Shown one piece after another: positions 1 to 64,000 of a stretch of DNA of 64,000 nucleotides. Source of the stretch: an uncultured beta proteobacterium (GTDB lineage Bacteria > Pseudomonadota > Gammaproteobacteria > Burkholderiales > Burkholderiaceae). Made by a program: the position numbers and the translations under genes. The notes beneath the pieces are model-generated. The model was not told where the DNA came from and ran no database searches. It saw only the letters and a list, made by a program, of their open reading frames with translations. Within the stretch, counting starts at the first letter, position 1. Each line of letters starts with the position of its first letter. The DNA is taken from contig CAIQHU010000071.1 of the NCBI GenBank assembly GCA_903871735.1, positions 1-64,000 on the forward strand. Reading direction: 5' to 3'.

Positions 1-105
1 AATTTCTGCATCCGAATAGTCTGCAACTTGTTGTTTTGTATCGCCACCCAACCCATAGCCAACTACAATGCGTACGGGGTTGTCTGGGAAATTCGTGCTC
101 GCTGA
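1..105 (-). pseudogene. Fragment of a Bug/TctC-family solute-binding protein (continues off the left edge; lacks signal peptide)
   Basis: Minus-strand frame from 105 reads SASTNFPDNPVRIVVGYGLGGDTKQQVADYSDAEI. The FPDNPVRIVVGYGLGG block matches the Bug N-terminal motif, but an in-frame TAA (106-108) directly precedes it and no signal peptide is in frame. Confidence 0.45.
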
Positions 106-219
106 TTAAGCCATACTATTAAACCCTTAAAAAAGCATGGTATATCTAAACCCGTAAAATTTGCACTATCAATTTTCTATAGTCTTCACTATTAGTCACT
201 TAAGTATTCCTCCAAGATG

Positions 220-1191
220 CTACACCCGAATAATTACCTTACCAATATGTTGATTCGATTGCATATACTCTCTGGCCTGCGGTAGTTGATCAAAATCAAA
301 GACGCGATCAACCCATGGCGTAAGTCTGCCGGCATGCAATATCGGCAAGATATCCTGCTTAAACTGTTCTAAAGGCTTGGCTCGTTCTGCTGGTGATAGT
401 AATTTATTCGATACACCAAAGATCGATAAACGCTTGGTATGTAAAGCCTTCAAATCAATTTTCGCCTCTAACTGCCCATCAACATAACCAACCATGGCAT
501 ACCGACCATGCAGTGCTAAACACTGAATGGCTTGGGCAAACACTGAGCCTCCAACCGTGTTAATAACCAAATCAATCCCATAGCCGTTTGTGATAGCCAT
601 GACCTCGTCATAATAATCAGCCTGCCTTGCACAAATCCCATGGTCAAGTCCTAAGGAATTCAAAACAGTCAGCTTTTGTTCAGACCCAGAAGTACCTATC
701 ACTTTTGCACCAAGCGCCTTGGCCATTTGTAGAGCAGCAACGCCCGCACCGGAGGAGACGCCATTCACTAAAACCCACTCATTGGGTTTTAAACGTCCCT
801 GTAAAACTAGCATATCAAAGACCACCATACAGGATAGTGGCATCCCAGCAGCTTGTTCCCAAGATAGTAAAGCTGGTTTGGGCATTAGTTCAATATCATC
901 GAGTAAGGCATACTCAGAAAAAGCTCCTCGCATTCGACCAAAAACGGCTTCCCCAATCGGAATATGCGTCATCTCTTGGCCAAGTGCCACAACCTCCCCC
1001 GCAGCCTCCATACCTAACATGACCGACTTACCAACCTGAATCAAACCATGCCCCGCAATAAACTCCCCACGATTTAAGCCCGCCGCCTTTATTTTTACAA
1101 GAACTTGTTTCGCTCCAGGCTTTGGTTGATCAACCTCTTTTAAAACTAACTCAAGACCCTTCGTCGTTGAGTTCATCGAATATGAACGCAT
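220..1191 (-). CDS. Zinc-binding alcohol dehydrogenase / NADPH:quinone oxidoreductase family protein (MDR superfamily)
   Basis: 323 aa ORF; GxxxAGEVVALG, VNGVSSGAGVAALQMAKALGAKVIGTSGSEQK, HIGKVIIRV MDR motifs. Confidence 0.85.
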   Translation of the reverse strand: MRSYSMNSTTKGLELVLKEVDQPKPGAKQVLVKIKAAGLNRGEFIAGHGLIQVGKSVMLGMEAAGEVVALGQEMTHIPIGEAVFGRMRGAFSEYALLDDIELMPKPALLSWEQAAGMPLSCMVVFDMLVLQGRLKPNEWVLVNGVSSGAGVAALQMAKALGAKVIGTSGSEQKLTVLNSLGLDHGICARQADYYDEVMAITNGYGIDLVINTVGGSVFAQAIQCLALHGRYAMVGYVDGQLEAKIDLKALHTKRLSIFGVSNKLLSPAERAKPLEQFKQDILPILHAGRLTPWVDRVFDFDQLPQAREYMQSNQHIGKVIIRV

Positions 1192-1356
1192 ATATATACT
1201 TTCTTTTATGGATATGTGTTGAGCATCTCTCTATCAAAACGCAACAACTCTTTTGCAAACTGCGACAAAATGCCTCTAGGGAATTCAGTCATTCAAATTA
1301 ACCGTATACTAATTCATCAAAATTAATTACGTGCAATTAATATTCTTCAAAAAAGT

Positions 1357-1440
1357 TTGCTGAACTGAGACAACTGAACTGAGTGAATTTAACTAAGTAA
1401 ATTTAACTGAGTCCATTCAACTAAGTCAATTTAACATAAT
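1357..1440. repeat. 14-bp degenerate tandem direct repeat, 6 consecutive units
   Basis: ttgctgaactgaga/caactgaactgagt/gaatttaactaagt/aaatttaactgagt/ccattcaactaagt/caatttaacataat, strict 14-bp period. Confidence 0.75.
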
Positions 1441-1537
1441 TGATATTTAACTTTACTTTTTCAATTATCATCATCTAAGAAGATGATATTGAATCAAATA
1501 ACTAATCAACCACTTTTAAAAAACTATCGCAAAAAAT

Positions 1538-2521
1538 ATGAACCCTCTGCAAATCTTATTCGCCCTGACCTGCCTAATCAGCTCTACCTCTTTAGTGGCG
1601 TATGCACAAGATGCAGCCACTAACTATCCCAATAAGCCAGTAAAAATCATTAGTCCATTCGCGCCCGGTGGAGCTACAGATATTCTGGCTCGTATTCTTG
1701 CTCAAAAACTTGGCGAAGCATGGAAACAAACCATTGTGGTCGATAACAAATCAGGAGGAGGCGGAGTAATTGCTGCCACAGAAGTTGCCCGAGCACCTAA
1801 CGATGGTTACACCCTTTTATTAGGAACTGTAGGCCCCATTGAAATTCTTCCAAGCTTGATGAAAAAAGTACCTTACGATCCGGAAAGAGATTTTGCAGGG
1901 GTAGATATCTTAGTGAACGTCGAAAATGTTCTCGTAGTAAATAATCAATTACCAGTAAAAAATATCTCTGAGTTAATTGCCTATGCTAAAGCAAATCCTG
2001 GCAAACTCAATGCTGGATCATCAGGTATTACAACGACTGGACATCTTGCCCTAGAGGTATTTAACCAACAAACTGGTAGTCAAATTAATCATATTCCCTA
2101 TCGCGGTGGTGCCCCTGCGGCGACCGCGCTCATCGCCGGTGAAATTGACCTCATTTTTTCAACAGTCCCGTCAATCATCCAACATATTAAATCAGGCCGC
2201 GTACGCGCAATTGCCGTTACTGGCGAAAAGTCTTTAGATGCTCTAGCAGGAATTAAACCAATTCGCGACCAAGGTGTGCCGGGCTATAAAATTGGCTCTT
2301 GGTATGGTATCTTAGCGCCCACAGGCACCCCCAATCCTATTATTCTAAAAATCAATGCCGAACTGGGCAGAATTATTGAAATGCCAGATGTCAAAAGCAA
2401 ATTATTAGAACAAGGGTGGACTACAGTTCATACTAGCCCAGCACAAATGAATCAACAAATTAAAACCGGTATCCAGGAATGGAAAATCGTTATCCAAAAA
2501 GCAAATATTACCCTTGATTAA
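1538..2521 (+). CDS. Bug/TctC-family tripartite tricarboxylate transporter substrate-binding protein
   Basis: 327 aa; signal peptide then YPNKPVKIISPFAPGGATDILARILAQKL, NHIPYRGGAPAATALIAGEIDL. Confidence 0.92.
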   Translation: MNPLQILFALTCLISSTSLVAYAQDAATNYPNKPVKIISPFAPGGATDILARILAQKLGEAWKQTIVVDNKSGGGGVIAATEVARAPNDGYTLLLGTVGPIEILPSLMKKVPYDPERDFAGVDILVNVENVLVVNNQLPVKNISELIAYAKANPGKLNAGSSGITTTGHLALEVFNQQTGSQINHIPYRGGAPAATALIAGEIDLIFSTVPSIIQHIKSGRVRAIAVTGEKSLDALAGIKPIRDQGVPGYKIGSWYGILAPTGTPNPIILKINAELGRIIEMPDVKSKLLEQGWTTVHTSPAQMNQQIKTGIQEWKIVIQKANITLD

Positions 2522-2598
2522 ATCAACATCTTGTTAAATTTTCCTTCGAGACTAACAAAATGCTAAGATAGAAAAATACTAATAAAAGAGACAATCAA

Positions 2599-3651
2599 AT
2601 GCCATCAAGGAATTTATTAAAAATCAGCTACTATGCGCTATTTTTTTCTTCTTTAGTGGCCTGCTCTGCTCTGCCATCGTCAAATCAATCGATTCATCTA
2701 AAAGAAATGGGCTCTTTTCATGTCGGTGGAAAAGAAGTGTTGATTTCAGGTAAACCGATTCAGGAAGTCCTTTTTACAGTCGGTGGTGTCCCTGCCAAAG
2801 TTGACCCCAATGGGCTATATCAGGTTGAACAAATGTATGTTCAGTACTTTATCCCCGCACATCAAAAAGGGAAATTACCCCTTCTCATGTGGCACGGCGG
2901 TGGTCTTAGTGGTGTTACTTATGAAACGACACCCGATGGGCGAGAAGGTTGGCTCAATTATTTTATTAAACAAGGCTGGGCTGTCTTTAATAGTGACGCC
3001 GTAGAAAGAGGTCGCTCAGGCTGGGCTATGTATCCTGAAATTACTAAAACAAGCCCAATTTTTTTAACAAAAGAAAATCCTTTTGAGCGCTTTCGGATCG
3101 GTAATGGCCCCGGTAGTTACAACAAAGATCCTGCCAAAATGAAGCCCCTGCCAGGGAACCAATTCCCTTTGGCAGGTTATGATAATTTTACTAAGCAAGT
3201 GGTGCCACGCTGGACCAGTACAGACGAACCTACCATCGCTGCATATATTGAACTCGTAGATAAGGTGTGCCCATGTATTGTGCTTGTTCATTCTCAATCT
3301 GGATCTTTTGGATATCGTGTAGCACAAGCACGGCCAGATAAAGTGAAAGCTCTTATCCTAGTAGAACCAGCAGGTGTTGGAGATGTTAAACAAGTTGCTG
3401 CGTTAAGAAATATCCCCAATGTCAGTATCTATGGTGACTTTATTGAATCAGACTCAAGATGGCCTAATATTCGGGCTAATAACATAAAGTTTCAAGATGC
3501 AATGCGACAAGCCGGTGGTAAACCTGAACTCATTAATCTTCCAGAGCGAGGTATTAAAGGCAATAGCCATATGCTTATGATGGATAAAAATAATCAGGAA
3601 ATTGCTGCCATTATTCAACAGTGGTTAAGTCATAAAGGTTTTGTTCATTAG
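2599..3651 (+). CDS. Alpha/beta hydrolase (esterase) lipoprotein
   Basis: 350 aa; lipobox-like SSLVAC; LLMWHGGGLSGVTYE, VLVHSQSGSFGYR nucleophile elbow. Confidence 0.8.
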   Translation: MPSRNLLKISYYALFFSSLVACSALPSSNQSIHLKEMGSFHVGGKEVLISGKPIQEVLFTVGGVPAKVDPNGLYQVEQMYVQYFIPAHQKGKLPLLMWHGGGLSGVTYETTPDGREGWLNYFIKQGWAVFNSDAVERGRSGWAMYPEITKTSPIFLTKENPFERFRIGNGPGSYNKDPAKMKPLPGNQFPLAGYDNFTKQVVPRWTSTDEPTIAAYIELVDKVCPCIVLVHSQSGSFGYRVAQARPDKVKALILVEPAGVGDVKQVAALRNIPNVSIYGDFIESDSRWPNIRANNIKFQDAMRQAGGKPELINLPERGIKGNSHMLMMDKNNQEIAAIIQQWLSHKGFVH

Positions 3652-3753
3652 GAAATGGACAATCTAAATTTTTGGAGACTAAAAATTGATGTTCTGTAAA
3701 CCCTATCCCACCAACCCAGTGATTAATATCCGTCAAAATAAAGAGATTAAATT

Positions 3754-4998
3754 ATGAATAATGAAATTTTAAAAGGTGCAAAAACTCCAACGCCTATGGC
3801 GCATTATTGCCAAGGTGTACTCCACCACAATACGATCTATGCGGCAGGACAAATAGCCTCAGATTATCAAACTGGTGTCCCATCAGAAGCTAAACAGGCC
3901 GCAGCTTTCCCCTACTATGGATCAAATATTCAAAAGCAAGCCAGATATGTCCTACAAAATCTTCAGTCGGTTTTTGCAAGTGCTGGTAGCGACTTTAAAG
4001 ATGTCGTTAAGTCACAAGTGTTTCTAACAGATTTAAATGATTTCTATTACTTTGATCAAATATGGAAAGAATTTTTTCCTGTACCACCTCCTAGAACTAC
4101 AGTAGAAGTCGGCGCCCTTTTAGTACCTGGCTGTAAAGTGGAAATTGATCTTTGGGGTGTAAAGTCACAGGTGCCTCGGCAAGTCATCATTGGGGCAAAA
4201 ACCCCTACACCGATGGCCCACTATTCTCAAGGTATCCTGATTGAAAATATTCTCTATGCTGCCGGACAAATCGCATCAGACTACCAAACTGGCGTCGCTC
4301 CTGAGGCGATACAAGATCCTGCTTTTCCCTACTATGGGTCAAATATTCAAAAGCAAACTAGGTATATTCTCAATAATATACAAAGCGTTTTTGACTCTGC
4401 CGGCTGTGATTTCAAAGATGTTGTGAAAGCTCAAATCTTTTTAACAGATCTCAACGATTTCTATTATTTCGATCAAGCATGGAAAGACTATTTTCAGCAC
4501 TCTGTGCCAAGAACGATTGTTGAGGTACAAAAATTATTAGTGCCAGGGTGTCGTATCGAAATCGATTTATGGGGCGTTTTACCCAACACACCTAAAAAAG
4601 AAATTCACTTACAAAACAATGAGCAATCATCTTTTTGCCATGGCCTGATTGTTAATGATACCCTTTACGCCTCTGGACAAATCGCGTCAGATCACAAAAC
4701 GCCTCTCATTCAAATCGCTCATCAAGATCCAGCCTTTCCCTTCTATGGCTCTGAAATTCAAAAACAAACGCGCTTTGTGATGAATAATTTTCAAAAACTG
4801 TATCAACAAGGTGGCTTTGATTTGGCCGACACAGTCAAAGCCCAAGTATTCTTATCAGATCTAAATGACTTTTATTATTTTGATCAAATTTGGAAAGAGT
4901 ATTTTCCTTCTCCGCCACCCAGAACAACCCTAGAGGTCGGCAAGTTTTTGGTTCCAGGCTGTAAAGTTCAGGTTGATTTAACAGCTGCAAAAAATTAA
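3754..4998 (+). CDS. Triple tandem RidA/YjgF-family protein (three fused Rid domains)
   Basis: 414 aa; three homologous ~130 aa units each with AGQIASD, FPYYGS(N/E)IQKQ, DLNDFYYFDQ, PRT(T/I)(V/L)EV, LVPGC motifs. Confidence 0.9.
   Translation: MNNEILKGAKTPTPMAHYCQGVLHHNTIYAAGQIASDYQTGVPSEAKQAAAFPYYGSNIQKQARYVLQNLQSVFASAGSDFKDVVKSQVFLTDLNDFYYFDQIWKEFFPVPPPRTTVEVGALLVPGCKVEIDLWGVKSQVPRQVIIGAKTPTPMAHYSQGILIENILYAAGQIASDYQTGVAPEAIQDPAFPYYGSNIQKQTRYILNNIQSVFDSAGCDFKDVVKAQIFLTDLNDFYYFDQAWKDYFQHSVPRTIVEVQKLLVPGCRIEIDLWGVLPNTPKKEIHLQNNEQSSFCHGLIVNDTLYASGQIASDHKTPLIQIAHQDPAFPFYGSEIQKQTRFVMNNFQKLYQQGGFDLADTVKAQVFLSDLNDFYYFDQIWKEYFPSPPPRTTLEVGKFLVPGCKVQVDLTAAKN
3769..4995 (+). repeat. Internal triplication of a ~400-bp RidA-domain unit (approx. 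3769-4170, 4189-4590, 4601-4995)
   Basis: Near-identical DNA blocks, e.g. ccctactatggatcaaatattcaaaagcaa / ccctactatgggtcaaatattcaaaagcaa. Confidence 0.85.
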
Positions 4999-5006
4999 GG
5001 ATTCCC

Positions 5007-5978
5007 GTGAAAGTAGTTATTGCTGACGATTATCAAAATTGTGCTCGAAGTTTAAAGTGCTTCACATACCTCAAGGATCATGACGTTACTCTCTATGTTG
5101 AACCTGCGAAATCAGAAAAAGAACTGATTGAACGTTTTATCCAAGCTGATGTGATCGTCATCGTCCGAGAAAGAATTCGAATTACCCAGGCGATCCTAGA
5201 AGCACTACCCAAGCTTAAACTGATATCTCTAGTTGGCCGTCATAGCAAAATGATTGATTTTGAGGCGTGCACTAAACTGGGTATACCTGTGGCCCATGGT
5301 GTGAGTTCATCCCCTTTAGCGCCTGCGGAATTAACCCTCGCTTTAATTTTTGCGGCAAGAAGAAATGTCGTTCTTGAAGCAAGTCGCATGCAAGCAGGAC
5401 AATTCCCAATTACTTTATCGCACCGTATTCATGGTTCAACATTGGGTATCTTTGGTCTTGGAGTCATTGGAGAAATCGTTGCTAAATCTGCCCAAGCAAT
5501 GGGTATGCAAATTGTAGTCTGGGGTAGAAAAGCCTCTCTAGATAAGGCTAAGTCCCTGGGCTATGGAGTGGCTGATTCAAAAGAATCTTTTTTTTCAAGT
5601 GCAGATGTAATTAGTCTTCATCTTCGATATTCAAAAGAAACACAAGGCATTGTTCAAGAATCGGAATTGGCTCTGATGAAGCCAACTGCGTTAATTGTCA
5701 ATACGGCCCGTGCTGAGCTAATTGCATCCGGCGCCCTTGAGAATGCCTTAAATTTGGGTAGGCCCGGATTTGCTGCTGTTGATGTCTATGAAAATGAGCC
5801 AATTTTGGATGGTAAACACCCCCTACTAAAAATGTCTAACGTAATTTGTATGCCCCATTTGGGATGGGCAGATCATGATACTTTTGAAATGTATTTTGGA
5901 GAAGCTTTTGAACAAGTCCACCTCTTTGCCAATAATTTACCACTGAGACTGGCAAATCCAAACGTACTAAATAAATAG
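5007..5978 (+). CDS. D-2-hydroxyacid dehydrogenase family protein
   Basis: 323 aa; GSTLGIFGLGVIGEIVAKSAQAMGM Rossmann, NTARAELIASGAL, VYENEPI, MPHLGWA. Confidence 0.88.
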   Translation: MKVVIADDYQNCARSLKCFTYLKDHDVTLYVEPAKSEKELIERFIQADVIVIVRERIRITQAILEALPKLKLISLVGRHSKMIDFEACTKLGIPVAHGVSSSPLAPAELTLALIFAARRNVVLEASRMQAGQFPITLSHRIHGSTLGIFGLGVIGEIVAKSAQAMGMQIVVWGRKASLDKAKSLGYGVADSKESFFSSADVISLHLRYSKETQGIVQESELALMKPTALIVNTARAELIASGALENALNLGRPGFAAVDVYENEPILDGKHPLLKMSNVICMPHLGWADHDTFEMYFGEAFEQVHLFANNLPLRLANPNVLNK

Positions 5979-6038
5979 TTGAATTAACTAACTACATTAA
6001 ACATGCATTTGATTCGCTCGATTTTTTAATAGAAATTT

Positions 6039-7100
6039 TTGCTCCATTCAGAAAGAAGGCTTGTAATGACGGGTAACTCTGTAAAAATATCCCTAATAAA
6101 CTGCCATCTGCAAGCAGAGTACTTTTTACTCAAATTATTCAGTATGCTAATGGTAACGCTTGGATTGCTTGGTATTACTTTACAAGTGAATGCCCAAAAC
6201 TATCCAAGCCGCTCAGTAAGAATAGTTGTTGCCCAAGCACCAGGATCCTCTGTCGATGTTTTTGCCAGAGTCCTGTCGTCAAAACTGACCGAGTCCTGGA
6301 AGACTTCTGTCATCGTAGAAAATAAACAAGGTGCAAATGGTAATATCGGCATGGATTTGATTGCAAAATCGAGTCCCGATGGCTATACCTTCGGTATCGC
6401 AGTACCCAGTGTGATGGTTATTAACCCATTTGTTTATAAAAATCTACCCTTTAAAGCTATGGAAGATTTGGCTCCAATTTCTCAAACCACATCAATAACC
6501 TTTGCTCTTGTTACAAACCCTAAATTACCTGTTCGAAATGTTCAAGAACTCATTCAGTATGCTAAAAAATCTGCCGTTGAACTGAACTATAGTTCGGCTG
6601 GAATTGGTAATCTTCAGCACCTTGCGGCTGAATTACTTTCCCTAAAAACAGCTATCAAGCTAAACCATATTCCAAACAAGGGTGATACTCCAGCGATGAC
6701 AGATGTAATGGCTGGTAATACGGATTTCATGTTTGTACCACTACCATCTGCAATTAACCATATTAAATCTGGCAAGCTCAAGCTCATTGCTGTAGCATCC
6801 AAAAAACGCGTTATACAATTTCCAGATGTCCCTACCTTAAGCGAGGATGGTTTACCTGATCTAATTATCGAGGGTTGGTTAGGACTAGTAGCACCAACAG
6901 GTACCCCAAATCAAATCATCGAAGAAATTCAAAAAATGACGGCTCAAATCATTCTAGAACCAACAGTCAAAAAAGGGATCGAAGCGCAAGGTTTTGAAGT
7001 AGTTGCATCAAACCCAAAAGAGTTTAAAGAGTTTTTATTACAAGAGTCAGCCAAATGGAGTGGAGTTATTCAAAAATCCAATATAAAATTAGGTGATTAA
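6039..7100 (+). CDS. Bug/TctC-family substrate-binding protein
   Basis: 353 aa; NYPSRSVRIVVAQAPGSSVDVFARVL, NHIPNKGDTPAMTDVMAGNTDFMF; true start may be internal. Confidence 0.9.
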   Translation: MLHSERRLVMTGNSVKISLINCHLQAEYFLLKLFSMLMVTLGLLGITLQVNAQNYPSRSVRIVVAQAPGSSVDVFARVLSSKLTESWKTSVIVENKQGANGNIGMDLIAKSSPDGYTFGIAVPSVMVINPFVYKNLPFKAMEDLAPISQTTSITFALVTNPKLPVRNVQELIQYAKKSAVELNYSSAGIGNLQHLAAELLSLKTAIKLNHIPNKGDTPAMTDVMAGNTDFMFVPLPSAINHIKSGKLKLIAVASKKRVIQFPDVPTLSEDGLPDLIIEGWLGLVAPTGTPNQIIEEIQKMTAQIILEPTVKKGIEAQGFEVVASNPKEFKEFLLQESAKWSGVIQKSNIKLGD

Positions 7101-7114
7101 AATTCGCCTCTCGA

Positions 7115-8146
7115 ATGCCGATCTTTCACCTGTCATCAATTGAAGAAGGAATGTTCATCATGAATCTCAATCAATACCTCCCACAGAGCTTGCAAATCAT
7201 TATTGTGTTTCTGATGAGTATGGCTAGCACTTTAGTTACTGCACAAGTAATTTACCCAGAAAAAGCTGTCACCCTCGTAGTCCCTTATGGTCCAGGTGGT
7301 ATGGGTGATCGCCTAGCCAGATTATCGAGTGAAAAACTCTACTCGAGCTTTAAACAACCACTCATTGTTGAAAACAAACCGGGGGGAAATGGCTCAATCG
7401 GTGGGCGGATGGTCGTTAATGCAAAACCAGATGGACATACTCTTTTAGTTGGTCAAACTGGAGAAATCATTGTGAACCGTCTCTTAATGAAAGATCTAGG
7501 CTACGACGCCCTGAAAGATTTGATTCCAGTGGTTCTAATGGGAAATGCACCGCTCGTAATCGTCGCTCCAATGGATGCAAGCTTTAATAATTTAACTGAG
7601 TTAATTCAACTGGCAAAGAAAAATACGAACGCACTATCTTATGCTTCCCTTGGGCAAGGTACGCCTGGACATTTAGCAGCTGTTGCTCTTGAAATAGGCA
7701 CCAATTCAAAAATGGTCCATGTCCCATATAAAGGAATTAGTAATCTCTTACCAGATCTTCTCAGTGGTCGAGTTAATCTATTTTTCTCAAGCACGTCAAC
7801 TGCAATCCCACTAATAAAAAGTGGAAAATTAAAAGTGATTGCAGTTACTACACCAAAACGAATTGGCATCCTGCCACAAATAGAAACTGTCGCTGAAAGT
7901 TTACCCGGCTTTAGCTTTACCGTATGGGGCGGCCTATTTGCTCCAAAAGCTACACCGAAGCCCATTATTGATCAATTAAATCGTGAAATTAATCTTTTTT
8001 TAAGTAATCCCGATGTTAAAAACCAACTTGAGGCTGATAGTATCGCCGTACCAATCAATACAGTGAGCGAGTTTCAAGAATTTGTCCAAATTGAAGCAAA
8101 TAAGTATGAGAAACTAATCAAACAAGCTCAAATCAAATTAGAGTAA
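7115..8146 (+). CDS. Bug/TctC-family substrate-binding protein
   Basis: 343 aa; YPEKAVTLVVPYGPGGMGDRLARL, VHVPYKGISNLLPDLLSGRVNLFF; likely start ATG at the SD-preceded internal Met near 7160. Confidence 0.9.
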   Translation: MPIFHLSSIEEGMFIMNLNQYLPQSLQIIIVFLMSMASTLVTAQVIYPEKAVTLVVPYGPGGMGDRLARLSSEKLYSSFKQPLIVENKPGGNGSIGGRMVVNAKPDGHTLLVGQTGEIIVNRLLMKDLGYDALKDLIPVVLMGNAPLVIVAPMDASFNNLTELIQLAKKNTNALSYASLGQGTPGHLAAVALEIGTNSKMVHVPYKGISNLLPDLLSGRVNLFFSSTSTAIPLIKSGKLKVIAVTTPKRIGILPQIETVAESLPGFSFTVWGGLFAPKATPKPIIDQLNREINLFLSNPDVKNQLEADSIAVPINTVSEFQEFVQIEANKYEKLIKQAQIKLE

Positions 8147-8156
8147 AACTAGAAAA

Positions 8157-9350
8157 TTAAGTTTTTTGATGGGCTTTAATTTGTGAGATTTCTATCTCAC
8201 TCAAATGAAGAAACTCTCTAAAAATAAAATCATTATCTGCGCCAATCTCAGTAGCTCTAAACTGCGTATTATTGACAGTTCTGGCATACTTCGGGAAAAA
8301 ACCCGGAACTGGAAATTGGCCTAGATCAGGATGCTTCACCAGCTCTAAATCTGCTCGCATCGTAAAATATGCCTGCTGAGCAATTGATTGTCCATCCTGA
8401 ATTTGGCATGCAGCAATTTGTAAGGATGCCAACAATTCCAAAGCATCTTCACATCGATAAGTACTAAGCCATGCACAAATTAATTGGTCTATTTCTAAAT
8501 CTGCCATTTTTTGATCAGGCAAAATTCCACATTCCTGCAAAATAATCGTTGTAGCATTTTGATCAATCCGCAGTTGTAGCCATTTTTTATCGCAGGTTTG
8601 AAATGCTGGCAAACGCTCACTAAATGACTTCATACCCCAGCTATAAGGATGATTCGAGCCCGTTCGCTCAAGCTCATCACTAGTATGAAACTGAAACTCC
8701 AACATCTTTAGCAAAGGCTCATAGAGGGCTAAATCTAAATGAATATTTTTTGCCTCAGACCCTTTTGCCAAAAGCACGTTAATTAAAAAGGCTCCATATA
8801 AACCAGCACTGGTATCTGCTAAAGAAAACCCAGTAAATAAAGGTGGTTCAGTAGGTTTACCTGTCAATAGCACAATCCCACTTAAACCTTCTGCAATTTT
8901 TCCAAAGCCAGGCTTTTGTGAATTGATACCATCTTGACCATATCCTGAAATACTCAATACGATGAGTTTCGAATTCATCAAATGCATCTTCTGAACACTC
9001 AAATCTAAACGATCTAAAACCCCGGGTCGATAGTTCTCAATTAATACATCTGCTTTAGCAATTAACTGACAAAACGTCTGATGGCCAATTGTACTTTTCA
9101 AATCTAAACTTATACATTTTTTATTTCTAGAGGCAACTCCCCACCAAATTGAAACACCATCAATCACCGGTCCTGAATTTCTTAAACCATCTCCTTGATT
9201 GGGCTGCTCAATCTTAATCACTAAAGCGCCCAAATCAGCCAAAAGACTTCCTGCAAATGGGCCTGCAATAATTGTGCCCAACTCTAGCACAACTAACCCA
9301 GCTAGTGGCAAGGTACTATATGAGTCAATGGATTTACTTGTTTGGTTCAT
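8157..9350 (-). CDS. CaiB/BaiF family III CoA-transferase
   Basis: 397 aa; LAGLVVLELGTIIAGPFAGSLLADLGALVIKIE, NRKKCISLDLKS-like block, FSLADTSAGLYGA with the Asp expected at the catalytic position. Confidence 0.88.
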   Translation of the reverse strand: MNQTSKSIDSYSTLPLAGLVVLELGTIIAGPFAGSLLADLGALVIKIEQPNQGDGLRNSGPVIDGVSIWWGVASRNKKCISLDLKSTIGHQTFCQLIAKADVLIENYRPGVLDRLDLSVQKMHLMNSKLIVLSISGYGQDGINSQKPGFGKIAEGLSGIVLLTGKPTEPPLFTGFSLADTSAGLYGAFLINVLLAKGSEAKNIHLDLALYEPLLKMLEFQFHTSDELERTGSNHPYSWGMKSFSERLPAFQTCDKKWLQLRIDQNATTIILQECGILPDQKMADLEIDQLICAWLSTYRCEDALELLASLQIAACQIQDGQSIAQQAYFTMRADLELVKHPDLGQFPVPGFFPKYARTVNNTQFRATEIGADNDFIFREFLHLSEIEISQIKAHQKT

Positions 9351-10237
9351 GTTTGATTCGAAAGTAGTTCTATCGAGCGCTCATACATCGCTTGATCAAT
9401 CATCGCATCTCTAAATCGGACAGCCCCTAAGCCTTTTTTAATACCTTCTTCATAAGACTCAATTAACTGTCGATGATAAGTAACCTCCTCCGCCGTTAAA
9501 CGAAAAATTCGGTTTGCAATAGCAACATGCTTGGGATGTATTAGAGCAACTCCCGTAAAACCAATCGATTTAGCCCTTTTGATTAGTTCTTCAATATATT
9601 GCAAATCATTCATATCAGCACCAATAATGCCAGCAATTGGATATGGCGCTCTACCAGCTTTACTCGCTAGAACAGTTTTACCTTCTACATAAAGCTGCTC
9701 TAAACCTTCACGTGTTGCTTCATAACCAACGGCTTTTGCAATGTCTCCCCCGACTGGGCCGCTAACAGCCGTCATTACACTCTGAATCCTCGGACTTGCC
9801 TTAGCAATTTCGAAACTATAATAAATACCTAGGGCAGTTTCTGGTAATGCAATGATATCAATACTAAACTGGGCAATTTGCTGCAAACCTTCCTGATAAC
9901 TTAATGTTTGATCTAAAAGTTGTACCTCTTCAATAGTCTCTATTTTAGGCACTACAATGCCTGTTAATTCTTTGCAAACTAGATGCTTCAAGTCATCAAG
10001 ACCACCCTCGCTCATCGAATTTATTCGCACAAAAACTTTTATCTGATTTGTGGACAATAATTGAATCTGTTCTTTAATCCGAAGCCTAGCTGCAGGTAAT
10101 TGTGATTTTGGTAAAGCATCTTCTAGGTCTAAAATAACAGCATCCGGCTCGTACCTTGAAGCCTTAGAAATAAAGTCATCGCGGTTAGCTGGAATGAATA
10201 AAAGAGATTGAATTGGCCAGCGTATATTTTTTTTCAT
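9347..10237 (-). CDS. HpcH/HpaI-type CoA ester lyase (citrate lyase beta-like)
   Basis: 296 aa; SLLFIPANRDDFISKASRYEPDAVILDLEDALP, VRINSMSEGG, VVPKIET, GFTGVALIHPKHV. Confidence 0.88.
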   Translation of the reverse strand: MKKNIRWPIQSLLFIPANRDDFISKASRYEPDAVILDLEDALPKSQLPAARLRIKEQIQLLSTNQIKVFVRINSMSEGGLDDLKHLVCKELTGIVVPKIETIEEVQLLDQTLSYQEGLQQIAQFSIDIIALPETALGIYYSFEIAKASPRIQSVMTAVSGPVGGDIAKAVGYEATREGLEQLYVEGKTVLASKAGRAPYPIAGIIGADMNDLQYIEELIKRAKSIGFTGVALIHPKHVAIANRIFRLTAEEVTYHRQLIESYEEGIKKGLGAVRFRDAMIDQAMYERSIELLSNQT

Positions 10238-10240
10238 TCG

Positions 10241-11440
10241 TTAAGCCACCTGTCCAATAATACCCTGACTAACTAATTCTTGATATTGCATTTCAGTGAT
10301 TCCTAATTGTGTTAAAAATTCTTTGGTATTTGCTCCTAAGATAGGTGCTACCTCGATCTTCAAATCTTTCTTTTGTAGACTTGGAATACAGGTTACTTCA
10401 CAAAAATTTTGGCCATCTACTGTCTGCCTTGCCTGAATATATCCGCGCTCCCGAATTGCCTGATCCTCTAAGACATTCTTGGTGTTATATATCGGACCAA
10501 CGACAACGTCAGCTTGCTGTGCTAATTCTAATATCTCCGCTCGTGTCTTTGTACTTACCCACTCATTCAATAAATCATAAATTTCGTCCATATTCTCAGC
10601 ACGATTTGCCGGAGTAGCATACCTAGGATCTTCTGCGAGCGATTGACCACCAATCAGCTTTAAAAGTCTTAATGCAACGTCCTGATTAGCCGCAGATATA
10701 GCAATGTATTGACCATCTTTTGTTTTAGGCATATTCGAAATGCCTGCATTCATTGGAAAATTATTACCGTTCCGCGAAACTGGCACACCCTGTAACGAAG
10801 CAATTGGCAATTGCCATTCAATCATTCTTAAAACTGCTTCATGCATCGCCATAGAAATATTTCTAGGTTGAGTTTGATGAATTTTAGTGAAGTTGGTTTC
10901 TGCTATGGCACCCATGGCTGCCATCATACCCGCCAAATATTCAGCAATCGGCACCTCCGCAGATACTGGCGGACCATCTTCCCAGCCAGTCAAATGCATC
11001 ATACCGGTAATGGCAGTTGTAAAAACGGCCGAGCTCGTTCCTTGCCATAAATGGGGTAAATCAACACCTGTTGCATATAAGTCAACCACTAAAGGTTGAT
11101 GATTTAATTGGGCTAATTTTCCTAACCACGGGCAATTAGACCAACCTAATGGACCAATATCTGTAAAAATGATATCTGCGTCTTCCATGATCCGAAGTAG
11201 TATTGCATCACTTTGTGGACTCATAGAATTAATGAGGACTGATTGTTTATTCTTCCCTATGGCATGCCACCACTTTAGCCGTAGTTCATCTGGCATCAGT
11301 TTTCTTATAGGTGAACCAGCACTAGACTCAATCACAACTACCGTCGCCCCAAAGTCAGCTAATAATTTAGTAGCAAAAGCTCCTGCTAAGCTATTACCAA
11401 TGTCTAAAACCGTTAAATGTGATAGTGGTAAATTGGACAT
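10241..11440 (-). CDS. CaiB/BaiF family III CoA-transferase
   Basis: 399 aa; LTVLDIGNSLAGAFATKLLADFGATVVVIE, GNNFPMNAG, DGQYIAISAANQ, DPRYATPANRAEN. Confidence 0.87.
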   Translation of the reverse strand: MSNLPLSHLTVLDIGNSLAGAFATKLLADFGATVVVIESSAGSPIRKLMPDELRLKWWHAIGKNKQSVLINSMSPQSDAILLRIMEDADIIFTDIGPLGWSNCPWLGKLAQLNHQPLVVDLYATGVDLPHLWQGTSSAVFTTAITGMMHLTGWEDGPPVSAEVPIAEYLAGMMAAMGAIAETNFTKIHQTQPRNISMAMHEAVLRMIEWQLPIASLQGVPVSRNGNNFPMNAGISNMPKTKDGQYIAISAANQDVALRLLKLIGGQSLAEDPRYATPANRAENMDEIYDLLNEWVSTKTRAEILELAQQADVVVGPIYNTKNVLEDQAIRERGYIQARQTVDGQNFCEVTCIPSLQKKDLKIEVAPILGANTKEFLTQLGITEMQYQELVSQGIIGQVA

Positions 11441-11521
11441 ACTAAAAAATACCCATCATATATTCGTCATCTATTTTCATACCCTTATCCACCAATTGAT
11501 TCATCAATAATATTTAATCAT

Positions 11522-12655
11522 TTAGTATAAATGCTCAATACGGTATTTATTCACCATCTTTTCATTGATATCAACCCCAAGTCCAGGCCCTGTCGGACAA
11601 ATGACACTCCCATTTTCAATCACTATTTTTTGTTCGACAATATCTTCTTGTAAATATTGGCAACTCGGCGTTACTCCCCAGTTAATACTTGGAACTGTAT
11701 ACGCCAGATGAATCAAAGCCGAAGTTCCCAAACTAGATTCGCCAGCCTTAGAGGCTAAGTTCACCTCTAGACCTAACGCATGTGCCACTCTGGCGGCAGT
11801 AGATACTCCTCCAATTCCACCAAATTTGATGGTCTTTAGATTAACTCCAGCTATAGCACCGTGCGCGTGCCAACGAATAATATGGGCAATATCGTGTGCC
11901 GACTCATCTGCACATAAAGGGGCATGCTGTAACTGAGCTAACTGAACTGAGCCATCTAAATCATCGCTAGCTAAAGCTTGCTCAAAAAATAGTAAATTAC
12001 TTTGTGTAACACCTTGCAATATGAGTTTGGCATCTTCTAAACATAATCCAGCATTGGCGTCTGCACTGAGAAAAACAGCCGAGCCATACAGTCGTCTTAA
12101 TTCATTTAAAGTAGCGATCTCTTCTTCAACAGACTTAACTCCAATTTTTAACTTAAAAAAACGAATACCAGCCTGATAATAACGCGCCGCGTCTAATAAA
12201 TCCTCCTGAATCGTAGGATTGGCAAGTAAAGTCATGACCGGAATCTGTCTTCTAATCCGACCACCTAAAAGGTCTGAAACAGAAATATTGCAACATTTTC
12301 CATATAAGTCATACAAAGCAATATTACAGGCTGCCTTTGCCCCTGTGTTACCAGGTATCCTATTTTGGATTTGATCATTCACTATGGCCCAGTCGACTAT
12401 GCTTTGCCCAACCAGCATTTGAGAAAACTGCGTATCAACTAATTGCTTCATCCCTAAAAGGGTCTCACCAGTCATTTTCGGAGCAGCTGATGCCTCTCCC
12501 CAACCAAGCACGCCACTGACAGTTTCTAGTCTGACTAATAAGGAATCCGAGGAACGAATTTCTTGGTTATCACCCATCAAGACGGGCTTGATTAACGGCA
12601 GCGAAACTGGAATAGTTTCTACCCGTTTAATGGTGTGATCCATATTAGATTTCAA
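11522..12655 (-). CDS. Mandelate racemase/muconate lactonizing enzyme family protein (enolase superfamily)
   Basis: 377 aa; FFKLKIGVKS (KxK), LSADANAG, FEQALASDD, LCADESAHD, VNLKTIKFGGIGG. Confidence 0.85.
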   Translation of the reverse strand: MKSNMDHTIKRVETIPVSLPLIKPVLMGDNQEIRSSDSLLVRLETVSGVLGWGEASAAPKMTGETLLGMKQLVDTQFSQMLVGQSIVDWAIVNDQIQNRIPGNTGAKAACNIALYDLYGKCCNISVSDLLGGRIRRQIPVMTLLANPTIQEDLLDAARYYQAGIRFFKLKIGVKSVEEEIATLNELRRLYGSAVFLSADANAGLCLEDAKLILQGVTQSNLLFFEQALASDDLDGSVQLAQLQHAPLCADESAHDIAHIIRWHAHGAIAGVNLKTIKFGGIGGVSTAARVAHALGLEVNLASKAGESSLGTSALIHLAYTVPSINWGVTPSCQYLQEDIVEQKIVIENGSVICPTGPGLGVDINEKMVNKYRIEHLY

Positions 12656-12680
12656 GATATTTTTCCATTCGAAATATTTC

Positions 12681-13778
12681 CTACTCAGGTGAGATCCCTG
12701 CTTTCTTCACCACACTACTCCAAACCTCACTTTCTAATGCAATTTGGCGTGTAAACTCGGCAGGCGTATTACCAACAATAGAACTACCCAACTGATTAAT
12801 ACGCGCTGTAATCTCAGGAGTCCGCAAAACTTGATTAATTTGCACATTCAGTTTTTGTACAATTTCTATGGGAGTTCCTGCAGGAGCCATAAAGCCATAC
12901 CAAGAACCAGCATGAAAATTAGCTAAGCCAGCTTCAGTAAAAGTTGGTACATCTGGTAATTCAGATAATCTTGCCTGCGCAGCGACTGCAATTGGGCGAA
13001 TCTTTTTAGCTTGAATATTCGCAATCGAAGTTAAGCCACTATCAAATGTCATCGTAATATCACCAGCTAGGAGTGCAGCCATACCAGGGGCACCACCTTT
13101 ATACGGTACGTGGATGAATTTTGTACCAGTAAGTATTTGAAATAATTCACCAGCAAGGTGGTTGGAACTACCCTTACCAAAGGAAGCAAAGGATAATTTA
13201 TCTGGATTAGCTTTGGCATAAGCAATCAACTCAGTTAAATTAGTCGCTGGCACTTGAGGATGAATACATAAAATAAATGGGGCGTTAACTGCATTCACAA
13301 TCGGCACAAAACTTTGATTGGAATAAGGTAATTTTGCATATAAAAGTGGATTCGTAACAAAAGTTCCCGTTGTCCCTAGTAAAAGGGTATAGCCATCTGG
13401 AATGGCTTTAGCAGCCATTTCAGTGGCAATAATATTGGCCGCCCCAGGCCGATTATCGACTATAAAATTTTGATTCATTTTTTTAGAAAGTTCTTGCATT
13501 ACAATGCGCGCAATAACATCACCACCCCCACCAGGTGATGATGGATTAAGAACGCGCACAGGTCTTTCTGGATAGTTTTGATAATTTTGTGCATAGGCAG
13601 GTAAAACGCTATTTAGCAATAAAAATGCGCTAATACTCAAAAATAAAATCTTTAACCAATTTGGAACTTGTCCTAAATAATGACGAATAGCTTGTACTAT
13701 TTTTCTTTGTGTTAGATCAGGTAATCGCGCACACCACAAAACGCAGTCCATACAAACTTGTTCAATGAATAAATGCAT
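12681..13778 (-). CDS. Bug/TctC-family substrate-binding protein with unusual N-terminal extension
   Basis: NYPERPVRVLNPSSPGGGGDVIARIV, IHVPYKGGAPGMAALLAGDI; start set at 13778 (MHLFIEQV...) because aaaggagatatcaATG gives a strong SD. Confidence 0.88.
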   Translation of the reverse strand: MHLFIEQVCMDCVLWCARLPDLTQRKIVQAIRHYLGQVPNWLKILFLSISAFLLLNSVLPAYAQNYQNYPERPVRVLNPSSPGGGGDVIARIVMQELSKKMNQNFIVDNRPGAANIIATEMAAKAIPDGYTLLLGTTGTFVTNPLLYAKLPYSNQSFVPIVNAVNAPFILCIHPQVPATNLTELIAYAKANPDKLSFASFGKGSSNHLAGELFQILTGTKFIHVPYKGGAPGMAALLAGDITMTFDSGLTSIANIQAKKIRPIAVAAQARLSELPDVPTFTEAGLANFHAGSWYGFMAPAGTPIEIVQKLNVQINQVLRTPEITARINQLGSSIVGNTPAEFTRQIALESEVWSSVVKKAGISPE

Positions 13779-13902
13779 TGATATCTCCTTTTTTATGATG
13801 ATTATTATCCTATTATGCATTTTTTCAATCCACACTCCATTTAGGACAGATTGATAGAGAAATGTGATGCTCTTTAAAAATAAAGTTTAGGAGACTACAA
13901 AT

Positions 13903-14036
13903 ATGAAAAAAATATTCAATATTTTGTTATTTTCTTTGAGTTTTAATCTAGTGCAAGCACAAAGTTTTGCAAACTATCCCGAAAAAATATTACGATTATT
14001 GTTGGATTTCCATTCGGCACAGCAACCGCTTAAATG
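13903..14036 (+). pseudogene. Frameshifted, truncated Bug/TctC N-terminal remnant
   Basis: MKKIFNILLFSLSFNLVQAQSFANYPEKILR in frame 1, then shifting frame reads IIVGFPFGTATA*; no remaining Bug body follows. Confidence 0.7.
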
Positions 14037-14125
14037 ACGCACTTTAAAAAGGGCCCCAAACAGCATTTACGTCTGTTTCAATTCCGCTTGATTCAGCACA
14101 AGAGTTACAAAAAATTGCACATCCC

Positions 14126-14416
14126 ATGCTTGAGGATATTCATGTAGAAACAAAAACGAACTTGGCTATGCGGGTATTAAAAATGCCTCCAGAGAGTAGT
14201 TATCAATTAGAAGTCCCCGAATTATCGGCTGGTATTTTTTTGGTAAAAATGCAAGGTAGCATTCTGGAAGGTACTGAGACATTAACCAAGAATGAGTCTA
14301 TATTTGTTAGTCATGCAACCAATCACTACCTGATTAAGACAAAGCTCCAATCAGCACAAATACTGGTATTGCAGATGCCATTCAAAAATCAGGCTTATCT
14401 TTCATCAACTCCCTAG
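14126..14416 (+). CDS. Small hypothetical protein, possible cupin / phosphomannose isomerase C-terminal-like remnant
   Basis: 96 aa; LEVPELSAGIFLVKMQGSILEGTETLTKNESIFVSHATNHYLI resembles a cupin C-terminal barrel; no obvious SD; may be gene debris. Confidence 0.35.
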   Translation: MLEDIHVETKTNLAMRVLKMPPESSYQLEVPELSAGIFLVKMQGSILEGTETLTKNESIFVSHATNHYLIKTKLQSAQILVLQMPFKNQAYLSSTP

Positions 14417-14516
14417 CAAAAATTACTCCGCGGGCTTACCCAAATTAGGGCAAGATTTTGCTATATTTTGAAGTACAAGCGGCAATCCAACTTGCTAGAA
14501 GACAACATATCGTTGA

Positions 14517-14933
14517 TTAGATATCTGCCGTTTTAAACCTACTAAAAAAAATCCAATACGTAAAGCCAGAGCAAATCGTCGTTAAAAAAGTTCCCCAAGC
14601 TATATCAATAAAAGCTAAACGGACTGGAAAATCTCTCACAACTGCTAAATTCGTAAGGTCATAAGTCATATAGCAAAAGAAACCAAATAAAGCTCCATAT
14701 CTGAATGCGGATGATAGTGATTGTTTTTTGAGTGCTGGGTCAACGACAAATATAATAGCGCCCAGTGCATACAAAAGATAAAAAGCAATCCCTGCGAGTA
14801 GCTTGGGATCGGCCGCTATTAAATCCCCCATCTCATCATGATAAAGATTTTTAGCAACCACCAAAAGCCACACCATATCGCAGGTAACTAATGTGACCAA
14901 AAATAAAATATAAATACCTAAATATTTACGCAA
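14517..14933 (-). CDS. DUF2177 family membrane protein
   Basis: 138 aa; YGALFGFFCYMTYDLTNLAVVRDFPVRLAFIDIAWGTFLT typical of DUF2177. Confidence 0.82.
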   Translation of the reverse strand: MRKYLGIYILFLVTLVTCDMVWLLVVAKNLYHDEMGDLIAADPKLLAGIAFYLLYALGAIIFVVDPALKKQSLSSAFRYGALFGFFCYMTYDLTNLAVVRDFPVRLAFIDIAWGTFLTTICSGFTYWIFFSRFKTADI

Positions 14934-15042
14934 GTTGCCATTCCAAGGTCAGGTTGTCAAAAGCTATTTGATTAAATACCGTATTTTCAAACACAATGTA
15001 AAGATGCTCAAAAAAAATCGGCATATTTTGCAGATATTTATT

Positions 15043-15390
15043 TCAAAATATGAGTTTTTTCTTATCGATCACTAGCGATAACTTTTCAAAATATTTATTT
15101 GTTTTTGCTGTTATTACCACATGTTTTTTTCGAATATCTACATCATCAGTCACTAAGCGAATATAACCACTTGTAACAAGACTCTTAATGCGATTATGAA
15201 GAGTTGCCAAAGATCCAATTTTCTGCAAACAAATTAAATCTTTCACTAATAGATCACGACCTTGAGCCGCGGATAATGCAATATGATTCAGCAAATGCTC
15301 TTCAATTTTATCTAATTGAGATCGGGGCTTAAGGCCATCTATCAAATCAACAAGCTGAAGAAATCGCAAGTAAGAATTTTTTGTGATCAT
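15043..15390 (-). CDS. Putative winged-helix (MarR-like) transcriptional regulator
   Basis: 115 aa; KIEEHLLNHI...VKDLICLQKIGSLATLHNRIKSLVTSGYIRLVTDDVDIRKKHVVITAK wHTH layout. Confidence 0.6.
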   Translation of the reverse strand: MITKNSYLRFLQLVDLIDGLKPRSQLDKIEEHLLNHIALSAAQGRDLLVKDLICLQKIGSLATLHNRIKSLVTSGYIRLVTDDVDIRKKHVVITAKTNKYFEKLSLVIDKKKLIF

Positions 15391-15752
15391 AGTAAGATTT
15401 TCAAATCAAAAAACTCATTATACAGTTGCCCCAACGTCTTCGATGAGAATGACTATAACCGATTGATTGCTAATAAATAAATGTCTATTTTTCCTATCGT
15501 CGAATCAGGCTTAAAACGATAACTTGCGAAGTTAGTCAGTAGTTCGCTTTGGGGGTAGTCACCTATGAAAGCAAATTAGTGTTTGCGTAATCCAAATTTG
15601 ATGGCTACCTAGCTTGAAAAGTACCGAAGGCAAATCAAGCTCCTCCAAATAAATCAAACCGTATCTTCATACCAAGAACTTGTATATCGCATTTAAGAAC
15701 GTCGTCAAGTCGTCAATTCGGGTTCTGATCAGCGCTCATGTTCTAGTAGTGA

Positions 15753-16460
15753 TTGCAAAAAACAACTCAATATAAAGGTATCGGTACTAACCAATTTCAG
15801 TCTGAATCCGCACACTTGTTGAACATTTCGATTACCGTTGAGATATTAGGGTTATTACTGTTGCGAACTATTTTCATATTCATACAATTAAGTATGAAGA
15901 TTTTTTATTATATTTTTGAAATAATTATAAGTTTTTTAATTTATCTAGGATTTTACTATTTTAATGAGCTCTTGACTAAAGATTTCAGCTTAAATAACCA
16001 TGTCAGCTGGCTTTTTTTGCCTGCAGGGATTCGAATCATATTGATCTTAGTATTTACGTACACTGGCGCAATCGGTCTTAGTATTGCATCACTCATGATT
16101 GGTTTTATTTCAAATGCGCCATACGATTTAATAACGGCCGCAGGTATCGCTTTAATCTGTGGCTTTGCACCCTTATTAAGTAGACTATTTGTAATACACC
16201 ATTTTCAGGTTCATCCTAATCTTAATAACCTAACTACTTGGCAACTCATCTGGATCATCCTAATATTTGCATTATTTAATTCTGGGCTTCATCAACTGTG
16301 GTTTGTTGCACGTAGTCTTGATAGTGGAGGATGGAATTATTTTATTGCCATGTTCGTTGGAGACATTGCTGGATCTTTAATCTGCATCATCAGTATTAAA
16401 TATGTCCTTTCTTGGATGGAGAAAAAGTTTAGCAAGCCCCCCCCCCCCCGACTTTATTGA
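15753..16460 (+). CDS. MASE1-like integral membrane protein, C-terminus encoded across a poly-C tract
   Basis: 235 aa multi-TM; WLFLPAGIRIILILVFTYTGAIGLSIASLMIGF; ends KFSKPPPPRLY. Confidence 0.6.
   Translation: MQKTTQYKGIGTNQFQSESAHLLNISITVEILGLLLLRTIFIFIQLSMKIFYYIFEIIISFLIYLGFYYFNELLTKDFSLNNHVSWLFLPAGIRIILILVFTYTGAIGLSIASLMIGFISNAPYDLITAAGIALICGFAPLLSRLFVIHHFQVHPNLNNLTTWQLIWIILIFALFNSGLHQLWFVARSLDSGGWNYFIAMFVGDIAGSLICIISIKYVLSWMEKKFSKPPPPRLY
16437..16449. repeat. 13-nt homopolymeric C tract inside the 3' end of the membrane-protein gene
   Basis: agcaag-CCCCCCCCCCCCC-gactttattga. Confidence 0.95.
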
Positions 16461-16505
16461 TGAGGCGCGATAAACCTCATTAAGAAGTGGAGTTTTTACG
16501 AATCA

Positions 16506-16521
16506 GCCTATACGTATAGGC
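16506..16521. promoter_or_regulatory. Perfect 16-bp palindrome (candidate operator)
   Basis: GCCTATACGTATAGGC. Confidence 0.4.
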
Positions 16522-16695
16522 ATCCACACCAATTATTAATCATCGTTGTGCAAATTGTATTGGGGCGATTGAATTTAATAACTACTCAACACCCTCTTTG
16601 GCTAAAGATTTCAATTTTCTAAACCAAGAGCAGAATACCCGGGTGTTGATGGGTTGGTGTTCGTGGGTGGGTGTTCGTTTTACTGAGAGTACTTT

Positions 16696-16769
16696 TGGAG
16701 GCGCGAGAGGGAATCGAACCCCCGTTCAAAGCTTTGCAGGCTTCTGCCTAACCACTCGGCCATCGCGCC
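16696..16769 (-). tRNA. tRNA-Cys (GCA)
   Basis: Minus strand GGCGCGATGGCCGAGTGGTTAGGCAGAAGCCTGCAAAGCTTTGAACGGGGGTTCGATTCCCTCTCGCGCCTCCA; cloverleaf, anticodon GCA, encoded CCA. Confidence 0.95.
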
Positions 16770-16806
16770 CTATACAGCATCTCATATCAATTACAGCTAC
16801 CGTTGA

Positions 16807-16836
16807 AACAAAAAGGGAAGCAATTGGGCTTCCCTT
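16807..16836 (-). terminator. Rho-independent terminator between tRNA-Gly and tRNA-Cys
   Basis: Minus strand AAGGGAAGC-CCAATT-GCTTCCCTT followed by TTTGTTTC; 9-bp perfect stem. Confidence 0.7.
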
Positions 16837-16844
16837 CAAGGATT

Positions 16845-16920
16845 TGGAGCGGGAGACGAGGCTCGAACTCGCGACCTCAACCTTGGCAAGGTTGCGCTCT
16901 ACCAGCTGAGCTACTCCCGC
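16845..16920 (-). tRNA. tRNA-Gly (GCC)
   Basis: Minus strand GCGGGAGTAGCTCAGCTGGTAGAGCGCAACCTTGCCAAGGTTGAGGTCGCGAGTTCGAGCCTCGTCTCCCGCTCCA; anticodon GCC, encoded CCA. Confidence 0.95.
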
Positions 16921-17032
16921 AAATGCCTGGTAATTCATACTTGAATACATCAAAACAGAATCATTCTAACAAATTTTTCGTATCCCGTCCACTTCGCATT
17001 GGTGGAACCATATTTACAATCACTATAGCGAC

Positions 17033-17608
17033 TTAAGAAGCTTTGGAAACAATGACTGGCCAGGCTTTCTTTAAATAATAAAACATCGACCAAAGTGTAA
17101 TTACTGCCGCAATAATAATCAAATACTTCCCAACCAAGGCGCAATTAACCATGCCAAATAAAGTGCTATCAAATAACAAAAAACTAATGGCAATTAACTG
17201 CACAGTCGTTTTAATCTTCCCTAAAAAATGCACCGCAACGCTTGCCGAAGCACCAATCTGAGCCATCCACTCCCTGAGCGCCGAGATAGTAATCTCACGA
17301 CCTATAATGATCAAAGCAACCCACACAGAAACCCGATCGAAATTCAGCAAAACCAATAAGGCTGCAGCAACAATTAACTTATCGGCAACCGGATCTAAAA
17401 AAGCTCCAAAATTAGATGACTGAGCCCATCGGCGGGCTAAATATCCATCTAACCAATCCGTAAAGGCTGCGCCAACAAATAAAGCTGTAGCAATAAGATT
17501 TTTTTCAACTAAAGAAAATATGCCATCAGGAATGTAATAAATACCTACTAACAAAGGAATAACGGCTATTCTCAGCCAAGTTAAAAAAATCGGAAAATTA
17601 AAGGGCAT
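17033..17608 (-). CDS. pgsA: CDP-diacylglycerol--glycerol-3-phosphate 3-phosphatidyltransferase
   Basis: 191 aa; FTDWLDGYLARRWAQSSNFGAFLDPVADKL CDP-alcohol phosphatidyltransferase motif; adjacent to uvrC. Confidence 0.95.
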   Translation of the reverse strand: MPFNFPIFLTWLRIAVIPLLVGIYYIPDGIFSLVEKNLIATALFVGAAFTDWLDGYLARRWAQSSNFGAFLDPVADKLIVAAALLVLLNFDRVSVWVALIIIGREITISALREWMAQIGASASVAVHFLGKIKTTVQLIAISFLLFDSTLFGMVNCALVGKYLIIIAAVITLWSMFYYLKKAWPVIVSKAS

Positions 17609-17681
17609 AACAACAGTTCAAGTGAGTTAAAAAAAATACTTCTTTGACAACGTGTTAATTGCTAATTATGCAATCTAAGCT

Positions 17682-19565
17682 CTAGTGTAATTGTTTATAG
17701 ATCTGAGCTGCTAAAGCTTGGGAGATTCCTTCGACTTGAGTAAGTTCTTCTAGAGTCGCTCCAATCACTCCTTTAATCCCCCCAAACCTTGCTAATAGAC
17801 GTTGTCGTCGCTTAGCCCCAATCCCTTCAATTTCCTCTAAACGAGAAACATTTCGAGTTTTTTGCCGCTTGGCTCGCATGCCAGTTATCGCAAAACGATG
17901 TGCTTCATCTCGAATTTGAGCAATTAACAAAAGCGCTGGACTATCAATGCCTAATTGCAAACTATCTCTACCATCAGCAAATAATAATGTCTCTAACCCA
18001 ACTTTTCGCCCATCCCCTTTGGCTACACCCACAATTAACCGGATATCTAAGCCTAGCTCAATAAAAACTTGTCGAGCAACCTCAACCTGCCCCTTACCAC
18101 CATCTACCAAAATCACTTGCGGTATTTTATCTGCTGGGAATTCTAAAAACTGACTGTACCGTCGTGTCAATACTTGCCGCATTGCGCCATAATCATCCCC
18201 AGGTGTTATCCCCTCAATATTAAAGCGCCGATATTCTTTATTCTGCATGGCATGTTTTTGATAAACCACACACGATGCCTGAGTTGCCTCTCCAGAAGTA
18301 TGGCTAATATCAAAGCATTCAATTCGGGTTTGCTCCATATCATCTATTTCAAGCGTTAACAAATCAACTAAAGACTGCGTTCTTTGTTGCTGACCACTGC
18401 GCTCACTGATCCGCTTCAGTAAGGCCAATTCCGCATTACTTTGCGCCATAGCCAACCAATGACGCCTTTGCCCCTGCGCTTGGACAATAAACTGGACTTT
18501 TCTTCCTAAACGCTCAGTCAGCGACTGTCTTAATAAATCACCGTCCTCTCCTAAATCATGATTAACAACCAATACCGCGGGTATTAATTGACTTAAATCC
18601 GCACCATCAGTAAGATCCCCATCGTCAAGGTACCTTTGCACCATAAAAGTTGTTAAATACTCACCCAACTCAACTTGCGCATCTTCAACCTTAACGACTG
18701 TTGGGAAGTAGGCCCGATCTCCTAAATGCCGGCCACCGCGAACCATCGCTAAATTGACACATACCTGTCCAGATTTTTCAACAACTGCCAAAATATCAAT
18801 ATGTTGCTGCCCGTCAGCTACTGTATCCATCGATTGTTGCTGTAAAACACTGGATAAATCCGCTAACCGGTCGCGATAACTCGCGGCTAATTCAAATTCT
18901 AAAGCGTCACTATGCGCTTGCATACGAAGCTCTAAGTCATGCATTACCGAGGCGTGATCACCCTCTAAAAATGCCCTTGCCTTGCGAACATCAGCCTGAT
19001 AATCACTCGTAGCAATAAGTCCTACACAAGGCGCTGTACAACGATGAATTTGATGCAGCAAGCAAGGCCTACTCCGGTTTTTGAATACCGTATCTTCACA
19101 GGTCCGCAACTGAAATACTTTTTGCAAAATTTGCACACTATTACGCACCGCCCAAGTATTCGGAAATGGCCCAAAATACGTATTCTTCTTATCAACCTTG
19201 CCACGGTATGAGGTCATTCGGGCAAAAGCATGGCCAGTAAACATTAAATAAGGATATGACTTGTCATCCCGAAACTAAATCTTAAATGGTGGAGCTAAAG
19301 CTTTAATTAAGTTATTTTCTAGAATTAATGCTTCTGTCTCTGTCCGTGTAACCGTTGTTTCAAAGCGCATAATCTTGCTGACCATGCGCTCAATTCGGGG
19401 CGATAATTGCGTACGTGAAAAATAACTAGAAACCCTTTTCTTTAAATTCTTCGCCTTACCAACATATAAAATATGATCATTGCTATCAAAAAAGCGATAT
19501 ACGCCTGGCAATTGTGTCAATTGCTGCACTTCATCCTGCAATAGTTCAATAGGGGTCTTTGTCAT
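17682..19565 (-). pseudogene. uvrC: Excinuclease ABC subunit C (UvrC), interrupted by an in-frame TAG codon at 19275-19277
   Basis: Two same-frame ORFs (19275-19565 GIY-YIG part, 17682-19244 UVR/RNaseH-like/HhH part); joined reading is [37 protein letters not shown], otherwise a continuous UvrC. Confidence 0.93.
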
Positions 19566-20697
19566 GCGAATTGATGTCTTTTGCCGTGTAATCGATAATT
19601 TTGGAGACGCTGGATTTACCTGGCGCTTAGCCCAACGCCTCAGCCAAGCACCATTAGAGAATCATTTTACGATGCCTTCAAGGGATTTATATAGAGTCTT
19701 TTGTGATCAACCAGAAATCATATACCAATTAGCAGGCACCAAGGCTTTAGAGCGCGCGCACCACAATAACCTACAAATCCTGCCATGGTCATCGGCAGCC
19801 CATGTAATGAGTCCAGATGAATTTCCTGATGTGATCCTCGAAACTTTTTCGTGCGGCCTACCAGAAATCTATCAGCAACAACTACAACATCGTAACCCTA
19901 ACCAATTACCTCTGCTCATCAATATTGAATATCTCAGCGCCGAAGCATGGACAAACTCCCACCATGGTTTGAGATCACTCAGCGCATCGGCACAAGAAAT
20001 TTCTAGGTATTTTTATTTCCCAGGACTTACCTCCCAATCAGGCGGCGTACTTGCCGGCTTTGAGGCAAAGCTAATCCATCCTCCAGATACGCTCAAACCC
20101 TTTTGGGAACAAATCCAACATCCTACCGCTCAAAAAATCTCTATTTTTAATTATGCAGGAGATACTCTTGCGCCATTTTTAAGTCAATTACAAACCCTAC
20201 AAAAACCCATTACTTGCTTCATTTGCGCTGGCCTACCAACAATAGGCACCTGCGACTGGCTCGAAATATCCGAGTTTTGTTCTCCCCAACAACGCGATTA
20301 CTTGCAACTCATACCGATCCCATTTATCCCCCAAGAGGACTATGATTGGCTCCTTTTGGCCTGCGATCTCAATTGGGTACGTGGTGAAGACTCATTTGTT
20401 CGGGCCCAATTTGCGGGTAAACCATTTATCTGGGATATCTACCCACAAACTGAGCTAGTACATCAAAAAAAATTAGCCGCTTTTTTAGATATCTATTGGC
20501 AAAATAGCCCAAAAGAACAGCAAAAACTAGGTCGCTTAGCTATGCAAAATGGGCCTGTAAGCACTTGGTGGAACTCTTTAGATAGATTAAAAGAACATGC
20601 CATAGCCTGGCAGTCAGTTCTTCAAAAAAATTTCCAAAAAGACGATTTAGCCGATCGACTTCGTACTTTCATGAATGAGAAATTGAAACAGAGTTAA
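19564..20697 (+). CDS. earP: EF-P arginine rhamnosyltransferase EarP
   Basis: [51 protein letters not shown]; directly upstream of efp; SD aggggt before ATG at 19564. Confidence 0.93.
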
Positions 20698-20731
20698 AAT
20701 AATATGTTTGGTAAATTCAAGGAATAGTTTG

Positions 20732-21292
20732 ATGAAAATCGCTCAAGATGTTCGTGTAGGTAATGTGGTCATGATCAATAACGAACCGATGGTAGTGCAA
20801 CGCGCCGAATACAATCGCTCAGGTAGAAACTCCGCTGTCGTAAAGATGAAATTTAAAAATCTAATGACCGAGGCGCCGAATGAGGGAATTTATAAAGCAG
20901 ATGATAAATTTGATATTGTGGTGCTCGAGAAAAAAGATTGCACCTACTCTTATTTTGCAGATCCGATGTATGTCTTTATGGACTCGGACTTTAACCAGTA
21001 CGAAGTCGAAGCAGAAAACATGGGGGATGCCCTGCATTACCTCCAAGACGGTATGGCAGTCGAAGTGGTGTTCTATGAAGGTAAAGCGCTCTCTGTTGAT
21101 TTACCAACCATGATTATCCGTGAGATTATTTATACCGAACCAGCTGTTAAAGGGGATACTAGTTCCGGCAAAGTACTGAAAATGGCCAAAATTGAAACCG
21201 GCTATGAACTGCAAGTTCCCCTCTTTTGCGGTACGGGCGATAAAATTGAAATTGATACGCGTACTGGTGAGTATCGTAGTCGAGCGAACTAA
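20732..21292 (+). CDS. efp: Elongation factor P
   Basis: [44 protein letters not shown]...; SGRNSA contains the Arg modified by EarP. Confidence 0.97.
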
Positions 21293-21499
21293 GACTGTAA
21301 AGCTCAGTAAGAACCCTACAGCTAAAGATCTAGGACTGCTGGTATTTCATTTGCTGGCATTTCATTTGCTGGCTTTCTTGGTATGAATCTAGCCCAAGTT
21401 GTAGCTTACCAAATCTGCTGTATTGCCCTGTCTTCAAACCTAGTCCGACGTCCGATTAACTAAAAACAAGCAGTTTCTAGAGGACAAGTACGCTCAGGT

Positions 21500-22606
21500 T
21501 TAGGAGCTCTCAGATGAGAGAGTTGCGATAAGTCCTAAACTTTGTAAAAACTTCTTTGCCCTTTGATACTGCAACGCGTTTTGCAAAGACTTCCAATCTA
21601 AGACAGGCCCTCTCGGAAATAAACCAACTAAGCGCTCCCTAGAGACAGCCATGGAAGTTTTATTAATTGGTAATTGATCGAGTAATAAGTCAGCTAAATC
21701 TGGCCGATTACAAATTAAAACAGCATCACACCCAGCTCCCAAAGCAGCCTTAGCCCCAGCTACAACATCTCCCATTACCGACGCCCCCTCCATCGATAAG
21801 TCGTCACTAAAAATCACCCCCTGAAAACCCAGTCTCTGGCGTAATATTTCTTGTAACCATTTCTTCGAAAAACCCGCTGGTAAGGAATCCACCTTGTGAT
21901 ACACCACATGGGCAGGCATCACCGCATCTAAAATCATGCCAAAGTCCTCATAGGGCTTCGCATCGAGTTGCAAAATCATCTCTAACGGACGGTCGTCCGT
22001 GGGTACATGCGTATGCGAATCAGCACTCGCGTATCCGTGTCCCGGAAAATGCTTACCGCAATTTCTCATCCCTGCTAATAACAGTCCATGACAAAGACCC
22101 TTCGCAAGAAGGGTCACAACGCTAGCTTCTGCATGAAACGCTCGATCACCAATCACCTGACTATGGGCATAATCTAAGTCTAAGACCGGCGTAAAACTAA
22201 AATCAACGCCGCAAGCACGTAATTCGGTGGCTAAAATATACCCCACAGCTGTCGCCGCCCGAATCGCTAACAAAGCCGATTGCTCTGGCGTATTCTGCCC
22301 AACTGGCAAATGTCTACCACTCCAAATATCTCCTAATCGCCGCATCGCCGGCAAATGGGTAAAACCATCCGTCTTACATCGCTGTACTCGACCACCCTCA
22401 TGATCAATCGTAATTAAGACATCCGGACGTATCGCTTTAATTTCTTGAGTTAAGCTAGTTAACTGCTCTCTACTTTCGTAATTCCGGCCAAATAAAATGA
22501 CCCCACCAGTCTTTGGATGTTTAATACGTATTCGATCTTGAGCATTTAATTGACCAGCTGCAACATCTAATAGGACTGGACCAGGAGCAAAGTTCTTTTT
22601 CTTCAT
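21500..22606 (-). CDS. nagZ: Beta-N-acetylhexosaminidase (glycoside hydrolase family 3)
   Basis: GGVILFGRNYES, DHEGGRVQR, GKHFPGHGYASADSHTHVPTD. Confidence 0.95.
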   Translation of the reverse strand: MKKKNFAPGPVLLDVAAGQLNAQDRIRIKHPKTGGVILFGRNYESREQLTSLTQEIKAIRPDVLITIDHEGGRVQRCKTDGFTHLPAMRRLGDIWSGRHLPVGQNTPEQSALLAIRAATAVGYILATELRACGVDFSFTPVLDLDYAHSQVIGDRAFHAEASVVTLLAKGLCHGLLLAGMRNCGKHFPGHGYASADSHTHVPTDDRPLEMILQLDAKPYEDFGMILDAVMPAHVVYHKVDSLPAGFSKKWLQEILRQRLGFQGVIFSDDLSMEGASVMGDVVAGAKAALGAGCDAVLICNRPDLADLLLDQLPINKTSMAVSRERLVGLFPRGPVLDWKSLQNALQYQRAKKFLQSLGLIATLSSESS

Positions 22607-22667
22607 GACACTCTCTTTCATCAAATCAACCGAATTTTCTCACCGAAAATTCGTTACATACTAGGAG

Positions 22668-23060
22668 TTAACTACGCGTAACAATCACTACGGCACTAAC
22701 CATTTCCTGCTCATCCGTTAACGTAACATTACCTACCCAGCCCCGCTCCTGCATCCAATTTGCTAGCAAGCCACTATACAATAAATAAGGCTTGCCACTG
22801 GCCTCATTCAAAATCTGTACAGAGCGCCAAGTCATCGGCATGTGCATACCTAAACCAATCGCTTTTGAAAAAGCTTCCTTAGCAGCAAAACGGGTACATA
22901 AATAAGCCATTCCTCGCGCACGATTGCGATTGAACCTGGCTTGGAAAACGGTATATTCAAGGGGTCCTAAAATACGACTGGCAATTCTGCCCTGCGTGCG
23001 CTCATAGGTGGCGGCCATCCTCGAAATCTGCAATAAGTCGTTACCAATACCAATCATCAT
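22668..23060 (-). CDS. acpS: Holo-[acyl-carrier-protein] synthase
   Basis: [31 protein letters not shown]; start trimmed from ORF to MMIGIGND. Confidence 0.95.
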
Positions 23061-23842
23061 GATCCAAGCCCAGCTCTTGCTACCCGCATAATAGCAAGCA
23101 TATCGCCAATCGCCTGGCGCCAACCTTTAAATAAAGCCTGTGCAACAATCGCATGGCCAATATTTAACTCAACAATTGGCATAATTGCAGCAATCGGCTC
23201 CACATTGGCCTCATGCAAGCCATGCCCCGCATTGACCTTTAAACCCAAACTAGAGGCATACTGCGCAGCCCGCTTGATGCGTTCTAACTCGAACAGTTGT
23301 GCATCTCCCTGGGCATTCGCGTAAGCACCTGTATGCAACTCGACAACCTGAATCCCTAATGCAGCACTTAAGTCTAAGACGGATTTCTCCGGATCAATAA
23401 ATAACGATACCGTAATACCCTCTTGCGACAAACGCCGCACCGCACTAGCAACCGCATCTCGATGCGTAAACACATCTAAGCCACCCTCAGTAGTGACCTC
23501 ACTTCTTTTTTCAGGAACTAAACATACATCCTGGGGTTTTACCCGACAAGCAATATCAAGCATCTCTGTAGTCAGGGCACATTCTAAATTCATCCGCGTG
23601 GAAAGTAATGGCCGTAAAGCAAACAAATCCGCATCGCGAATATGCCGACGATCCTCTCTTAAATGCAAGGTAATTAAATCAGCGCCAGCAGCCTCCGCCT
23701 CTAAAGCGCCACGAATCGGATCGGGATAGGACGTGCCCCGAGCATTCCGCAGCGTTGCAATATGGTCAATATTAATACCTAAGGCAATCGTATTATTTGG
23801 CGTCTGTTTGATCTGATTTTCTGGCATCATAATCCCTATCAA
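23057..23842 (-). CDS. pdxJ: Pyridoxine 5'-phosphate synthase
   Basis: [48 protein letters not shown]. Confidence 0.97.
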
Positions 23843-23848
23843 GTTAAC

Positions 23849-24565
23849 CTAGATCTTTTTTAAGTCAATCAATATTTGGCGCGTTGTTAAGACCTGATCC
23901 TGTAAGTTCAGACTCAGTAAAAATCGCATGAGTAACTTGCTCATCGATAAAGTCTCTTGATCTTCTAAACAAAATTGCGCTAAGTTATTTAAATATTTAC
24001 CCTGAACTACGGGCCAATGCGCTGGGTCCTGATCCTGAGCTGGCCTCAAACCGCGCTCAGGTTGATACACATAATACCTTTCTAAATCTAACGGTCCGCC
24101 CGATTCCTGGCATATATCTAGTGGCGCACAATAACCCACTTCCTGTAATAACCGAATCTCAAATGGACGCAAAATTTTCTCAAAAGAACTCTTCTCAATC
24201 GATAATTGAAAAAGAGTATGGTGGTAATCATCAAACAAGGTTTCATGGGCATCTTCTCTAGCCAAGAATTTCACAATCAACTCGTTCATATAAAAACCAC
24301 ACAACAAGGCATCACCAATTAATGGTACAACCCCACCCATCCATTCTGACTTCGTCAACGTCATGAGCTCACCACGCCCCGTAAAATGAATTTGTAAAGG
24401 TTGAAACTGTAAAAGAACTGGCCGTAAAGCAGAATGCGGCCGTTTCGCACCTTTGGCAATTAATGCAACGCGACCAAATTGCCTAGTAAATACGTCTAAA
24501 ATCAAACTCGTCTCTTTGTACGGAATCGAATGTAAAACAAAAGCCGGCTCATTAAACACCCGCAT
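23849..24565 (-). CDS. recO: DNA repair protein RecO
   Basis: EPAFVLHSIPYKETSLILDVFTRQFGRVALIAKGAKRP; position between era and pdxJ. Confidence 0.93.
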   Translation of the reverse strand: MRVFNEPAFVLHSIPYKETSLILDVFTRQFGRVALIAKGAKRPHSALRPVLLQFQPLQIHFTGRGELMTLTKSEWMGGVVPLIGDALLCGFYMNELIVKFLAREDAHETLFDDYHHTLFQLSIEKSSFEKILRPFEIRLLQEVGYCAPLDICQESGGPLDLERYYVYQPERGLRPAQDQDPAHWPVVQGKYLNNLAQFCLEDQETLSMSKLLMRFLLSLNLQDQVLTTRQILIDLKKI

Positions 24566-24568
24566 GTG

Positions 24569-25474
24569 TTATTCCAAACCCTGCTCTCTTAATGCAACTT
24601 GATCGTCCGCCCAACCACGCTTGACTTTTACCCAAGTCTCTAAGAACACCTTACCAGCAAATAATTTCTCCATATCCAGTCTTGCTTCAGTAGAAATACG
24701 CTTGAGCTTTTCTCCCTTTTCACCAATCACCATTGGCTTATGGCTGTCGCGATCTACTAAGATCGTTGCCGCAATCCGACGCATCTTACCGTCCATCGAA
24801 AATTGCTCAATGACCACCGAGCTAGCATATGGCAACTCAGCACCAGTATGACGAAATACCTTTTCTCTTAATATCTCTGCCGCTAAAAACCGCTCACTGC
24901 GATCGGTCAACGTATCCGCTGGATACAGCGCTGGACGCTCTGGCAAATACGACTCAATAGTACCCATCAAGCGCGCCACATCGTCAGGATGCTTTGCGGT
25001 CATCGGGACAATTTCTGCAAATTCAAAACGGGTTGCCATCTCCTTTAAAAACTCTAATAAACGGTAGTCGCGATCGTGCAAAGAGTCCGAATTGCTGGCC
25101 AATACGTCTAATTTGTTCGCCACTAAAATGACTGGAATATCGGCACCTAACATCGCTAAAACTTGCGCGTCATCTTTTGAAAACTGCCCAGCTTCAATCA
25201 CTAAACAAATAACGTCTACATCTCCTAAGGTATTCGTTACTGTCCGGTTTAATGACTTATTTAAGGTACTAATGAAATTTGTCTGAAAGCCCGGCGTGTC
25301 TAAGAAAATAAATTGTGCAACTTCCGTAGTTGTAATCCCGGCTATACGGTGCCTAGTAGTCTGCGCTTTACGGGAGGTAATACTGATCTTTTGACCAACT
25401 AAGGCATTGAGTAAAGTCGATTTACCAACGTTTGGGCGACCAATTAAAGCAATGGAACCACAATGAAATGTCAT
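24569..25474 (-). CDS. era: GTPase Era
   Basis: [34 protein letters not shown]-terminal KH domain. Confidence 0.96.
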
Positions 25475-25475
25475 A

Positions 25476-26270
25476 CTACCCTTTCAGGGTCAGGTTTAGC
25501 TGCTCATCACCTTGACTAGGTTCTAATAAACTCTTTTTCTTTTTGGAAGATACTTTCTTGGCCGCTCGACCAGTCTGGGGTATCGCTTTTTGAGCTGCTA
25601 ACAACGCTAATTTAGCAGCGGACTGTTCGGCTGATCGCCTACTCGCACCATCTCCAAAGACATGAATCTGCAAACTATCTACAACACACTCTACTTCAAA
25701 ACGTTGATTGTGCGCCACACCGGTCGTCGCTGTGACTGTATACACCGGCAGAGGCAATTGATGCCCCTGTAAATACTCCTGTAAGAGTGTCTTATCGTCT
25801 TTACCTAATTTTCTTGGATCAACATTTTCTAAAATTTGCGCGTACAGTTTTCTTAGAATCACACGTACACCTTCAAAACCCGCTTCAATAAAAATCGCCG
25901 CAATGATGGCCTCTAGAGTATCTGCCAAAATAGATGGCCTACGAAAGCCGCCACTCTTTAATTCGCCCTCACCTAGGCGTAAGTAATCCGACAAAGATAA
26001 ACTCTGCGCTATTTCATATAAAGCCTGTTGCTTCACTAAATTAGCGCGTACCCTGGATAAGTCACCCTCATCTAAATCGTTAAATTTCTCAAATAAAATT
26101 TCCGCCACAATACAATTTAAAATAGAATCCCCCAAAAACTCTAAGCGTTCATTATTTTTCTTGCCATGGCTGCGATGCGTCAAAGCCTGCATCAATAACT
26201 CAGGTTTGATAAATCGATAATTTAAACGCTCTTGCAAAAGCGTAGTATCAATTGTAATTCGGCCACCCAT
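25476..26270 (-). CDS. rnc: Ribonuclease III
   Basis: [31 protein letters not shown]; dsRBD. Confidence 0.96.
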
Positions 26271-26272
26271 AG

Positions 26273-27154
26273 TTATTTAAAACTACCGATGCGTTTAAAG
26301 TCACTAAAGTTGAGCCAAACAAAAAATGCTCGCCCAACTAAATTCTTCTCAGGTACAAATCCCCAATATCGAGAATCCAAGCTATTATCCCGATTATCAC
26401 CCATCATAAAATAATGCCCACTGGGCACCTTACAAGTAAAGCCAGTATAGGAATACTGACAATTTTCCATATTTTCAAAAGGCGGCTCCGGATAAAAATT
26501 ACTCGCAAAACCACCCGAGCGCTGCGGATCATTTTCAATCGTATGTGCCGTACCGCCTAAGCTCATCGGGGATGTTTCAAGCCACTGCGTTGCTTGTAAT
26601 GGCTTTTGAGCAAACTGCTGCATCAATTGGGTTTGCTCTATTTCGCCAACCGGCGCAACATAAGGCACCGACTGGTAAGTCAATGCTATTCCATTCACCG
26701 TCAAACGCTTATCGCGATATTCAACAACGTCTCCAGGCACACCAACCACCCGTTTGATGTAATCAACCGACTCGTCCACCGGATACCGAAAGACAACTAC
26801 ATCACCACGTTTTGGCTCGCCTACCTCAATGATTTTTTTATTAACCACCGGAAATCGAACTCCGTATGTAAATTTATTCACTAAAATAAAATCACCAATC
26901 TGTAAGGTCGGTATCATCGAGCCCGAAGGAATCTTAAATGGCTCAAACAAAAACGACCGTAATACAAAGATAAACGCAATAATTGGGAATAAATCCGCCG
27001 TAAACTCCAACCAGATGGGGCGCTTTTGAATCCCTAATGCGCGGTGCCTCTTGGCTAAAAAAAGTTTGTCAATCACCCAAATCAAACCGCAAAAAACAAA
27101 TAAAAATAATAAAATCTTCGCAAAATGCTGGCCAATATTCGCCCAAATACTCAT
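26273..27154 (-). CDS. lepB: Signal peptidase I
   Basis: [42 protein letters not shown]. Confidence 0.96.
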
Positions 27155-28959
27155 TTATCCTCCACCTGTAATATCGCTAAAAATGCCTCTTGCGGAATCT
27201 CCACGTTGCCAATTTGTTTCATGCGCTTCTTACCCGCTTTTTGTTTTTCTAATAACTTACGTTTGCGCGAGATGTCGCCACCATAGCACTTTGCTAAAAC
27301 ATTTTTACGTAAGGCCTTGACGTTTTCTCTAGCAATAATGCCGCTCCCAATCGCCGCCTGAATCGCCACATCAAACATCTGTCTAGGGATAATCTCACGC
27401 ATCTTAGAAACCACCTCTCGGCCACGATACTGACTATTACTGCGATGCACAATAATCGATAAGGCATCGACCTTATCGCCATTAATTAAAATATCCACCT
27501 TCACTACATCCGATGGGCGATATTCTTTGAACTCATAATCCATCGAAGCATATCCCCGCGAAATCGATTTCAGGCGATCAAAAAAATCCATCACAATCTC
27601 AGCCATCGGGATTTCATAGGTCAATTGCACCTGCCGACCCAAATATTGCATATTGGTCTGCACCCCACGCTTGCCAGTGCATAAGGTAATGACTGCGCCC
27701 ACATACTCCTGGGGCATGTATAAATTCACAACGACAATCGGCTCTAAAACGTTTGCAATCTTACTAGGCTCTGGCATCTTGGACGGGTTATCAACCGTTA
27801 CCTTGCTTTGATCACTTAACTCGACTTGGTAAACCACCGTCGGGGCCGTCGTAATTAAATCCATGTCAAACTCGCGCTCCAAACGCTCTTGCACAATTTC
27901 CATATGCAATAAACCTAAAAAACCACAACGAAAACCAAAGCCCAAGGCCTGAGAAACTTCTGGCTCGTACTGTAAAGAGGCATCATTTAATTTGAGTTTT
28001 TCTAAGGACTCGCGTAAGGCTTCATACTGATTAGCTTCCACGGGATATAAACCCGCAAAGACCTGTGGCTTGACTTCTTTAAATCCTGGTAAAGGCTCAA
28101 GCGCCGGAACTCGGCCTTGCTGACCTGGGGCGTGCGTGATCGTATCACCTACTTTGGCAGCCTTTAACTCTTTAATACCGGCAATGATGAAGCCAACCTG
28201 GCCAGCACACAGTTCTGCTCGATCAATCGATTTTGGTGTAAAAACCCCAACATGGTCCACTAAATGCGACGAGCCATTGGCCATCAACACAATACGATCT
28301 TTGGGGCGTAAGGTACCATTCTTGATGCGAACCAACATCACCACACCAACATAATTATCAAACCAAGAGTCGACTAATAAAGCCTGCAATGGCGCACTCG
28401 GATCTCCAATCGGCGCCGGCACGCAAGCAATTAAACGCTCAATGACATCCGCTACGCCAAGGCCAGTCTTGGCTGAACAAGTGACAGCGTCCGTAGCATC
28501 AATCCCAATAATGTCCTCAATCTCTTGACTCGCTTTGATCGGGTCGGCTGAGGGTAAATCAATTTTATTGAGCACTGGTACTACTTCAACACCTAATTCA
28601 ATAGCGGTGTAGCAGTTCGCAACGGTCTGCGCCTCAACCCCTTGACTGGCATCAACAACCAATAAAGCACCTTCACATGCCGATAAAGAGCGACTCACCT
28701 CGTACGAAAAATCTACGTGGCCTGGGGTATCTATCAAATTTAAATGATATAACTGCCCATCCCGGGCTTTATAACTCAAAGCCGCTGTCTGAGCCTTAAT
28801 CGTTATCCCGCGCTCTTTTTCAATATCCATCGAGTCGAGCACTTGCTCTTGCATTTCGCGGTCAGACAAACCCCCACATAATTGAATAATGCGATCTGCT
28901 AAGGTCGATTTGCCATGATCAATATGGGCGATGATAGAAAAGTTTCGTATTTGTTTCAT
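27151..28959 (-). CDS. lepA: Elongation factor 4 (LepA)
   Basis: [26 protein letters not shown]; full-length LepA. Confidence 0.97.
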
Positions 28960-29022
28960 GAATTCCTTTAAACGGCTTGCCACAACACAACACCATATTG
29001 GGCTGCAATAAGACGTCTAAGG

Positions 29023-30219
29023 TTATTGTAATGGTTTACTACGTGGCGGCTCTATCTCCACAACCATGACATTTACCTCACGGTTGCTGCCTTTGCGCCA
29101 AACTTGTAATCTGGCACGCGAACCAGGTCTAATTTCACTAATCGCGCGGGTTAAATCAACGCCCCGCTCGATCTCTTTTTCGTTAATCTTCGTGATGACA
29201 TCACCTACCTCTAAGCCTGCTAAGGCTGCTGGAGCGCCTTGCTCAACCGCTCGAATTAACACACCTCGCCGACCAACGAAATTAATACTCTCAGCTAACT
29301 CCTTGGTAAGCTCAGTAATAGTCACCCCAATTCGGCCTCGAACAATCCGTCCATTAACCTTTAACTGCTCAGAAATACGGATCGCTTCATCGATCGGAAT
29401 AGCAAAGGAAATACCCATGTACCCGCCCGATTTACTATATATCTGTGAGTTAATCCCAATAACCTCGCCCCGCGTATTGATCAGCGGCCCGCCAGAATTT
29501 CCCGGATTGATCGCTACATCCGTCTGTATAAAGGGCGTAATGCTATCGTTAGTCTCGCGTCCCTTAGCAGATACGATCCCGGCTGTTACAGTATTATCAA
29601 GCCCAAACGGCGACCCAATCGCTAAAACCCACTCACCAACCCGCACTCGAGAGGAATCCCCAACGGGTAACTTCGGTAAATTACTGGCCTCAATTTTTAC
29701 TAAGGCAACATCTGTCCGAGGGTCTGAGCCAATCAACTTGGCCTTAAACTCGCGCTTGTCGGTCAGAGTGACATAAATCGTCGTTGCCCCTTCAATCACA
29801 TGGGCGTTAGTCAGAATATAACCATTTGAGTCCATGATAAAACCCGAACCAGTCCCCCGATTTTGTTCTTGAGACTGCCCCCCCGGTGGTTGCCCTTTGG
29901 GTGGGGGACTTGGATTGGGTTGCGCTGGCAATGGAATTCCAAAAAAACGCCTTAAAAACTCTGCCTGATCTTGCGGGGTGATGTTCGAAGGCATCTGATA
30001 AACCGCAACTTTTTCCGTCGTCCGGATGTTGACAACTGCTGGACTAGCTTTTTCTACTAAGTCTGCAAAATCAGGAAAACGCCTAAAATTAAGGCTATTG
30101 GGATTATTCTGGTTATTCACATCAAGCTGGGCCAAAACAGGCATAGCCCCAGCAAAAAATAGCAGTGCCGTACAAAAAGCAAGTCGCAACGGACTATACA
30201 GCCAGTCAGAGAGTTTCAT
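29023..30219 (-). CDS. degQ: DegP/DegQ (MucD-type) periplasmic serine protease
   Basis: GTGSGFIMDSNGYILTNAHVI, NPGNSGGPLINTRGEVIGIN, C-terminal PDZ. Confidence 0.92.
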   Translation of the reverse strand: MKLSDWLYSPLRLAFCTALLFFAGAMPVLAQLDVNNQNNPNSLNFRRFPDFADLVEKASPAVVNIRTTEKVAVYQMPSNITPQDQAEFLRRFFGIPLPAQPNPSPPPKGQPPGGQSQEQNRGTGSGFIMDSNGYILTNAHVIEGATTIYVTLTDKREFKAKLIGSDPRTDVALVKIEASNLPKLPVGDSSRVRVGEWVLAIGSPFGLDNTVTAGIVSAKGRETNDSITPFIQTDVAINPGNSGGPLINTRGEVIGINSQIYSKSGGYMGISFAIPIDEAIRISEQLKVNGRIVRGRIGVTITELTKELAESINFVGRRGVLIRAVEQGAPAALAGLEVGDVITKINEKEIERGVDLTRAISEIRPGSRARLQVWRKGSNREVNVMVVEIEPPRSKPLQ

Positions 30220-30264
30220 AAAAAAAGATTTGATAGCGTGAATAATTAAAATAAAGATTCTATT

Positions 30265-31509
30265 TTAAATTCTTTTGAACACTAGCGTGCCATTCGTCCC
30301 ACCAAAGCCGAAATTGTTTTTAACTGCAATATCCATCTGGACGTCTCTTGCCTCATTGGCACAGTAATCTAAGTCACATTCTGGGTCTTGATTAAAGATG
30401 TTCATCGTCGGTGGAGACTTTTGATGGTACAAGGATAAGACTGTAATCACCGACTCTAAGCCACCCGCACCGCCCAACAAATGCCCAGTCATCGACTTCG
30501 TAGAGTTCACAATCATCTTTTTTGCGTGCGAACCAAAAGCGGCTTTAATAGCCTCAGTCTCGTTCTTATCCCCTAAAGGGGTAGATGTTCCGTGGGCGTT
30601 AATGTATCCCACTTGGTCAGAATTAATACCGCCATCTTTAAGTGCATTAACCATACACCGCTTAGGGCCTTCCATGTTCGGCGCTGTCATATGATAGGCA
30701 TCACCACTCATGCCAAAACCAATTAACTCTGCATAAATACGAGCGCCCCTTGCTGCAGCATGCTCATACTCCTCTAAAACCATGACGCCACCACCCTCAC
30801 CAAGAACGAAACCGTCCCGATCTCTGTCCCAAGGCCTTGATGCAGTTGTCGGGTCATCATTGCGCATAGATAGCGCCCGAGCCGCTGCAAATCCACCAAT
30901 CCCTAAAGGTGAGATCGTCGACTCCGCACCACCCGCTAGCATCACATCGGCATCACCATACTGAATTAAGCGGGCAGCTAAACCAATACTGTGTAGGCCA
31001 GTCGTGCAAGCAGTAACCGCCGCTAAATTAGGCCCTTGCAAATTGAGGTTAATACTTAAATGCCCAGAAATCATATTAATAATTGATCCAGGAACAAAAA
31101 AAGGTGAAATACGCCGAGCACCCCGCGTGGTGTAATCCTGATGCGTGGCTTCAATCATTGGTAAACCACCAATGCCTGAACCAACCATCACCCCAACCCG
31201 TTGCGTATTTTCTTCAGAGATCACAAGGCCGCTATCAGCAAAGGCTTGAGTCCCAGCGGCAATTCCAAAATGGATAAAACTATCCATGTGGCGCGCTTCT
31301 TTAGCAGAAATGTAGTCCTCGATTTGAAAGTCTTTGACCTCACCACCGAATTGAACTGATAAACCCTGCGGATCAAACTTGGTTAAATTGGCTATCCCAG
31401 ACTTACCAGCTAACAAATTTTCCCAAGCGATACCAACTTGGTTACCAACAGGACTAACTAATCCTAAACCAGTGATTACTACCCGGCGTTGGCCTCTTGC
31501 GTAAGACAC
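30265..31509 (-). CDS. fabF: 3-oxoacyl-[ACP] synthase II
   Basis: RRVVITGLGLVSPVGN, AVTACTTGLHSIG, NAHGTSTPLGD, NSTKSMTGHLLGGAGG. Confidence 0.96.
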   Translation of the reverse strand: MSYARGQRRVVITGLGLVSPVGNQVGIAWENLLAGKSGIANLTKFDPQGLSVQFGGEVKDFQIEDYISAKEARHMDSFIHFGIAAGTQAFADSGLVISEENTQRVGVMVGSGIGGLPMIEATHQDYTTRGARRISPFFVPGSIINMISGHLSINLNLQGPNLAAVTACTTGLHSIGLAARLIQYGDADVMLAGGAESTISPLGIGGFAAARALSMRNDDPTTASRPWDRDRDGFVLGEGGGVMVLEEYEHAAARGARIYAELIGFGMSGDAYHMTAPNMEGPKRCMVNALKDGGINSDQVGYINAHGTSTPLGDKNETEAIKAAFGSHAKKMIVNSTKSMTGHLLGGAGGLESVITVLSLYHQKSPPTMNIFNQDPECDLDYCANEARDVQMDIAVKNNFGFGGTNGTLVFKRI

Positions 31510-31514
31510 TGAAC

Positions 31515-31754
31515 TTAGCCTTGAGCTTTCGAAGTTGCAAAATCAATTGCTAATTGCACAGTAGTAATTTTTTCAGCCTCTTCGTCAGGAATTTCAATTC
31601 CAAACTCATCTTCTAAAGCCATTACTAATTCAACAGTATCAAGCGAATCCGCGCCAAGATCATTGACGAATGAAGATTCGTTTTTAATCTCTGCATCTGT
31701 GACTCCTAACTGCTCAGCCACAATTTTCTTAACGCGTTGTTCAATATTGTCCAT
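31515..31754 (-). CDS. acpP: Acyl carrier protein
   Basis: 79 aa; [33 protein letters not shown]. Confidence 0.98.
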
Positions 31755-31810
31755 CTGTTCCCTCCAAGGGCGTTGTTAAATTAAAAGTATTTTATCAGTA
31801 TCGGGAGTTC

Positions 31811-32569
31811 TTATGCGAGATATAAACCGCCATTCACGTGCAAAGTAGCTCCAGTGATATATCCTGCCTGACTAGAAGCTAAAAAACATACCGCCTGAGC
31901 AACATCGAGTGGGGTTCCTAAACGACCCAAAGGAATGTTGATTTTTAAGGCATTTTGCTGATCTTCGGATAATTCACGTGTCATATCCGTGTCAATAAAA
32001 CCCGGTGCAACACAGTTTACCGTGATATTTCTGCTACCAATTTCCCGAGCTAAAGCGCGACTCATGCCAGCTACCCCAGCTTTGGCTGCGGCGTAATTTG
32101 CCTGCCCAGCATTGCCCATATGACCAACAATTGAGGTTACATGCACGATTCTGCCACCCTTAGCCTTCATCATAGGCCTTAAAACAGCCCGCGATAGCCG
32201 AAATACGGCACTTAAGTTGGTGTCAATTACGCAATCCCAGTCTGAATCCTTCATACGCATCGCTAATTGATCACGCGTGATCCCAGCATTATTCACCAGG
32301 ACGTTTAAACCACCGTGCTCTTTCACAACCTCTTCAATAATCGCCTCACAAGCCTTGGGATCATTGACGTTCAAAACGAGTCCTCGCCCTGCAACCGCAA
32401 CCGAAGAACTGGCTGCTAGCGCCTGGGTAATTCCCTGCGCACCTTGCTCGGTAGTGGCTGTACCAATCACGAAGCCACCTTGCTCAGCAAAGTTTTTGGC
32501 AATCGCCTGGCCAATACCACGCGAGGCTCCTGTTACTAATATGATCTGGTCTTGAAATAATGTTGTCAT
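31811..32569 (-). CDS. fabG: 3-oxoacyl-[ACP] reductase
   Basis: LVTGASRGIGQAIA; NNAGITRDQLAMRM; NYAAAKAG; fab cluster. Confidence 0.95.
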   Translation of the reverse strand: MTTLFQDQIILVTGASRGIGQAIAKNFAEQGGFVIGTATTEQGAQGITQALAASSSVAVAGRGLVLNVNDPKACEAIIEEVVKEHGGLNVLVNNAGITRDQLAMRMKDSDWDCVIDTNLSAVFRLSRAVLRPMMKAKGGRIVHVTSIVGHMGNAGQANYAAAKAGVAGMSRALAREIGSRNITVNCVAPGFIDTDMTRELSEDQQNALKINIPLGRLGTPLDVAQAVCFLASSQAGYITGATLHVNGGLYLA

Positions 32570-32626
32570 CAGTTTCTCTGGCTTATCTGTTGTTTATCGT
32601 TGTTTCTTATTGTTTTTCAGGAGTAA

Positions 32627-33577
32627 TTAATGCTCTTGTAATTCACCAAGCACCTGAGTAATTGACTCAGGACTAGAAATACCCAAAATGCGTACCTGAC
32701 TATCAATCCGCTTAACCATACCAGCCAAAACTTTACCCGGGCCGCATTCAACAATATGCGTCACACCCAGCTCTATCATCAACTGGATAATCTGTACCCA
32801 GCGCACCGGTGCATAAGCCTGTCTCGTTAAGGCCTCTTTAATTGCGACTGAGTCCGACAAAATACTCACATCGACATTATTAATCACCTCGATCTGCGGG
32901 GTAGATAATTCAATATCACCCAAATACTCCTGCAAACGTATCGCTGCAGGTTGAAGTAACGAAGAATGAAAAGGCGCAGAAACTGCCAAAGGTACTGCCA
33001 TTTTGGCGCCAGCAGGCTTAGCCATCGCGCAAGCTGTCTCTACCCCGCTCTTGGACCCCGCAATCACAACTTGACTTGGCGCATTGAAGTTTACCGCCTC
33101 AACCACCGACCCAGATACACTCGCCGCCTCTTGACAAAGTCGAATCACCGCTGCGTCGTCTAAACCGACAATAGCTGCCATCCCACCAGAACCTACTGGA
33201 ACCGCCTCCTGCATCGCCTGAGCTCTAAATCGGACCAAAGGCACAGCATCTGCAAATCGCAGCGACTTGGCCACCACGTAAGCTGAATACTCGCCTAAAC
33301 TATGACCCGCCAAAATCTTGGGAATCGGCCCCCCGGCCGCAATCCAAGCACGATAAATCGCAATCGCTGCCGTAAGCATCACCGGCTGGGTATTCTCTGT
33401 TAGCGCAAGTTGCTCGGCTGGCCCCTGATGAATCAGCTGAGCGAGATCTTGCCCAAGCGATTCTGAAGCCTCTTTCAAAGTATCTTGAACCAAGACGTTT
33501 TGCGCAAAGGAGTCAAGCATTCCAACCGCTTGGGAACCTTGACCTGGAAAAATAAATGCAATGTGTTTTTTCATCAA
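32627..33577 (-). CDS. fabD: ACP S-malonyltransferase
   Basis: FIFPGQGSQAVGM; ILAGHSLGEYSA. Confidence 0.96.
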   Translation of the reverse strand: MMKKHIAFIFPGQGSQAVGMLDSFAQNVLVQDTLKEASESLGQDLAQLIHQGPAEQLALTENTQPVMLTAAIAIYRAWIAAGGPIPKILAGHSLGEYSAYVVAKSLRFADAVPLVRFRAQAMQEAVPVGSGGMAAIVGLDDAAVIRLCQEAASVSGSVVEAVNFNAPSQVVIAGSKSGVETACAMAKPAGAKMAVPLAVSAPFHSSLLQPAAIRLQEYLGDIELSTPQIEVINNVDVSILSDSVAIKEALTRQAYAPVRWVQIIQLMIELGVTHIVECGPGKVLAGMVKRIDSQVRILGISSPESITQVLGELQEH

Positions 33578-33658
33578 TGATTTGGTCTATTTTTAAGCTA
33601 TTTTGGACTAATTAGAGTGCCGTACAAAGTAAGCCAAAACCGATTCAATAAGTCAGTT

Positions 33659-34657
33659 TTAGTACCGCACACACGCAGCCCCCCAAGTAAATCCCCCACC
33701 AACCCCTTCTAAGAGTAAGTTCTGCCCACGCAGAACTTTGCCACTACGGATCCCGTCATCTAATGCCAACGGTATCGAGGCCGCCGAAGTGTTGCCTTGC
33801 TGACCTAAAGTGACAAGCACTCGCTCATTGGCAATGCCAAGTTTTTTCGCAGTACCTTCCATAATCCGAATGTTCGCTTGATGCGGTACTAACCAGTCAA
33901 TTTGATTGGCCACTAAACCAGCTTTTTCTAAAGCCTCTAAGCCAACCTGCTCCAATACCTTGACGGCTAATTTAAATACCGCTTGACCGTCCATCGTCAA
34001 AAACCCTGAACCGGCTACGCGGCCGTCGACTACTTGCCCAGGTATACATAAAATATCGCGATATTTACCGTCCGCATGCAAAGCCGAACTGAGGATGCCA
34101 GGCGTATTCGACGCCTCTAAAATAACTGCCCCCGCACCATCTCCAAACAAAACACACGTAGCGCGATCTTGAAAATCGAGAATACGGGAAAACACCTCGG
34201 CGCCAATCACCAAAACCCGCCCATGGGCTCCGGTCTGTATTAAGGAGTCTGCCAAATGTAAGCCATAAATAAACCCCGAACATACTGCCTGAATATCAAA
34301 GGCCGCACATTGGGTTTGAATTCCTAATTTTTGTTGAACAACGCACGCTGTACTCGGAAAACCTCCTAAATAATCGGGCGTAGAAGTGGCTAAGATAATT
34401 AAATCAATATCTCCAGCAACTAAACCAGCAGCATCTAAAGCACGCTGGGCAGAAATTACCGCTAAATCACTGGTTTGCTCTGCAGAAGAAGCAAAATGCC
34501 TCGCAGAAATACCACTCCGAGAAAAAATCCACTCGTCACTTGTCTCAATACCACTAAGCTTTAATTGCTGAGCTAACTCAAAATTATCAACTCGCCGGAT
34601 TGGAAGATAACTCCCCGTGCCAATAATCCGAGCAAATTTTCTTTGGGATAGATTCAT
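33659..34657 (-). CDS. fabH: 3-oxoacyl-[ACP] synthase III
   Basis: [47 protein letters not shown]. Confidence 0.96.
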
Positions 34658-34738
34658 CTTCGACTATCCTCTTGGGGTGCCCTAGAAAGTCTTGAGGTAT
34701 TGAGGCGAACTGGCTGATAGAGCCAAAACTTGCGAATA

Positions 34739-35797
34739 TTAATTCGTGGCGACATGATCGACTCTCGAATTAGTTGTACCCTCCAAGACAAAATCTGCCT
34801 GTGCAAAAGCTGCCGCGATCTTATCAACCATCTGATTATTGGCAGCTTCATATGCTCTGTTTAGGGCCATAAAAAAACCATACCGATCAGCCGAACCGTG
34901 ACTCTTAATGACTAGCCCACGCAAACCCAGTAACATCGCACCGTTATAACGCCGGTGGTCAGCGCGCTTTTTAAAACGCAATAAAACAGGTAAGGCTAAA
35001 ATCGCTAAAAACTTCGTAAATAGTGATCTGCCAAATTCCTCCTTAATCATCTGCGAAATCCAAGTTGCTAAGCCTTCGCTCGTCTTCAGCGCAACATTAC
35101 CGACAAAACCGTCACAAACAACTACATCGGTGGTGCCTTTAAAAATATCATTGCCTTCAACATTGCCAACAAAATTTAATTGACTCTGCCTGAGTAACTC
35201 ACCAGCTTGCTTGACAACATCGTTGCCTTTGATAACTTCTTCACCAATATTTAATAAACCAATCGTCGGGCGCTCAATCCCTTGAGTAACGCGCACCATA
35301 ATATCTGCCATTTGTGCAAACTGCACTAAATGCCAAGGTTCACAATCGGCATTAGCGCCCAGATCTAAAAGAGTTGTACCAGCAGATTTTTGACTTGGCA
35401 TGCGCGCGGCAATGGCAGGTCGATCGATCCCTTCTAAGGTTTTTAGAACGTAACGCGAAATAGCCATTAATGCTCCAGTATTCCCAGAAGAAACGACTGC
35501 ATCAGCCACCCGATCCTTGACCTGCTCAATAGCGACTCGCATTGAAGAATCTTTTTTTCGACGCAAAGCGATTTCTATCGAGTCATCCGAGTGCACGATT
35601 TCCGTAGCTAATAGAACGCGTATCCGAGAACGCAGTTCACTAGCTGCTGTGCTCAGCGCCGCTTCAATGAGATCTGGTTTTCCTACAAGAATAATCTGAC
35701 AGTCTTCATACTCTTTGAGTATGTCTAAACAAGCAGGAACCGTGACTGAAATACCAAAATCACCACCCATTGCATCAACAGAGATAGTGACAGTCAT
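34739..35797 (-). CDS. plsX: Phosphate acyltransferase PlsX
   Basis: [37 protein letters not shown]. Confidence 0.96.
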
Positions 35798-35936
35798 TTA
35801 CTAATCAGTAATACATGAATATTCAGCAACTCACCCCGTCTAAAGCATCCTAAAGACACCTTAGTGGGCATGAATTCTTGCAGAGAATCCATCAAATCAT
35901 TCAAACTAAATTATTCGTGTGAATAAAAAGTGACGA

Positions 35937-36116
35937 TTAATCGTTCTTAGTCTTTACTACCTTACGCCCACGATAATAGCCATTCGGGCTAATATGATGA
36001 CGAAGATGCGTCTCGCCACTCGTTGGCTCAACAGCCAATGAAGGACTGACTAAGAAATCGTGGGATCGGTGCATACCACGTTTGGATGGGGATTTTTTAT
36101 TCTGTTGGACGGCCAT
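35937..36116 (-). CDS. rpmF: 50S ribosomal protein L32
   Basis: [22 protein letters not shown]; start trimmed from ORF. Confidence 0.97.
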
Positions 36117-36183
36117 ATATGTAACTCCTAAACAATTCATTATCTTAACATGATTTACCCCTGTACCCAAGAGGAAATTGCGA

Positions 36184-36813
36184 TTATGAGTCTAATTTGA
36201 GCTTCTTTAGCCCTAAAAATGGGTTTTTATGGCCTTTTTGCGACTCTATTGGCGCTATTTTTGACTGATCGTCTACCTCCACCAACGCCCCTGCCGAACT
36301 CTTGAATAAGGTACATTCCCCTTGCGAGTGCTTGGGTACCAACGGCAACGCCAATAACACTTCGTCTTCAATAAGCGCCATTAAATCAAATGTGTCACTC
36401 TGGAGCAGTGCATCCTCAACGAAATTATCTATCGGAAAATCCTCAACCTCCTGATGACTCTCTAATAGGACAAATTGTGCAGAAATATCAATTTTTTGCA
36501 AAAACCCTTCCAAACAACGCTGACATTCTAAATGGAGAGCAGTCCTTATTTTTAGGCGTAAACGATAGTCCGTATGTCCGGCAGCCGTATCATCTAACCA
36601 GGTGGCAACCTGCCAATCAATACCCGCCTGTTCGGGCGACTTCTTGGTTACCTCTTCCACCGAACCAGGCCAAATCTCACTCAAAATCCGTGGAAAATGC
36701 TGCAAAGAAAAAAAGCCCTCACCTTGATAAGTCTGACCTGACTTAAAATCAACCTGTCGCAAAGCCGCCTCGCTGGCATGTAAGATTTGGGTACTACATG
36801 GTTTTTGAGACAT
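36184..36813 (-). CDS. yceD: YceD/DUF177 family protein
   Basis: [24 protein letters not shown]; upstream of rpmF; C-terminal [11 protein letters not shown]. Confidence 0.9.
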
Positions 36814-36837
36814 ACAATATACCTCACTTGAAAAATA

Positions 36838-37464
36838 ATGAATCAATCACACCCCCTCATTTTAGCCTCCTCCTCAGTCTACCGAAAAGAGCTCTTAGAA
36901 CGCCTTCATATTCCCTTTACCACCCTTTCCCCAGATCTGGATGAAACCCCTTTACCCAAAGAGTCCCCCACCGAGTTAGTCAAACGACTTTCTCTAGCCA
37001 AAGCCGCTCGGGTTGGAGATCAAAATCCCTCCGCCTGGGTCATCGGCTCTGACCAAGTGGCTGATTTTGCTGGTACTGCTATCGGTAAACCAGGTAATTT
37101 TTCCAATGCCCTTGCTCAACTTCAAAGCATGCGCGGCCATACCGTGATCTTTCGTACCGGCCTATGCCTGTATCAACAACAAACGAGTGCGGTCTTATAT
37201 GACTGCGTTCATACTGCAGTTACTTTTAGAGAACTCGACGACCAGTTTCTACAAAACTACCTGCTTACCGAAAAACCCTATGACTGCGCCGGTAGCGCTA
37301 AATCCGAAGGTTTAGGTATTAGCCTACTCAGCGCTGTGGAAAGTGTCGACCCAACCGCCCTCATCGGCCTCCCGCTAATTCGCTTAACGAGTTTTTTGCT
37401 GTCTGTCGGATTTAAAATCCCTAGTCATTCCCACACACCATTCAACAGAACTTCCTCCAAATGA
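36838..37464 (+). CDS. maf: Maf-like nucleotide pyrophosphatase
   Basis: LILASSSVYRKELLERLHIPF; VIGSDQVADFAG; GLPLIRL. Confidence 0.93.
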   Translation: MNQSHPLILASSSVYRKELLERLHIPFTTLSPDLDETPLPKESPTELVKRLSLAKAARVGDQNPSAWVIGSDQVADFAGTAIGKPGNFSNALAQLQSMRGHTVIFRTGLCLYQQQTSAVLYDCVHTAVTFRELDDQFLQNYLLTEKPYDCAGSAKSEGLGISLLSAVESVDPTALIGLPLIRLTSFLLSVGFKIPSHSHTPFNRTSSK

Positions 37465-38222
37465 CAACCCTAGGCACACTCTATCTAGTACCCAATACGC
37501 TCGGTAGCCAAACGCGCGAAGTACAAATTCCTTGGGTGATTCCCAGCAACGTTGCTGGGCGAGTAGCCGAACTGCAGTTTTGGATTGTAGAAAATGCTAA
37601 AACAGCCAGAGCATTCTTAAGCGCTGTTAACCAAATCACCCCCTTAGCATTCCCCCTCCAAGATATCCAAATGCAAGAATGGCGCGGAGCAAAATCCAAC
37701 ATAGCGCCCGAAAGCTTACTCAAAGACCTCTTGCTAGGGCGACATGTCGGCCTATTGTCAGAAGCTGGCCTACCCGCTGTCGCAGATCCCGGCGCAGAAA
37801 TTGTGGCTCTGGCACACCGCCATCATATCCAAGTCCAGCCACTCGTTGGACCAAGCTCGTTAATGATGGCCCTCATGGCCAGTGGCATGAATGGCCAACG
37901 CTTTATGTTTCATGGCTACTTAGCCATCAAAATACCAGATCGTATTGAAGAGCTGCGCCTGCTTGAGCAGCAATCAAAAAAACTCCACATGACCCAATTG
38001 TGGATTGAAACGCCTTATCGCAATGCCAGCATGCTCAAGACGATCCTGCAATCACTCAGTCCGAACACCACACTTTGCCTAGCTATTGATCTGTCACTCC
38101 CCACAGAAACAATCCTGCGCAAAACAATCCAGCAATGGCAGAAAATGCTCACATCAAGCGAACTCGATCCATTGAACCTCGATAAAAGACCCGCTGTTTT
38201 TTTGCTATCCGCCGAACCATAA
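37461..38222 (+). CDS. SAM-dependent methyltransferase, RsmI/YraL-like (tetrapyrrole methylase family)
   Basis: GLLSEAGLPAVADPGAEIVALAHRHHIQVQPLVGPSSLMMALMASGMNGQRFMFHGYL. Confidence 0.85.
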   Translation: MTTLGTLYLVPNTLGSQTREVQIPWVIPSNVAGRVAELQFWIVENAKTARAFLSAVNQITPLAFPLQDIQMQEWRGAKSNIAPESLLKDLLLGRHVGLLSEAGLPAVADPGAEIVALAHRHHIQVQPLVGPSSLMMALMASGMNGQRFMFHGYLAIKIPDRIEELRLLEQQSKKLHMTQLWIETPYRNASMLKTILQSLSPNTTLCLAIDLSLPTETILRKTIQQWQKMLTSSELDPLNLDKRPAVFLLSAEP

Positions 38223-38349
38223 CCTCAAAACTAGTCTAGCAAGCGCAACAAAAGCCGACGCTGTTATGGGCCTTTGATTTTCAAAAAGAGTTTCTATGCC
38301 CCCCTTCCCATGAGACATGGGCCGGAAAAAACTACAACTCCTACAGCTC

Positions 38350-39288
38350 CTAATGCCAACTAAACTGCTGTAAAGCTTTTGATAAAGATGTGCCAAACTC
38401 AGCGCCAAAACGCTTGGCTAAGCGCTCAGCATAATTATCCGTCTGACTGTAATCAATAATGTCCGTATTTTTAATGACTTCGCGTGCCACAAAATCGACG
38501 CTACCAATTTCGTCAGCTAAGCCAAGCTCAATACTTTTAGTACCAACCCAAACCATCCCAGAAAAAAGATCTGGCTGATTTTTCAAGCGCTCGCCACGAC
38601 CCTCTTTAACCACTTGAATAAACTGGCCATGTACTTCATCAATCATCTTCTGTAAGGCTTCGCGATGCTTAGGATTTTGTTTCACAAAAGGATCTAACAT
38701 GCTCTTGTTTTCACCAGCAGTTAACACGCGGCGCTCAACCCCTAATTTGTCTATCACCCCCTGAAAGCCAAAACCCGACATGATGACACCAATCGAGCCC
38801 ACTAAACTAGCCTTGTCAACATAAATTTTCTCGCCAGCAACCGCTATGTAATAAGCTCCTGATGCGCAAATATCCTCCACCACGACATATAATTTTTTTT
38901 GTGGATTTGCTTGTCGTAGACGCATAATCTCATCATAGACTAAGCCAGACTGAACGGGCGAACCACCAGGACTATTAATTTGTAGAATAATTCCCTGACT
39001 ATCAGGGCTGTCAAAGGCGGCCTGTAAAGAGGCAATCAAATTGGTGGCATTAGCCGGTGTGCCGCTTGAGATCTCGCCATCAATCTTAATCAAAGCCGTA
39101 TGTTTACCCAGCACACTGGATGACTTACTCTTCAGTGGTCCAAAAAAAGAGTACAGCGCAGCACCAAAAATGAGCAACCAAACAATTCGCCAAAAAGTCC
39201 GCCAGCGACGCTCACTCCGTTTATCTTTTAAATTATCAAGCAATAATGTTTCTAAAGCGTTTTTTTCCCAACTCGTGTCATTACTCAT
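38350..39288 (-). CDS. sppA: S49 family peptidase (signal peptide peptidase SppA-like)
   Basis: LQINSPGGSPVQSGLVYDEI; VEDICASGAYYIAVAGEKIYVDKASLVGSIGVI. Confidence 0.93.
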   Translation of the reverse strand: MSNDTSWEKNALETLLLDNLKDKRSERRWRTFWRIVWLLIFGAALYSFFGPLKSKSSSVLGKHTALIKIDGEISSGTPANATNLIASLQAAFDSPDSQGIILQINSPGGSPVQSGLVYDEIMRLRQANPQKKLYVVVEDICASGAYYIAVAGEKIYVDKASLVGSIGVIMSGFGFQGVIDKLGVERRVLTAGENKSMLDPFVKQNPKHREALQKMIDEVHGQFIQVVKEGRGERLKNQPDLFSGMVWVGTKSIELGLADEIGSVDFVAREVIKNTDIIDYSQTDNYAERLAKRFGAEFGTSLSKALQQFSWH

Positions 39289-39316
39289 TAAATCTCTTTC
39301 TTAGTAAAAGAACTAT

Positions 39317-39994
39317 CTAAACTACTAGCTCATCCAATACCAGCCTTAAAGCCTCTACTGAAGCAACACAAGCAATTGGTTGGTAAGCCTTTAACTCCTG
39401 CGCAGGATGCGCCCCATAACTTACTGCCAAAGCATCTACTCCGGCACTTTGGGCCATCTTTAGGTCATGCGTCGTATCGCCAATCATTAAGACGCGTTGC
39501 GGCGTTAATCGATGCGCTTCTAGCAATTCTAATAGCATTTGCGGATGTGGTTTGGCACGGGCCTCATCTGCTGTTTTGGTGTCATGAAAAAAATGCTCTA
39601 ACCGATGATTTTGCAAAGAACGATTTAAACCAATCCGGGGCTTACCCGTGGCCACTGCCATTAAATATCCGCGACTTTTCAAGTCATGTAATAAATCCCG
39701 GATCCCAGAAAACAAAATTAATTCTTGATCCTTCACCAAGTAATACTTTCTAAAACGCTCTAAAACAATCGGATATTCAGACTCGGCAACGCTTGGCAAG
39801 GTTATTTTGAGCGATTCGTATAAGCCAAGACCAATCACATGACTCGCAATTTGATCACTAGGAGGCTCAATACCCAACTCCTCACAGGCTTTTTGTAAAC
39901 ACTCCACAATGGTTGGCGTGGAATTCATGATGGTGCCGTCCCAGTCCCAAACAAGCATGTCGTATCTTAAAGCGACTCTAGTAAGTTCCACCAT
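39317..39994 (-). CDS. HAD-IA family hydrolase (phosphoglycolate phosphatase-like)
   Basis: VWDWDGTIMNS; VATGKPRIGLNRSL; MIGDTTHDLKMAQSAGVDALAVSYG. Confidence 0.88.
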   Translation of the reverse strand: MVELTRVALRYDMLVWDWDGTIMNSTPTIVECLQKACEELGIEPPSDQIASHVIGLGLYESLKITLPSVAESEYPIVLERFRKYYLVKDQELILFSGIRDLLHDLKSRGYLMAVATGKPRIGLNRSLQNHRLEHFFHDTKTADEARAKPHPQMLLELLEAHRLTPQRVLMIGDTTHDLKMAQSAGVDALAVSYGAHPAQELKAYQPIACVASVEALRLVLDELVV

Positions 39995-40016
39995 TACATA
40001 TGTCCTACCTGATCTG

Positions 40017-40976
40017 TCATGACAATTCCTGTTTTAAAGTTCGATCAAAGTCAAAACCAACTGGGGTAGGACAAACAATCGTCAATCGCTCCTTGGTCTG
40101 CGGATGCGTAATCACTAAGCGATGCGCATGCAGCATCAATCTTTTCGGGCCAATGGCTTTATCCAACAGACGATCGCCATATTTATCATCTCCCAAGATG
40201 GGATATCCGTGATGCTGTAAATGTACTCGGATTTGATGGGTTCGACCAGTTTTTAATTGTGCCTCTCCAACAAAACAGCGCCCCTGAAAAGAACTTCCTA
40301 GCCATTTAATGGTCGTTAAACTGGCTTGACCAAAATCCTCAACCTTCACGCGCCTCTCCCCATTGGGTAATAAATACTTGTACAAGGGATACTTCAAAGA
40401 GACATGTCCCAAGCCACCGTCAAAATCTCCATGGGCAACAAATAAATACCGCTTATCCATCCGCCCCTCGCGAATATCCTCATGCAGAGTCGTTAAACAA
40501 AGCCGTTTTTTGGCTAACATCAAAATTCCTGATGTGTCTCGGTCTAAACGGTGCACTAACTCCAAAAACTTCAGTTCAGGCCTTGCCTCGCGCAGCGCCT
40601 CAATCAGCCCTAAAGAAATACCCGACCCACCGTGTACGGCTAAACCTGAGGGCTTATCGACAATTAATAAATGATCATCTTCATGCAAGATAGATAGATT
40701 TTTATCAATTTTAATAGCATTTAATGTATTTTTATGGGCATTTGGAACAATTTCAGGGGTGGCTATCCGAATTGGTGGGATCCGGATAATATCTCCCGAC
40801 AAAATGCGACTAGTTACTAAAGCACGCTTTTTATTAATACGAACTTCGCCGGATCGAATAATTCGATAAATATGACTTTTAGGTACCCCCTTAGCCCACT
40901 TAAGTAAAAAATTATCTAGCCTTTGCCCCTCTTCTTCTGGAGAAATGGTTACTAATTGAACGGCTAATTCGGTCAT
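40017..40976 (-). CDS. rluC: 23S rRNA pseudouridine synthase RluC
   Basis: S4 domain; LELVHRLDRDTSGILMLAKKR; KTGRTHQIRVHLQHHGYPILGDDKYGD; adjacent to rne. Confidence 0.92.
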   Translation of the reverse strand: MTELAVQLVTISPEEEGQRLDNFLLKWAKGVPKSHIYRIIRSGEVRINKKRALVTSRILSGDIIRIPPIRIATPEIVPNAHKNTLNAIKIDKNLSILHEDDHLLIVDKPSGLAVHGGSGISLGLIEALREARPELKFLELVHRLDRDTSGILMLAKKRLCLTTLHEDIREGRMDKRYLFVAHGDFDGGLGHVSLKYPLYKYLLPNGERRVKVEDFGQASLTTIKWLGSSFQGRCFVGEAQLKTGRTHQIRVHLQHHGYPILGDDKYGDRLLDKAIGPKRLMLHAHRLVITHPQTKERLTIVCPTPVGFDFDRTLKQELS

Positions 40977-41032
40977 AAATTACGTTTTCTAAGTACTTTA
41001 ATTGCCACTTTTATAATAGTAACCGTTTAAGA

Positions 41033-41554
41033 TTTACTTTTCTTGGCTTCTTTGCCATATAATCAAAGAGTTATTGCAATGTTACAAATGTGCTTTGTTG
41101 AAGAATTCGAATTTAAATATTTCCAAAGCCACATTGAACTGCATTAATTATAGCGAGGGAAGGCAAATATTCCCCAAGGTAGCTCCCCCCTTGTTTGAAA
41201 TGAGGAGCAGAAATTGAAAGCTAGCACGAAGCAAGCAAAGATGTAAAAACAGATACATAAGTGATCGCTCCTTACTTGATTGACACAATTAATCGACAAC
41301 AGCGCGCACTTTGAGTAGTGGTGTGTAGCGGTGAGTAAAAACATCGGTAAAACATAGGTCTAACTTAATAACCTATTGAGAAATGCCAAAGGTCCAAACC
41401 AAAGGCTGTGCAAGCGTAAAGCTCTTGACGTAGCCAAAGGAATATCCCATGGTATAGCCGAGTTCGGATTACTTCTTAGTAATCTTCCTAAAACCATCCC
41501 CACCCAATCTGTTTATCTTTCTTGACATGCGCACTTTCGGAATAGGAAATTGTT
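41033..41554 (+). promoter_or_regulatory. Candidate long 5' leader of rne
   Basis: About 500 nt without a convincing CDS before rne; tttact...tataat promoter-like pair near 41033-41063. Confidence 0.35.
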
Positions 41555-44185
41555 ATGAAAAGAATGTTATTTAATGCAACCCAACAAGAGGAACTGCGGG
41601 TTGCGATTGTCGATGGTCAAAAACTAGTTGATATCGATATCGAATCTGCCGGCAGAGAGCAACGCAAAGGGAATATCTATAAAGGCCTCATTACCCGGAT
41701 TGAACCATCTCTAGAAGCTTGTTTTGTAAACTATGGTGAAGAACGCCATGGCTTTCTACCCTTTAAAGAAATCGCTAGAAGCTACTTTGCCGAAGGTGTG
41801 GATGTGCGCAAAGCATCTATTAAAGAAGCCCTCAAAGAAGGCCAAGAAATTATTGTTCAAGTTGAAAAAGAAGAGCGTGGCAATAAAGGCGCTGCACTGA
41901 CTAGCTTCATCTCTTTAGCAGGTCGATACCTAGTCTTAATGCCAAACAATCCGCGCGGCGGTGGAGTTTCGCGCAGGATTGAAGGTGAGGATCGCCAAGA
42001 GTTACGCGAAGCAATGGGCCAACTTGAAATTCCGGATGGTATGAGCATCATCGCTCGAACCGCCGGAATCGGTAGAGACTCCGAAGAGCTCCAGTGGGAT
42101 CTTAGCTATCTCATGCAACTCTGGACCGCAATTGATGGCGCCGCGAAAACAAATCAAGCACCACTGCTCATTTATCTCGAATCAAGTCTCGTCATTCGAG
42201 CAATTCGCGACTACTTCCAACCAGATATCGGCGAAATTTTAATCGATACGGATGATATCTTCGAGCAAGCTCAAGCATTTATGTCCGTGGTCATGCCAGA
42301 TAATATGTCCCGAGTCAAACGCTACCAAGATGATGTGCCACTCTTTTCACGCTTTCAGATCGAACATCAAATCGAAACCGCTTATTCTAGAACAGTGTCT
42401 TTGCCTTCGGGCGGAGCAATCGTTATCGACCATACTGAAGCGCTCGTCTCAGTGGATGTTAACTCTGCTCGGGCTACCCGCGGCTCGGATATCGAAGAAA
42501 CAGCAACTCGAACTAATCTAGAAGCAGCCGATGAAATCGCCCGCCAAATGCGCCTGCGCGATCTGGGTGGATTAATCGTCATCGATTTTATCGATATGGA
42601 ATCTCCTAAAAGTCAAAAGGATGTCGAAAACCGTATCAAAGATTCGCTACGCCATGATCGCGCCCGTGTCCAAACTGGAAAAATCTCTAAATTTGGACTG
42701 TTAGAACTGTCACGTCAACGACTACGCCCTGCTTTGTCAGAGGGGAGCCATATTACTTGCCCACGCTGCACGGGCACTGGCCATATTCGTGACACAGAAT
42801 CCTCTGCACTACAAGTGCTGCGGATTATCCAAGAAGAAAGTATGAAAGAAAATACCGCCGCCTTGCACTGCCAAGTCCCGGTAGATGTGGCCGCTTTCTT
42901 ACTCAATGAAAAACGCTCAGAAGTCATCAAAATTGAAGCGCGCTCAAAAGTCAATGTCCTACTCATCCCCAATAAATATCTGGAAACGCCCCATTACAAG
43001 TTAGAACGTCTTCGGCATGATGATCCACGTCTTGATAGCCAAAAAGCAAGCTATGCCATCGCTGAAGAAGTCGCAAAAGAAATGGAACAGGATACGATCG
43101 TTAGTAAAAGTGCGACTGATATCAAACCACGACAAGTGGCAGCTGTTAAAGGTATTACTCCAAGCCAGCCAGCCCCACCAAGTTCTCGTGTCGAAAAAAC
43201 TCTAACTGACGCCAGCCCTGCAAGCTCAGGGGGGATGTTCGCTTGGATTAAAAGTTTATTTGGCAGTTCCAATAAAACCACCCCAACTCCTGAGGTGGTA
43301 CAAACGCCGGCTCGCCCTAACAGAGGAAATCAGCAACGTCGGGGTCGAAATGATGCACGTCGCCAACCTGGTCACACGAACCAAAACCGATCTGATACAG
43401 CAGAAAATACGTCTGAAGCAGGTGGAGATCAACTTGATCAAAATGGCCAAAAGCCACGTCGGGGTAGAGGCCAACGCCAAGATGGTAAAACCTCTGCGAG
43501 TACTCCCGCTAATGAGCCAAACCTAGACCAAACTCCTCTAGAAAACACCTCCACCACGCAAGCATCCACCGAGAATGGCCAGAGTAATGAGGAAAAACGC
43601 CGGGGACGAAATCGTCGTAATCGTGGCCGCCAACGAGACCGGAACGATCGCCCAGAGAATGATGAAAATCAAGGAGCAAGTACTGCAGAAAACGCTACGC
43701 ATCCAAATGAAGCGTCTGTTGTGCATAGTGCTTCTCCGAGGACTGATGCGGACAATCCAATTGATTCAACGCGTGCAGATGCCGATAGCTCGCGCGCAGA
43801 ACCACCACGCAACCAAGCACCTCATCAAGAAACCTCCAATCCAAATGTTGTACCAAATGTACAAAACCCCTTGGAAAATCCCGATAAGGCCAGCTCACCA
43901 AAAGCTCCTACCCTTGCAGTGATTGCCAAAGTTTATGCGCCACTACCAATCGTTACTCCAGCGCAATTAAACCGCCAACCTCTAGACGAAGTCCTTTCTT
44001 CGGTGGGGTTAATTTGGGTCGATACGATTCCCGAAAAACTCGAAGAAGTCCGTCGACAAATCGCCGCAGAACCGAAACCTGTGCATCTTCCGCGCCAACC
44101 CAAACCCGCACAAGCACTCCCAGTTGGCCCAATGGTCCTTGTGGAAACTGGTGGCAATGAACGTTTGATTGCTAACCAACATTAA
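41555..44185 (+). CDS. rne: Ribonuclease E
   Basis: [31 protein letters not shown]1 domain; Zn-link CPRCTGTG; Arg-rich disordered C-terminal region. Confidence 0.97.
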
Positions 44186-44221
44186 ACCAACTATGTTTGC
44201 CAAGATTGAGCCAAACGCGTT

Positions 44222-45340
44222 ATGAAAAAAATAGTACCCATCACGAGTTTGGCTGAACTAACTAGCATCACCCAACAATTATCTATCCCAGAAAAGCTCT
44301 TGCAACCAACGGGTATCTTACAGGATACCCGTCAAAGAGGGCTGCATGACCTGCGAATTTCAGTGACAGACCGCTGTAATTTTCGCTGTCCCTATTGCAT
44401 GCCAAAAGAAATATTTACAAACCAATATAACTACCTTGGCCAAAAAGAACTATTAAGCTTTGAAGAAATTACCCGAGTCGCTCGAATTTTTATTGCGCAT
44501 GGGGTGCAAAAAATTCGCTTAACAGGCGGTGAACCCCTCTTACGCAAAGGGATTGAAGATTTAGTGGCGATGCTCGCTAAACTACATACACCAGATGGGC
44601 GCCCAATTGATCTGACTCTCACCACGAACGGTAGTCTATTACAAAAAAAAGCCCAAGCACTGAAAGACGCTGGACTGAAACGAATTACGATTAGCCTAGA
44701 TGCAATGAGCGATGATGTATTTCGGCAAATGAATGATGTTGATTTTGCCCAACGCGATGTCTTAGAAAGTATCGAACTAGCAAAAAAAATTGGTTTTAGT
44801 TCAGTCAAAGTCAATATGGTTGTTAAAAAAGGGGTGAACGATCAAGAAATATTACCCATGGTCAAATACTTTAAAGGTACCGGTATTACCGTTCGCTTTA
44901 TTGAATATATGGATGTGGGTAATACCAATGGCTGGCAAATGCAAGAAGTGCTCCCCTCTAGAGCAGTTCTTGACCTGATCCAATCCCAATATCCACTAGT
45001 GCCAATTGAACCGGATTATCCTGGTGAAGTGGCGCAGCGCTGGCAACATCAGGATGGCTCGGCAGAAATCGGAGTCATCTCCAGCGTTACCCAAGCATTT
45101 TGTAGTTCGTGCACGCGTGCACGTATCTCCATGGAGGGGAAGCTTTTTTTATGCCTGTTCGCCAATACCGGGTATGATCTGCGCGCCCTCTTAAGAAGTC
45201 ATGTGGATGACCTAGCGATATCCAATGTGGTGGCAGGCATTTGGCAAAAACGCACCGATAATTATTCCGAAATTCGGGGGCAAGTACAAACCGGCCAAGT
45301 CAGCCATCATAAGGTTGAAATGTCCTATATCGGTGGCTAA
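44222..45340 (+). CDS. moaA: GTP 3',8-cyclase MoaA
   Basis: [17 protein letters not shown] radical [24 protein letters not shown]. Confidence 0.96.
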
Positions 45341-45980
45341 GGTGAACTCCCATCAACCGTTAATCACCGGCCTTGTGCTCTGCGGCGGTAAAGCCGAGCG
45401 GATGCAAGGCCAAGATAAAGGCCTATTACCTCTGAAACACCAAACCCTGGCACACTGGGCAATTGAGCGCCTCCTGCCGCAAGTGTCGCAATTAGCAATC
45501 AACGCTAATCGGAATCATCCTGCCTACGAAGCAATCAGTCAACACTTCGCACTCCAGACTGGTCGCAAAATACCAGTTTATTCGGATACTTACCCAGGTT
45601 TTGTTGGTCCACTCGGAGGCTTTCATACTGGACTAAGCCATTGTCAAACCGAATACTTGCTGGTTATTCCCTGCGATTCGCCACTATTTCCCAGTAACCT
45701 TGCGAGCGAACTGCTGCAAAACTTACTTGCGCAACAAACAGATCTAGCTTATGCCATCACAGCACCAATCGATCACCGACCACAAGCCTACCCAGTCTTT
45801 TGTTTAATGCGGGCAAACCTCTTGACGAGTTTGTGCGCGTATTTGGATCAGGGTGAACGAAAAATAGATCGCTGGTTTGCAACTCAAAAAAATAGTGCTG
45901 TACTTTTTCCAGATGTGCAAGCTTTTGCTAATATTAATACACCCGCAGAATTAGCCCACACAGAATCTCTCTTAGCATGA
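45333..45980 (+). CDS. mobA: Molybdenum cofactor guanylyltransferase
   Basis: [22 protein letters not shown]; probable GTG start at 45333 or 45342, overlapping moaA stop. Confidence 0.92.
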
Positions 45981-47332
45981 GCGCAAACTCTTTCCCACCC
46001 TTAGTCGATTTCCAAACGCAGTGGATCGCAAGTCAAGGGACTGATCTCTTTAACCCAGAGACCTTGCAATTAGAGGCAGCCCTGGAGTTTATGCAAGCTT
46101 ACACCGCAAGTCGTCGCCATACTTTAGGAACTGAAACGATCCCCCTAGAAAGCGCTCTAGGTCGAGTTCTTAACAAGGACATGATTGCTTTAATGGATGT
46201 CCCACCAGCGGATAACTCAGCCATGGATGGCTTTGCTTTTAATAGCCAAGCTCTCCAACAAGCCAATCCAATTAGCCTCGAAATTATTGGAACTCGCCTA
46301 GCTACTAGTGCCGACTCGACGGATGCGAAAAACCAAGAGATAAAATCCACCAACGCAGTTGTTTTTGATCCTAGTCAACACGCCTACCGAATCATGACCG
46401 GCGCAGTCATGCCCGCGGGATGTGATACGGTCATTCCCCAAGAGTTCACCGAACAAATCCAACAAACCATAGGCTTTGATCCAAAACGTATCCAAGCGGG
46501 TGATAATCGCCGACTACAAGGTGAAGACCTGCGCATCGGAACAGTTTGTATCCCCAAAGGCCGTATCATTGGACCCAGTGATATGGGTCTAATCGCCTCG
46601 ATGGGTCTCTCAACAATCGAGGTCTATGAAAAATTGACTGTGGCAGTTTTCTCAACAGGGGACGAACTCAAAGCCCTTGGCTCCGAATTAACTCCCGGTG
46701 CAATTTTTGATAGTAATCGCTACACCCTCCTGGGAATGTTGCAAAATTTGGGAGTAAATACTATCGATCTTGGAATCATCCCCGATCAACCAGAAGCACT
46801 GCGTAATGCATTTGCCTCAGCCGCATCTTTAGCAGATGCAATTATTACCTCCGGTGGCGTCTCTGTTGGGCAAGCTGACTTCACAAAACAAGTCATGCGC
46901 GAGCTGGGCGATGTGGCCTTTTGGACCCTAGCCATCAAACCAGGCCGACCCATGGCCTTTGGAAAAATCAAGCAAAACCAACATGAAGCTGTACTTTTTG
47001 GCCTACCAGGTAACCCTGTAGCAGTCATGATTACTTTTTACCAGTTCGTCCAAGACACCCTAAACTGGATGGGTGGTGCAAGTAACTTTAAACAACTTAT
47101 CCACCAAGCCCACTGGGTTGGAAAGTTCAAAAAACGCTCCGGCAGAACAGAGTTTTTAAGGGGCTTTTTACACCAAAATACGGCTGGGTTAAATTGCGTA
47201 AAACCAAGTGGTAATCAAGGATCTGGCGTATTAAGTTCGATGAGTCAGGCTAATTGCCTGGTGATCCTACCCCCAGAACTTACCCAAATAGAAGACGGCG
47301 ACCTCGTCAACATTGTGGCAATTCAAAGATAA
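45977..47332 (+). CDS. moeA: Molybdopterin molybdenumtransferase MoeA
   Basis: PPADNSAMDGFA; TGDEL; FDSNRYTL; ITSGGVSVGQADF; GLPGNPVAV. Confidence 0.95.
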   Translation: MSANSFPPLVDFQTQWIASQGTDLFNPETLQLEAALEFMQAYTASRRHTLGTETIPLESALGRVLNKDMIALMDVPPADNSAMDGFAFNSQALQQANPISLEIIGTRLATSADSTDAKNQEIKSTNAVVFDPSQHAYRIMTGAVMPAGCDTVIPQEFTEQIQQTIGFDPKRIQAGDNRRLQGEDLRIGTVCIPKGRIIGPSDMGLIASMGLSTIEVYEKLTVAVFSTGDELKALGSELTPGAIFDSNRYTLLGMLQNLGVNTIDLGIIPDQPEALRNAFASAASLADAIITSGGVSVGQADFTKQVMRELGDVAFWTLAIKPGRPMAFGKIKQNQHEAVLFGLPGNPVAVMITFYQFVQDTLNWMGGASNFKQLIHQAHWVGKFKKRSGRTEFLRGFLHQNTAGLNCVKPSGNQGSGVLSSMSQANCLVILPPELTQIEDGDLVNIVAIQR

Positions 47333-47420
47333 TTCACATATAATTTTTCTTAAGAATACAATTAAGAAATAATTTCTACCCCCTTTGAATCATTCACAAT
47401 ACCACTTCTAGAAATTACAT

Positions 47421-47750
47421 ATGCCCAGTAGTAAAAGAGAAATAATCTATGTTGACCCAATCCATACGGCCAAAACACTAGTCCTTGTCTATATGTGCTT
47501 TTCTTTGCCTATCATCGGCTTATTTTTTATTGATGCCTACTTTCGATATGGTGAAATACCCCTGTTTATCGTACTCTACGGGGTATTTCTCAATATTGTT
47601 TTTGGCTTCGCGATTTTGTGGCTGGCTTGTAAAGTTTATAACTGGGTCGCTACAAACTTTGGTGGTATTGAACTAGACCTCAAAGAGATCCCTCTTGAAG
47701 AACACAAACCTAGCCCCCGCCGTTTCAGGCTTTCCAGATCTCCGGATTAA
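47421..47750 (+). CDS. Hypothetical membrane protein (2 TM)
   Basis: 109 aa, two hydrophobic segments; 3' end overlaps the convergent dehydrogenase gene. Confidence 0.55.
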   Translation: MPSSKREIIYVDPIHTAKTLVLVYMCFSLPIIGLFFIDAYFRYGEIPLFIVLYGVFLNIVFGFAILWLACKVYNWVATNFGGIELDLKEIPLEEHKPSPRRFRLSRSPD

Positions 47751-48729
47751 TTAGATTGGGGGGTCTCTTACCCGCCAATCCTGCGAGCAAATTATCAATC
47801 GCTAAATTCATCATGCCATGACGCGTCTTGGCCGTTGCGCTACCAATATGTGGTGTTAATACCACATTTGGCACAGTTAAAAATCCCGGGTTGAGCTTTG
47901 GCTCCCCCTCATAAACATCTAAACCGGCTGCAAAAATCACTTTTTTCTGTAAGGCCTCAATCAGGGCCGCGTCGTCCACAATTCCCCCTCGGGCAATGTT
48001 AATCAGTGTGGCAGTAGGCCGCATCAAAGCCAATTGCTCCCGACCAATGAGATGATGACTTGCAGCGGAATAAGGCATCACTAAAACAACGTGATCGGCC
48101 TGTCGCAATAGGGTTTCTAGAGCAACATACTGGGCCTGACATGCCTGCTCCGTAGCAGCGTCTAATTGCGTCCGATTGTGATACAAAATGTTCATCCCAA
48201 AACCTAAGCCACGTTTTGCGATTGCCTGACCAATACGCCCCATACCAATAATACCCATTGTGGAATGATGGACATCCACCCCAAGCATCCCTCCCAACTC
48301 CCAATTTTGCCAATGCCCAGCTCTTAACCAATGCTCAGTTTCACAAACGCGCCGGGCCGTTGCCATTAAAAGTGCAAAGGCCATATCGGCAGTCGTGTCA
48401 GTTAATACATCCGGGGTATTAGTACCAAAAACATGCTTCGCATTGAGTGCTGCCACATCAAAATTATTAAACCCAACAGCGATATTCGAGATGATTTGCA
48501 GTTGACTGGCCTGACTTAAGGCCTGAGTACCAACCTGCTCACTACCCGTTACCAAAGCGCCCTGTTTATCGGCTAAACGGTTAGCTAACTCAGCGTTCGA
48601 TAACGGGTGAATCTGATCGTTGTAATCAATCTCACAATGCTCCTCTAAACGCGCCAAACCCTCAGGGAAAATTCTGCGGGCTACTAATACTTTGGGACGA
48701 ACTGGACTCGGTGCTTGGGTAAGTGACAT
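47725..48729 (-). CDS. D-glycerate dehydrogenase / glyoxylate-hydroxypyruvate reductase family
   Basis: MGIIGMGRIGQAIAKRG; NIARGGIVDDAALIEAL; LDVYEGEP; LTPHIGSAT. Confidence 0.9.
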   Translation of the reverse strand: MSLTQAPSPVRPKVLVARRIFPEGLARLEEHCEIDYNDQIHPLSNAELANRLADKQGALVTGSEQVGTQALSQASQLQIISNIAVGFNNFDVAALNAKHVFGTNTPDVLTDTTADMAFALLMATARRVCETEHWLRAGHWQNWELGGMLGVDVHHSTMGIIGMGRIGQAIAKRGLGFGMNILYHNRTQLDAATEQACQAQYVALETLLRQADHVVLVMPYSAASHHLIGREQLALMRPTATLINIARGGIVDDAALIEALQKKVIFAAGLDVYEGEPKLNPGFLTVPNVVLTPHIGSATAKTRHGMMNLAIDNLLAGLAGKRPPNLINPEIWKA

Positions 48730-48916
48730 GGTTTTTTCCTAGACACAATATAAACAGTAATTGTATGCCATTCTGAATCAAGACAATGCCAAAGACCCTA
48801 CCCACCATCCCAAAGAAACCATCGCCGCTATCTAAGTGGCGGCCAAACCACAATGACAATTATTCAATGCGGGATTTCTCGGCTAAAATAGATTTTTCAA
48901 TTATTACAAAACAATT

Positions 48917-49240
48917 ATGACTTACGTCGTTACCGAAGCCTGTATTAAATGTAAATATACAGACTGTGTTGATGTCTGCCCAGTGGACTGTTTTCGAGAA
49001 GGTCCTAATTTTCTGACAATTGACCCAGATGAGTGTATTGATTGCGCTGTTTGTGTGCCCGAGTGTCCTGTCAATGCAATTTATGCCGAAGACGATGTGC
49101 CAGGCGATCAGCAAGCATTCATCGCCCTCAATACTGAATTATCACGTAACTGGAAATCGATTACAAAATCAAAAGGTTCTTTACCGGATGCGGATGATTG
49201 GAAAGATGTTAAAGATAAACTCGAACACTTGATTCGCTAA
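48917..49240 (+). CDS. fdxA: Ferredoxin FdxA (7Fe type)
   Basis: [56 protein letters not shown]. Confidence 0.95.
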
Positions 49241-49282
49241 AAGGGGATTTTGGTACCCAGTAATGCTATAGCTGTTTTATTT

Positions 49283-49318
49283 TTTACCCGCTTTACACCC
49301 TTTACCCGCTTTACCAGT
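49283..49318. repeat. 9-bp tandem direct repeat, 4 units
   Basis: TTTACCCGC TTTACACCC TTTACCCGC TTTACCAGT. Confidence 0.6.
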
Positions 49319-49476
49319 CTTGATGCTTCCTATTTTTCTAGATCATATCGCCTGTTTCGAATATTTTGTTATCTGCAAATTTTGCACTGACGAGTACCTC
49401 CGATCAATCACTTGGAGAGATTACTAAGTCAACATTAAGTCAACAAATAGTTCCAGCAACATCCTAAAAACTAGTT

Positions 49477-50532
49477 ATGCCAAACTCTTTTCCGCAGGCC
49501 ATTGAAACAGAAGCTGTCATTATCGGGGCAGGACCAGTTGGTTTATTTCAAGTATTTGAGCTTGGCCTACTCGAAATACAAGCCCATGTCATCGACTCAC
49601 TGAAGGTCCCAGGTGGTCAATGTGTCGAACTATACCCAGATAAACCGATTTACGATATTCCAGCGATACCGCGGTGCACAGGTCAAGAATTGACCAATCA
49701 ACTCCTCCAACAAATACGACCCTTCGCACCCCAATTTCATTTAGGCCAAGTAGTCAATACCCTAAGCCAACAAGAAGATGGGCGCTTTTTACTATCAACC
49801 TCGCTGGGTAAAAACTTCCTGACTAAAACAATCTTTATTGCGGCAGGAGTCGGCTCATTCCAGCCACGTACCCTAAAAATTGCTGGCATCGAACGCTTTT
49901 ATCAGCAACAAATTTTCTTTGAAGATACCAACCCTTCTCGATATATCAATAATCATATCGTCGTCCTTGGTGATGACGACTGCGCTCTTGATTCTTGCCT
50001 AAACCTAGTGGATCAGGTCCAAAGCCTAACGCTAATTCACCGTCGCCATGAATTAAAAGCTAAGCCAGATTCTATTGCCAAAATCCGCGCCTTATGCGAC
50101 AGTTCGTCTATGCGCTTTACGGTCGGACAAGTTACTGGCTTTGAAGAAGCAAATCAACTCTTGAGTGCACTCATCATCACCGGCCAAGACGGCCTATCGC
50201 ATCGCATCCCACTAGACATTCTCCTAGCTTTTCTTGGCCTATCGCCAAAACTAGGTCCTATCGCAGATTGGGGACTCCAACTTGATCGCAAACAAATCTT
50301 GGTCGACACGGAAAAGTTCTCTACCAACACCCCAGGAATTTTTGCAGTAGGTGATATCAATACCTATCCAGGCAAAAAGAAATTAATTCTTTGCGGATTT
50401 CATGAGGCAACTCTTGCGGCCTTCGCCGCAAAAGAATACCTTTACCCGGAAAAAAAAGTGCCCTTGCAATACACCACCACATCCCCAAAAATTCATCAAC
50501 TATTGGGCGTGAATACACCTAGAAACGACTAA
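49477..50532 (+). CDS. Ferredoxin--NADP+ reductase (thioredoxin-reductase-like)
   Basis: [71 protein letters not shown]. Confidence 0.92.
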
Positions 50533-50571
50533 AAATATCCTACTACTGCTATTTTCGCCTACAATAACTTG

Positions 50572-51366
50572 ATGGATTCCTATCAACATTTAATGCGTCA
50601 CGTGCTCGAACACGGTACAAAAAAAACCGATCGAACAGGTACCGGAACACTGTCCGTATTTGGTTATCAAATGCGCTTTAATCTGGCGCAAGGCTTTCCC
50701 ATGGTAACCACCAAAAAACTGCACCTCAAATCAATTATTTACGAACTGCTCTGGTTTCTTCAAGGCAGTACAAATAATCAATGGCTCAAGGAGCGTGGAG
50801 TCTCGATTTGGAATGAATGGGCTAAACCTGATGGAGATTTAGGACCTATTTATGGCTACCAATGGCGCTCTTGGCCAACCCCAAGCGGTCAACATATCGA
50901 TCAAATCGCTCAGATTATTGAACAAATAAAAACCACCCCCGACTCACGCCGAATAATTGTCTCGGCTTGGAACGTCGCAGATATCCCTACGATGGCCTTA
51001 GCCCCATGCCATGCATTTTTTCAATTTTATGTTGCCGACGGTAAATTATCCTGTCAACTCTATCAGCGAAGCGCTGATATATTTCTCGGTGTACCTTTTA
51101 ATATTGCCAGCTACGCCCTACTCACCCACCTAGTCGCTCAGCAAACGCATTTATCAGTCGGTGATTTTGTCTGGACTGGGGGAGATTGTCACCTCTACTC
51201 GAATCATCTAGAACAAGTTCAATTACAACTCTCGCGTAAACCATTGCCTCTCCCCCAACTGTCGATCAAACGTCACCCCCCATCCATTTTTGATTATGAG
51301 TATGAGGATATTGAAGTCGTCGGCTATGAATCACATCCTGCCATTAAAGCACCCGTTGCTATTTAA
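50572..51366 (+). CDS. thyA: Thymidylate synthase
   Basis: [55 protein letters not shown]. Confidence 0.97.
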
Positions 51367-51368
51367 AC

Positions 51369-51881
51369 ATGCAATTAACGATTATCGTCGCCCGCTCTAA
51401 ACAAGGTGTTATCGGTCAAGATAATGCCTTACCATGGCGCTTGCCTGCTGACCTGCAACATTTTAAAAAAATCACGACCGGACACCCCATCATCATGGGA
51501 CGTAATACATGGGAGTCTCTTGGATGCGCTCTCCCCGGTAGAAGAAATATTGTAATTTCTAGAACAAAAAGCTTTGATCCAACCGATGCGGAATGCTTTG
51601 ATTCTCTAGAGGGAGCAATCGCAGCTTGTCAAAATGATCCATTAGCGTTCATTATCGGAGGCGCCCAAGTTTACGAACAAGCTCTAGAGCTAGATGTGGT
51701 CCAACAAATGATCATTACTGAAGTCGATATCGATGTGGTTGGAGACGCCCATTTCCCCAATTTTAATCAGGCCAATTGGCATGAAACTTCGCGCATTAGC
51801 TTTCCTAGTGCGGCTGACCCGAAAGATCCAAGTAGACTTCTACCAGCCTATGCTTTCGTGAACTATAGTCGACAAATATAA
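51369..51881 (+). CDS. folA: Dihydrofolate reductase
   Basis: IGQDNALPWRLPADLQHFKKITTGHPIIMGRNTWESL. Confidence 0.96.
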   Translation: MQLTIIVARSKQGVIGQDNALPWRLPADLQHFKKITTGHPIIMGRNTWESLGCALPGRRNIVISRTKSFDPTDAECFDSLEGAIAACQNDPLAFIIGGAQVYEQALELDVVQQMIITEVDIDVVGDAHFPNFNQANWHETSRISFPSAADPKDPSRLLPAYAFVNYSRQI

Positions 51882-52003
51882 GCTTACTACAGCCTAGCGC
51901 ACATTAAAATTGCAATGACATCAGTATTTCAAACGCTTACCTTCATACTGAATCAATCCACCTTAAACTTGCGTATGCAGATCATTCATCTTCACCCACA
52001 AGG

Positions 52004-52678
52004 CTACTTGCCCAACGCAATCAGTAACTCAACCAGCTCCACAATATCTGTGGAAGGCTCGGTGGCATCGAACGCGTTACTTAGGGCAGCTAAACTACGT
52101 GCACGCTGACTGGCGATTCCTAGATTTGCCTTGGTTATAGCAAAACTACCGCTAGCTCACTTGACATAAGAGGGAATGAACTGCTTAAGGCGCGCTAAAA
52201 CCTCAGCACGATGAAGTGGATGCCGAATATCCTCGTAGTGCAGCAACAGCCATAATTCAAAACAAGGTACAGATGCGATGGCCCTGAAGATTACTGGCTG
52301 TTTGGCATCGTTACGTAGCTTACCATCTAGTGAATCTGCAAGCTTGAGAGCATCAAAATATGACTTGTGTTCATCACGGTCAAAAATAGCAAAAACCCTT
52401 TCAAAAGCTTTCGCGCGCACGCGCTTATTTGGATCTCCCGCCCCAAAAAGCTGCTTTGCAGAACGCACTACTTGAATAGGCTCAGTACCAAGAGCGCTGG
52501 GATGAACTTCAACATTGGCCGTTTGTAATCTGTATGTGTTCCTAATTTCCTTGAAGTAAAGCGGCTCAGTCCTACTCCCCTCAGAAACGATCAAAACGCG
52601 ATCATAGCTGGCTCGCTGAGTCTTTTTACGCTCCAACTGAGAGCGCTGTCGGATTTTGGGTGGGTTGTCGCGGGCCAT
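52004..52678 (-). pseudogene. RloB / AbiLii-like protein interrupted by in-frame TGA at 52157-52159
   Basis: RVLIVSEGSRTEPLYFKEI, FAIFDRDEH, PCFELWLLLHYE; past the TGA the same frame continues ASGSFAITKANLGIASQRARSLAALSNAFDATEPSTDIVELVELLIALGK to TAG at 52004-52006. Confidence 0.85.
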
Positions 52679-52683
52679 CGATA

Positions 52684-53940
52684 TCACCCACTCCAATCGC
52701 CAAGAAATGGAAGTGCACCGTAACGCCCCATCAAATATCCGCGTTCAAGCGCCTCATTTTTACGCGGACTGAAGTCTGATAACGGGTACAGCTTTGAAGC
52801 CTGGTCTCTGTCTTTCTCTACAAACCAAATTTGATCCCGCCGGAACAAATCCTGATCCAACAATGAGGTGTCATGGCTTGTGAAAATTAACTGAGCCCCC
52901 TTTTTATTAAACCTAGAGTTCTGAAAAAGCTCCACGAGTCGGCGCACTAACAATGGATGCAAACTACTACCTAACTCATCAACTACCAAAACCATTCCCT
53001 TGTCAAGAATCTCAAGCACCGGCCCTGTGAGGAAAAGTAGATTACGTGTTCCCATGGATTCATCACCCAAACTAAACACGGCCTCACCATGATCGGTGAC
53101 GTGATGAAATAGCAACTCGTGAACCTCTTGCTCTTCGTTACGGACCTCTGTTTTTTCTGCAGCCATATCAAAATGAACGGCTTGACCAGATACCTTACGG
53201 GTCACGACTTCGATGTCAGAAATACTGATATCAGCCGAAGTCAAAAAGTCACAGATTGCTCGCTTGCCTTCCGGCTTACGCAGCATTTCGATCGAGAAAT
53301 GTTGTCCTAAAGGTGTAATCTCATTGAAGATGGCCAATTGCTTCACAAACCAAGCAAATACCGGCTGTAATTGTTCACTGTTGAGTTGTACTGCCATTGA
53401 GAGAAACAGTGCGTTGGGGCGTGTCGCGCCCTCCCAGACGGATTTTGGCCCCTTTAAGCCAGTACCAAAATCGTATAGATCCTTGCCACTTTCCTCATCA
53501 AAATAACGCTCAAACCATAATTGAGGCTTAAAAGCCTTGTATACAAGCAGATATTCCCGAGTGATCCGCTGAGCGGTGAGCGCAAAGCCGAACTGGTAGC
53601 GAATACCATCTAGAACAAATGAAACATCAAACTCGGTTGGCTGGGCAACCGATGTGGTCTCAAACCGAAAGGACTGTGTATGAAATGCTTGGCCTGGCTG
53701 CATCACGGATGCCGACTCAGCTACCACAGCCCGCATGAACTGTAAGGCCTTAATCAGGTTGGATTTGCCGCCAGCATTTGGCCCGAAGATGGCCATGCTA
53801 CGCAGGAGTGTAGGCGCAGCCTTGATACCCGATGGCATCGTGTTGGACTCTTGTAGCGACTTGTCCTTGTCTGCAACCAGGCTCAAGGTCTGCTCATCTC
53901 GTAAGGATCGAAAGTTTTTAACTCTGAATTCAATCAACAT
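52684..53940 (-). CDS. AAA15-family ATP-binding protein, RloA / AbiLi-like
   Basis: 418 aa; FRVKNFRSLRDEQTLSL, FGPNAGGKSNLIKAL Walker A, VLVVDELGSSLHPLLVRRLVELF Walker B, LIFTSHDTSLLD. Confidence 0.9.
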   Translation of the reverse strand: MLIEFRVKNFRSLRDEQTLSLVADKDKSLQESNTMPSGIKAAPTLLRSMAIFGPNAGGKSNLIKALQFMRAVVAESASVMQPGQAFHTQSFRFETTSVAQPTEFDVSFVLDGIRYQFGFALTAQRITREYLLVYKAFKPQLWFERYFDEESGKDLYDFGTGLKGPKSVWEGATRPNALFLSMAVQLNSEQLQPVFAWFVKQLAIFNEITPLGQHFSIEMLRKPEGKRAICDFLTSADISISDIEVVTRKVSGQAVHFDMAAEKTEVRNEEQEVHELLFHHVTDHGEAVFSLGDESMGTRNLLFLTGPVLEILDKGMVLVVDELGSSLHPLLVRRLVELFQNSRFNKKGAQLIFTSHDTSLLDQDLFRRDQIWFVEKDRDQASKLYPLSDFSPRKNEALERGYLMGRYGALPFLGDWSG

Positions 53941-53975
53941 AAAACTATTCTTATTAATCTAATAAATAAGTATTT

Positions 53976-53999
53976 TGCACTATTTATTCAAATAGTGCA
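53976..53999. promoter_or_regulatory. Perfect 10-bp inverted repeat upstream of the RloA-like gene
   Basis: TGCACTATTT-ATTC-AAATAGTGCA, 36-59 bp upstream of the start codon. Confidence 0.6.
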
Positions 54000-54213
54000 T
54001 TTATTTTCAAATAAAATCGGGTTTTTGCAACAAAGCAAGTGGATCCCACTCGGATATGAGCCACGGCACAGACCAACTCCTAGATGGCACCTACCATCCA
54101 ACTTGGCTAGGATATCAACAGGGCTAGCGGGAATATATCTTCAATGCAATTCGTCTCAAACTATGCGTGCCTGAGTCAAAGTACTATGCAGTTCAAGGGG
54201 CTAGGAATTCAGA

Positions 54214-55578
54214 TTAAGAACCCCCAACCATCATTTCTGAAATCAAAATAGAGCCAGTTTCTTTCGTCCCCCGCAGCAAAGAGTCTGATCCAATCGCGAC
54301 AATATCTAAAAACATTTGCTTTAAGTTCCCAGCAATCGTAATCTCCTCCACCGGGTGGGTAATGACCCCATTTTCAACCCAATAGCCAAAAGCACCTCTA
54401 GAGTAATCTCCAGTTACATAGTTCACTCCTTGCCCCATCAACTCAGTAACTAAGAGGCCAGTCCCCATCTCCTTAAGCAGTGCTGCTAAGTCGTCGGCCG
54501 GTCGGGTATTTCGACTAGTTAGGGTTAAATGATGCGACCCGCCTGAATTCCCAGTTGTTTGCATACCTAATTTACGTGCCGTGTAGGTCGATAAAAAATA
54601 GCCCTTCACAACCCCTGCCTCTACCACCTGACGGGGACTTGTACGTACCCCTTCATCGTCAAACGGTGTACTACCACTTTGCCGGGGACGATGCGGATTT
54701 TCAGCGATATCCAGATGCTTAGGGAAAACCTGCTGACCAATCGAGTCTAGTAAAAAACTCGACTTACGATACAAGGATCCACCAGATACGGCTTGCACAA
54801 AACCGCCTAAAATACCAACCGCTAAGGGAGCTTCAAAAATAACCGGACATTTTTGGGTTTTGATGGGCCTTGCACCAAGCCTTGATAAAGCCCTCTGGGC
54901 AGCATACCGACCAATCGCTTCAGGCTGAGCCAAGTCCTTAGGTACTCTGGAGGATGAATACCAGTCATCACGCTGCATCGGAGCGCCTAGCTGCTTACCC
55001 TGACTGGCAATCGGCGCGCAAGAAATGTAGTGCCGCGAAAAGGCATACCCATTTAAAAATCCACGGGTCGTACCCATCTGAAAATGCGCCTGATTAGCGC
55101 TAATACTCGCCCCGTCGCTATTCCGAATACGCGGGTCTACCGCAAAAGCACTGGCTTCTGCCCGCTGAGCAATTTCAATGGCCCCCGCAGCAGAGATTGT
55201 CCAAGGATGAAACAAGTCCAGATCCAGCGGATTTTTTTCTAATACATCCTCACTCGCTAAACCCGCACATGGATCTGGTGCCGTATACCGGGCAATATCA
55301 TAAGCGGCCTGCACCGTGCGCGTTACCGACTCTTCTGAAAAGTCACTCGTACTCGCATTACCTCGACGCTGACCAAGGTAAATACTAACGCCTAGTGATT
55401 TATCTACACTTTGCTCAATCGTTTCCACCTCGCCACGACGCACTGTTACAGATAATCCATGCCCCTCAGAGACATCCACAGCCGCGTCTGTGGCGCCTAA
55501 AGTAGTAGCCTGTTGCAGCGTGTTTTGAACCATTTCTTGGAATTTTGCTGCAGAATAAGTAAATAATTTTTTTGTCAT
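54214..55578 (-). CDS. pmbA: Metalloprotease PmbA/TldE
   Basis: FEAPLAVGILGGFVQAVSGGSLYRKSSFLLDSIGQQVF; VNYVTGDYSRGAFGYWVENG. Confidence 0.95.
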   Translation of the reverse strand: MTKKLFTYSAAKFQEMVQNTLQQATTLGATDAAVDVSEGHGLSVTVRRGEVETIEQSVDKSLGVSIYLGQRRGNASTSDFSEESVTRTVQAAYDIARYTAPDPCAGLASEDVLEKNPLDLDLFHPWTISAAGAIEIAQRAEASAFAVDPRIRNSDGASISANQAHFQMGTTRGFLNGYAFSRHYISCAPIASQGKQLGAPMQRDDWYSSSRVPKDLAQPEAIGRYAAQRALSRLGARPIKTQKCPVIFEAPLAVGILGGFVQAVSGGSLYRKSSFLLDSIGQQVFPKHLDIAENPHRPRQSGSTPFDDEGVRTSPRQVVEAGVVKGYFLSTYTARKLGMQTTGNSGGSHHLTLTSRNTRPADDLAALLKEMGTGLLVTELMGQGVNYVTGDYSRGAFGYWVENGVITHPVEEITIAGNLKQMFLDIVAIGSDSLLRGTKETGSILISEMMVGGS

Positions 55579-55615
55579 TCCCTTATCATAGTGATTATTT
55601 CTTCAACTGACCAAA

Positions 55616-56257
55616 ATGACCATCAACCAACCTACTACGTCGCCTATAAACCCAGACTTAGACCGCCCCATCCACCTTGGTATTGTGTCTATATCTGATC
55701 GCGCTTCTAGTGGCGTCTACCAAGACCTGGGGATTCCCGCCCTTGAAGCGTGGTTAAAAAAAACCATCTTAAGCCCCGTCTGTGTTTTCCACACGCGACT
55801 AATCGCCGATGAACAAGCATTGATTTCTCAAACACTCATCGAACTCGTCGACCAAAAACGCTGTGATTTAATCCTCACAACAGGCGGCACTGGCCCTAGT
55901 CGAAGAGATGTTACGCCAGAAGCCACTAAAGCGGTAGCTACTCGAGAAATGCCTGGCTTTGGCGAACAAATGCGCCAAATTAGCCTACGCTTTGTTCCAA
56001 CCGCCATCTTGTCGCGCCAAATTGGCGCTCTGCGAGAAATCGATGGCCATGCTTGTTTAATAATCAACTTACCAGGCCAACCCAAGGCCATTCAAGAGAC
56101 TTTGGAGGGCTTAAAAGACGAAGCAGGTCAAACCTTGACCCCGGGCATATTCGCAGCAGTACCCTACTGTATCGACTTGATTGGGGGACCTTATATCGAA
56201 ACGTGTGCAACGACTGTTAAAGCCTTTCGCCCCAAATCGGCTATTCGAACGAAGTAA
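55616..56257 (+). CDS. mog: Molybdopterin adenylyltransferase (Mog/MoaB family)
   Basis: LGIVSISDRASSGVYQDLGIPAL; LILTTGGTGPSRRDVTPEAT; INLPGQPKAI. Confidence 0.93.
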   Translation: MTINQPTTSPINPDLDRPIHLGIVSISDRASSGVYQDLGIPALEAWLKKTILSPVCVFHTRLIADEQALISQTLIELVDQKRCDLILTTGGTGPSRRDVTPEATKAVATREMPGFGEQMRQISLRFVPTAILSRQIGALREIDGHACLIINLPGQPKAIQETLEGLKDEAGQTLTPGIFAAVPYCIDLIGGPYIETCATTVKAFRPKSAIRTK

Positions 56258-56286
56258 AAGGGCATCCCTGGGTAAAACGCCAGCTA

Positions 56287-56841
56287 TTAGGCTCGGAAAA
56301 AATGTTTCCGGTAGTAACGCAACTCCTCAATCGACTCCAGAATATCGGCGTAAGCAGTATGCGCTTGCTGTTTTGTAAAATTCTTCGCAATTTCTGGCTG
56401 CCAACGTTTACATAATTCTTTAATCGTGGATACATCTAGATTGCGATAATGAAAAAAAGCTTCTAATGCAGGCATATACTTTGCCAAAAATCGCCTATCT
56501 TGATGAATTGTGTTGCCACACATGGGGGATAAGCCTGACTTGAGATGGCTTGACAAAAAATCTAAAGCTATCTTTTGAGCCTCCTCCTCACTGGTTGTTG
56601 AAGCTAACACCTTCGTAATCAATCCAGATTTGGAATGCGTCCCCTGATTCCAAGAGTCCATTTGATCCAGCAAAGATTGCTCCTGATGCACCACAATCAC
56701 AGGACTTTCAGCAATAATCTCTAAATCACCGTCCGTTATAATCATGGCTATTTCTAGAATACGCTCTTTAAGAGGATCAAGGCCACTCATCTCCATATCC
56801 AACCAGATCAGTCGATCTTTTTTCAGTTCTGTGTTCAAATC
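56287..56841 (-). CDS. orn: Oligoribonuclease
   Basis: [29 protein letters not shown]; exonuclease motifs; likely non-ATG start near 56841. Confidence 0.93.
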
Positions 56842-56865
56842 GTAACTCGCTTCTATAATTAACCA

Positions 56866-58119
56866 ATGATATTTACTTCTATTTTCCTCGCTTTTTTGGT
56901 CCTTGGACTTTTTACCCAATTTTACTTAGCGCAGCGCCAAGTGCAATCGGCCCTGAAGCATCGTCATGCCGTGCCAAAGGGCTTTGAACTTCTTGTTTCC
57001 TTGGAGAGTCATCAAAAGGCCGCGGACTATACCGTAGCCAAATTACGCTTTGGCTTACTGGAAAATATTGTCTCTAAAGTTTTACTGATCGCCCTCACAG
57101 TTTTGGGACTGATTTATTTTATTCACTTGGAACTTTTAGCGTATTTTGCACCCGGCGTATGGCAACAAATTGCCCTACTTCTTGGCTTGAGTATCCTAAC
57201 AAGTATTCTTGATCTCCCCTTTTCTTGGTACAAACAATTCCGACTCGAGGAGCAGTTTGGTTTTAACCGAATGTCCCAAAAAATATTTTGGATTGATTTT
57301 TTCAAAGGAACTCTTCTCAGCCTAGCAATCGGTATTCCACTCTTATGGGTTGTCTTTACCCTAATGGCCAAAGCCGGAACATATTGGTGGTTTTTTGCAT
57401 GGATCTTTTTGATCGGATTTATCCTCATCGCGACCTGGATCGTCCCAATCTGGATTGCACCGCTATTTAACAAGTTCAAACCCCTTGAAGATGGTAACCT
57501 CAAAACCTCGATCCAGGCCTTACTCGATCGTTGTGGCTTTGTTAGCAAAGGCCTCTTTGTCATGGATGGTAGTAAGCGCAGTGCCCATGGCAATGCCTAC
57601 TTTACCGGTATTGGGAAAAATAAACGGATTGTGTTTTTTGATACCTTAATTGAAAAGTTAAGCTCCCTAGAAATTGAAGCAGTTCTGGCGCACGAATTAG
57701 GTCACTTCAAAAAAAATCATATTCGCAAACGAATGATCATGACTTTTCTAATGAGTCTTGCTGGCTTGGCACTTTTAGGCTGGCTTTCTGAACAGATCTG
57801 GTTTTATGAAAGTCTGGGCGTAACGCCTGCTATGGATGGCAATAATGCCGGCTTAGCACTCGCACTCTTCTCTCTAGTCATCCCGACCTTTACGTATTTC
57901 ATTACCCCCATAGGTAGCCTCTTATCGCGCCAACATGAATTCGAGGCCGATGCCTTTGCAGCACAAACAACCCATCCTAAACACCTCATATCCGCCCTCA
58001 TTAAGCTCTACCAAGACAATGCCGCCACCTTAACACCCGATACCTGGTACTCAGCGTTTTACGACTCTCACCCCCCAGCACCCATTCGGATTGCTCATCT
58101 CAATCGGCTCGCGACATAA
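56866..58119 (+). CDS. M48 family (Ste24-like CaaX) metallopeptidase
   Basis: [17 protein letters not shown] HExxH; N-terminal multi-[11 protein letters not shown]. Confidence 0.93.
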
Positions 58120-58142
58120 TGGTCTTATGCTAGGACATCTCC

Positions 58143-59111
58143 TTGGCTAAGACCTGCTTCAAAGCCCTTTTGGTAGCATCATATGGCAGAAACTATTTAG
58201 CAAAACCAATCCATCAACTAGATGCGAATCTCCCAGAGTATGTCGAGGTTATCTCTAGGGGAAGAAAAAAAGAAGCTGCCGTCGGTGATGAGCTCCTACT
58301 CGAATCAACATCCAATCATCAAGCAGTGATTCAAGCTATACAGCCAAGAAAAAATCTGTTGTTTCGTTCGGATGCATTTCGCTCAAAATCAATCGCTGCG
58401 AATGTCGATCAAATATTACTCGTTTTAGCGACCGAACCAGCTTTTTCACCTGACTTACTTGGCCGCGCAGCGATTGTGGCCGCGCACGCAAACATCGAAC
58501 TGCGGATTCTACTCAATAAAGTCGACCTGCATGATTCTCTAGAAAAAGCCCGAACTCTGCTTGCGCCCTATCGAACATTACAAATTCCCATTCATGAAAT
58601 ATCCGCAAAATATGATATCCATGGAGCTCAAAGTCTAGCGAGTCTGCAGCCCCTATTAGCTGGCAAAGTGTCGGTTCTAGTTGGTCAGTCTGGAATGGGT
58701 AAATCAACCCTCCTCAATTATTGGGTCCCAAATGCTAGCGCTCAAACACGTGAGCATTCCACCAAGCTTGACACTGGCAAACACACTACGACAGCCTGCA
58801 AGTATTACAGCCTACCGCAAGCTTGGGGGGAGTTAAATAACCAATGTGGCGCCCTGATCGATTCACCTGGTTTTCAAGAGTTTGGCTTAGCGCATCTCTC
58901 AGAAAGCGAATTACAACATGCCTTTACGGAATTTGCCCCATTTTTAGGCAATTGCAGATTTAATAATTGTAGTCACGCTCATGAGCCAGGCTGCGCAGTC
59001 CAAGAGGGTGTAAAGCTTGGTGCTATTTCGCCCCTACGCTTGCAGTTATTTTCGCAACTCGTCCACGAAAGCCGGAATGCGACGCAACAAGTTTTAGAAA
59101 GATCCAGTTAG
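58143..59111 (+). CDS. rsgA: Ribosome small subunit-dependent GTPase RsgA
   Basis: VLVGQSGMGKSTLLNYWVP; DTGKHTTTACKYYSL; IDSPGFQEFGL; CNNCSHxHEPGCAV zinc motif; TTG start with AGGA upstream. Confidence 0.93.
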   Translation: MAKTCFKALLVASYGRNYLAKPIHQLDANLPEYVEVISRGRKKEAAVGDELLLESTSNHQAVIQAIQPRKNLLFRSDAFRSKSIAANVDQILLVLATEPAFSPDLLGRAAIVAAHANIELRILLNKVDLHDSLEKARTLLAPYRTLQIPIHEISAKYDIHGAQSLASLQPLLAGKVSVLVGQSGMGKSTLLNYWVPNASAQTREHSTKLDTGKHTTTACKYYSLPQAWGELNNQCGALIDSPGFQEFGLAHLSESELQHAFTEFAPFLGNCRFNNCSHAHEPGCAVQEGVKLGAISPLRLQLFSQLVHESRNATQQVLERSS

Positions 59112-60061
59112 ATCGGCCCAATCCATACTGCAATTGTTAGCATTGCTAAAAGAATCATCCATAAAACAACTGCCCGCCAAACTAAAGATGCGCCAGCATC
59201 AAGGTGCGCAGCTAAGGGCAGCATACCAAATTCATGAACCGGCTGCTCACCTTGCTCAGCCATCCGAATAGCTTCTGCACTATCAACCTCTGGAAGTGGC
59301 TCACCGAGCTGAACGCCTAAAGCACCGCCACCAGTGCCAATTAAAATAGCCTCCGATTGGGTCACCCATTTTTTTTGATGAAAACGCCAAGCGTACGCAG
59401 CCTGCTCAAAATTCCCAACAATCGTAAATCCAGTCGCGGTTAAGCGCGTCGGAAGCCAGTCGATTACTTCACGAAAATTTTTGATCAAAGCAATTAAGGC
59501 AGGGCTAGCAGCACCAAAACGCCAGTGCTCTTCAGCCAAAATAGTGAGCCGATAAAGTATGACTCCAGCAGGGCCAATGGGCAATAGAAACCAAAAAAAT
59601 ACCCCAAAAACATGTTTATGAACCGCTAGAATAGCCCGCTCTAAGGTATGACGAACCACCTCCGTCTCCGACATGTTTTCAGTTACCAAACTGGGCCCTG
59701 CCCAATTGGCTAATTCTTGTCGAGCCGTATCTAACTGCCGCTCTCTAAGCGCTTCTTGAATCAACGTGAAAGGATGGCTAAATTGTCGAAAACCCATACA
59801 AAAATAGACAATCACGATATTCCACCCCAAAGCGAAAAGAGGGTAGTGGTAGATCAGCCATAAATGCACTAAAAAAACGAGGAACACCGGTGGAAATAAA
59901 AGGACAAATAAGGAAATCTTTGCCGAAGTCGGCTCACCTGTATCGCAATAATTAGGAATCACGAAGACCCATTGCCTAAAAACGCGACCAATCCAATGAT
60001 CTCGTCCTACTGGGCGATACTGCTCTGCAAAGAGTGCGAATAGTACAGAAAAAAAGGTCAT
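59108..60061 (-). CDS. CobD/CbiB-like membrane protein
   Basis: 317 aa; LFALFAEQYRP; GFRQFSHPFTLIQEALRERQLDTARQELANW; PTRLTATGFTIVGNFEQA. Confidence 0.8.
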   Translation of the reverse strand: MTFFSVLFALFAEQYRPVGRDHWIGRVFRQWVFVIPNYCDTGEPTSAKISLFVLLFPPVFLVFLVHLWLIYHYPLFALGWNIVIVYFCMGFRQFSHPFTLIQEALRERQLDTARQELANWAGPSLVTENMSETEVVRHTLERAILAVHKHVFGVFFWFLLPIGPAGVILYRLTILAEEHWRFGAASPALIALIKNFREVIDWLPTRLTATGFTIVGNFEQAAYAWRFHQKKWVTQSEAILIGTGGGALGVQLGEPLPEVDSAEAIRMAEQGEQPVHEFGMLPLAAHLDAGASLVWRAVVLWMILLAMLTIAVWIGPI

Positions 60062-60067
60062 GTAGTC

Positions 60068-60751
60068 CTAGGCATTCAAGAAATGATACAAATTACGCAA
60101 CATCCCAGCAGTTGCTCCCCAAATAAAACGATCTTCATAAGGCATCGCATAAAAACGCCGACGCCCCCTTGGTCCATCCCACTCACGCACCTGATGATTG
60201 GCAGGATTCATCAAAAAATCTAAGGGTACTTCAAAAATACTATCGACCTCTTCGGCATCCGCTTTTAATTGCTGCTGTAAAGAAACTAAAGCAACTACCG
60301 GCGTGACTTGATATCCAGTCACTGTAAAGTAATCCGGCAAATGCCCTAAAGGCTCTATGCAAGAAGAGGCTAGCCCGATCTCCTCTTCTGCCTCACGCAT
60401 CGCCGTGGCCAAGGCGTCCTGATCCGCATCCTCCTTGCGACCACCTGGAAAACTAATCTGCCCAGCATGATCCTTTAAATGGGCCGCTCGCTGCGTTAAT
60501 AAGACACTCAATTGATCCTTATTTTGAATCAGCGGAATTAATACGGCAGCAATTTTTCGTTTGCTTGGGTCTTGATAAGCAACTGATTGAATCGTCTCAT
60601 CCGTCAGTTCGGGAGTCCATACTTTTTGCTGTGTAAAGCGCATTCTTAATGCCTGCGAATGCAACTGCTCTTTGCACACCGCAGGCGTAGTCATGGCCGC
60701 TATCGAAATAGCAGCCAAACGGGGATCAGATTGTGGCAACCGAGCAGTCAT
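60068..60751 (-). CDS. NUDIX hydrolase (CoA pyrophosphatase-like)
   Basis: ISFPGGRKEDADQDALATAMREAEEEIGL Nudix box. Confidence 0.9.
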   Translation of the reverse strand: MTARLPQSDPRLAAISIAAMTTPAVCKEQLHSQALRMRFTQQKVWTPELTDETIQSVAYQDPSKRKIAAVLIPLIQNKDQLSVLLTQRAAHLKDHAGQISFPGGRKEDADQDALATAMREAEEEIGLASSCIEPLGHLPDYFTVTGYQVTPVVALVSLQQQLKADAEEVDSIFEVPLDFLMNPANHQVREWDGPRGRRRFYAMPYEDRFIWGATAGMLRNLYHFLNA

Positions 60752-60841
60752 TATGTGATTATAAGTAATCTTATAGGCATTTATTATTTCAAGGCTGAGT
60801 CCGTAAATAACAAACTAGGCATTGGGAAGAAAAAACGACCC

Positions 60842-60873
60842 TAAAAACACTAAAGGCAGCTTGCGCTGCCTTT
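60842..60873 (-). terminator. Rho-independent terminator of the rpsP-rimM-trmD-rplS operon
   Basis: Minus strand AAAGGCAGC-GCAA-GCTGCCTTT followed by AGTGTTTTT; directly downstream of rplS. Confidence 0.8.
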
Positions 60874-60895
60874 ACGAGTCGCATAGCGTATTTAA

Positions 60896-61294
60896 TTACT
60901 CTGCAGAAATAGCCGCTTTAGCTGTTTTCGTACGAGAAACTAATTTTTCTTTAATCCGCGCAGACTTGCCTGAACGCTCGCGCAAGTAATACAACTTGGC
61001 ACGACGAACATCACCCCGACGCTTCACTTCAATACTGGCAATGAGTGGCGAATACGTTTGAAAAGTTCTCTCAACGCCCTCTCCAGAAGATATTTTGCGA
61101 ACAATAAAACTGGAGTTTAAACCGCGATTACGCTTGGCAATCACTACACCTTCAAAGGCTTGCACCCGCTTACGTGTTCCTTCAACAACGTTTACATTGA
61201 CCACTAATGTGTCGCCAGGTGCAAACGCGGGGATTACTCTACTACTTGTTAAACGAGCAATTTCTTCTTGCTCTATCTTCTCAATTAAATTCAT
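60896..61294 (-). CDS. rplS: 50S ribosomal protein L19
   Basis: [55 protein letters not shown]. Confidence 0.97.
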
Positions 61295-61493
61295 GATGAC
61301 TCCTTATGCATCGTTTCGGCGTTGTATTCCCAAGAATGACTAGTTCTAAAACAACCACATCTTCGAACTCATTGACATCCAATTAGTACATCCGAATATT
61401 GCTTTTTACAAAACACGATTCGCTAATTCAATATCGGAAGGTCAATATCTTAGGGACCCGAAAGAGGATACGTTAAAAAAATTAAGATCTTGA

Positions 61494-62273
61494 TCAACCT
61501 TTATCGACATCATTGACTAACTGTGCCAAAAAAAGTTCATCTTGATTACTTAACAAACCATGACTTCTAGCAGAAATAATTAAATCTGGTCGAAGCCTTT
61601 GGGTCGCCTTTAATGCTTCAAAACGACGCCAACTTTCTATTTTCGCATGATGTCCGGATAAAAGCACGCTCGGTACCAAAAAATTTTCATAATTTTCCGG
61701 CCGGGTATAGTGCGGATGGTCTAAAACACCCTTCATAAAGCTATCCTGCGTCGCGGAGAGTTCGTCGCCTAAAACACCAGGTAGTAAACGAACAACCGCA
61801 TCAATCACGGCCATTGCCGCAAATTCCCCCCCAGAAATAACAAAATCACCCAAGCTAAGCTGATAATCGACCTGGCGATCGATAAAGCGCTGGTCAACGG
61901 CTTCATACCGGCCACAAACAAGAGTTATTTGCCGTAAATTAGCCAACTCATTGGCTATGCCTTGGTTAAAAACGCGCCCCTGTGGGGAAAGTAATATAAC
62001 CGGGCCAGGCTCATGAGTATTTGTCTCAGAAGATGTTTGAAGGCTTATCTTGGATGCTTGTAAAGCTGCCTCTAAAGGGCCTGTCATCATCACCATGCCC
62101 GGGCCACCACCATAAGCCCGGTCATCTACAGTCCGGCGAAGATCTTGCGTAAAATCGCGCGGGTTCCATAAGTGCAACGACACAACACCCTCTTCAAATG
62201 CGCGACCAACTACCCCATGCTCGGTAACACAAGCCATCATTTCAGGAAAAATACTCAGCACATCAAATCGCAT
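61494..62273 (-). CDS. trmD: tRNA (guanine-N1)-methyltransferase
   Basis: [57 protein letters not shown]. Confidence 0.97.
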
Positions 62274-62317
62274 CAGATGTTGCCCTTTATTTTGTGGCTA
62301 ACTTTGGATACCCAAAA

Positions 62318-62869
62318 TCACCAATCGCTTTGCCAATCAACAGTGATTTTTTTGGCCATCGGATCGCTCAAATTAACATCTATGATAAAAGCTTTTACAA
62401 ATGGAATTAATCGTTGTTTTTTTACATCATTCACAACAGATAAAACCGACTGTGCACCGTTATCCATCATTTCAACAACTTGACCAAATGGTTCACCAGC
62501 CTGATTTTCTACTTGCGCACCCAATAAATCAGTCCAATAAAACTCATCTTCGCCAGGTGTTGGAAAATGTTTTCGAGCCATGGCAATGCGCGCAGACTTC
62601 ATGGCCAATGCCTGATCACGATCGGTTAGTCCTACTAATTCTAAAATGACAGAACCACTATGGAATTTGGATAAATACACTTGATAATCTTTGACAGATA
62701 ATGCCAACGATCCGGGAGCAGACTTAATCCATATCTCTTTAGCAGCTAACAGCGCAACGGGATCGGTAGCAAATGGTCGCACTTTGAGGGCTCCCCGAAT
62801 ACCGTACGCCTCGATGATCGTTCCCACTTCTATTAATTCTTGATGTAAAGTCGGCAACTCCACGCTCAT
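62318..62869 (-). CDS. rimM: Ribosome maturation factor RimM
   Basis: VGTIIEAYGIRGALKVRPFATDP; DEFYWTDLLGAQVEN; operon position. Confidence 0.95.
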   Translation of the reverse strand: MSVELPTLHQELIEVGTIIEAYGIRGALKVRPFATDPVALLAAKEIWIKSAPGSLALSVKDYQVYLSKFHSGSVILELVGLTDRDQALAMKSARIAMARKHFPTPGEDEFYWTDLLGAQVENQAGEPFGQVVEMMDNGAQSVLSVVNDVKKQRLIPFVKAFIIDVNLSDPMAKKITVDWQSDW

Positions 62870-62876
62870 AAGGAGT

Positions 62877-62901
62877 AAACACCCACGTTATATGGGTGTT
62901 T
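62877..62901. promoter_or_regulatory. Perfect 9-bp hairpin in the rpsP-rimM intercistronic gap
   Basis: AAACACCCA-CGTTATA-TGGGTGTTT; no U-run on the operon strand, so probably not a simple terminator. Confidence 0.5.
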
Positions 62902-62911
62902 GTAAAAATAA

Positions 62912-63163
62912 TTAACTGGCTTGATGTTGCTTAATCAAGCGCTTAACAGTCGGAGACAACTCAGCCCCAACGCCAGACCAATATGTCAAGCGATCTGCAG
63001 CCACCCGAAAAGCCTGCTCAGTAGAAACTGCGCGAGGATTGTAATAACCTAATCTCTCAACAAAATTGGAGTCGCGACGATTACGCTTGTCAGTAACCAC
63101 AACACTATAAAAAGGACGCTTTTTTGAACCACCACGGGCAAGTCGAATAACGACCATATTCAT
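62912..63163 (-). CDS. rpsP: 30S ribosomal protein S16
   Basis: [41 protein letters not shown]. Confidence 0.97.
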
Positions 63164-63347
63164 TCCTTACAATCAAATTAAAAAAACAACTAGTCATATT
63201 CAAATTTGTCTTTATCTTTCAGGCAAAACGATGCAGGGCACCGCCCGAATATCGTAATATGCAATACTCAATATACCAAGATCAACGCATTAAAAACAAA
63301 ATTTAGAACATATCCCTGAGAACCGATTATTTTAGCCTAAAACCCCC

Positions 63348-63872
63348 ATGACGACAAATAGATATTCTAAAAAACACCCTTTTTTTCGTATTTTTTATCC
63401 ATTCATCCTCTTATTACCTCTCCTAGGGCTTATTTCATGCTCGAACTTATTACCAGATTGCAATGTTTGCTCTAGCCCCCCATTAGTTGATCTGAACGGT
63501 AAGTGGGAACTGGTTCGCTGGAACTTACCAGCCAATCAATCAGGACCAATTCGCCTTCGAAATATCCCCAGCAACCCAGAGGGTCCAAGCATAGCCATGG
63601 TGTTTGATCCATCTCAAAAAATCCTCAGCGGATTTTCTGGTTGTAATCAGTTCTCATCCAAACTGACCGAGGATAGCAAAGGGGCAATCGTCATCGGCCA
63701 TATTGCCCTTACCCGAAAAATGTGCTCAGAAAGCCAACGAATGGAGTTTGAGCGTGATTTGATGAACATATTGACAGATTACCGGTCGTGGAAACAGCAA
63801 CATCATCAACTACTCCTGATCGCCAGAACTGGCGATGTCCTGCTTTTTGAAAGGCATTCCCCATCTAAATAA
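63348..63872 (+). CDS. META (HslJ-like) domain lipoprotein
   Basis: 174 aa; signal/lipobox LLGLISC; LNGKWELV, FSGCNQFSSKL, ALTRKMCSE. Confidence 0.82.
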   Translation: MTTNRYSKKHPFFRIFYPFILLLPLLGLISCSNLLPDCNVCSSPPLVDLNGKWELVRWNLPANQSGPIRLRNIPSNPEGPSIAMVFDPSQKILSGFSGCNQFSSKLTEDSKGAIVIGHIALTRKMCSESQRMEFERDLMNILTDYRSWKQQHHQLLLIARTGDVLLFERHSPSK

Positions 63873-64000
63873 TTCAACTCGATCTGATTAATGTACGGCG
63901 CTAAGCCATTTAGCACGAACCGGTTTGTCACAAGTCCATACTAATTAGGAGTTTAAACAAGCGATTCAATTGAGGATTATCATTTCAAGTTATGGCCATT

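Follow-up and report, generated by a model that had tools for sequence, protein, structure and literature searches.

The name '3x-RidA' was given by Niehaus et al. (2015; PMC4433059) to a type of protein exemplified by EF_0115 of Enterococcus faecalis, and the members of this type were presumed, in the same work, to be covalently linked trimer units (PMC4433059). In the literature that we searched there was no follow-up study after 2015, and the name appeared in no other paper. Much more has been established for RidA proteins made of a single unit. The function of their essential arginine (Arg105 of Escherichia coli TdcF, R165 of Arabidopsis RidA) has been described (PMC4433059, PMC4960622), and in the Arabidopsis enzyme a pair formed by a lysine and an acidic residue bridges neighbouring subunits. 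In AmnE, the 2-aminomuconate deaminase, the loop Lp2, which runs from strand 3 to helix 1, joins two trimers into a hexamer, and the catalytic cleft is made of alpha4, beta4 and beta5 of one subunit together with beta2, beta3, beta6 and Lp1 of its neighbour (PMC6742747). Finally, the fold of the chorismatases has been described as pseudo-threefold, and as possibly evolved from a YjgF trimer. Here we consider a three-unit gene that lies in the window, by which we mean the whole stretch of 64,000 nucleotides that was analysed, taken from the genome of an uncultured bacterium that groups with Polynucleobacter, with P. kasalickyi and P. rarus as its closest records. The gene is a conserved and well-maintained new example of 3x-RidA, a type known since 2015, and we think it likely that its product is a single-chain pseudo-trimer that deaminates imines or enamines, two of its interface sites being canonical and one modified.

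Unit structure and distribution of the gene

A sequence-only reading of this DNA had proposed that a single ORF encodes three full RidA units, and had suggested a Pfam domain count as a check. The ORF has exactly the extent given in Table 1, and its product matches Ribonuc_L-PSP (PF01042) in three stretches (whole-protein E=1.9e-70), a result well outside what chance would produce; in a six-frame scan of the genome units 1, 2 and 3 score 89.5, 87.3 and 62.6 bits, all above the gathering cut-off of 27.3. With TIGR00004, the curated cut-off of which is 106.25 bits, the whole protein scores 222.5 bits, but the lone units fall below it, at 85.0, 83.4 and 59.7 bits. The motifs singled out at that stage are also as described, the arginine motif being kept in all units (PRTTVEV, PRTIVEV and PRTTLEV) and the late acidic motif differing from one unit to the next (KVEIDL, RIEIDL and KVQVDL).

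Table 1. Coordinates of the three-unit gene, its units and key codons, and the adjoining gene, as positions in the window
Feature	Position	Strand	Details
Three-unit RidA gene (3x-RidA)	3754-4998	+	single ORF, 414 aa
Unit 1	3754-4170	+	aa 1-139; Pfam match 3781-4152; Y18, K86, R114, E130, D132
Unit 2	4171-4587	+	aa 140-278; Pfam match 4198-4569; Y157, K225, R253, E269, D271
Unit 3	4588-4995	+	aa 279-414; Pfam match 4630-4989; K362, R390, D408
Unit 3 substitutions			F294 (Tyr in units 1 and 2), Q406 (Glu in units 1 and 2)
R114 codon, unit 1	4093-4095	+	essential Arg105 (E. coli TdcF) / R165 (Arabidopsis RidA)
R253 codon, unit 2	4510-4512	+	equivalent of R114 of unit 1
R390 codon, unit 3	4921-4923	+	equivalent of R114 of unit 1
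Q406 codon CAG, unit 3	4969-4971	+	Glu at E130 (unit 1) and E269 (unit 2)
D-2-hydroxyacid dehydrogenase gene	5007-5978	+	8 nt downstream of the three-unit gene; possible co-translation

The search for other three-unit architectures, which had also been proposed, found them both in Polynucleobacter and in more distant Burkholderiales. The gene is present in 12 of 186 Polynucleobacter genomes (two of the 12 copies are fragments at contig ends), and in the isolates P. kasalickyi VK13 and P. rarus MT-CBb6A5 it lies inside long contigs; in the more distant Burkholderiales, loci L011-L015, it is found at 61-73% identity. At L013 an in-frame TAG interrupts unit 3 (3403-3405, PMAHYC*GVL) in a gene that is otherwise intact, the mark of a pseudogene or of a sequencing error. 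Two record titles should be read with caution: that of L002 (CALPOM020000015.1), 'Thermoflexus hugenholtzii', looks wrong, its genes being about 95-99% identical to those of the window, and 'Bordetella parapertussis' is doubtful for L011 (CAMAWC010000030.1), an environmental metagenome-assembled genome. No plasmid match was found at 1e-20, and carriage by phages was considered and discarded, the matches in the phage collection being remote and the single Enterococcus record inspected seeming, from its neighbour genes, to be host chromosome.

Other Rid proteins of these bacteria deserve a mention. Beyond the three-unit gene, all single-unit Rid matches in the genome of the window are weak. About 24 further Polynucleobacter genomes were sampled, and in just one of them (G492) did a match exceed the TIGR00004 cut-off; archetypal RidA therefore seems to be mostly absent from the genus. 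A very divergent three-unit Rid protein is encoded in another Polynucleobacter genome (G450, L034:1408-2685, minus strand), with the arginine in units 1 and 2 only. A second, distant group of three-unit Rid proteins, at about 23-28% identity, occurs in Burkholderiales (L019, L020, L021, L022 and L051-L055), with one member (L090) from another family of the class; in the four members where it was counted, the place of the arginine is taken, in a fixed pattern, by Ser (unit 1), Thr (unit 2) and Leu or Phe (unit 3), and several members adjoin TctC genes. Judged by these residues, the group does not fit an imine-deaminase 3x-RidA.

Fold, catalytic residues and predicted sites

A first AlphaFold2 model, for which 13 close relatives were aligned, was of low quality (pLDDT 65.9, pTM 0.59), and the prediction was therefore repeated with distant three-unit rows and eleven single-unit RidA rows added to the alignment, which gave a final model with a pLDDT of 87.9 and a pTM of 0.89, values that the single-unit rows may have nudged. 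Since this pTM extends over three domains, their relative placement is confident. The best matches of the model in the PDB are the chorismatases 5a3k, 5ag3 and 4bps, aligned over some 380 columns with a probability of 1.00 but with a TM-score of only 0.48-0.61 and an rmsd of about 5.5 Å (10-11% identity), and the next are RidA chains, each aligned on a single unit (TMt 0.79-0.89). The idea of a covalent pseudo-trimer, for which an AlphaFold model had been named as a check, is thus backed by a confident single chain and by a pseudo-trimeric match along its whole length, as well as by the lysine/acid pair kept in every unit. To judge from the model, the three RidA units of the chain very probably fold as a single-chain pseudo-trimer, in the usual three-part ring. 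One might imagine, instead, that the units pair with units of other chains to make a larger assembly, such as back-to-back rings in the manner of AmnE. Indeed, every unit carries an insertion of about 12 residues between strand 3 and helix 1, at the very position of the AmnE Lp2, and AmnE shows that RidA rings are able to dimerise; the confident placement of the units within one chain and the match of that whole chain to a pseudo-trimer nevertheless make cross-chain pairing unlikely, and two closed pseudo-trimers paired back to back would not conflict with the single-chain ring that we favour.

Residues were mapped on Bacillus subtilis YabJ, and 15 three-unit proteins of the family were compared. 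None of the 15 has lost the essential arginine from any unit, and the lysine and the second acidic residue (K136 and E182 of Arabidopsis RidA, with Asp for Glu here) are equally invariant. The equivalents of Tyr17 and Glu120 are present in units 1 and 2 of the window protein and replaced in unit 3 (F294, Q406), a change shared by the 10 full-length Polynucleobacter proteins, in whose third unit Gln replaces Glu and either Phe or Leu replaces Tyr, while in the proteins of L011-L015 no unit lacks the Tyr or the first Glu. In the tree of units the stem branch of the Polynucleobacter unit 3 is long (0.59), those of units 1 and 2 measuring about 0.2. All three units are under strong purifying selection: the median dN/dS within the genus is 0.057 for unit 1, 0.030 for unit 2 and 0.055 for unit 3, rough values with synonymous distances above 1, and relaxed selection on unit 3 was not seen, its omega being about that of unit 1. 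The suggestion that unit 3 is degenerate can therefore be followed in part only. Glu has indeed given way to Gln, in all 10 full-length proteins of the genus, but the arginine is kept, constraint is strong, and the glutamate is dispensable in other RidA proteins: its replacement had little effect in Salmonella enterica RidA (PMC4433059), and in the Arabidopsis enzyme the Glu mutant retains at least a quarter of the activity when the Arg mutant retains 2.2%. Unit 3 is, for these reasons, better understood as altered and maintained than as degenerate.

A mechanism can be proposed from the retained arginine and the established chemistry of RidA. Three clefts would exist between units (1-2, 2-3 and 3-1), and in each of them the Arg of one unit would hold the carboxylate of a 2-imino or 2-enamino acid, with the rest of the pocket supplied by the next unit through its Tyr loop and Glu strand; hydrolysis of the imine by water would then give ammonia and a 2-keto acid. 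Unit 3 of the Polynucleobacter proteins is altered in both its Tyr loop (Tyr to Phe or Leu) and its Glu strand (Glu to Gln). By sequence, the Arg maps to beta5, the Glu to beta6 and the Tyr to Lp1; were the pocket laid out as in AmnE, the two changes would both lie in a single cleft, facing the Arg of another unit, and two canonical sites with one modified site are predicted.

Genomic surroundings, possible roles and age of the triplication

Besides the dehydrogenase gene of Table 1, the neighbours of the gene in the window encode TctC-type binding proteins and an alpha/beta hydrolase (so named from its sequence only; Pfam gave no match). These immediate neighbours fit the catabolic cluster in which the gene had been placed at the outset, but the arrangement is limited to two near-identical genomes: the neighbourhood is common only to L002 and L003, and the other Polynucleobacter have the three-unit gene at other genomic places. 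A catabolic operon conserved around the gene was considered and, beyond these two genomes, rejected. Enzymes that produce imines are not conserved beside the gene, aminophenol or aminomuconate genes were not seen next to it in the window, and a literature search found no named pathway joining RidA, a 2-hydroxyacid dehydrogenase and TctC in Polynucleobacter. Further along the window (8157-11440, minus strand) a CitE/HpcH-type lyase lies between two class III CoA-transferases, and these genes adjoin those for a muconate-cycloisomerase-like enzyme (11522-12655) and a TctC; from its gene content, the region looks like a cluster for the CoA-activation and cleavage of dicarboxylates.

The surroundings are more constant outside the genus. 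A livJ-livH-livM-livG-livF ABC transporter lies directly upstream of the three-unit gene at L011, L012, L014 and L015 (all four of that clade with upstream sequence), and its proteins at L011, L012 and L015 are 70-86% identical to those of L014; L013 has another upstream region, without livJHMGF, and at L091 a Liv-type binding protein is encoded downstream, after the last unit. This conservation suggests that the ancestral partner was probably an importer of amino acids or amides, and the presence of such a transporter beside the ancestral form is a first lead to the substrate. It is conceivable, and we offer it tentatively as an idea on which we would not bet, that the Polynucleobacter protein became an asymmetric RidA, in which two canonical deaminase sites are joined by a third that would have been re-purposed for another substrate or for regulation, its ancestor with three like sites having served a compound imported by the Liv system. 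The same transporter, found just before the gene in the nearest relatives outside Polynucleobacter, might also point to a protein that has lost its deaminase function and acts as a metabolite sensor, a chaperone or a transporter-linked binding protein, and the divergence of unit 3 at catalytic positions, as well as the existence of the distant Burkholderiales group that lacks the arginine in every unit, would agree with this. We find such a loss improbable, considering that the arginine is invariant in the 15 family members compared, that units 1 and 2 keep their Tyr and Glu, and that purifying selection is strong on all units, and we retain a deaminase with two canonical sites and one modified site as the preferred account.

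How old is the triplication? Units 1 and 2 had been said to share almost identical blocks of DNA, and to result from a recent duplication. Neither statement holds. In register, the two units are 66.4% identical in DNA, with a longest exact block of 18 nt and a best 300-nt stretch at 73%; the synonymous distance between them is saturated in the window gene, and they use an identical codon at 48 of 98 shared residues, close to what is seen for orthologous units across species (64 of 117 for unit 1 of the window and unit 1 of P. rarus). In the unit tree the Polynucleobacter unit 1s, 2s and 3s form separate clades (support 100/99, 100/99 and 100/100), and the three-unit gene must therefore predate these Polynucleobacter lineages. 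A recent local triplication, or an assembly artefact of a single-copy gene, in favour of which one could cite the 70% protein identity of units 1 and 2, can be dismissed as next to impossible in the face of these separate clades, of saturated synonymous sites between units and of the same gene in 12 Polynucleobacter genomes and in other Burkholderiales. Independent genomes, isolates among them, share the three-unit structure, which excludes collapse or expansion during assembly.

Place among known RidA-fold systems

The family is marked by a lineage-specific change of unit 3 and by an association with a transporter of which we found no earlier description. Together with its relatives the gene makes up a natural series, with proteins of three like units on one side and, on the other, a Polynucleobacter branch in which unit 3 alone has changed. 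As the interface sites can be altered separately within one chain, the question of what is gained by fusing a homotrimer becomes directly testable.

The closest counterpart by architecture, a 3x protein of E. faecalis (L041:5851-7119, 422 aa), which may or may not be EF_0115, is about 26% identical to the window protein. It differs from it at the Glu position, which is Gln in all units, and at the Arg of unit 1, which is Lys, whereas the Burkholderiales units are distinguished by the insertion of about 12 residues before helix 1. The E. faecalis units cluster together (100/100), apart from the Burkholderiales units, so that the triplications look either independent or homogenised; by their sequences, the fusion probably arose more than once, although homogenisation between units would look similar. 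AmnE (PDB 6izh, PMC6742747) resembles the window protein as a RidA-subfamily deaminase of a catabolic pathway in which the loop from strand 3 to helix 1 is lengthened, but it is a homohexamer of single units, and its sequence match is modest (E=6.1e-10). With single-unit RidA/YjgF/YabJ/UK114 the protein shares Pfam family and fold, and each of its units keeps their essential arginine; these are homotrimers for which three chains are needed, whereas here there is one. Among the sequence relatives found in the PDB, with chains of 115-165 aa, none has three units. Chorismatases (Hyg5, FkbO) are likewise single chains with a pseudo-threefold, YjgF-like fold, and they provide the best structural match to the whole chain. 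Pfam and NCBIfam assign the window protein to RidA-type families, with no chorismatase model among the matches, and the chemistry of chorismatases is different; the window protein keeps the catalytic arginine of RidA in each of its three units.
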